From Caenibius sp. (GTDB lineage Bacteria > Pseudomonadota > Alphaproteobacteria > Sphingomonadales > Sphingomonadaceae): 34,543 nucleotides of DNA. Positions 1 to 34,543 of this stretch are shown piece after piece. The stretch is taken from assembly GCA_030830695.1 (NCBI GenBank), contig JAURML010000003.1:1-34543 (forward strand). Reading direction: 5' to 3'. A program made the translations under genes and the position numbers. The notes under the pieces were generated by a model. The model searched no databases, was not told the DNA's origin, and saw only the letters and a program-made list of their open reading frames with translations. The first letter of the stretch is position 1. Each line of letters begins with the position of its first letter.

Positions 1-59
1 CCATTTTGCAGGATTTTTGCAGGAAAAAGGCCAGTTTAAAATCTAAGCCATTGAAATAG

Positions 60-136
<77 letters not shown>

Positions 137-272
137 CCAAAATGCGTCGGGCGGTGCGCGCAGTTAGCAGCGCAGCGCGCGCCATGCCAGCGCTTTTCGA
201 AGGCTCGCCACGTCAGCGCGCTCCGCGCCGCAAATTAGCGATTTGGCAATCAACCCGCGTTAGGAATGGCGC

Positions 273-710
273 ATGAACGCGATTCCGCCGTCCTTTACCC
301 GCTCTGACGCCGCCCGGCCGGAAGCATTGCTGCCCGGTTCAGGCCGAGCCGCCTTTGGCCAGGGCGCAGCCAATGCGATGAGCATGAAATGGGCTGCCCT
401 GCAGGACGCGGCTGGCGCGGTTGCCGCGCTGGCGGGATGCGCACTCGACAGGCCCGGTCCCGAGGTTCGCAATTTCCCGGCACAGATTCGCAACGCCTCT
501 GGCTGGCGCCGGCAACAGGCGGAAAACGGGGTGGCCGATCTGGCGGCGATCATGGAATCGGGGCTTGCTGCCTTGCTGTCCGTCAATGCCCGGGGCGCGG
601 ACGCCGCGCCGGCGGCAAGCGCCCTGCTGCGCGAATTCATCGCAGCGCGCGATGCGCTGCTGGCAATGGCGCCGCCATCCGGCGCACTTGGCCCGCATCG
701 CAGCGCCTGA
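273..710 (+). CDS. hypothetical protein, small, alanine-rich, helical
   Basis: This 145-residue protein was not recognised. It is rich in Ala, Gly and Arg and looks mostly helical, with no signal peptide or membrane segment. An AGGA-like ribosome site lies a few bases before the ATG. The region from about residue 62 to 135 has the most protein-like composition. It ends about 54 bases before the likely start of the MmcB-like gene on the same strand and may be co-transcribed with it. GC content and codon use match the neighbours. An overlapping minus-strand frame is also open, so support comes only from strand context, the ribosome site and composition. Confidence 0.6.
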   Translation: MNAIPPSFTRSDAARPEALLPGSGRAAFGQGAANAMSMKWAALQDAAGAVAALAGCALDRPGPEVRNFPAQIRNASGWRRQQAENGVADLAAIMESGLAALLSVNARGADAAPAASALLREFIAARDALLAMAPPSGALGPHRSA

Positions 711-763
711 CGGAATATTGAGCGGACTTGACCAAGTTCGCTTTATGTTCTTACCATCTCCGG

Positions 764-1270
764 ATGGTGGCCGCCCCTCACGCCGATTCATCTGAGGCAT
801 CTTCACCGGTGCTCTCGCCCGATGCCCTGTCCGTGGCGCGGGGGATCGCCCGGCTGTTTGCCCGCAATGACATATGGTGCCTGCCCGAAATGCCGCTGCG
901 CAACGGCCGCCGCGCTGACCTGATGGGGATCGACGGCAAGGGGCGGGTGGTTATCGTGGAGATCAAGGTGGCGAAGGCCGATTTGCTGGGCGACGGCAAA
1001 TGGCAGGACTATCTCGAATATTGCGACCGGTTTTTCTGGGGCCTGTCCCCCGTGCTTGATCGCGCCTGCCTGGAAGAAGCGCATTTTCTGCCCGATTGCT
1101 GCGGGGTGATCGTGGCTGACAATTACGATGCGGAGATCCTGCGCCCGGCGCCCACGCGTGCGCTGGCCCCGGCGCGCCGCAAGGTCGAGGTGGAGCGGCT
1201 CGCCCGTGCGGCCTTGCGCAGACAGGCGCTGAACGGCGACTGGGGCCTGACCGGTCCGCCCGCCCTGTAA
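764..1270 (+). CDS. MmcB-like DNA repair protein
   Basis: The protein matches the MmcB family, which in Caulobacter is linked to DNA damage tolerance and whose fold resembles a PD-(D/E)XK nuclease. Visible family features are an N-terminal block ARGIARLFARNDIWCLPE, then RRADLMGIDGKGRVVIVEIKV, where D, E and K are arranged like a nuclease core. Next come the segment DYLEYCDRFFWGLSP and a C-terminal Arg-rich helix. I chose the ATG at 764, giving 168 residues. A TTG at 728 would add 12 residues that do not look conserved. The nuclease role is inferred from the fold and is not shown for this protein. Confidence 0.85.
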   Translation: MVAAPHADSSEASSPVLSPDALSVARGIARLFARNDIWCLPEMPLRNGRRADLMGIDGKGRVVIVEIKVAKADLLGDGKWQDYLEYCDRFFWGLSPVLDRACLEEAHFLPDCCGVIVADNYDAEILRPAPTRALAPARRKVEVERLARAALRRQALNGDWGLTGPPAL

Positions 1271-1295
1271 CGGGCAGGGCAGGCAATGCGGCCCC

Positions 1296-1314
1296 GGCGT
1301 GATGACGTCACGCC
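1296..1314. repeat. inverted repeat downstream of the mmcB-like gene
   Basis: GGCGTGA and TCACGCC form perfect 7-bp arms around a 5-base centre (TGACG). It lies 25 bases after the stop of the MmcB-like gene. No T-tract follows on either strand, so it is not a standard intrinsic terminator. It may be a weak hairpin end, or an operator for the PAS-domain gene that follows. Nothing else was seen in the 197-base gap to that gene. Confidence 0.4.
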
Positions 1315-1467
1315 TCTGCACCTGCGCGTTCCTGCCGTTCCTGCGTCGCGGGCACCGCCGGGTCCATTTTGACGCCAATGAGGAAATCGGGCGCAACTTT
1401 ACGGTTTGTTTACCATGTCGCGCCAAAAGTGCTGCTGACTTGGAGACGAACTGGGGGCTTTCAGTCG

Positions 1468-3207
1468 GTGGACACGTTCAGAGGCTATTTTTCGAGCGAC
1501 GCCGATTACGGCGACGACGCGGCCTATCTGGAGCGCGGCGAGGAGGAAACGGGCCACGATGGTCCGCCTGCCTCGATCGGACGCGACGAACGCCGGATGC
1601 AGGTGCGCGCCTATAATCATTGGGCCAGCCTGCTGGGCGACCGCAACTTCCCCTGCATCGAAGACCTCGATCCTGAGAACCTGCCTGATTTCGGCCCATA
1701 CAGCGTGCTGCTGGATTTCACCTCGGGCATCGAAAATCCGGGCATCGCCTATCTGGGTGACATGCTGGCGACGGAATGCGGCGCGCAGGACGAGATTGCG
1801 CAACTTTCGGATGTTCCCAGTCGCTCGCTGCTCTCGCGCATCACGGATCACTACATGCAGATCCTCGCGAACCAGGCACCGATCGGTTTCGAGGCTGAAT
1901 TCGTCAATCAGCTGGGCAAGTCGATCGCCTATCGCGGCATCCTTTTGCCATTTTCGACTGACGACGATTCGATCGATTTCATTTATGGCGTCATCAACTG
2001 GAAAGAGCTGGCCGACCAGCTGACCACTGACGAACTGCTGCTGGAAATCGACCAGGCGCTGGAACGCGACACCGATGAGCCTGTTGCGCACGCGAACGAT
2101 ACGCCGCTGACCGGCTGGGCCGACGGCCCGGTTGCAAATGAAACGGCCCAGATCGACCCGGCTGAGGACATTCTCGACCTGACTGACGCATTCGGCGGTG
2201 GCGATGACGAAGACGCATCTGCGGGGCACCTGCCGGCCCCGTCCTTTGGCGGAACCGATGGCTTCATGAGCGATTATGACGCCGGGTCCGTCGACGATGA
2301 GGATGATGGCGACGCGGGTGATGGCGGCTGGGCCGCGGGTGCTGAGGCCGATGCACCGACTGATCGCGCCAAGGGGCCAGTCTATGGTTCGCTGCTGGCG
2401 AAATTCAGTGCGGTGGAGCCGGAATCCGACGAATTTGATACTGAAGAGGACGACGAAGAAGGCGCCGATTGGCCGGATGAAGGGGGCGTTGACCCCGAGG
2501 TGACACATGAGGTCACTGCAACTGGTGCATATGATCCGGACCAGTATCAGACCGATCTGCCGATCGCGGATGCGGGCGAGCCGATTGCGCTTGCCATGCC
2601 GGAAGAGGACGAGATGGAGCTGGGCGACTGGCTGGCCTCGGCCCGCGAACTGGCCATGGCCGCGCGCAGCAGCGAGGATCGTTCGCGCCAGGCGCTCTAT
2701 GCTGCCATCGGTCGGGCCTATGATTTTTCCATCGCCGCGGCCGACCAGCTGGAAGATTTTGCCGAGCGTGTTACTGATTCGGGACTGACCATCCAGGATC
2801 GCGCACCCATGACGCCAGTGGTCAAGCTGGTGTTCGGCGCCGATTACGACAAGACCCGCCTGACCGAATATGCTGCCGCGCTCAGCCACGGACACCGGCT
2901 TGGCGTCGAACGCGGCGGGATGGAGGAATTCCTCTGCACCGCGAAGGGCGGCCTCAAGGGCGTGGTCAATGCCGAACGCCGTCTGCGCCGCGAGGAAGCT
3001 GGCCAGCCGGTGGAGCCCGAAGGCGCCCCGCGCGAACGGCTGGCACGCAAGCTCGACCCGCAGGATTTCGACGCAATTGAGCCGAGCGGCAGCGAATTTG
3101 CCCTGGTCATGATCCGTCGCCTGACGACGGGCGAGGTGGTGATGCTGGGCGAAGTGCCAGAGGATGTGCCGCTGCTCGAACGCGCGGCGCGCAAGCTGTT
3201 GGGCTGA
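1468..3207 (+). CDS. PAS-domain protein with a long acidic linker
   Basis: The protein has about 579 residues. The N-terminal part, up to about residue 190, resembles the alphaproteobacterial PAS_5-type domain: NHWASLLGDRNFPCIEDLDP, then a PSRSLLSRITDHY segment and the strand-like FIYGVINWKELADQ. A long stretch of about 190 residues is very rich in Asp, Glu and Gly and is probably disordered. The C-terminal region (LASARELAMAARSSEDRSRQ... onward) is helical and ends in a folded-looking RKLLG tail. I chose GTG 1468 because a G-rich stretch (1453-1457) precedes it. Open sequence continues upstream to a TTG at 1369 and an ATG at 1378, but that part does not look like protein. The function is unknown; a sensory or scaffold role is inferred. 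Confidence 0.75.
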   Translation: MDTFRGYFSSDADYGDDAAYLERGEEETGHDGPPASIGRDERRMQVRAYNHWASLLGDRNFPCIEDLDPENLPDFGPYSVLLDFTSGIENPGIAYLGDMLATECGAQDEIAQLSDVPSRSLLSRITDHYMQILANQAPIGFEAEFVNQLGKSIAYRGILLPFSTDDDSIDFIYGVINWKELADQLTTDELLLEIDQALERDTDEPVAHANDTPLTGWADGPVANETAQIDPAEDILDLTDAFGGGDDEDASAGHLPAPSFGGTDGFMSDYDAGSVDDEDDGDAGDGGWAAGAEADAPTDRAKGPVYGSLLAKFSAVEPESDEFDTEEDDEEGADWPDEGGVDPEVTHEVTATGAYDPDQYQTDLPIADAGEPIALAMPEEDEMELGDWLASARELAMAARSSEDRSRQALYAAIGRAYDFSIAAADQLEDFAERVTDSGLTIQDRAPMTPVVKLVFGADYDKTRLTEYAAALSHGHRLGVERGGMEEFLCTAKGGLKGVVNAERRLRREEAGQPVEPEGAPRERLARKLDPQDFDAIEPSGSEFALVMIRRLTTGEVVMLGEVPEDVPLLERAARKLLG

Positions 3208-3304
3208 CCGTCAGGCGGCAAGGCCGCGCCCCTGGTTGCACGAAAACGCGAAGCACCGGCATCTTCAGTTCCGGTTCAGGCGCAAACAGGCTAACACGGG
3301 CGGC

Positions 3305-4678
3305 ATGCAATTGCTGCTTCGCCTGCTGGCCATCCTTGCCCTGACGATCATGTCGGTTCGCCCGGCCATGGCGCAATCGGTCTTGCGCGATGCCGAAACC
3401 GAAGCGCTGTTCCAGGATATGGCCGCGCCGCTGGTGGCGGCTGCGGGGCTGGCCCCCGGCAATGTCGACATCGTTCTGCTCAACGATCCGTCGATCAACG
3501 CCTTTGTCGCGGGCGGGCAGGCGATCTATGTGCACAGCGGACTGATCAACGAGGCAAGTTCGGCAGAAGAGGTTCAGGGTGTCATCGCGCACGAACTGGG
3601 CCATATCACCGGCGGGCACATCATCCGCTTCGATGAGGGGATGAAAGGCGCCACCAGCATAACCATCCTGTCCCTGCTGATTGGCGTGGCGGCGGCGGCG
3701 GCGGGTAGCCCGGATGCCGCGATGGGCGCGCTTGCCGCCGGGCAGCAGGCCGCGATGGGCAAGCTGCTGGCATTCACCCGGGTGCAGGAATCTTCGGCCG
3801 ATGCGGCGGGCGCCCAATATCTCTCCAGCGCCGGCATATCGGGGCGCGGTTCGCTCGAATTCTTCGAAAAGCTCCAGAATCTCGAATTTCGCCGCGGTAT
3901 CCGTCAGGATGACGAGGCGACATTCGGCCGCACCCACCCGATGACCGGGGACCGGATTGCCACCTTGCGCGAAACCTATGAAAAGGATCCCGCCTGGACC
4001 CGCCCGGCCGATCCGCAACTGCAGGAACGCTTCCTGCGGATCAGGGCCAAGCTTTATGGCTATATTGCCGAACCGGAACAGACGCTTGCCGCATTTCCGC
4101 CAACGGACAATTCGATCCCGGCTCATTATGCGCGCGCCTATGCCTATCACAAACAGGCCTTCACGGACAAAGCGCTGGCCGAAGCCGCAGCGCTGATCGC
4201 GACTGAACCGGACAACCCCTATTTCCTTGAATTGAAAGGACAGGTTCTGCTCGAATCGGGTCGGCCCGATGAAGCGCTGCCCGCATTGCGGCGGGCGACG
4301 CAACTGACCGGCAACAACGGCCTGATCGCGACAATCTTCGGCCATGCGCTGATCGCCACCGAGGATGAAGCCAATTATGCCGAGGCTGAGCGGGTGCTGA
4401 AAGCAGCGGTCGCGCGTGACCGCGAGAACCCCTTTGCCTGGCACCAGCTGGGTGTGATCTATGCGGCGCGCGGCGATCTGGCCCGGGCCAAGCTGGCCAG
4501 CGCGGAACAGCAGGTGATGGAGCAGCGCTATCGTGATGCGTTGATGAGCGCGCAGGCGGCGGTAGCCTCATTGCCGCATGATACGCCGGACTGGCTGCGC
4601 GCGCGCGATATAGAAATGCAGGCGCAGGCCGAGCTTGACCGCGACAAGAAGGAAAAGAAGAAGAGCAAGGATGGATAA
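3305..4678 (+). CDS. M48 family zinc metalloprotease with TPR-like C-terminus (BepA-like)
   Basis: This is a 457-residue periplasmic protease of the BepA/YfgC type, a family that helps outer-membrane protein assembly and quality control. Residues 1-23 form a signal peptide ending AMA. The zinc motif HELGH is at 96-100. The segment VQESSAD (160-166) would supply the third zinc ligand. The second half (from about residue 235) has helical repeats typical of TPRs, with YARAYAYHKQAFTDKALAEA and ALPALRRATQL as examples. The tail is very Lys-rich. The ATG at 3305 is set by the signal peptide; the open frame upstream overlaps the previous gene. Its stop overlaps the start of the DsbA-type gene by 8 bases, so the two are translationally coupled. 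Confidence 0.92.
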   Translation: MQLLLRLLAILALTIMSVRPAMAQSVLRDAETEALFQDMAAPLVAAAGLAPGNVDIVLLNDPSINAFVAGGQAIYVHSGLINEASSAEEVQGVIAHELGHITGGHIIRFDEGMKGATSITILSLLIGVAAAAAGSPDAAMGALAAGQQAAMGKLLAFTRVQESSADAAGAQYLSSAGISGRGSLEFFEKLQNLEFRRGIRQDDEATFGRTHPMTGDRIATLRETYEKDPAWTRPADPQLQERFLRIRAKLYGYIAEPEQTLAAFPPTDNSIPAHYARAYAYHKQAFTDKALAEAAALIATEPDNPYFLELKGQVLLESGRPDEALPALRRATQLTGNNGLIATIFGHALIATEDEANYAEAERVLKAAVARDRENPFAWHQLGVIYAARGDLARAKLASAEQQVMEQRYRDALMSAQAAVASLPHDTPDWLRARDIEMQAQAELDRDKKEKKKSKDG

Positions 4679-5417
4679 TGGGGCAAAGCGGAAAATGATC
4701 GGATATGGCGTCGCCGCCATGTTGGGCGCGGGGGCCATGGGCCTTGCCGGGGGCTGGGCATCGGTGCAATTCGGCCTTGCCGGGAAAGCGACCGGCGCAG
4801 CCGTACGCAGCTACATCCTCGAACACCCCGAAATTCTTCCCGAAGCGATGGAGCGGCTCGAAGCGCGTGAGGCGGCGAGCCGCCTCGCCCCGATGGCCGA
4901 TGCGGTGCGCGCGCCCTTCCCCGGTGCGGTGCTGGGCAACCCCAGGGGCTCGGTCGTGCTGGTCGAATTCAGCGATTACGCCTGCGGCTATTGCCGCCAC
5001 AGCGTGGCCGAGGTGGAAGCGCTAATCACAACGAACCCCGACCTGAAAGTGGTGATCCGCGAATATCCGATCCTTTCGGAACAGAGCGCGGCCGCCGCGC
5101 GGATGGCACTGGCCGCCGCCGAACAGGGGCGATTTGCCGCCTTCCACAAGGCCATGTTTGCCGCCGGACGGCCTTCGCCGACGACAATCGAGGCCGCCGC
5201 CCGCAAGGCGGGGCTCAATCTGGAGCGGGCGCGCAAATTCGCTGCATCCGCCGCCGTTGCGCGCGAGTTGCAGTCCAATCACGCCCTTGCCAGCCAGTTG
5301 GGCTTTAACGGTACGCCCAGCTGGGTCGCAGGAGACCAGGCCTTTTCCGGCGCTGTTCCGGGCGATGTCCTCGCCCGTGCGCTGGCCCGACCGGCTGATC
5401 CCGCCAAGGGCGTGTGA
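4671..5417 (+). CDS. DsbA family thioredoxin-fold protein
   Basis: This 248-residue protein has an N-terminal hydrophobic segment (about residues 9-30) that acts as signal or anchor. A short helical DsbA_N-like region follows with SYILEHPEILPEAMERLE. The thioredoxin domain carries the redox motif C-G-Y-C at 105-108 and the cis-proline motif FNGTPSW near the end. The family forms or shuffles disulfides, or moves electrons, in the periplasm. Upstream, ATG 4671 overlaps the protease gene by 8 bases; downstream, its TGA overlaps the GTG of the next protease by 4 bases. It may keep envelope proteins handled by the flanking proteases in the right redox state, but that link is inferred only from the operon. 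Confidence 0.93.
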   Translation: MDNGAKRKMIGYGVAAMLGAGAMGLAGGWASVQFGLAGKATGAAVRSYILEHPEILPEAMERLEAREAASRLAPMADAVRAPFPGAVLGNPRGSVVLVEFSDYACGYCRHSVAEVEALITTNPDLKVVIREYPILSEQSAAAARMALAAAEQGRFAAFHKAMFAAGRPSPTTIEAAARKAGLNLERARKFAASAAVARELQSNHALASQLGFNGTPSWVAGDQAFSGAVPGDVLARALARPADPAKGV

Positions 5418-6394
5418 AGCCGCTGGCTGCACTCCCCCTCAGCGCCCTGTTGCTGCTGACCGCGCCGGCCGGAGCGCAAGGATCATTGCCGGTCAGCGCG
5501 GCATCGGCGCTGGCAGCCAACCAGCTGCATGACGGGCGGCTGCTTGACGCAGGCTGGCGGCTGGCAACCGGCAATGCGCCCTTCTGTGCTTCCACCTCCC
5601 TGCAAATCGGCCTGTTGCTGCAGGATGTGATGCTGTTCGATCAGCCCGCGCTGGCAAGGCGCACGCTGGGCATGGCCGGGGATTTCACGATCGCGGCAGT
5701 GGCACAGGATTCGCCTGCTGCGCTGGCCGGGCTTGTGCCGGGTCAGGAAGTTGTCGCCGTCGGCAACCAGGCGCTTGCGGCCTTGCCCGCCGGGCAACCG
5801 GGCGATTTCAGGCGGCTGGGCAAAGTGGAAGCGCTGATGGAGAGCACGCTGGCGAAGCACGGCACAGTCGACCTGACACTGCGCGAGGCAGACGGTTCGC
5901 TGAGCCAGCGCAGCATCGCCGGGGTGCGCGCCTGCCGGGGCCGGTTCGAATTGCGCAATTCAGGGGCACGGGCAGAGGCAGACGGGGAACGCATCCTGAT
6001 CGGACGCGACTTTGCCGCACACCTGCCCGCAGCAGACTGGCTGAGCGATGCGGAATTCGCCGGGATTGTCGCTCATGAATTCGCGCATGTCATCCTGGCG
6101 CATGGCGCATGGCTTGACCGGGCCGGGCGCGACGATGCCGAAATCCGCCGCACCGAACGCGAAGCGGACCGGCTGGCCATCTGGTTGCTGGCCAACGCCG
6201 GATATGATCCTGTTCCCTTCGCGCAGTTGTTGGGTGACTGGGGCAGGCGCGGCCGCAACGGCCCGCCGCAGTCCCCCACGCATGACGAATGGGCAGCTCG
6301 CGCCGCACAGGCCCGCACGGAAGTGGCCGCGATGCGCGCGGCGCTGCTGGCGCGCGGCGTGGCTGACTGGTCGCACGATTTCCACCGGGAATGA
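5414..6394 (+). CDS. PDZ domain-containing M48-type metalloprotease
   Basis: This 326-residue secreted protein starts with GTG 5414 inside a GTGA overlap with the preceding stop. Residues 1-21 form a signal peptide ending in AGA. A PDZ-like module follows (about 85-165), with DSPAALAGLVPGQEVVAVG as its binding-loop region. The zinc motif HEFAH is at 221-225, and TEREAD at 247-252 gives the third ligand and the conserved Asp. The order PDZ then peptidase differs from the protease at the head of the operon. Two M48 enzymes around one DsbA-type protein suggest a small envelope quality-control module. Its substrates are unknown. Confidence 0.88.
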   Translation: MKPLAALPLSALLLLTAPAGAQGSLPVSAASALAANQLHDGRLLDAGWRLATGNAPFCASTSLQIGLLLQDVMLFDQPALARRTLGMAGDFTIAAVAQDSPAALAGLVPGQEVVAVGNQALAALPAGQPGDFRRLGKVEALMESTLAKHGTVDLTLREADGSLSQRSIAGVRACRGRFELRNSGARAEADGERILIGRDFAAHLPAADWLSDAEFAGIVAHEFAHVILAHGAWLDRAGRDDAEIRRTEREADRLAIWLLANAGYDPVPFAQLLGDWGRRGRNGPPQSPTHDEWAARAAQARTEVAAMRAALLARGVADWSHDFHRE

Positions 6395-6460
6395 GCGTCG
6401 GGATGGCGCCGGTGCGCAAAAAGTCTGACGAAACGGCGCAAATCGGATAAGAGGCCCCGC

Positions 6461-7675
6461 ATGGCCGTGCTGCCTTTTCGACCGACACCGTTTTTCGCCA
6501 ACAAGAACCGCGCATTCTGGCAGTTGCAGATCGCTGGTTGGGGCGGGGCAATGGTGCTGCGCGCCATCACCAGCCTCGCCAATGAAAAGCCCGCGTCCTT
6601 CCTGCTGCTGGTGGTCATCTCCACCATCACCGGCTTTTCGCTGAGCCTGATCCTCTCCGTCATTTATCGCCGCCTGATCAACGCCCGGCCGCTGGTGACC
6701 TGGGGCGTGACTGCGCCGGTACTCGCCATCGCGGTCAGCATTTCCGCCTTCGTCAATGGCTGGGTCATCAGCCTCTATCAGGCTGGCAGCGAAGCCAGTT
6801 TTGCCCAGCTCTTCCTTGGCATCTTCTATATCGACCTGACCCTGATGGGCGCATGGTCCGCGCTCTATTACGCCATCAATTTCTACCTCCAGGTGGAAGA
6901 ACAGGCTGACCGGCTGATGCGGCTGGAAACGCAGGCTACCAGCGCGCAGCTGGCGATGCTGCGCTATCAGCTCAACCCCCATTTCCTGTTCAACACGCTC
7001 AATTCCATTTCCACCCTGGTGCTGCTGAAGCAGACCGAACCGGCCAACGCCATGCTGACCCGCCTTTCGGCCTTTCTGCGCCACACGCTGATCAACAAAG
7101 CGGGCACCAAAGTGTCGGTTGCCGAAGAAGTGGAAACGCTGAAACTCTATCTCGACATCGAACGGATGCGCTTCGAGGGACGGTTGCGCACCGAATTCAG
7201 GATTCAGCCCGAAGCGGCCAGCGCCCTGCTCCCTTCGCTACTGCTGCAACCGCTGGTCGAAAATGCCATCAAATACGGGGTGTCGCCACTGGAGGAAGGC
7301 GCGCAGATCAGCGTCGCGGCACGGCTGGTCGGGCAGAACCTTCGCATCACCGTCTCCGACACCGGGCCGGGATTGCAAAATCGCCCGCAACGGCCACAGT
7401 TTCCCGCAGCGATGCCGGGCGGGCACGGCAACGTTTCAACGGGTGTCGGCCTTGCCAACACCCGCGATCGTCTGGCCCAGGCCTATGGCGACCGGCACCG
7501 TTTCGAGATTCGCACGCCTGCCGAAGGAGGGTTCGTCGTTACCATTGAAATTCCTTTCAAACCCGAACAATCCGCCGAAGCCGCGCTTGCCGGCAGGCAG
7601 GACACGGTCCGCCCCGCACCCATTACCTCTGCCATCCCCGCCGCTGAAACGCGCACTCTGGAACCCGGATCATGA
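6461..7675 (+). CDS. LytS-type sensor histidine kinase
   Basis: This 404-residue inner-membrane kinase has four predicted membrane helices between about residues 25 and 145. A short coiled segment (EEQADRLMRLETQ) joins them to a His_kinase domain. The phosphorylated histidine is H174 in LNPHFLFNTLN. The HATPase domain shows the N box (LLLQPLVENAIKYG), SDTGPGL and GVGLANTRDRL. An AAGAGG ribosome site precedes the ATG. The tail after about residue 365 is Pro/Ala-rich and probably disordered. The stop overlaps the response regulator by four bases (ATGA), so the two proteins almost certainly work as a pair. The signal sensed cannot be told from the sequence. Confidence 0.95.
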   Translation: MAVLPFRPTPFFANKNRAFWQLQIAGWGGAMVLRAITSLANEKPASFLLLVVISTITGFSLSLILSVIYRRLINARPLVTWGVTAPVLAIAVSISAFVNGWVISLYQAGSEASFAQLFLGIFYIDLTLMGAWSALYYAINFYLQVEEQADRLMRLETQATSAQLAMLRYQLNPHFLFNTLNSISTLVLLKQTEPANAMLTRLSAFLRHTLINKAGTKVSVAEEVETLKLYLDIERMRFEGRLRTEFRIQPEAASALLPSLLLQPLVENAIKYGVSPLEEGAQISVAARLVGQNLRITVSDTGPGLQNRPQRPQFPAAMPGGHGNVSTGVGLANTRDRLAQAYGDRHRFEIRTPAEGGFVVTIEIPFKPEQSAEAALAGRQDTVRPAPITSAIPAAETRTLEPGS

Positions 7676-8466
7676 CCATTCGCACCATCCTCGTCGATGA
7701 CGAAAAACTTGCCGTACAGGGGCTTCAGCTGCGCCTGGAAGCCTTCCCCGATGTTGAGGTGATCGACACCTGCTCGAACGGGCGCGAAGCCATCCGCAAG
7801 ATCAAGACGGAAAAGCCCGACCTGGTCTTTCTCGACATTGAAATGCCCGGATTCGATGGCTTTTCAGTGGTGAAAGGCGTGATGGATATCGAACCGCCGC
7901 TGATCGTCTTCGTCACCGCCTATCAGGAACACGCGATCCGCGCCTTTGAGGCCAATGCGATCAACTATCTGATGAAGCCGGTCGATACGGCCAGGCTGGC
8001 GGACACGCTGGAACGGGTGCGGGTCCGGCTGGCGGAGAAGAAATCCGCCGAAGAGGCGGAAAAGCTGAAGGAAGTGCTGGCCGAAGTCGCGCCGGACGCG
8101 ATGGACAACATGCCCGACGAGGAAGAGACGGCGGGCCGCTACGAAAAGCTCATCAACATCAAGGATCGCGGCCAGATCTTTCGCGTGGATGTCGACTCGA
8201 TCGAACATATCGAGGCGGCTGGCGATTACATGTGCATTTACACTGGCGATAATTCACTGATCCTGCGCGAGACGATGAAGGATCTGGAACGCAGGCTCGA
8301 TCCGCGCCTGTTCCAGCGGGTGCATCGGTCCACCATCGTCAATCTCGACAAGGTGCGGCAGGTCAAGCCGCATACCAATGGCGAATGTTTCCTGATACTG
8401 GAAAGCGGCGCACAGGTGAAGGTCAGCCGCAGCTATCGCGATGTGGTGGCGCGCTTCGTGCATTGA
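7672..8466 (+). CDS. LytTR family response regulator
   Basis: This 264-residue regulator has a receiver domain at about 4-120, with the acidic pair DD at 9-10, phospho-acceptor D55 in VFLDIEMPG, the conserved T of FVTAYQEHA and the lysine of LMKPVD. A charged helical linker (LAEKKSAEEAEKLKE) leads to a LytTR DNA-binding domain from about residue 160, with INIKDRGQIFRVDVDSI and the family motifs FQRVHRSTIVNLDKV and SRSYRD. It overlaps the upstream kinase by four bases, which makes it the likely phosphorylation partner. The following 139-base gap has a short palindromic repeat and no gene. Confidence 0.95.
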   Translation: MTIRTILVDDEKLAVQGLQLRLEAFPDVEVIDTCSNGREAIRKIKTEKPDLVFLDIEMPGFDGFSVVKGVMDIEPPLIVFVTAYQEHAIRAFEANAINYLMKPVDTARLADTLERVRVRLAEKKSAEEAEKLKEVLAEVAPDAMDNMPDEEETAGRYEKLINIKDRGQIFRVDVDSIEHIEAAGDYMCIYTGDNSLILRETMKDLERRLDPRLFQRVHRSTIVNLDKVRQVKPHTNGECFLILESGAQVKVSRSYRDVVARFVH

Positions 8467-8509
8467 GCTGGATCATGTGAAGGCTGGAAATTCCGGTTCA
8501 ATCCCCCTT

Positions 8510-8539
8510 CGTCACCCTGAACCAAGTTCAGCATGACGA
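8510..8539. repeat. short copy of a dispersed palindromic repeat
   Basis: The element begins CGTCACCCTGAAC and ends GTTCAGCATGACGA, with three bases between the arms. The 12-base arms pair at 10 of 12 positions. The same two ends border the 92-base element at 23897-23988, so this looks like a short version with the middle missing. Similar palindromes are common between genes in sphingomonads. It sits between the LytTR regulator and nadC and could form a hairpin in RNA from either strand. Confidence 0.75.
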
Positions 8540-8605
8540 ATTTGTAGCAGGAGGGGGCACCACTTCTCTTGCACTCAACCCATCACTAGGCAAAACGCTT
8601 GGTTT

Positions 8606-9466
8606 ATGAGCACATTCACCCTCCCCGGTTTCGACCTGCCCGCTTTCGTGTGCGCCACGCTGGATGAGGATCTTGGCGTCGGCCTGCCCGACGGCGGGCA
8701 TGATGTGACCGCCGAAAGCGTAATCCCCGCCGATGCTCGTTTTTCAGGGGTGATGGACAGCCGCGATGCGATCACTGTCTGCGGGTTGCCGATCGCCGCC
8801 GCCTTTTTTCGCCAGATCGATCCCGCGATGGAGATCGAAATTCTGACGGGCGAGGGCAGCGAAGTCCCCGCGGGCACAGATCTGATGCGCCTCTCCGGTA
8901 ACGCCCGCGCCATGCTGACGGCGGAGCGGAGCGCGCTGAACACGGTGCAGCACCTGTCCGGCATCGCCACCCTGACCCGCGGCTATGTCGATGCGATGCA
9001 GGGCAAAGCCATTCTGCTTGACACGCGCAAGACCATCCCCGGCCTCAGGCATCTGGAAAAATACGCCACCCGCATGGGCGGGGCGCAAAATCACCGCATG
9101 GGATTGTGGGATGCGGCGATGATCAAGGACAATCACGTGGCTGTCGCGGGCGATGTGGCCGAGGCGGTGCGCCGCGCGCGCGATGCAGGGGTTAAGGATA
9201 TCATTTGCGAGGTTGACCGGATCGACCAGATCGAACCGGCGCTGGCCGCCGGGGCCAGCCACCTGCTGCTGGACAATATGGATGCGGCGACCTTGCGCGA
9301 AGCCGTGGCGATCGTTGCCGGGCGCGTGCCGACCGAGGCGTCGGGAGGGATCAATCTGGATACGATCGGGCCGAAAGCGGCCACCGGCGTCACTTATGTA
9401 TCCGTCGGCCGGATTACCCAAAGCGCGCCTGCCGCCGACATCGGGCTGGATTTCACGCCGGCCTGA
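8606..9466 (+). CDS. nadC: nicotinate-nucleotide pyrophosphorylase (carboxylating)
   Basis: NadC converts quinolinate and phosphoribosyl pyrophosphate to nicotinate mononucleotide, carbon dioxide and pyrophosphate in de novo NAD synthesis. The length, 286 residues, is usual for the family. Recognisable blocks are ERSALNTVQHLSGIATLTR, the substrate-binding LDTRKTIPGLRHLEKYA, GGAQNHRMGLWDAAMIKDNH, and the C-terminal EASGGINLDTI barrel strand. The ATG at 8606 gives a normal N-terminus. The stop TGA shares one base with the ATG of the RNase T2 gene (TGATG), implying coupled translation. nadA and nadB are not in the window. Confidence 0.96.
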   Translation: MSTFTLPGFDLPAFVCATLDEDLGVGLPDGGHDVTAESVIPADARFSGVMDSRDAITVCGLPIAAAFFRQIDPAMEIEILTGEGSEVPAGTDLMRLSGNARAMLTAERSALNTVQHLSGIATLTRGYVDAMQGKAILLDTRKTIPGLRHLEKYATRMGGAQNHRMGLWDAAMIKDNHVAVAGDVAEAVRRARDAGVKDIICEVDRIDQIEPALAAGASHLLLDNMDAATLREAVAIVAGRVPTEASGGINLDTIGPKAATGVTYVSVGRITQSAPAADIGLDFTPA

Positions 9467-10176
9467 TGTTGCGCGCAGCGACCATTGTGCTGGCCAGTAT
9501 GGCCTTTTTCGCCACCGCCCATGCCCAGCCCTTTCAATGCCGTGCCCCGCAAGGCCCGCTCTCCATTCCCGCGATCGCCCCGGACGGGCCGGAACGGCGC
9601 ATGGCAATCAGCGGCTATTCGCTGGCGCTCAGCTGGTCGCCCGAATTCTGCCGCAGCCGCGCCGGCCGGCCCGAACACCGGATACAGTGTGCGGGGCGAA
9701 ACGGGCGGTTCGGGCTGGTCGTTCACGGTTTGTGGCCCGAAGGGGCGGCCGGGCGCTGGCCGCAATGGTGCGCAACCCGGCGCCGACTGGATGAACGCAC
9801 GGCGCGCGCTCATCTGTGCATGATGCCTTCGTCCCGGCTGATGGCGCATGAATGGGCCAAACATGGCAGTTGCATGGTCCGCACCCCGCAGAGCTATCTC
9901 AAGGTCACGGCGATTCTCTGGAACAGCCTGCGCCTGCCCGATCTTGACCGGCTTTCGCGACAGGAAGGGCTGACCGCGGGTACAATCCGGCAGGCCTTTG
10001 CCGATGCCAACGGCCCGCACTGGACCCCGGCCATGGTGGGAATCGAGACCAGCCGCAATGGCTGGCTGGAGGAATTGCGGCTTTACTATGGCCGCGATTT
10101 CATGCCCAGGACCTGCGACCGGAAGCGGATCGGCCCGCCCGATGCCACGCCGCTTAAAATCTGGCGCGGGCTCTGA
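9466..10176 (+). CDS. RNase T2 family ribonuclease, secreted
   Basis: This 236-residue endoribonuclease belongs to the T2 family (Rh/I type), which cuts RNA through a 2',3'-cyclic phosphate. Residues 1-20 form a signal peptide ending AHA, so it acts in the periplasm or outside the cell. Both catalytic segments are present: CAS-1 HGLWPEG with H88, and CAS-2 HEWAKHGSC with E129, K132 and H133. Several Cys residues could form the disulfides usual in this family. Its start overlaps the nadC stop by one base. Its stop directly abuts the converging stop of tadA, leaving no room for a separate terminator. Confidence 0.93.
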   Translation: MLRAATIVLASMAFFATAHAQPFQCRAPQGPLSIPAIAPDGPERRMAISGYSLALSWSPEFCRSRAGRPEHRIQCAGRNGRFGLVVHGLWPEGAAGRWPQWCATRRRLDERTARAHLCMMPSSRLMAHEWAKHGSCMVRTPQSYLKVTAILWNSLRLPDLDRLSRQEGLTAGTIRQAFADANGPHWTPAMVGIETSRNGWLEELRLYYGRDFMPRTCDRKRIGPPDATPLKIWRGL

Positions 10177-10632
10177 TCAGCGTCGTTCGCGGAAGAAATC
10201 GCGCAGCATACCCGCCGCCTCAGCCTCGCCCATGCCGGAATAGACTTCGGGCCGGTGCAGGCATTGCGCCTGATCGAACACCCGCGCACCATGTTCCACA
10301 GCGCCGCCCTTGGGGTCCGGCGCAGCATAATAGAGGCGAGCGATCCGGGCATGCGCGATGGCGCCAGCGCACATGGCGCAGGGTTCCAGTGTCACCCATA
10401 ATTCGCAATCGTCCAGCCGTTCCTGCCCCAGCGCCTGCGCTGCGGCGCGAATCGCCAGCATCTCGGCATGAGCGGTCGGATCGCCGAGCCGACGCGGCGC
10501 ATTATGCGCACTGGCGATCACCTGCCCGGCGCGCATAATTACGGCGCCGACCGGCACTTCGCCCGCCTGCGCCGCCGCGCGCGCGGCCTGAAGGGCGGCA
10601 GCCATGGGTTCGGGCAGGGGCCAACGGGTCAT
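10177..10632 (-). CDS. tadA: tRNA-adenosine(34) deaminase
   Basis: TadA changes adenosine to inosine at the wobble position of tRNA-Arg(ACG). The 151-residue protein has the zinc deaminase motifs HAE at 55-57 (catalytic E57) and PCAMC at 84-88, followed by AGAIAHARIARLYYAA and the conserved YSGMGEAEA near the end. I chose ATG 10632 because the open sequence further upstream (to 10737) is not conserved-looking and would overlap the rpmB promoter. It is divergent from rpmB and converges with the RNase T2 gene with no gap. Confidence 0.95.
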   Translation of the reverse strand: MTRWPLPEPMAAALQAARAAAQAGEVPVGAVIMRAGQVIASAHNAPRRLGDPTAHAEMLAIRAAAQALGQERLDDCELWVTLEPCAMCAGAIAHARIARLYYAAPDPKGGAVEHGARVFDQAQCLHRPEVYSGMGEAEAAGMLRDFFRERR

Positions 10633-10683
10633 CGCCTGCTGCGCTAATATGCATTGCGCCGTGCCGCAATGGCGCGCGTTCGC

Positions 10684-10712
10684 TTGACGATTTGTCCGTG
10701 CGCCGCTATGCG
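10684..10712 (+). promoter_or_regulatory. predicted sigma-70 promoter of rpmB
   Basis: TTGACG (10684-10689), a five-of-six match to the -35 consensus, lies 17 bases before TATGCG (10707-10712). The spacing is ideal, and the element lies 50 bases before the L28 start codon in the gap between divergent tadA and rpmB. A transcript start near 10719 would give a leader of about 40 bases with the ribosome site GAGAG. Confidence 0.6.
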
Positions 10713-10761
10713 CGCCGCTTTCCGGGGTCACCCCCACCGCTTTTCAAACGAGAGATTTCCC

Positions 10762-11049
10762 ATGTCGCGCATCTGCGAACTGACCGGCAAGGGCCGCCAG
10801 ATCGGCCACAATGTGAGCCACGCCAACAACAAGACCAAGCGCGTCTTTCTGCCGAATCTGCAGAATGTCACGCTGTTGAGCGAAAAGCTGGGCCGCAGCT
10901 TCAAGTTCCGCGTTTCGACGCAGGGCCTGCGTTCGGTGGAACATAACGGCGGCCTGGACAACTGGTTGCTCAAGACATCCGATTCGAAGCTTTCCCCGCG
11001 CGCCCTCAAGGTGAAGCGCGAACTGGCAAAGGCGCAGGCAGCCGCCTGA
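10762..11049 (+). CDS. rpmB: 50S ribosomal protein L28
   Basis: This 95-residue large-subunit ribosomal protein has the family opening [20 protein letters not shown], the basic block [13 protein letters not shown], and the [20 protein letters not shown] core. The lack of CxxC pairs marks it as the zinc-free form common in alphaproteobacteria. ATG 10762 follows a GAGAG ribosome site and a well-formed promoter. It is a single-gene unit closed by the hairpin at 11075-11105. Confidence 0.98.
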
Positions 11050-11072
11050 TCTTTCGGCCGGGGCCGCAGAAA

Positions 11073-12077
11073 TCAAGGCGCGGGGTTGCCCTCCGCGCCT
11101 TTTTTGCGTGATGCGTCCCGCCAATCGAGCTTGAGCAGGATGGTCCGCTGGCTGAGCGCATTATTATCATCCGAAATGATCCAGACCGAAATCTGTCCCC
11201 CCGGCTCGCGCCGGACAGCAAGGCCTTCGTAATTGTCGACCGGAACGGGTGCAGCAAAACGCGCCACTTCCCTGCCTTCCCAGACCTGCCCGGGCCTGAT
11301 GTCGCGCGGATCGGCAATCAGCAGGCGGGCGGAGAAGCGCGCCGGGACCGGCCATAGCAGCCGCCGCACAAGGATCAGCACGCGCCCGTCAGGCAATGCG
11401 GCCATCGCGGTTGGCCGGAAGAAGCGCGGCGCGCGAAAGCTGAAGCTGACCGGTACCGCGCCTTCCACCGGATCGCCCGGAAAAAGGAGGGCCGGCCCCG
11501 ACGTATCGAACCAGCCATGGCCCGATTCGGACAGGACAATGAAGCGGCCATCCGCAAGCCGGGTCATCGCCTCGGGCCCGCGATTTTCGGGCCAGTCCCG
11601 CATCGCCAGGGGGCGCACCGTGTGCGGACCGGTGCGATCCGCGCCGACCCGGACAATCGCGTTGCGCTGTTCATAGGACACCCACAACATTCCCCGGGCG
11701 GGATCGAGCGTGCTGTCCTCTATGTCCACCGCGCGCTTGTCCTGCGTGTCGGCAGCAAGAAACCAGCCCATCCGCGCCAGCGGCGCGCCGAGGGACGGAT
11801 CGCTGAAGATCAGCAGCCTGCCGCGATCGCTCAACGCCAGGAAATGCCCGGTCGGCAGCACTTCCAGCGCCGAATATCCGCCAAAATCATCGCCATTACT
11901 GGCCAGCACCCATGCCCCGGCCACCGCGAATTGCGACCCAGGTGCGGGCGGCATTGCGCTTACATCAAGCGCGGTGAAACGAACCGCCCCGTCATGATTT
12001 TGGGAAGGCAGGGCGCTGCGCCACCAGCTGAGCGCCAGCAGGATCGCACAAAGGGCAAGGATCGCGGCGCGGCGCAT
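11073..12077 (-). CDS. esterase-like/phytase-like beta-propeller protein, secreted
   Basis: The 334-residue protein resembles the 'esterase-like activity of phytase' domain family (PF13449 style). The N-terminal hydrophobic stretch (AAILALCAILLALSWW) is a signal peptide or anchor. Typical blocks are FGGYSALEVLPTGHFLALSDRG, a VDIEDSTLDP segment, NRGPEAMTRLADGRFIVLSE, and VDNYEGLAVRRE. The substrate is unknown; the name describes the fold, not a proven phytase. I chose ATG 12077, though a GTG two codons earlier (12083) is also possible. It is probably the last gene of the xseA-DUF2093-M23 run, after a gap of about 39 bases. Confidence 0.8.
   Translation of the reverse strand: MRRAAILALCAILLALSWWRSALPSQNHDGAVRFTALDVSAMPPAPGSQFAVAGAWVLASNGDDFGGYSALEVLPTGHFLALSDRGRLLIFSDPSLGAPLARMGWFLAADTQDKRAVDIEDSTLDPARGMLWVSYEQRNAIVRVGADRTGPHTVRPLAMRDWPENRGPEAMTRLADGRFIVLSESGHGWFDTSGPALLFPGDPVEGAVPVSFSFRAPRFFRPTAMAALPDGRVLILVRRLLWPVPARFSARLLIADPRDIRPGQVWEGREVARFAAPVPVDNYEGLAVRREPGGQISVWIISDDNNALSQRTILLKLDWRDASRKKGAEGNPAP
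11075..11105 (+). terminator. intrinsic terminator of rpmB
   Basis: AAGGCGCGG (11075-11083) and CCGCGCCTT (11093-11101) pair perfectly over 9 bp around a 9-base loop, and the T-run continues to 11105. It begins 26 bases after the L28 stop. It lies inside the last codons of the converging phytase-like gene, so those bases serve both as terminator and as coding sequence. Confidence 0.88.
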
Positions 12078-12116
12078 GGCCACATAGCTAGTCGAAACTG
12101 GCTGCGGTTCGATAGC

Positions 12117-13034
12117 CTATTTCATCGGGCCGGTGAAAAGCAGCGGATCGAGCCGGGCATCGCGCCACTTCATGCTCCAGTGCAGATGCGGGCCGGTGGC
12201 CCGCCCGGTCGCCCCGATCTTCCCGATGGGCTGGCCCTGCGCCACGCGGTCCCCTTCCTTCACCAGCAATTGCGAGCAATGGAGAAAGGCGCTGTTCAGA
12301 CCGTTGCCGTGATCGATCATCAGCAAATGCCCCTCCAGCGTGAAAGGCGTTTGCGCCGCGAGGATGACCACGCCATCCGCCGGGGCGACAAAGGTCGTGC
12401 CACTGGTCCCGGTGGTGATATCAATACCGGAATGGTAACTGCCCGGTTCGCCACGATAGATGCGTTGCGAGCCAAACCGGCCGGAAATGCGCCCGGTAAC
12501 AGGCCAGACGAAGCGCTGCCGCCAGCCGTCGCTGCCCGTGTCGATCGCCCGGGCGGCGTTGATGCGGGCCAGTTCAGGCTCACGCAGCTTCATGAAGGCT
12601 TCGGTCGCGCCGCCGGGCCGCCGGGCCGCGTTGATATGTTCGATGTTCCATGCGCGTGGCGCGATGGAGAGCGCTCGCGTAATCTCTGCGCCATTGCTGC
12701 CGAGCGCGACCAGCGTAGCGGCAGCCCCCGCATCGCGATCGAAAGCCGCGAAGAATTCGCCATCCTCCGACAGGGAAAGTTCCACCCCGTCCAGCGTGAC
12801 CCTTACCACATCGGCAGAGACCCGCCCCTTGATCCAGCCGCCCTGAGTCAGTTCACCGGCAAAGTCGATCTTCCCGGCCGGGGACGACGCAGGTTCATCC
12901 GGGCGCGGCGGGATACCACCGCCGGTATCCACCGTTGCTGCGGTGGCTTCATTGCCGCGCGGCATGTTGCATCCGGCGAGCACCAGTAGCACCCCGCCCG
13001 CAAGCTGGCACAACCGGCCCCTGTGCTGCTTCAT
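12117..13034 (-). CDS. M23 family (LytM-type) peptidase, lipoprotein
   Basis: This 305-residue protein begins with a lipoprotein signal peptide whose lipobox is LAGC (about residues 18-21), so it is likely anchored to a membrane in the periplasm. The C-terminal M23 domain has the zinc motif HSGID and the second histidine motif HLHW, with PVTGRISGRFG and GATGRATGPHLHW around them. M23 enzymes cut peptidoglycan cross-bridges; the metal-binding residues are all present, so activity is expected. Its ATG shares one base with the TGA of the DUF2093 gene (TGATG), so translation is coupled. The middle part (about 45-130) is an immunoglobulin-like or linker region without a recognised motif. Confidence 0.92.
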   Translation of the reverse strand: MKQHRGRLCQLAGGVLLVLAGCNMPRGNEATAATVDTGGGIPPRPDEPASSPAGKIDFAGELTQGGWIKGRVSADVVRVTLDGVELSLSEDGEFFAAFDRDAGAAATLVALGSNGAEITRALSIAPRAWNIEHINAARRPGGATEAFMKLREPELARINAARAIDTGSDGWRQRFVWPVTGRISGRFGSQRIYRGEPGSYHSGIDITTGTSGTTFVAPADGVVILAAQTPFTLEGHLLMIDHGNGLNSAFLHCSQLLVKEGDRVAQGQPIGKIGATGRATGPHLHWSMKWRDARLDPLLFTGPMK

Positions 13035-13237
13035 CACGCCTGCCCCATCAGGCGACGGGTCGCTATCTCCGGGCTGGCATAGGGTTCCTGGCGGACCACG
13101 CACCAATAGCGCAACTCCTCCAGCGGGACGGGCTGGCCGGTCACGGCGCACACTACATGGTTTCCGGGTCGCAACACGCGAAACCCGTTGGGACCATATT
13201 CGAGAATTGCGGCGGCATCAGGCGAAGACATCAGCAT
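13034..13237 (-). CDS. DUF2093 family small protein
   Basis: The 67-residue protein matches DUF2093, an alphaproteobacterial family of unknown function. The conserved core is EYGPNGFRVLRPGNHVVCAVTG, then PLEELRYWCVVRQEPYAS. The Cys residues (C30 and C46) could be functional. The start is ATG 13237 or ATG 13231, two codons later. It lies 24 bases after xseA and overlaps the M23 lipoprotein gene by one base, in the order xseA-DUF2093-M23. Confidence 0.85.
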   Translation of the reverse strand: MLMSSPDAAAILEYGPNGFRVLRPGNHVVCAVTGQPVPLEELRYWCVVRQEPYASPEIATRRLMGQA

Positions 13238-13261
13238 GGCCGATCGAATAGCAGGGAAGCC

Positions 13262-14728
13262 TTAACCAAACAAATCATCCTGACGCGGCGTCCCCTCATC
13301 CCGTCGTGAGCGCGCACGACGGGGGGATGTGCCGCCCTCCACGGGCAGCACATCCAGCCGCCCATCACTGAATTCAAGGGCAAGCGCCGGTTGTGCAGCA
13401 GCGGTTGCGCGATTTTTCACCATTGTTCCGTCAGGCGCGACAACCAGCACATAACCGCGGGCAAGTGGCGCTCTCGGGTCAATCTGGCGCCGCAGCCGGT
13501 CAAGCGCATCCAGCCGGTCCCTGCCCCCCGCGATCCGCTGAGTGACGAGTACGGGGCCGATGCGCGCTGCATCCAGCCGGTCCTGCGCGCGCTGGACCCG
13601 CAGTTGCAGCAGCGCAATGGACAGCCGGGCCGGATCGGCCTGCAACCGGTCCTTGGCGCGGGTCGCCCGGTCTGCCAGCCCGCGCCGCAGCCGTTCGGAA
13701 AGCTCGTCCAGCTTCTGCGCGGGCGCTTGCAGCAAGGCCTCGCCACGCGGCAGGCGGCGCACCCGCGCCTCCAGCCGTTCCCGACCCAGCGACACCGGGC
13801 GCAGGATGGCGCGGCGCTTGCGCGCGGCCAGTTCGCCCAGCAGGGCCAGCAGATCGGCACGCACCGGAACCGCCATTTCCGCCGCTGCCGTGGGGGTTGG
13901 TGCGCGCCGGTCCGCCGCGAAATCAGCCAGTGTCGTATCCGTCTCATGGCCGACCGCTGAAATGACCGGAATGGTGGATTCGGCGATGGCGCGAACCACC
14001 ACCTCTTCATTGAACCCCCACAGATCCTCGATCGAACCGCCGCCGCGCGCCACAATTACCAGATCTGGACGCGGCACCGCACCATCAGGCGCAAGCGCCG
14101 AGAAACCACGCACTGCCGCCGCCACCTGTTCGGCACTGCCCTGGCCCTGCACCAGCACCGGCCAGACCAGCACATGACTGGGAAAACGATCGGCCAAGCG
14201 GTGCAGGATATCCCGGATGACCGCCCCGGTGGGCGATGTCACCACCCCGATCACTTGCGGAAGATAGGGCAGGGGCCGCTTGCGTTCCTCGGCAAACAGC
14301 CCTTCGGCGGCCAGCTGCGCCCGGGTCTTCTCCAGCAGGGCGAGCAGGGCGCCCTCGCCTGCGATCTCCATCCGTTCGATCACGATCTGGTAGCTCGATC
14401 GCCCGGCGTAAGTCGTCAGCTTGCCACTGGCGATCACTTCCAGCCCGTCTTCCGGCGCAAAGGGCAGGCGATCCGCCTGGCCGCGCCACATGACACCGTC
14501 GATCCGCGCCTTGTCATCCTTGAGGCTGCAATAAAGGTGGCCGGAGGCCGCGCGTTTCACACCGGAAAGTTCGCCGCGCAAGCGCACGAAACCGAACCGG
14601 TCCTCCACCGTGCGCTTGAGCAGCGCGGAAATTTCACTGATCGAGAGCGGTGCGGCGTTGTCGCCGGGCGCACCCTTCGCTACCAGCCCGCCAGCGGCAT
14701 CATTATCGTCAGTGAAGGGACCGGGCAT
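13262..14728 (-). CDS. xseA: exodeoxyribonuclease VII large subunit
   Basis: XseA is the catalytic subunit of exonuclease VII, which degrades single-stranded DNA and works with the small subunit XseB (not in this window). The 488-residue protein has the N-terminal OB fold ([30 protein letters not shown]). The catalytic domain shows [17 protein letters not shown] and [22 protein letters not shown] long coiled-coil region follows (about 290-400) and the C-terminal LARGYVLV motif. I chose ATG 14728; open sequence continues to 14818 but lies inside purD. The first three bases overlap the purD start codon on the other strand. Confidence 0.95.
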
Positions 14729-16022
14729 GAATATCCTCTTGGCAGGATCGGGCGGGCGCGAACATGCGCTGGCGTGGAAACTTTCGCAATCCCGCCTGCT
14801 CTCCGCTGTGGGGGACAAGCTCTATGCCACCCCCGGCAATCCCGGCATCGCACAACTGGCCGAGCTGGTCAGCCTTGACCTTGCCGATCATGCCGCCGTC
14901 GCGCAATTCTGCGCGGACAAGCGCATTGGGCTGGTGGTGATCGGCCCCGAAGCGCCGCTGGTTGACGGGCTGGCGGATTCGCTGCGGGCAGAAGGGATCG
15001 CCGTGTTCGGCCCGTCGCGGGCGGCGGCACAACTCGAAGGCAGCAAGGGCTATACCAAGGATCTGTGCGAACGCGCCGGCATCCCGACCGCAGGGTATGT
15101 TCGCACAGCCTCGCTGGAAGAGGCGCAGGCCGCGCTCGCCCGCTTTGCCGCGCCCTATGTGCTGAAGGCTGACGGGCTGGCGGCGGGCAAGGGCGTGGTG
15201 ATCGCCGAGACGCTGGCCGAAGCGGAGACTGCGCTGGTCGACATGTTTGGCGGCAAGTTCGGCGAAGCGGGCGCGGAAGTGGTGATCGAGGAATTCATGG
15301 AAGGGGAAGAGGCCAGCTTCTTCGCCCTGACCGACGGCGCCACGATCATGCCCTTTGGCAGCGCGCAGGATCACAAGCGCGTTGGCGAAGGCGATACCGG
15401 CCCCAATACCGGCGGCATGGGCGCCTACAGTCCCGCCCCGGTGTTGACCCCGCTGCTGGAAGGCGAAGTGCTGGAACGGATCATCGCGCCCACCGTGCGC
15501 ACCATGGCCAATGAAGACACGCCCTATTCCGGCGTGCTTTACGCCGGACTGATGCTGACCGCGACCGGGCCGAAACTGATCGAATATAATTGCCGCTTCG
15601 GCGATCCAGAATGCCAGGTGCTGATGATGCGGCTGGAGAGCGATCTGGGCGAATTGCTGCTGGCCTGCGCGGAGAACCGGCTGGCTTCGCAGCCCCAGCC
15701 GCGTTTTTCCGGCGATACCGCGCTGACCGTGGTGATGGCGGCCAGGGGCTATCCCGACACGCCTGAAAAGGGCGGCCGGATCGATGGGCTGGACACCGCC
15801 GAGGCAGCCGGGGCCAGAGTGTTCCACGCCGGAACCGCGCTGGATGCCTCAGGTGCCTTGACCGTGAACGGCGGGCGCGTGCTGAACGTGACGGCGCGTG
15901 GGAAAAATGCGGCAGAGGCGCAGGTGGCCGCCTATCGCGCGGTCGATGCGGTCGATTTTCCCACCGGCTTTTGTCGCCGCGATATCGGCTGGCGGGAAGT
16001 GGCGCGGGAACGGGACGGGTAA
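14727..16022 (+). CDS. purD: phosphoribosylamine--glycine ligase (GAR synthetase)
   Basis: PurD joins glycine to phosphoribosylamine using ATP, the second step of purine synthesis. The 431-residue ATP-grasp protein is full length. It opens [19 protein letters not shown], and contains [12 protein letters not shown], the substrate loop [56 protein letters not shown] and [13 protein letters not shown] 14727 is set by the N-terminal motif. Start codons of purD and divergent xseA share the palindrome CATG, so any purD promoter must lie within xseA. The low-GC restriction-modification island begins right after the stop. Confidence 0.97.
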
Positions 16023-16036
16023 AGGACGGCTCCGCC

Positions 16037-16452
16037 ACTTGACAATCCGGCAAGGGCTGCAGGTGATGGATGCCTGGGGCTTTCGCTATGTTTCGAACAT
16101 CGTCTGGCACAAGGTCCGGAAAGATGGTGGATCGGATGGACGCGGCGTTGGCTTCTATTTCCGCAATGTCACCGAACTGCTGCTGTTTGGCGTGCGCGGG
16201 AAAAACGCCCGGACGCTCGCCCCAGGCCGAAGTCAGGTCAACATGTTGCAGACCCGCAAGCGCGAACACAGCCGCAAGCCCGACGAACAATACAAAGTCA
16301 TCGAAGATTGCGGTTGGGCGCCGCGTATCGAACTGTTCAGTCGGGGCAAGCGGCGCGGCTGGACAGTCTGGGGCAATCAAGCTGACGAAAGTTACGAACC
16401 GACGTGGAGCACATATCGATATAACAGCGCCATGAGCATCGCGGCTGAGTAA
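16037..16452 (+). pseudogene. MT-A70 family adenine DNA methyltransferase, N-terminus missing
   Basis: About 137 residues match the C-terminal part of MT-A70-type N6-adenine methyltransferases: WGFRYVSNIVWHKVRKDGG, GRGVGFYFRNVTELLLFGVRG, then HSRKPDEQY, IELFSRG and WTVWGNQ. The last three correspond to the SAM-binding KPDE, ELF-R and GNQ elements known from this family. The N-terminal catalytic DPPW motif is absent: upstream sequence is already purD. The match begins about 15 bases after the purD stop. There is no internal stop; possible starts are TTG 16039, GTG 16063 and ATG 16066. Missing the catalytic motif, it is very likely inactive. It ends two bases before the endonuclease gene and was presumably its cognate methyltransferase. 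Confidence 0.85.
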
Positions 16453-16454
16453 TC

Positions 16455-17045
16455 ATGGTCACCGATCATCTGGTTCCGGCTGACATTCTGGCGCTTTACG
16501 AAGTCCGTGAATGGCGCAACGCGGTGGGGGTGCTCTCGACTGCCTGTCCGGATGAATGGCAGGAAATCCAGCATGCGTTGCGCAGTTTCCGTCTTCACCG
16601 ATCCGAAGTGCAGGCGGCAGGCGGTAACAGGTCCTCCATCGTTGAGCGACTGGAGCAACCGCTGAAAGCTGCTGGCTGGGTAGAAAAGCACTTTTCCACT
16701 TCGATCGTCGTGGACGGCGTTGCGACGGAATCGCCAACGCACAGTGTCGATTGTTTCAAGGGGCGCGTTGCCCTCGAAGTGGAATGGAACAACAAGGATC
16801 CATTTTACGATCGCGACCTGAACAATTTCCGGCTGCTTTTCGATCTCCAGGTCATCGATGCCGGGGTGATTATCACGCGCTGCTCAGAACTTCAGAATAT
16901 CTTCAATGGCCTTGGCAAGGACAGCAGCTACGGAAACTCCAACACGCACATGGGCAAGCTTCTGCCTAGGCTGCGAGGCGGTTCAGGCGGCGGCTGTCCC
17001 ATTGTTGTCTTCGGGATCGGCACTGGTCTCTGCATCGAAGACTGA
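16455..17045 (+). CDS. BglII/BstYI family type II restriction endonuclease
   Basis: The 196-residue protein has the family core VDCFKGRVALEVEWNNKD, with D99, E108 and E110 at the spacing of the BglII active site (D84, E93, Q95). The following DRDLNNFRLLFDL, VIITR and NTHMGKLLPRL...GGGCPIVVFGI are also typical. The length is close to known members of around 200 residues, so the gene looks complete. The predicted target class is GATC-centred (BglII AGATCT, BstYI RGATCY), but the exact site cannot be read from the sequence. ATG 16455 lies two bases after the methyltransferase remnant, so translation likely depends on ribosomes finishing that frame. Low GC marks it as acquired. Activity without a cognate methyltransferase is doubtful. 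Confidence 0.88.
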   Translation: MVTDHLVPADILALYEVREWRNAVGVLSTACPDEWQEIQHALRSFRLHRSEVQAAGGNRSSIVERLEQPLKAAGWVEKHFSTSIVVDGVATESPTHSVDCFKGRVALEVEWNNKDPFYDRDLNNFRLLFDLQVIDAGVIITRCSELQNIFNGLGKDSSYGNSNTHMGKLLPRLRGGSGGGCPIVVFGIGTGLCIED

Positions 17046-17052
17046 AAGTGCC

Positions 17053-18048
17053 CTAACCCAGCTTCTGCGCGATCAACGCCTTGAGATCGGCTTCGGGCCG
17101 TGCGCCGTAATGGCTGATGATCTCTGCCGCCGCGACCGCGCCCATCGCCAGGCAGCGATGAATCGACGCCTTTCTGGCATAGCCTGCCAAGAAACCGGCG
17201 GCGAAGAGATCACCTGCGCCAGTCGTGTCGACCACATGCGCTAGCGGCTCTGCCTCGATATCGTGCCGTTCGCCATGCGCAATCGCCACCGCCCCCTCCT
17301 CGCTGCGGGTCACGACGAGCACGGGCGCCTTGGGCGCCAGCGCGGCAAGGCCGGCGTCGAAATCGGGCTTGCCGGTCAGCGCGGCCAGTTCAGCCTTGTT
17401 GGCAAAGAGAATGTCGATCTGCCCGGCGTCGATCAGGGCACGGAAATCATCGCCGTGCCGCTCGATCACGAAAGCATCGGACAGGGTGAAGGCCACCTTG
17501 CGTCCGGCCGCGCGGGCCGCCGCAATGGCCTTGCGCATCGCGGCGCGCGGCTCTTCCGGATCCCACAGATAGCCTTCGAGATAGAGCACGGCGGCGCTGG
17601 CGATCAGCTGTTCGTCGAGCGCGCGGGCGGGGAGGAACTGCGAGGCACCGAGATAGGTGTTCATCGTGCGTTGGCCGTCAGGCGTCACGAAAATCAGGCA
17701 GCGCGCGGTGGACGGCGGGCCAGGCCGGGCCGGAGTGTCGAAATCGATTCCCACCGCGTGAATGTCATGCGCGAACACTTCACCCAGCTGATCGTCCGCC
17801 ACCTGGCCGATGAAGGCGCATTGCAGGCCAAGCGCGGACAGGCCGGCCAGCGTGTTGGCCGCCGACCCGCCTGAAATCTCGCGCGCGGGCCCCATTGCGT
17901 CATAGAGTTCATGCGCGCGTTTTGTATCGACCAGCATCATCCCGCCACGCGCCAGGCCCAGTTCCTCGATCAGCTCATCCTCGCAAGGGGACATGACATC
18001 GACAATCGCATTGCCGATGGCGAGAACGTCGTAACGGGGTTGCCTCAT
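17053..18048 (-). CDS. adenosine kinase (PfkB family)
   Basis: The 331-residue PfkB-family sugar kinase most resembles the alphaproteobacterial adenosine kinase group, which makes AMP from adenosine and ATP. Motifs are GNAIVDVM at the N-terminus, SGGSAANTLAGL at 59-70, and the second PfkB signature DTTGAGDLFAAGF beginning at 274, with the catalytic Asp at about 280. The substrate is inferred from family resemblance; another nucleoside or sugar is possible. It converges with the restriction endonuclease gene with a 7-base gap, and has no obvious terminator between them. Confidence 0.88.
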   Translation of the reverse strand: MRQPRYDVLAIGNAIVDVMSPCEDELIEELGLARGGMMLVDTKRAHELYDAMGPAREISGGSAANTLAGLSALGLQCAFIGQVADDQLGEVFAHDIHAVGIDFDTPARPGPPSTARCLIFVTPDGQRTMNTYLGASQFLPARALDEQLIASAAVLYLEGYLWDPEEPRAAMRKAIAAARAAGRKVAFTLSDAFVIERHGDDFRALIDAGQIDILFANKAELAALTGKPDFDAGLAALAPKAPVLVVTRSEEGAVAIAHGERHDIEAEPLAHVVDTTGAGDLFAAGFLAGYARKASIHRCLAMGAVAAAEIISHYGARPEADLKALIAQKLG

Positions 18049-18208
18049 GGTGGCCCTTGCAGCTTGATGCGTGACAGCCTGTCGCGCGGTGGCCGCGCCT
18101 TAGCCTGCCATAGCCGCCGCGCCAAGCGATCGGCGTTGACTTGGCGCAAGCAGCAGCGCATTTGCCGCCCCAGACATGGCGCTGGCTTCCCTTTCCTTGC
18201 TCGTCCGG

Positions 18209-18622
18209 ATGCAGTGGCTGGCGCTGGCGCTGGTGCCACTGCTGGCCGCCTGCGGCGCAGGCCCGACCGCCAGTCAGGGGGGCGTGCAAAGCACCAGGTT
18301 CGCCCGCATCCCGCCGACCAGCCCGCAGCGTCCCGTACAAGGTTTCCGCGCGGCGAAAGTCATGAACCTGCCAGGGCTGGGGGCAATCATCGGCAATAAT
18401 GCGGCCGGGTTGGCGCGCCAGTTGGGCGAACCAAGGCTGGACGTAATCGAAGGCGATGCCCGCAAGCTGCAGTTCACCGGCAAGGCCTGCGTGCTGGACG
18501 TCTATCTTTATCCCTCGCGACCGGGGGCAGAACCGACCGCCGCCTATGTCGACGCGCGGCGCGAAAGCGATGGGCTGGACGTGGACCGGGCGGCCTGCGT
18601 TGCGGCGCTGGGGAAGCGCTAG
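18209..18622 (+). CDS. small predicted lipoprotein, function unknown
   Basis: The protein (137 residues from ATG 18209, or 148 from ATG 18176) starts with MQWLALALVPLLAACG, a lipoprotein signal with lipobox LAAC. The inner start gives the cleaner signal peptide. The mature part contains VMNLPGLGAIIGNNAAGL, GEPRLDVIEGDARKLQF and KACVLDVYLYP, which resemble a conserved sphingomonad hypothetical family. Two Cys residues in the mature part could form a disulfide. It is divergent from the adenosine kinase gene with a gap of 127-160 bases. Role unknown. Confidence 0.78.
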   Translation: MQWLALALVPLLAACGAGPTASQGGVQSTRFARIPPTSPQRPVQGFRAAKVMNLPGLGAIIGNNAAGLARQLGEPRLDVIEGDARKLQFTGKACVLDVYLYPSRPGAEPTAAYVDARRESDGLDVDRAACVAALGKR

Positions 18623-18710
18623 GCGGCGATCCAGGGTTGGCAATCGAGGGTAACGGCCCATTAACGCAAACTCCGCATAAGCATCTGCAATCGTGGGGGA
18701 GATTTCCGGA

Positions 18711-19544
18711 ATGTCAGTGCATTTCCGCAAGGTTGAGGCTGCTGGCGGGGCGCAGCAGGTGGTCGGCAAGTCCGCCATCGAACAATTGCGCCGCTCAGTC
18801 TGGTCGGACGCCCCGATCACCCGGGTGGAGGCGGATACGCTGTTCCTGGCCAATGATCAGCTGCGCGGCGGCGATCCGGAATGGGGCGTGTTCTTTACCG
18901 ACGCACTGGTTGAATATCTGGTCGATGCAGGGACGCGCGCGGGCCATATCGACGAATCCCGGGCACGCTGGCTGAAGGCGCGCATCCTGTTCATTGGCCG
19001 CATTGCCGAACGGGACGAGCTGGAGGTGTTGCTGCGCGCACTCGAACGCGCGCAATCCGTCCCCGGCTGGCTGCGCAATCTGGCACTGGAGGAAGTCGAA
19101 CAGGCTGTCATCCAGGGCTCCGGTTGCACCCGGCCCGACAACAATACACCCGCCGGCTCCATCAATGCTGGCGAAGTGAAATCGCTGCGCCGCATACTGT
19201 TCGCGCATGTTGGCCCGGCGATCAGCCGGGCTGATGTGGAAGTGCTGTTCCGCATCAAGGCCGCCACGCTGCATGGAGACAATGATCCTTCATGGGAAAC
19301 GCTGTTCGTGGACAGCACAGCCGCATATCTGCTCGGCTTCGGCGGCATCTACAATCTGTCCGACGAACGCAGCGAAGATCTGGAAGATTTCCTTACGCAC
19401 ACCGGTGCGGCGATTGGCGATTTCCTGAACCGGGCGATGCGCATGGCAATCGCGGAAGGCGATCTTTATGGCCTGCTCGAAGCCGATGAGACCCTTGATC
19501 CGCTGGAAAAGACGCTGATCGCCTTACTTGCCAGCCGGCATTGA
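18711..19544 (+). CDS. uncharacterised protein with an internal tandem duplication
   Basis: The 277-residue cytoplasmic-looking protein was not recognised. It contains two similar halves: residues 36-74 (ITRVEADTLFLANDQ...DPEWGVFFTDALVEYL) and 171-212 (ISRADVEVLFRIKAA...DPSWETLFVDSTAAYL). The shared pattern is I-S/T-R-x-(D/E)-x-x-x-LF, then DPxW, then F-x-D-x(4)-YL, so a domain has been duplicated. No signal peptide or membrane helix is seen. ATG 18711 follows a GGGGAG ribosome site; a GTG at 18693 is less likely. A possible promoter (TTGGCA 18637, ATTAAC 18660, 17-base spacer) lies upstream. It converges with the last gene of the suf operon. Confidence 0.8.
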   Translation: MSVHFRKVEAAGGAQQVVGKSAIEQLRRSVWSDAPITRVEADTLFLANDQLRGGDPEWGVFFTDALVEYLVDAGTRAGHIDESRARWLKARILFIGRIAERDELEVLLRALERAQSVPGWLRNLALEEVEQAVIQGSGCTRPDNNTPAGSINAGEVKSLRRILFAHVGPAISRADVEVLFRIKAATLHGDNDPSWETLFVDSTAAYLLGFGGIYNLSDERSEDLEDFLTHTGAAIGDFLNRAMRMAIAEGDLYGLLEADETLDPLEKTLIALLASRH

Positions 19545-19556
19545 GGCGGCCCGCGC

Positions 19557-19913
19557 TCAGACGGTAAAGCTCTCTCCGCAGCCGCACGAACCCTTGGCAT
19601 TGGGGTTCTGGAACACGAAACCGGCGGTGAAATCGTCCTCCACCCAGTCCATCGTGCTGCCGATCAGGTATAGTACGCTGGCCCCGTCAATGAAGAATGT
19701 CCCGCCCGGCGTCTCGATCCGTTCGTCCATCGCATTCGCTTCGCTGACATAGTCGACCGAATAGGCGAGGCCCGAACAGCCCCTGCGCGGCGTCGAAAGT
19801 TTGACCCCGATCGCATCCTCAGGCGCGCGGGCCATCAGCTCGGCCACGCGCTGCTGGGCCGACAGCGTCAGGATGACGGCGGCCGGGCGCTCGCGCTGTT
19901 GCGTTTCAACCAT
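19557..19913 (-). CDS. A-type iron-sulfur carrier (SufA/IscA family)
   Basis: This 118-residue protein carries or passes on Fe-S clusters. The three cluster-binding cysteines are visible: one in RRGCSGLAY and two in the C-terminal GSCGCGESF. The motif NPNAKGSCGCGESF is typical of this family. It is the last gene of the suf operon, and ATG 19913 shares a base with the stop of the SufT-like gene (TGATG). A GTG at 19916 is an alternative start. Whether it is best called SufA or ErpA cannot be settled here; operon position favours SufA. Confidence 0.93.
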   Translation of the reverse strand: MVETQQRERPAAVILTLSAQQRVAELMARAPEDAIGVKLSTPRRGCSGLAYSVDYVSEANAMDERIETPGGTFFIDGASVLYLIGSTMDWVEDDFTAGFVFQNPNAKGSCGCGESFTV

Positions 19914-20419
19914 CACAGCATCCCCAGTTCCAGTCTGGCCTCGTCACTCATCTTCGCAGGATCCCAGGGCGGGTCCCAGACCAGATTGACTTCGGCATCG
20001 CGTATCCCCGGCACGGAACTGACGCGCAGTTCCACCTCGCCCGGCATGCTTTCGGCCACCGGACAGTGCGGGGTCGTCAGCGTCATGATGACGACCGCAT
20101 CGGCCTCGTCCGAAACTTCCACCGCATAGATCAGGCCCAGGTCATAGATGTTGACCGGAATTTCCGGATCGTAAATCTCGCGCAGGGCAGCAATCACGCT
20201 TTCGTACAGATCACCACCCGGTTCCCCCGGCGATGCGGCGGCAGGCTTTTGCTGAAGGAAGCCTTCGAGATAATCCTTCTTACGTTCGAGCTTGTCCGCC
20301 GCAGTTTCGCCGGAAGTGTCCCCCGAGGTGTCCATCCTGTCGTCCACGCGCGCGCGCGGCGGCGCGGCCACTGCCGACACTTCTTCCACCGCCAAGGGCT
20401 TGGCCGGGTCTTCGTTCAT
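19913..20419 (-). CDS. sufT: SufT-like (DUF59/MIP18) iron-sulfur assembly protein
   Basis: The 168-residue protein has an N-terminal tail of about 65 residues rich in Ala, Ser and Asp, probably disordered. The DUF59 domain follows from about residue 72: AALREIYDPEIPVNIYDLGLIY, then VVIMTLTTPHCPVAESMPG, with the conserved Cys, and the VWDPPWDPAKMSDEARLELG end typical of the SUF-linked group. Members help mature Fe-S proteins. It overlaps the sufS stop by four bases and the IscA-type gene by one base. The long N-terminal tail is the only unusual feature. Confidence 0.92.
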   Translation of the reverse strand: MNEDPAKPLAVEEVSAVAAPPRARVDDRMDTSGDTSGETAADKLERKKDYLEGFLQQKPAAASPGEPGGDLYESVIAALREIYDPEIPVNIYDLGLIYAVEVSDEADAVVIMTLTTPHCPVAESMPGEVELRVSSVPGIRDAEVNLVWDPPWDPAKMSDEARLELGML

Positions 20420-21639
20420 CCGAAAATCCTCCTCGTGCGTTCGATCCCCTGCACCAGGGCGTCGATATCGCTGTCATCGCTGTACAGGCCAAAGCTGGCC
20501 CGCGCCGTGGCGGCCACGCCCAGATGATCCATCAGCGGCTGGGCACAATGATGCCCCGCGCGGATCGCCACATTTTCCTCATCCAATATGGTGCCGAGAT
20601 CGTGCGGATGAACCCCGTCCATCACGAAGCTGACGATCCCGGCCGAATCCTGCGGCCCGAACAGGCGAATATCGTTCATGCGCTGCAATTGCGTGCGCAA
20701 TCGCGCGACCAGCCGCGCCTCATGCGCGTGAATCGCATCCAGCCCGACGGCAGCGACATAATCAATCGCGGCATGCAGCGCGATCGCTTCCACAATGGCG
20801 GGCGTGCCGGCCTCGAAGCGTTGCGGCGGCGGGGCGTAGGTGGTGTGCGCAAAGGTGACCCGGTCAATCATCGACCCGCCGCCCTGCCATGGCGGCATGC
20901 CGGCAAGAATTTCCGCCCGCGCCCAGAGCGCGCCGATTCCGGTCGGCCCGTAAAGCTTGTGCGCCGAGAAGACGTAGAAATCGCAATCCAGCGCGGCCAC
21001 ATCCACCGGCAGGCGCGGCACGGCCTGGCAGCCGTCAATCAGGAGCTTCGCACCCACGCCATGCGCCATCTCTGCGGCCCGCCGCACATCAAGCACAGAG
21101 CCGAGCACATTGGAAACATGAGCGAAGGCCACCAGCCGGTGCCGGGGGGTCAGCATCGCCTGCGCCGCGTCAAGGTCGATCTGTCCGTCCGCCGTCAGCG
21201 GGCAGACATCAATTTCGATCCCGACTCGATCGCGCAGCAGCTGCCAGGGCACGATGTCGGAATGATGTTCCAGCACGGACAACAGGATACGGTCGCCCGC
21301 CTTGAGGTTCTGCTGTCCCCAGCTTTGCGCGACAAGATTGATCGCCTCGGTTGCGCCACGCGTGAAGACCACCTCATCCTCGACCCCGCCGATGAAGGTG
21401 GCCACTCGCCGTCGCGCCGCCTCGAACGCCAGCGTCATTTCGGCCGATCGCGCATAGACCCCGCGATGAACCGTCGCATAATCAACGCCCATGGCGCGCA
21501 CCGCCGCATCAATCACCTGCTGCGGTTTCTGCGCGGTCGCTCCGCTGTCCAGATAATGCCACGGCTGGCCTGCGCCGGTCACTAGGCCAGGAAAGTCCGC
21601 CCGAAGTCGGGGGCTGAGCGCGGGGGCCAGCGTGCTCAC
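20416..21639 (-). CDS. sufS: cysteine desulfurase SufS
   Basis: SufS is a PLP enzyme that takes sulfur from cysteine and supplies it as persulfide for Fe-S assembly. The 407-residue protein has the PLP lysine K228 in FSAHKLYGPTG, HHSDIVPW at 125-132, DGCQAVPRLPVDV and the active-site cysteine C365 in RAGHHCAQP. These mark the class II (SufS/CsdA) type. The first ten residues are a family-typical variable tail. It overlaps sufD and the SufT-like gene by four bases each. No sufE is seen in the window, so the sulfur acceptor must be encoded elsewhere. Confidence 0.97.
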   Translation of the reverse strand: MSTLAPALSPRLRADFPGLVTGAGQPWHYLDSGATAQKPQQVIDAAVRAMGVDYATVHRGVYARSAEMTLAFEAARRRVATFIGGVEDEVVFTRGATEAINLVAQSWGQQNLKAGDRILLSVLEHHSDIVPWQLLRDRVGIEIDVCPLTADGQIDLDAAQAMLTPRHRLVAFAHVSNVLGSVLDVRRAAEMAHGVGAKLLIDGCQAVPRLPVDVAALDCDFYVFSAHKLYGPTGIGALWARAEILAGMPPWQGGGSMIDRVTFAHTTYAPPPQRFEAGTPAIVEAIALHAAIDYVAAVGLDAIHAHEARLVARLRTQLQRMNDIRLFGPQDSAGIVSFVMDGVHPHDLGTILDEENVAIRAGHHCAQPLMDHLGVAATARASFGLYSDDSDIDALVQGIERTRRIFG

Positions 21640-22394
21640 AGCCTGCTCCCTTCCAGCCGGGCAACCGCCTGTTCCAGCAGGTCGTCGCGCTGCGCCTCGT
21701 CCTCCAGCGCGACAAAGGCATCGGCGATGAAGGCACGCACCAGCAGCCTGCGCGCGACCTCGGGCGGAATGCCGCGCGCGGCCATGTAGAAACCTGCCGT
21801 ATCGTCAAGCGCGCCGATGGCCGCGCCATGCGCGCATTTCACATCGTCCGCGAAGATTTCCAGTTCCGGCTTGGCATTGGCGCTCGCGCCCTTTTCAAGC
21901 AGGATTGCGCGAAAATTCTGAGCGGCATCGGTTTGTTGCGCATCGCGGGCGACATGAACCGCACCCAGGAAATTGCCCGTCGCCCGGCCCCAGTGTACGC
22001 TGCGCACCACCTGATTGCTGGTCGCCTCAGGCTCTGCATGAATAACGCGGGTGACGAATTCGCGCGTCGCATCGCCACTGCCAACCGTTACCCCGCCAAA
22101 CTCGAAATGCGCCCCGCGCGCCAGCCGCACCTCTACCTCCAGCCGCGTATAGGCGCTGGCCGAAGCGATGGCGAAGATGGCCCCGCGCGCGCCTTGTGCA
22201 AGCGTCAGGCGCAGTCGCTGAACACCGGGGCTGGCATCGTCGAGCACCAGCACCCTGCAGGCCGCCTCGCCCGGGGAAAGCGTGATGTCGCACCACTGAT
22301 CCAGTTCGCCCGGGTCCAGCGCGGCAAGCGCGGCGGGATCGGCATAGCGCCACGCCTCGTCATGAGTGGTAGGCAGGGCGAGCACCTGGTTCAC
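21636..22394 (-). CDS. sufD: Fe-S assembly scaffold subunit SufD
   Basis: SufD forms the SufBCD scaffold with SufB and the ATPase SufC. At 252 residues this copy is shorter than the roughly 420 residues of E. coli SufD, as is common in alphaproteobacteria, with a reduced N-terminal part. The beta-helix core is seen in LEVEVRLARGAHFEFGG, and the conserved DDVKCAHGAAIGALD motif contains the functional histidine. The C-terminal helical FIADAF...DDLLEQAVARLEG closes the protein. It overlaps both sufC and sufS by four bases. Confidence 0.92.
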   Translation of the reverse strand: MNQVLALPTTHDEAWRYADPAALAALDPGELDQWCDITLSPGEAACRVLVLDDASPGVQRLRLTLAQGARGAIFAIASASAYTRLEVEVRLARGAHFEFGGVTVGSGDATREFVTRVIHAEPEATSNQVVRSVHWGRATGNFLGAVHVARDAQQTDAAQNFRAILLEKGASANAKPELEIFADDVKCAHGAAIGALDDTAGFYMAARGIPPEVARRLLVRAFIADAFVALEDEAQRDDLLEQAVARLEGSRL

Positions 22395-23146
22395 GCGGCC
22401 ACCGCCTCATATCCTTCTGCTTCGAGCTGCAACGCCAGTTCCGGCCCGCCGCTCTTCACAATGCGCCCGCCAGCCAGCACATGGACGAAGTCCGGCTTCA
22501 CATAATCGAGCAGCCGCTGGTAATGCGTGATCAGCAACACCGCCTTGTCCGGCCCGCCGTCCTGCTGGCGCATGATGGCGTTGATCCCTTCGCCCACCAC
22601 GCGCAGCGCATCGATGTCGAGGCCACTGTCCGTCTCGTCGAGAATGGCAAGCGCAGGATCGAGAATGCCCATCTGGACCATCTCGGCCCGTTTCTTCTCG
22701 CCGCCTGAAAAGCCGACATTCACCGGGCGCTTCAGCATCTCCATGTCGAGCTTGAGCAGACCTGCCTTCGCGCGCGCCAGCTTCAGGAATTCGCCGCCTG
22801 ACAGCGGTTCCTCACCGCGCGTATTGCGCTGCGCGTTCAGCGCCTCGCGCAGGAACTGGACGAAGGACACGCCCGGAATTTCGACCGGATACTGGAAGCC
22901 CAGGAACAATCCGGTGGCGGCGCGTTCATGCGGGTCCAGCGCCAGCAGATCCTGCCCGCGAAACGTCACCGTTCCGCCCGTCACCTCATAGCCGGGCCGC
23001 CCGCCCAGTACGTAGCCCAGCGTGGATTTGCCCGCGCCATTGGGCCCCATGATGGCGTGCACCTCACCCGCGTTGAGGTTGAGCGAGAGCCCTTTCAGGA
23101 TTTCCTTGCCGCCGACAGTGGCGTGGAGATTATCGATTCTGAGCAT
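22391..23146 (-). CDS. sufC: Fe-S assembly ATPase SufC
   Basis: This 251-residue ABC-type ATPase of the SufBCD complex has Walker A GPNGAGKST at 34-42, the Q-loop GFQYPVEIPG, the signature FSGGEKKR at 146-153 and Walker B LAILDETDSGLD near 167-177. ATG 23146 gives the usual MLRIDNLHA start; the upstream open sequence belongs to the DUF559 gene. The start overlaps the end of the DUF559 gene by 17 bases, and the stop overlaps sufD by four, so all are one transcription unit. Confidence 0.97.
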   Translation of the reverse strand: MLRIDNLHATVGGKEILKGLSLNLNAGEVHAIMGPNGAGKSTLGYVLGGRPGYEVTGGTVTFRGQDLLALDPHERAATGLFLGFQYPVEIPGVSFVQFLREALNAQRNTRGEEPLSGGEFLKLARAKAGLLKLDMEMLKRPVNVGFSGGEKKRAEMVQMGILDPALAILDETDSGLDIDALRVVGEGINAIMRQQDGGPDKAVLLITHYQRLLDYVKPDFVHVLAGGRIVKSGGPELALQLEAEGYEAVAA

Positions 23147-23657
23147 GCGGTTTCCTGCTGGTGCGCGGGGCGTTCTGGCGCGGATGGCTGGCGTGGTGTT
23201 CGCGGCGTGCGGCCTGTTTGTCGGCAATGCGCATGCGCATCCCGACGGTGATGCGGGCGAGCACATCATCCATGTTGTCGTGTATGTCGGCCGCCTTGAT
23301 GCGCATCACCTGGATGCCGATGGCCGCCAAGCTCTTGTCGCGTCGGGTGGCGATGGCCGGATCGACCCCTTCCTCGTCAATGGCGACGGCCATGCCAAGG
23401 CTGTGGCAACCGAAATCAACGATGGCCGATCCGATCACCATATGGCGGGTGAATTTGTGGCGGCCAAGATCGGCCTTTGCGAAACGTTCCGCCAGCGCCT
23501 TGTGCGCAGGGCTGGAAAACCGCCGCATCTCGCGCGCGCGTTCGTGCAGCGCATCAAGCCGCTTTTCCGAGATTTCCCAGCCGCGGCCCTTTTTCTTGAT
23601 GAGGGCGGCGGCGGCGTCCGACGGCGGGCGGAGAGTGAGGGGCTTGCGGTCAGTCAC
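23130..23657 (-). CDS. DUF559 family (Vsr-like endonuclease fold) protein in the suf operon
   Basis: The protein has about 175 residues from GTG 23657, whose GTGA overlaps the stop of the small membrane-protein gene by four bases. The core KALAERFAKADLGRHKFTRH, VDFGCHSLGMAVAIDEEG, a DKSLAAIGIQVMRIKAADI segment and DDVLARI matches DUF559, related to Vsr-type endonucleases and restriction-like folds. The Cys-rich GCH and the D-x-E motif lie where a nuclease core would be. The C-terminal tail is Arg-rich. An ATG at 23717 would add 20 residues overlapping the membrane gene, so GTG is preferred. Such genes recur inside sphingomonad suf operons, but the role there is unknown. Confidence 0.8.
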   Translation of the reverse strand: MTDRKPLTLRPPSDAAAALIKKKGRGWEISEKRLDALHERAREMRRFSSPAHKALAERFAKADLGRHKFTRHMVIGSAIVDFGCHSLGMAVAIDEEGVDPAIATRRDKSLAAIGIQVMRIKAADIHDNMDDVLARITVGMRMRIADKQAARREHHASHPRQNAPRTSRKPHAQNR

Positions 23658-23866
23658 AACGGGGTCGCTTTCGTGTCTTTCAATGCCGTCCGCTTGAAGT
23701 GGTCCCCAATCGTCCAAACAATCAATCCAGCCGGGACTGCAACAATGGCGAAGGCAGCCAACAACGACCAGAAATTCGGCCCAGCGAAGCCAATGCCCGG
23801 CAGAGCCATCAAGGTGGTGAAAAATGTCGCAGGGATTAGCACGAGTAAGCGAATGAATCTATTCAA
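23654..23866 (-). CDS. small membrane protein, function unknown
   Basis: About 70 residues with two predicted membrane helices: one from about residue 5 to 25 and one around FWSLLAAFAIVAVPAGLIVW. The tail is basic (DHFKRTALKDTK). The start is not certain. TTG 23866 is preferred because AGGGGG lies about six bases upstream; TTG 23881, giving 75 residues, is the alternative. Its stop forms the GTGA overlap with the DUF559 gene. It lies between sufB and that gene, separated from sufB by the 92-base repeat. Nothing in it suggests a direct Fe-S role. Confidence 0.6.
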   Translation of the reverse strand: MNRFIRLLVLIPATFFTTLMALPGIGFAGPNFWSLLAAFAIVAVPAGLIVWTIGDHFKRTALKDTKATPL

Positions 23867-23896
23867 CTCCCGCCCCCTCAATCAAGATCGCCATTC

Positions 23897-23988
23897 CGTC
23901 ACCCTGAACTTGTTTCAGGGTCCATTTCTCAAGAAGCACCGACATCGCGGGTTGACGAATGGATGCTGAAATAAGTTCAGCATGACGA
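23897..23988. repeat. 92-bp imperfect palindromic repeat
   Basis: The element begins CGTCACCCTGAACTTGTTTC and ends TAAGTTCAGCATGACGA. The outer 28-base arms pair at about 23 of 28 positions around a 30-odd base middle, so an RNA hairpin could form. The same ends occur in the short element at 8510-8539. It occupies most of the 123-base gap between sufB and the small membrane gene. The mobility or function is not known. Confidence 0.78.
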
Positions 23989-24004
23989 TGAATGCTGAGG
24001 CCGC

Positions 24005-25486
24005 TCATCCGACAGACCCCTCAAGCGAAATGCCGAGCAGTTTCTGCGCTTCCACCGCGAATTCCATCGGCAATTGCTGCAGCACTTCCTTGGCAAAGCC
24101 ATTGACGATCAGCGCCACCGCCTGTTCCGTGTCCAGCCCGCGTTGCTGCGCATAGAACAGCTGATCATCGCTGATCTTGCTGGTCGTCGCCTCATGCTCG
24201 ATCTGGGCGGTGGGGTTCTTCACCTCGATGTAAGGCACCGTATGCGCCCCGCACCGGTCGCCCAGCAGCAGCGAATCGCACTGGGTAAAATTGCGCACCC
24301 CGTCAGCATTGGCACTCACGCGCACCAGCCCGCGATAGGTGTTGTTGCTCTTGCCCGCGCTGATCCCCTTGGAAATGATGGTCGAGCGCGAGCCCTTGCC
24401 ATTGTGAATCATCTTGGTGCCGGTGTCGGCCTGCTGGTGATTGTTGGTGACGGCGACTGAGTAAAATTCACCCACCGAATCCTCGCCATTGAGCACGCAG
24501 CTGGGATATTTCCAGGTCACTGCAGAGCCGGTTTCAACCTGAGTCCAGCTGATCTTGGACCGCGCGCCCTGGCACAATCCCCGCTTGGTCACGAAATTGT
24601 AGATGCCGCCCTTGCCCTCGGCATCGCCGGGGTACCAGTTCTGCACGGTCGAATATTTGATTTCCGCGTCTTCCATCGCGACCAGTTCCACAACCGCTGC
24701 GTGAAGCTGGTTTTCATCCCGCTGTGGCGCGGTGCAGCCTTCCAGATAGGAAACATAGCTGCCCTTTTCCGCCACGATCAGCGTGCGTTCGAACTGGCCC
24801 GTGTTTTCCGCATTGATCCGGAAATAGGTCGACAGTTCCATCGGGCAGCGCACCCCTTCGGGGATGTAGACGAAGGTGCCATCGGAAAAGACCGCGCAGT
24901 TAAGCGTGGCGAAATAATTGTCCTGCACCGGCACGACCTTGCCCAGCCAGCGTCTGACCAGATCGGGATATTCGCGGATCGCTTCGGAAATCGAACGGAA
25001 GATGACCCCCGCCGCCTCCAGTTCCTTGCGGAAGGTAGTGGCAACGGAAACGCTATCGAACACTGCATCGACCGCGACCTTGCGTGCGCCTTCGACGCCT
25101 GCGAGCACTTCCTGCTCCGCCAGCGGGATACCCAGCTTGTCATAGACCGCCTTGATCTCGGGATCGAGCTCGTCAAGCGAGCCGAGCGAGGGCTTCTTCT
25201 TCGGTTCAGCGTAGTAATAGGCGTCCTGATAATCGATCGGGGGGATATTCAGCTTCGCCCATTCCGGCGACGTCATGGTCTGCCAGTGGCGGAAGGCCTT
25301 GAGCCGCCATTCCAGCATCCATTCCGGCTCGTTCTTCTTGGCCGAAATAAAGCGCACCGTATCTTCATTGAGGCCCTTGGGTGCGAAATCCTGCTCGATA
25401 TCGCTTGACCAGCCATGCTCATACTCCGCGGCGCGGGCCGCCGCCTCGCGCGCCTGCTGATCCTGGACGGGGGTATCTTCAATCAC
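24005..25486 (-). CDS. sufB: Fe-S assembly scaffold subunit SufB
   Basis: SufB is the main scaffold of SufBCD, on which the nascent cluster is built. The 493-residue protein is full length. Visible blocks include [79 protein letters not shown] and [19 protein letters not shown], the last carrying the conserved Cys and His needed for assembly. ATG 25486 overlaps the regulator stop by four bases. The unit runs regulator-sufB-membrane protein-DUF559-sufC-sufD-sufS-sufT-carrier. Confidence 0.97.
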
Positions 25487-25938
25487 GATTGCGCCCCTGC
25501 CGGCAACGCCGCGAGGCTGGTCAGCGAGACACCCGCCAGCGCGCCGCGCAACGTGTCATTGACCACCGTCCAGTGCGGCCGGACGGAGCAGCATGCCTCA
25601 AGCCCACAGTCATGCCGCCCGTCATCGACGCAAGACGTCAATGCGATCGGCCCTTCAACCGCTTCGACAATATCGGCCAGGTTGATCGCTGCGGCAGGCC
25701 GCGCAAGCTGCAACCCGCCACCCGCACCGCGCACCGAACGCAGCAAGCCGGCAGCGGTAAGGCGGCTGACGAGTTTCTGCACCGTGGGCACCGGCAGACC
25801 GGTTTCTTCGGCCAGTTGCGCCGCGGAAATGCGCGCGCGTTTCCGGCCATCAGCGTCCGGCAGTGATGCACTGCCGCAATGGCGCGCAGCGGCACTCATC
25901 GTGACGACGGCATAATCGGCCATGCTGGATAGACGCAT
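25483..25938 (-). CDS. Rrf2 family regulator of the SUF operon
   Basis: This 151-residue DNA-binding protein starts [14 protein letters not shown], the Rrf2/IscR form. A winged helix follows with [24 protein letters not shown] and the wing [14 protein letters not shown] Cys-rich patch ([15 protein letters not shown]) lies where IscR-type proteins bind an Fe-S cluster. It is thus likely the cluster-sensing repressor of the operon it heads, matching the 'SUF system regulator' group. It overlaps sufB by four bases. The palindrome at 25956-25968, 18 bases upstream of its start, is a candidate binding site. Confidence 0.93.
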
Positions 25939-25955
25939 AGGACTGGCCCCGGTTA

Positions 25956-25968
25956 AATCAGACTGATT
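25956..25968 (-). promoter_or_regulatory. candidate operator of the suf operon
   Basis: AATCAG-A-CTGATT is a perfect palindrome of two 6-base arms with one central base. It lies 18 bases before the ATG of the Rrf2-type regulator that heads the suf operon. Position and symmetry suggest a binding site for that regulator or another dimeric repressor. No clear -35/-10 pair was found next to it, and no match to a published IscR site is claimed. Confidence 0.4.
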
Positions 25969-26029
25969 CGTTCCGGTTTGACCTAGTGCCCGGATCGCGG
26001 CTATTCAATGCCAAATCGGGCGCATTACG

Positions 26030-26064
26030 AAAAAAGGCGGCCCGCTGTGGAGGCGGGCCGCCTT
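26030..26064 (-). terminator. strong intrinsic terminator (minus strand)
   Basis: AAGGCGGCCCGC (26034-26045) and GCGGGCCGCCTT (26053-26064) are perfect 12-bp arms around a 7-base loop. On the minus strand the hairpin runs straight into six T (A at 26030-26035 on plus). On the plus strand only TT follows, so it works for minus-strand RNA. No minus-strand gene is seen between pyrD and it, which is why a small RNA is proposed. Confidence 0.8.
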
Positions 26065-26175
26065 GGAGTTGAGGAACTCGTTGCAAAAAAGCGCCGAGCC
26101 CTTCGGGTCGCAAGGCCTGTTTATGCCGCAGCGCGGCATGCCGCTTGTAAGAAAGCGACAGGCCCCAAAGGAATT
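26030..26175 (-). ncRNA. candidate structured small RNA upstream of pyrD
   Basis: A minus-strand RNA of about 145 bases is proposed. Near its 5' end is a compact three-way junction: outer stem 26158-26164 with 26114-26120 (7 bp), hairpin 26153-26157/26142-26146 (5 bp, 6-base loop) and hairpin 26133-26139/26123-26129 (7 bp, 3-base loop). All pairs are exact Watson-Crick. A small GGG/CCC hairpin follows near 26099-26107, then the 12-bp terminator. A weak promoter-like pair (TTGTCG at 26210-26205, ATTCAT at 26187-26182 on minus) would start RNA near 26175. No known RNA family was recognised. A minus-strand open frame of 78 codons also crosses it, without a ribosome site. A plus-strand leader of pyrD is an alternative for the junction. 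Confidence 0.5.
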
Positions 26176-26181
26176 TCTTGT

Positions 26182-26256
26182 ATGAATCCGACATTTTCGT
26201 TCGTCGACAACCGCCGCGCCCTTTGCCATAGGCTACAGTCATGCTGTTCCCGCTGA
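26182..26256 (+). CDS. possible leader peptide overlapping pyrD
   Basis: A 24-codon frame begins with ATG 26182, nine bases after AAGGA (26168-26172), and ends with TGA at 26254-26256, sixteen bases inside pyrD. The peptide has no recognised motif and its third-position bases are not clearly coding. pyrD itself has only a weak ribosome site, so coupling through this frame is possible. The evidence is the ribosome site and the overlap only. Confidence 0.25.
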   Translation: MNPTFSFVDNRRALCHRLQSCCSR

Positions 26257-27284
26257 TCCGCCCCGCCCTGTTTGCCCTGTCTCCCGAAACGGCGCATGGG
26301 CTGGCCCTGCGCGCCCTGAAACTGCAACGGCAGGCTGCCGCGCCCGTTCCTGGCGGTCCACTCGCAACCCGGGTCGCGGGCCTCGATTTTCCCAATCCGC
26401 TGGGCATGGCGGCGGGTTTCGACAAGGATGGCGAAGTGCCTGACGCGCTGCTTGGGCTTGGCTTCGGCTTTGCCGAAGTGGGATCGATCACTCCCCTGCC
26501 CCAGGCCGGCAATCCACGCCCGCGCCTGTTCCGGCTGACCGAGGATCGCGCGGTAGTCAACCGCATGGGCTTCAACAATGGCGGGGCGCAGGCGGCGGCG
26601 CAGCGGCTGGCGACGCGGCGCCATCGCGACGGCATCATCGGCATCAATATCGGCGCGAACAAGGTTTCGACGGACCGGATCGCCGATTACGGGGACATGA
26701 CGCGGATCATGGCCCCGCTCGCTTCCTATCTCGCGGTCAATATCTCCAGCCCCAATACGCCGGGCCTGCGCGCCCTCCAGGATGAAAGCGCGCTGACCGC
26801 GCTGCTGGACGCGGTGATCGCGGCACGCAAAGAGGTGTGCGCGGATGGCGGGCCGCCGGTCTTCCTCAAAGTTGCGCCGGACCTTCAACCGGCGGATATT
26901 GATGCGATCGCCCGGATCTCACTCGATTCAGGGCTTGGGGCGCTGATCGTATCGAACACCACCATCAGCCGCCCACCCCTGCGCTCGCGCCATGCCGGCG
27001 AAGCCGGCGGCCTTTCCGGTGCACCGCTGCGCGATCTGGCGCAGCAACGATTGTGCGATTTTCGCAAGGCGACGGGCGGCGCGATCCCGCTGGTGGGTGT
27101 TGGCGGCATTGCCAATGCCGATGACGCCTGGGCGCGCATTCGCGCGGGCGCCAGCCTGATCCAGCTTTACAGTGCCATGGTCTATGAAGGGTCGGGCATC
27201 GCCCGGGTGATCCTGCACGGCCTGGAGGAACGCATGCGCCGCGATGGCTTTGCCACCATTGCCGATGCGGTGGGAAGCGCATAG
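26241..27284 (+). CDS. pyrD: dihydroorotate dehydrogenase (quinone), class 2
   Basis: PyrD oxidises dihydroorotate to orotate in pyrimidine synthesis and passes electrons to quinone at the membrane. The 347-residue protein has the N-terminal amphipathic helix of class 2 (LFPLIRPALFALSPETAHGLAL), DFPNPLGMAAGFDKDG, PQAGNPRPRLFRL, NRMGFNNGGAQA, and the base-containing block VNISSPNTPGLRALQ (serine in class 2). The C-terminal part has IVSNTTISRP, GGLSGAPLRDLA, VGVGGIANADDAW and GASLIQLYSAMVYEG for FMN binding. It is followed 11 bases later by the gamma-glutamyltransferase gene on the same strand. Confidence 0.96.
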   Translation: MLFPLIRPALFALSPETAHGLALRALKLQRQAAAPVPGGPLATRVAGLDFPNPLGMAAGFDKDGEVPDALLGLGFGFAEVGSITPLPQAGNPRPRLFRLTEDRAVVNRMGFNNGGAQAAAQRLATRRHRDGIIGINIGANKVSTDRIADYGDMTRIMAPLASYLAVNISSPNTPGLRALQDESALTALLDAVIAARKEVCADGGPPVFLKVAPDLQPADIDAIARISLDSGLGALIVSNTTISRPPLRSRHAGEAGGLSGAPLRDLAQQRLCDFRKATGGAIPLVGVGGIANADDAWARIRAGASLIQLYSAMVYEGSGIARVILHGLEERMRRDGFATIADAVGSA

Positions 27285-27295
27285 CCTGCCATGCG

Positions 27296-28996
27296 ATGCT
27301 GAGCCGCCTTGTCCGCCTCCTGCTTGCCAGCCTGCTGCTGGCCGCCGCGCCCCTGGCGGCTAGGGCAGAAGAATCCCGCGACACCCCTGGTATCGTCAGC
27401 GCGGCCGATCCGCGCGCGGCCGAAGCGGGCGCCGAAATGCTGCGCCGGGGCGGAAGCGCCACGGATGCGGCAATCGCCACCATGCTGGCGCTGACCGTGG
27501 TCGAACCGCAAAGTTCCGGCATCGGCGGCGGCGGCTTTTTCCTGCACGGGACGGCAGATGGCGATGTCATCTCGCTGGACGGGCGCGAAACCGCACCGGC
27601 CAGCGCGGGACCAGACTGGTTCAGCCGTGACGGCAAGCCAGTGCCATATATGGATGCGGTGCTTTCCGGACTGAGCGTGGGCGTTCCCGGCAATGTCGCC
27701 CTGGCGGCAGAGGCGCATCGCCGCTTCGGCAAGCTGGCATGGGCCGAACTGTTTGCCCCCGCCATCGCCCTGGCACGCGACGGGTTTCGCATCAGCCCGC
27801 GGCTGCATGATTTCCTGACCCGTTACGCCAGCCGCGCAGGACACGAGGCCGAGGGACGCGCGCTCTACTATGACGCGACAGGTGCTGCCCTGCCCGCCGG
27901 AACGCTGGTGCTAAATCCCCCGCTCGCACAGACATTCGAGGAGATCGCACGGCACGGTCCTTCCGCTTTTTATACCGGTCGGCTGGGGCAGGGTCTGGCG
28001 ACGAAGGTCAAGGCAAAGACCCCGCGCGCGGACGGGATGGAAGCGACCGATCTGGCCAGCTATCGCGCGATTGAGCGCCCACCGGTCTGCGGCCTTTATC
28101 GCCTCTACCGAATCTGCGGGATGGGACCGCCGTCATCCGGGGCAACCACCGTATTTGCGATCCTCAAGCAGCTGGAACCTTTCGATCTGGCCGCACTTGG
28201 CTCCACCTCGCCGATCGCCTGGCACCTGATCGCCGAGTCCGAACGGCTCGCTTATGCGGACCGCGAACTTTATCTGGCGGACAGTGATTTCGTGCCGGTG
28301 CCAGTCGCAGGGCTGACTGATGCGGCCTATCTCGCCGCGCGCAGCGCGCTGATCTCGCCGGTGACAGCAATGCAGGACGTCGTGGCGGGCATTCCGCCCG
28401 GCGCAGCGCGCCCCGCCGCCGATGGCGATGAAGCGGAAGAGCACGGCACGTCGCATTTCGTGGTGATCGACCGGCAGGGCAGCGCTGCAAGCTACACCTC
28501 CACCATCGAAGGTCCGTTCGGGTCAGGGCTGATGGCGGGCGGATTCTTCCTCAACAACGAACTGACCGATTTCAGCTTCAGCAGCGAGCAGGACGGCCTG
28601 CCCGTGGCGAACCGCGTGGAAGGCGGCAAGCGCCCGCGCAGTTCCATGTCGCCCACGCTTGTCTATGGACCGGACGGAAGGCTGGCGATGGCGCTGGGCG
28701 CGGCGGGCGGGTCGACCATCCCGGTGCAGGTCGTGCGGGCGCTGATCGGGCTGATTGACTGGAAGCTGACGGCCGAACAGGCACTGGCCCTGCCGGTGCT
28801 CTATGCTCCGGGCGACACGCTCTATCTGGAACAGGGCAGCGCGCTGGAGGCGATGGCACCCAGCCTTGTGGAACTTGGCCATGCCAGCGTCACCGCGCGT
28901 GAACTGCCGCTCAAGACCAATGCCGCCGTGCGAACGGACGCGGGCTGGACCGGCGCGGCTGATCCGCGCAGCGAAGGCGCCGTAGCCGCAGAGTGA
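27296..28996 (+). CDS. ggt: gamma-glutamyltransferase, periplasmic
   Basis: GGT removes or transfers the gamma-glutamyl group of glutathione and related peptides. The 566-residue precursor has a signal peptide (residues 1-24, ending ARA). Family blocks are EMLRRGGSATDAAIATMLAL, SSGIGGGGFFLH, and the self-cleavage site EHGTSHFVVID, with the catalytic threonine at residue 385. STIEGPFGSGLMAGGFFLNNE and LGAAGGSTIPVQV lie in the small subunit. The start ATG 27296 gives the best signal peptide. It is 11 bases after pyrD and probably shares its transcript. Confidence 0.95.
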   Translation: MLSRLVRLLLASLLLAAAPLAARAEESRDTPGIVSAADPRAAEAGAEMLRRGGSATDAAIATMLALTVVEPQSSGIGGGGFFLHGTADGDVISLDGRETAPASAGPDWFSRDGKPVPYMDAVLSGLSVGVPGNVALAAEAHRRFGKLAWAELFAPAIALARDGFRISPRLHDFLTRYASRAGHEAEGRALYYDATGAALPAGTLVLNPPLAQTFEEIARHGPSAFYTGRLGQGLATKVKAKTPRADGMEATDLASYRAIERPPVCGLYRLYRICGMGPPSSGATTVFAILKQLEPFDLAALGSTSPIAWHLIAESERLAYADRELYLADSDFVPVPVAGLTDAAYLAARSALISPVTAMQDVVAGIPPGAARPAADGDEAEEHGTSHFVVIDRQGSAASYTSTIEGPFGSGLMAGGFFLNNELTDFSFSSEQDGLPVANRVEGGKRPRSSMSPTLVYGPDGRLAMALGAAGGSTIPVQVVRALIGLIDWKLTAEQALALPVLYAPGDTLYLEQGSALEAMAPSLVELGHASVTARELPLKTNAAVRTDAGWTGAADPRSEGAVAAE

Positions 28997-29048
28997 GGCT
29001 TGCCGCATGGCGCGGTGCGGCCTAGACATTGCGCATGAGTGAAGGCGA

Positions 29049-30881
29049 GTGGTCACCGCCTTGCCGCGAATAAGGGACGAGGGCGCCGGTTTGGATATTT
29101 CCGACTTCGACAGTGCGAACAATCTCGTCAGCCTGTTCCTGGCGCGGGCGGATGAGCGGGGGGATGCCCCTTTTCTGTGGGCGAAGCCGGGCGGACAATG
29201 GGAATCGCTGAGCTGGGCGGAAGTCGCGCGGCAGGTCTGCCTGATTGCCGAAAATCTGCGCGGCCTGGGTCTGGGCGATGGCGACCGGGTCGTGCTGCTG
29301 TCCGAAAACCGGCCCGAATGGTGCATTGCCGACCTTGCGATCATGGCCGCTGGCTGCGTCACCGTGCCCGCCTATACGACCAACACCGAACACGATCACC
29401 AGCACATATTGGACAATTCCGGCGCGCGGGCAGTGATCGTTTCGGGGGACCGGCTGGCCACGCCGCTGATTCCCGCGATCCTGCGCAGCGGGATGGTGGA
29501 GCGCGTTATCGGCATGACCGCGCTCAGCCATTGTCCCGGGCCGGATTTCACCTGCCACGCCTGGGACGCGGTCTGCGCCGGCGAACCGCAGGCCGCCCGC
29601 GCGGCGGTGGAGCAGCGCATGGCCGCTATCGGCCGGGCTGATACGGCCTGCATCATCTACACCAGCGGCACGGGCGGGGCACCGCGCGGCGTTCCGCAAC
29701 ATCACGGGGCGATCCTGTGCAATGTCGCGGGCTGCGCACAGATCATCGCCGAAGATTTCGGCTGGGATGACGATGAGGTGTTCCTCTCGTTCCTGCCGCT
29801 CAGCCACGCCTACGAACACACTGGCGGCCAGTTCCTGCCGATCGGCCTGGGCGCGCAGATCTACTATGCCGACGGGCTGGATAAGCTCGCCAGCACGATT
29901 GAGGAAGTGCGACCCACGGTGATGATCGTGGTGCCGCGCCTGTTCGAGGTGCTGCGCGCGCGCATCCTCAAGCAGGTGGAAAAGCAGGGCCGCTTCGCCA
30001 ATTTCCTGATGGATCGCGCGCTGGCGGTCGGCACCGGGCGGCGGTTGCATCAGCTGCCGGTCAACCTGCTGCTGGACCGGACCCTGCGCCCGAAGATTCG
30101 CCAGCGGTTCGGCGGGCGGATCAAGGCGCTGGTCTCAGGCGGCGCTCCGCTTAATCCCGATGTCGGCACGTTCTTCGGGGCGATGGGGATGACCTTGCTG
30201 CAGGGTTATGGCCAGACCGAAGCCGGCCCGGTCATAAGCTGCAACCGGCCGAGCGCGGGGCTGAAGATGGACGCGGTCGGGCCGCCTATGCGCAATGTCG
30301 AAGTCAGGATTACAGAGGATGGGGAAATCCTGTGCCGGGGCGAACTGGTGATGCATGGCTATTGGCAGAACCCGGGGCAGACTGCGAAAGTGCTGCAGGA
30401 TGGCTGGCTGCATACCGGCGACATCGGCCATTTTGACGAAGCGGGCCGGATCGTCATCACTGACCGCAAGAAGGACATGATCGTCAATGACAAGGGCGAC
30501 AACATCTCGCCCCAGCGGATCGAAGGGATGCTGACCCTGCAACCCGAGATCGCGCAGGCGATGGTATCGGGCGACCGGCGACCATGGATGGTCGCGCTGA
30601 TCGTGCCGGATGCCGAATGGGCGCTGGAATGGGCGCAGGCCAATGACGAGAAATTCGATCTGGCGCGGCTGCAGGATCTGCCCGCCTTCCGCACGACGGT
30701 GCGCGAGGCGGTGGACCGCGTGAATCGTGACCTGTCCGTGATCGAAAAGGTGCGCCAGTTCGCCTTCGCGGACGAAGGTTTCACCATCGAGAATGAGGAA
30801 TTGACGCCGAGCATGAAGATCCGCCGCCACATGATCCGCGCCCGCTATGGCGAGCGGCTGGACGGATTGTACAAGGGTTAG
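29049..30881 (+). CDS. AMP-forming long-chain fatty acyl-CoA ligase
   Basis: This 610-residue ANL-family enzyme makes acyl-adenylate and then acyl-CoA; similarity is highest to FadD15/FAA-type long-chain ligases. The phosphate-binding loop is YTSGTGGAPRGVPQHHG from residue 204; the usual T-T-G is T-G-G here and the usual Lys is Arg. Other motifs are FLPLSHAYEH, GGAPLNPDV, LQGYGQTEAGP, the WLHTGDIGHFDEAGRIVITDR hinge and DNISPQRIEGML. GTG 29049 is preceded by GAAGG; an in-frame TGA at 29040 prevents an earlier start. An out-of-frame ATG at 29035 opens only 12 codons. Chain-length preference is not known. Confidence 0.93.
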   Translation: MVTALPRIRDEGAGLDISDFDSANNLVSLFLARADERGDAPFLWAKPGGQWESLSWAEVARQVCLIAENLRGLGLGDGDRVVLLSENRPEWCIADLAIMAAGCVTVPAYTTNTEHDHQHILDNSGARAVIVSGDRLATPLIPAILRSGMVERVIGMTALSHCPGPDFTCHAWDAVCAGEPQAARAAVEQRMAAIGRADTACIIYTSGTGGAPRGVPQHHGAILCNVAGCAQIIAEDFGWDDDEVFLSFLPLSHAYEHTGGQFLPIGLGAQIYYADGLDKLASTIEEVRPTVMIVVPRLFEVLRARILKQVEKQGRFANFLMDRALAVGTGRRLHQLPVNLLLDRTLRPKIRQRFGGRIKALVSGGAPLNPDVGTFFGAMGMTLLQGYGQTEAGPVISCNRPSAGLKMDAVGPPMRNVEVRITEDGEILCRGELVMHGYWQNPGQTAKVLQDGWLHTGDIGHFDEAGRIVITDRKKDMIVNDKGDNISPQRIEGMLTLQPEIAQAMVSGDRRPWMVALIVPDAEWALEWAQANDEKFDLARLQDLPAFRTTVREAVDRVNRDLSVIEKVRQFAFADEGFTIENEELTPSMKIRRHMIRARYGERLDGLYKG

Positions 30882-30894
30882 GCGGAGGGCCTGC

Positions 30895-31422
30895 TCAGGC
30901 CGCCTCTTTCTCCACATACTCCGGGTAAAAGCTCGGCGCGCGGTCGGACCAGCCAGGGGCCGTCGCGGCCGCTTCGCTGAGCGACTGCAGCAGCATCTTG
31001 CGCCGTTCGGGGCGAATCTGCGGCAGTGCCGCCGCGCCGCAAAATGCAGAGGGCAGCCAGGCCCGGACCCAAGGGCCGAGCAACCGTTCATACAGAAAGC
31101 GGTAAGCCGAGAAGCAGGAAAGTTTTTCCTGCGAAAGGTCGAACGCCGTCACCCGGATGAGCTTGCCCATGAAATCCTCGATCCCGTCCAGCACGAATTC
31201 ATCGGGGCGCGCCGAGCGCAGGCCCTTCAAGTCCTGATAGGCCAAATACTGACTGCGAATCGCTGCGCTTTCATGGGCATCGCGCGCCCACAGCTTGAAC
31301 GCATCCTGCCGCCCCAGCCCGATATCCAGACTGCGCCTTATATAGCGCTGCTCCGCAGCGTCGAAGCCTGCGAATTCCCGCAGTTCCGCGATGGTCAGCG
31401 TTGCCGTGCCCGTGTCGCTCAT
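30895..31422 (-). CDS. hypothetical protein
   Basis: The 175-residue protein was not recognised. It is soluble-looking and mostly helical, with LTIAELREFAGFDAAEQRYI near the start and DEFVLDGIEDFMGKLIRVTAF in the middle. A pair of Cys residues (in KLSCFSAYRF and AFCGAAAL) and the aromatic tail APSFYPEYVEKEAA are notable. ATG 31422 follows the ribosome site GGGGGC; an open stretch to 31470 lacks one. It converges with the acyl-CoA ligase gene (13-base gap). An exact 7-bp inverted repeat (31439-31457) lies just upstream of the start. Confidence 0.75.
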   Translation of the reverse strand: MSDTGTATLTIAELREFAGFDAAEQRYIRRSLDIGLGRQDAFKLWARDAHESAAIRSQYLAYQDLKGLRSARPDEFVLDGIEDFMGKLIRVTAFDLSQEKLSCFSAYRFLYERLLGPWVRAWLPSAFCGAAALPQIRPERRKMLLQSLSEAAATAPGWSDRAPSFYPEYVEKEAA

Positions 31423-31438
31423 CAGCTTGCCCCCTGTA

Positions 31439-31457
31439 GCGCCGCCCGTTGCGGCGC
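31439..31457. repeat. short inverted repeat before the hypothetical gene
   Basis: GCGCCGC and GCGGCGC are exact 7-bp arms around a 5-base loop (CCGTT). It lies 17 bases upstream of ATG 31422 of the hypothetical gene, and downstream of the thiS-thiG stop on the same strand. No T-tract follows on either strand. It could be a weak terminator of the thiamine gene or an element of the hypothetical gene's leader. Confidence 0.35.
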
Positions 31458-31508
31458 GTTGAAAGGACAATCACCCGAACATGGTTAGCATCCGGTAAAC
31501 GATGGAGG

Positions 31509-32495
31509 CTAAATCATCCCGGCCAGCGGGCTGCTGGGATCAGCATAGCGGCGGGTGGCCATGCGGCCCGCCAGCCAGGCATCGCGCCCGGCCTCCACCG
31601 CCAGCTTCATCGCCCGGGCCATGCGCACCGGCTGCTTCGCTTCGGCAATGGCGGTGTTCATCAGCACGCCGGTGCAACCCAGCTCCATCGCAATGGCCGC
31701 ATCGCTGGCCGTACCGACCCCGGCATCGACCAGCACCGGGAGGCTCGTTCCTTCCACGATCAGGCGGATGGTCACCTTGTTCTGAATGCCCAGCCCGGAA
31801 CCGATGGGCGCGCCCAGCGGCATGATCGCCACCGCGCCCGCTTCTTCCAGCTGCCTGGCCGCGATCGGATCGTCCACGCAATAGACCATCGGCAGGAAAC
31901 CCTCCTTCGCGAGCGTTTCCGTTGCCCGCAGGGTTTCGCGCATGTCGGGATAAAGCGTGCGCGCCTCGCCCAGCACCTCCAGCTTGACCAGATCCCAGCC
32001 GCCCGCCTCGCGCGCCAGGCGCAAGGTGCGGATCGCCTCTTCCGCCGTGAAACAACCCGCCGTGTTAGGCAGATAGGTCACCTTCTTCGGGTCAATGAAG
32101 TCGGTCAGCATCGGCGCCTTGGGATCAGACAGGTTGACCCGGCGCACGGCCACGGTCACGATTTCCGCCCCGCTGGCCTCCAGCGCGGCAGCATTTTCCG
32201 CAAAATCCCGGTATTTGCCGGTGCCGATGATCAGACGGGAGGTAAAGCGCCGACCGGCCACCTCCCAGCTGTCATCCGCGCGGGCATCGCCGCCGCCCAC
32301 GAAGTGGACGATTTCCAGCGCATCGCCATCGGCCAGGGCGACGTCCGCAAGAGTGGAACGCGGAACGATCACGCCGTTGCGTTCCACCGCCACCTTTGCC
32401 GGGGAAAGTTCCAGCTCTTCCACCAGCGCAGCAATGGTGAGGGCGGAACTGCGACGCGGTTCGCCGTTGACGAGAAGATTCAGGATAGAGTTCAT
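31509..32495 (-). CDS. thiSG: fused ThiS-ThiG thiazole synthase
   Basis: One 328-residue frame joins two usually separate proteins of thiamine thiazole synthesis. Residues 1-69 form a ThiS (ubiquitin-like sulfur carrier) domain: [23 protein letters not shown] ending HFVGGG. Residues 75-328 form Thi[16 protein letters not shown], the Schiff-base lysine K171 in [48 protein letters not shown] and [21 protein letters not shown]. The ThiS Gly-Gly end needed for thiocarboxylate is internal at 67-69, so it must be cut or work differently. Fusions of this kind are known in alphaproteobacteria. No TPP riboswitch was seen; the 17-base gap leads to merC. Confidence 0.93.
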
Positions 32496-32511
32496 CCCCG
32501 CCAGATAGCGT

Positions 32512-32874
32512 TCAGCACGTCTGGCGCAAGTTCAAGAGATGCGCCGCCGCCACTAACAGCACACCGCACACGGTAAAGGCCGCTTCCGCCGGACCATGGC
32601 TGACAAACAATCCGGCCGTCATCAGTGCCAGGCCCGCCGCCGCAAACCCCAACGGCGCAAGCTGCCCATGACGCAGCACGCCGATGCCGATGGTCAGAAG
32701 GCCGACCACAATGGCCAGCGCCAGCCCGATGCGGTGAATTTCAGGAGCGAGCAGGGCGCCGCCGCCAAGTCCAAGCCCGGCAACGATCAGCAATCCGGCC
32801 AGGCAATGCACCACGCACAGGCCCGAAACCAGAATGCCGAACCGGTCCAGCCGATCCCGAATCGAAGTGAGCAT
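32512..32874 (-). CDS. MerC domain membrane protein
   Basis: The 120-residue inner-membrane protein has four predicted helices and the MerC-type metal motif GLCVVHC, with C20, H23 and C24. A final Cys ends the chain. MerC proteins move mercury in mer operons, but chromosomal copies in alphaproteobacteria are often zinc-linked. No mer genes are near. I chose ATG 32874, three codons after the first ATG at 32883, because AGGCGG lies about ten bases before it. A Zur-like palindrome (32896-32912) lies directly upstream, supporting a zinc role, though this is inferred. thiS-thiG follows 16 bases later on the same strand. Confidence 0.88.
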
Positions 32875-32895
32875 CCTGCGCATGCCGCCTGATCT

Positions 32896-32912
32896 ATGTT
32901 ATGTTGTAACAT
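32896..32912. promoter_or_regulatory. Zur-like operator between merC and ctaA
   Basis: ATGTTA-TGTTG-TAACAT is a palindrome with exact 6-base arms and a 5-base centre. It has the spacing and arms of the proteobacterial Zur box (ATGTTAT-rich left half, ATAACAT right half). It is 13 bases before the first merC ATG and about 70 bases before ctaA, in an otherwise GC-rich region where such AT-rich symmetry stands out. A zinc-responsive repressor site for merC is the best guess. Confidence 0.55.
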
Positions 32913-32981
32913 CATTCAAGGGCCGGGCCGCGGCTGGCAGCGCTCTTGCACTTTGATGGCGCGGCGCGCAAAAGGCGCGCC

Positions 32982-34046
32982 ATGGGCGTTGCCATTCGCG
33001 AGGGTCGGACTTTGCCAGAAGATTCGGGCGGAACGGCCCGGCCATTGCTGCTTTCCGGCTGGCTGTTCACCATCGCTGCATTGATCGTGTTGATGGTCGT
33101 GGTGGGCGGCGTCACCCGGCTCACTGAATCCGGCCTTTCGATTACCGAATGGAAACCGGTCACGGGCGCGCTGCCACCGCTGTCCGACGCGCAATGGCAG
33201 GCGGAATTCGCCGCTTACAAGCAGATCGGCGAATATCAGCAGGTCAATGGCCCGGCGGGCATGACGCTGGCCGATTACAAGTTCATCTATTACTGGGAAT
33301 GGTCGCACCGGCTGCTGGGGCGGGTGATCGGACTGGCGTTCTTTTTGCCGCTCCTGTTCTTCTGGCTGAAACGCGCGATTCCCCCGGGTTACAAGCCCCG
33401 GCTGGTGGCACTGTTCGCGCTGGGCGGGCTGCAGGGTGTGTTCGGCTGGTATATGGTGCGTTCCGGCCTTTCGACGCAGGTCACTGACGTCAGCCACCTG
33501 TGGCTGTCGATTCACTTGCTGACCGCCCTCATAACCCTGTCGGGCTGCGTCTGGACCGCCCTGGATTTGCGCGGCGTCGAGCGCAACCCGCTGAGCCCTC
33601 TCGCCAGGCTGACTCCGCTGGCTGCGCTGTGTCTTGCTGCCCTGTTCGTGCAGCTCCTGCTCGGCGCATGGGTCGCCGGGCTGAACGCCGGGCTGGTTTC
33701 GGACAGCTGGCCGCTGATGCAAGGGCGGCTGGTGCCGGAAGTCGACTGGAGCAAGGGAGTGCTGTGGAACGCATCGCATGATCCCTTCCTCATCCATTTC
33801 CTGCATCGCTGGTGGGCATGGGTCGCGGTTCTGGCGTTGATCGTGCTGGCGCGGGCTGCGCGCCGGAAGAAACAACGGGCTGCCTCGATTGCGATTCATA
33901 CCGCTTTTGGAACGCAAATTCTGCTCGGCATCGCGACCGTCGTGGCCGGGGTGCCGATCTGGCTGGCGGGGCTGCACCAGCTGGTCGGCGCGTTGCTGGT
34001 GTGGACCAGCGTATGGGGCGCGCATGTGCTGGGACGGGCCGAGTGA
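32982..34046 (+). CDS. ctaA: heme A synthase (Cox15/CtaA family)
   Basis: CtaA oxidises the methyl group of heme O to make heme A for cytochrome c oxidase. The 354-residue protein has eight predicted membrane helices and the conserved heme-ligand histidines in WEWSHRLLGRVIG (H109), DVSHLWLSIHLL, FLIHFLHRWWAW and GLHQLVGALL. The N-terminal VGGVTRLTESGLSITEWKP is a strong family marker. ATG 32982 is preceded by an AAAGGCG site; a TTG at 32946 is possible. Its TGA lies within a GTGA that starts the cutA remnant, so the two are coupled. It is divergent from merC. Confidence 0.94.
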   Translation: MGVAIREGRTLPEDSGGTARPLLLSGWLFTIAALIVLMVVVGGVTRLTESGLSITEWKPVTGALPPLSDAQWQAEFAAYKQIGEYQQVNGPAGMTLADYKFIYYWEWSHRLLGRVIGLAFFLPLLFFWLKRAIPPGYKPRLVALFALGGLQGVFGWYMVRSGLSTQVTDVSHLWLSIHLLTALITLSGCVWTALDLRGVERNPLSPLARLTPLAALCLAALFVQLLLGAWVAGLNAGLVSDSWPLMQGRLVPEVDWSKGVLWNASHDPFLIHFLHRWWAWVAVLALIVLARAARRKKQRAASIAIHTAFGTQILLGIATVVAGVPIWLAGLHQLVGALLVWTSVWGAHVLGRAE

Positions 34047-34153
34047 GCGCAGGGGAAGCGGCATTGATCTGGTGCCCCTTCCCTGATGAGGGCAGCGCGG
34101 CGAACGTCGTTTCCACCTTGCCGGACGAACAACTGGCGGCAGAGCGGTCGTGA
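34043..34153 (+). pseudogene. cutA-like remnant (N-terminal 36 residues)
   Basis: A GTG at 34043 inside the ctaA stop (GTGA) opens a 36-codon frame: ALIWCPFPDEGSAANVVSTL, then PDEQLAAERS and TGA. The first part looks like the start of sphingomonad CutA proteins (LIWCPF-DE-SA--V---L-DE-L-A), which are about 105 residues, so most of the protein is missing. The TGA in turn shares bases with the GTG at 34150 of the next gene, so ribosomes can still pass from ctaA onward. It may be a deletion remnant or a small leader frame. The CutA match rests on few residues. Confidence 0.55.
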
Positions 34154-34543
34154 AGGCACCGCTCGACCGGCGCGGGGTGTTGGGGCTGTTCGCCGCGCTC
34201 GCCAGTTTCCCGGTCCTCGCAACTCGTCTGAGCGCGCAGGAACCGAGGCTGTCACAGACGCGCTTTCAGCCACCTGCCGGGCCAATGCTGTTTCGCCGCG
34301 TACTGGTGCGCGAACTGCCTGACGGCAAGGCGATCGAGGTGTCGCGCTCGTTCCGCGTCCGCTTCCTGCGCAAAGGCGACGGATTCCGGGTCGAAGGCAC
34401 GCAGGTGGCAAGCCAGGTCAGTGCTCCGGAACAGTTGCAGGCACTTGCCCGGATGGAAGAGGAGCGCGTGGAAAGCGGCCTGTTCCCCATGTTGCTTGAC
34501 GCACACGGCATCGTGATTGCCGGGCCGCAAGGGAGCGTTCCGG
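34150..34543 (+). CDS. exported hypothetical protein, partial (runs off the right edge)
   Basis: The frame starts with GTG 34150 in a GTGA overlap with the cutA remnant and is open to the window end (131 residues). The N-terminus has RRGVLGLFAALASFPVLA, which looks like a signal peptide with a twin-arginine pair, ending near LSAQ. The mature part has FRRVLVRELPDGKAIEVSRS, VRFLRKGDGFRVEG and MEEERVESGLFPMLLD. I do not know the family; the sequence looks like a conserved exported sphingomonad protein. The gene is not complete, so length and C-terminus are unknown. Confidence 0.75.
   Translation, partial: MKAPLDRRGVLGLFAALASFPVLATRLSAQEPRLSQTRFQPPAGPMLFRRVLVRELPDGKAIEVSRSFRVRFLRKGDGFRVEGTQVASQVSAPEQLQALARMEEERVESGLFPMLLDAHGIVIAGPQGSVP

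Follow-up and report, generated by a model that had tools for sequence, protein, structure and literature searches.

A full-length restriction endonuclease gene of the BglII/BstYI family was found directly behind a C-terminal remnant of its cognate MT-A70 adenine methyltransferase gene in the window, the 34,543-nucleotide stretch of DNA analysed here. The pair has lost its 5′-end, the draft genome contains no replacement methyltransferase of a known matching type and unusual residues occupy conserved sites. We consider it probable that the pair is what remains of a mobile Type II RGATCY cassette whose 5′-end was lost, leaving an orphan nuclease that is silent or inactive.

Genetic organisation of the locus

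The pair lies between purD, encoding phosphoribosylamine-glycine ligase (14724–16022, + strand; Pfam GARS_A/N/C, best E 2e-76), and a gene encoding a PfkB-family (adenosine) kinase in convergent orientation (17053–18048, − strand; PF00294, E 2.5e-49). The left flank is intact, as the C-terminus and stop codon of purD (16020–16022) were the same as in relatives. On the right, the stop codons of the kinase and the endonuclease are 7 bases apart. The G+C content of the segment was 57.2%, compared with 66.3% for purD and 64.2% for the window, which placed it in the lowest 1% of the window's 1,030-base stretches. An earlier reading, made from the sequence alone, had noticed this low G+C; the direction was right, although its figures (52% for the segment and 71% for purD) were not.

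In six relatives (L115, L117, L118, L119, L120 and L123) purD and the kinase gene were convergent neighbours with no cassette between them, and the gap ranged from overlapping stop codons up to about 0.8 kb. A comparison of this gap between relatives had been proposed as a way of finding an intact methyltransferase; intact copies were present, but at other related loci. As the two flanking genes are natural neighbours in relatives, a chimera is unlikely, and their pairing argues for the position of the cassette as assembled, although the exact joint is not proven by the flanks alone. The search around the cassette for a target-site duplication or terminal repeats returned only short, chance-like repeats.

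The truncated methyltransferase and its relatives

The methyltransferase frame (16024–16452, + strand) matched only positions 59–172 of the 172 in PF05063 (E 3.8e-17); profile positions 1–58 were missing. The remnant proper (16050–16452) retains the C-terminal ~130 residues and shows identities of up to 85% with intact relatives. About 85–100 N-terminal residues are gone, with the breakpoint at about codon 90–100. As had been described from the sequence, the DPPW motif went with them and KPDE, ELFSR and GNQ were kept. Judged by its motifs, the remnant would not be an active MT-A70 methyltransferase, as both DPPW and the N-terminal part of the fold are missing. The junction between the purD 3′ flank and the interior of the methyltransferase gene spans 16023–16049. 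DNA similarity to intact methyltransferases begins at 16046–16052, which is just past the purD stop codon, as claimed earlier, but at a distance of 25–30 bases and not 15. On the purD side, weak similarity to the purD 3′ flank of relative L123 extends to about 16041.

A complete relative, used as the query, matched the truncated copy alone, and the missing N-terminus was not found elsewhere in the genome. This bears on the possibility that the true locus holds a complete methyltransferase gene and that 16023–16050 is a mis-join or a mixture of strains in a metagenome bin. The genome is a draft of 200 contigs, and some solitary endonucleases in databases stem from sequencing errors in the methyltransferase (PMC3488263). 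We nevertheless regard such an artefact as unlikely, given that the two flanking genes adjoin each other in relatives, that the N-terminus is on no other contig and that about 250–300 bases are absent rather than a single frameshift being present.

Scanning one genome per species gave 127 relatives of the endonuclease, of which 80 were kept; within the same family, 32 of 398 genomes carried such a relative, the window's own genome being counted. A homologous MT-A70 methyltransferase adjoined the endonuclease at all loci but three (L042, L021 and L025). Of the 103 related loci whose methyltransferase could be read, 102 had DPPW, and the motif always lay 54 or 57 residues ahead of the point at which homology to the window starts. 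At the single exception (L104), a stop codon replaces a tryptophan. This locus, on a Hydrogenophilus metagenome-assembled genome (DYFK01000008.1, about 4540–4760), has the in-frame stop at the W of HLYLWVPNALL in an MT-A70 gene adjoining a BglII-like nuclease; it is possibly another solitary nuclease, or else a sequencing error. At L042 (Cohnella sp. CFH 77786, 3989–5823), the methyltransferase gene beside the nuclease (67% identical) is convergent and of the D12 class rather than MT-A70, an exchange of methyltransferase partner.

The tandem order of methyltransferase followed by endonuclease occurred at 16 other loci, a count that contains some mutual duplicates and leaves out the frameshifted L020. 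L020 (genome G007) was considered as a comparable case and rejected, since purD is also split in G007 and the frameshift can be put down to sequencing quality. No other genome with such a 5′-truncated methyltransferase beside the endonuclease was found among the 398 family genomes, the one-per-species scan and the related loci.

In the window, the remnant may start at an ATG at 16066, from which the frame is open to a stop codon two bases before the endonuclease start. Neither the remnant frame nor the endonuclease frame contained a stop or a frameshift, so the earlier statement that the remnant has no internal stop held. A further suggestion was that the frame might be maintained for translational coupling with the nuclease. 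This spacing is not special, however: in intact tandem relatives, too, the endonuclease start lies only a few bases from the methyltransferase stop, and the spacing is therefore inherited. That the remnant has taken on a new role, for instance as a subunit restraining the nuclease or in translation coupling, with the pair kept by selection, appears highly improbable to us. The open frame from a plausible start and the still high overall conservation of the remnant would suit such a role; the inherited spacing and the absence of this arrangement from the other genomes speak against it, as do two substitutions in the remnant, S97G and G99A, at sites invariant in 54 of 54 close relatives. As many departures (junction residues being left out of the count) were seen in only one of the 54 relatives that are at least 70% identical.

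The endonuclease and signs of decay

The endonuclease gene (16455–17045, + strand) encodes 196 amino acids and matched positions 1–162 of the 163 in the PF09195 Endonuc-BglII profile (E 2.2e-46). The BglII/BstYI and MT-A70 assignments made in the sequence-only reading were thus upheld, the former by the very profile search that it had proposed for this protein. The catalytic residues D99, E108 and E110, in the D/E/E spacing of BglII and BstYI, were intact as had been claimed, and did not vary among the 89 relatives whose sequences span them. An AlphaFold model of the endonuclease (input alignment of 20 sequences) had a mean pLDDT of 87. Foldseek ranked three BstYI entries top, and VIA-align gave Z 16.8 over 162 residues for BstYI and Z 16.6 over 152 residues for BglII, followed by BamHI and OkrAI. 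The solved BglII/BstYI enzymes are only 19–25% identical to the endonuclease; sequence searches, with the protein alone or as a profile, found no solved relative, whereas the fold comparison succeeded. Together, the profile match and the predicted model confirm membership of the BglII/BstYI family, with the predicted fold of that family.

The nearest characterised system to the pair is Nph3I, the restriction-modification system of Nitratiruptor phage NrS-3 (R.Nph3I, NrS3_08; M.Nph3I, NrS3_07; PMC10734518). R.Nph3I, to which the window endonuclease is 56% identical over 97% of its length, was reported to cut RGATCY and to be sensitive to 6mA, and its genome was methylated at RG6mATCY (PMC10734518). 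From this homology, RGATCY is the likely target of the window endonuclease. M.Nph3I, also of the MT-A70 type, aligned along the entire remnant; it is complete, with DPPW, whereas the window methyltransferase lacks its first part. The gene order also differs, the endonuclease preceding the methyltransferase in Nph3I and following the remnant in the window.

Three residues of the endonuclease depart from conserved columns: G156D, T163N and Y193C. Two of them, G156D and T163N, lie in a stretch that is otherwise conserved, and all 89 relatives have T at site 163, where the window endonuclease has N. Position 163 lies in a loop that is probably near the recognition loop of BglII/BstYI. T163N is consistent with decay of the endonuclease. 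Only 2 of 53 relatives at least 60% identical had as many departures, but 12 of 90 relatives overall did, and the signal of decay is therefore modest. Counting against decay are the full length of the endonuclease, its complete set of catalytic residues and the two open frames. With both frames open and few residues unusual, a recent truncation is the favoured view. Dating by dN/dS was rejected: synonymous sites are saturated, which makes the truncation undatable.

Protection of the genome and fate of the nuclease

The sampled part of the genome contains RGATCY about 7.7 times per 10 kb, and 286 AGATCT sites were counted in the genome. With so many sites to cut, the enzyme should harm the cell if it were active and the DNA unprotected. 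The earlier reading had listed the ways out, namely that the nuclease is silent or dead or that another methyltransferase protects the genome, and we judge this list to be right. The search for another GATC-type adenine methyltransferase, which it had also suggested, gave nothing: profile searches of the draft genome found no Dam-type (PF02086) and no C5 (PF00145) methyltransferase, and the MT-A70 profile matched this locus alone. Two N6_N4 methyltransferases were found. One, CcrM, acts at GANTC and would leave RGATCY unmethylated; the other is a ParB-type enzyme of a prophage. This ParB-type candidate (locus L159, contig C169 of this genome, G000) is a 417-aa ParB_N + N6_N4_Mtase protein. At L159 (8679–10411) and at another locus, L145, such a gene is followed directly by a P27 small terminase gene and large frames in a prophage-like order. 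The part of the literature on ParB-type prophage methyltransferases that we consulted, a Wolbachia study, stated no specificity.

A separated system, in which the nuclease is active and an unlinked adenine methyltransferase protects the genome, would have the ParB-type enzyme as its best candidate. Such systems are known (PMC3488263), the family can switch partner, as in Cohnella, and the 6mA sensitivity of R.Nph3I means that adenine methylation at GATC might protect. The genome is also only 97% complete, so that a protecting enzyme could be absent from the draft. We hold a separated system to be improbable all the same, in view of the specificity of CcrM, the lack of a Dam-type enzyme in the draft and the substitutions at conserved sites in both nuclease and remnant. 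That the nuclease is both active and expressed, with either the remnant or the prophage ParB-type enzyme acting as antidote, seems very doubtful.

Avoidance of RGATCY was considered as a sign of nuclease activity and rejected, because the observed/expected ratios gave no signal specific to the nuclease: 0.68 in this genome (from a sample picked around AGATCT matches), 0.58–0.81 in four relatives without it and 0.37–0.66 in four with it. RGATCY was rarer than the GATC context predicts in nine of nine family genomes (sampled stretches; the window and L148–L200), whether the nuclease was present or not.

Under the reading that we prefer, that of a decaying relic, a cassette of the Nph3I kind, in which the gene of an RG6mATCY-forming MT-A70 methyltransferase preceded that of an RGATCY-cutting BglII/BstYI-type endonuclease, would have entered the purD–kinase gap horizontally. 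A deletion or illegitimate recombination would then have taken the 5′ part of the methyltransferase, including the catalytic DPPW, in one event. As the methyltransferase comes first and the endonuclease starts near its stop codon, this event would also have removed the operon promoter upstream. The endonuclease gene may persist because it is silent or inactive, a solitary nuclease heading for loss. Whether expression, activity or both were lost, and the RGATCY specificity itself, are matters of inference. purD runs in the same direction, and no terminator was predicted on the + strand between purD and the endonuclease start, which leaves room for expression of the nuclease by read-through from purD; if this happens, survival must rest on loss of activity and not of expression.

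Solitary endonucleases have been documented as a class. Ershova et al. (2012) described 74 full-length solitary endonucleases beside truncated or frameshifted methyltransferases, with intact orthologues elsewhere (PMC3488263). The explanations given were lack of expression, an inactive product or an unlinked methyltransferase, and in PaeR7I the unmutated nuclease left after removal of the methyltransferase was harmless (PMC3488263). The window shares with this class the full-length endonuclease, the adjoining truncated methyltransferase and the intact orthologous systems in other organisms; it shows no substantive difference, the particulars being a draft genome and an unlinked prophage methyltransferase. 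By its gene content, the locus is one more instance of a solitary endonuclease with a damaged methyltransferase.

The locus offers a clear natural snapshot of a restriction-modification system dying without killing its host: the truncation ran into the methyltransferase gene from its 5′ end and left the nuclease gene legible. Were the nuclease shown to be active, survival of cells that have lost the antidote could be studied here; for now, the locus is a further example of a class already described.
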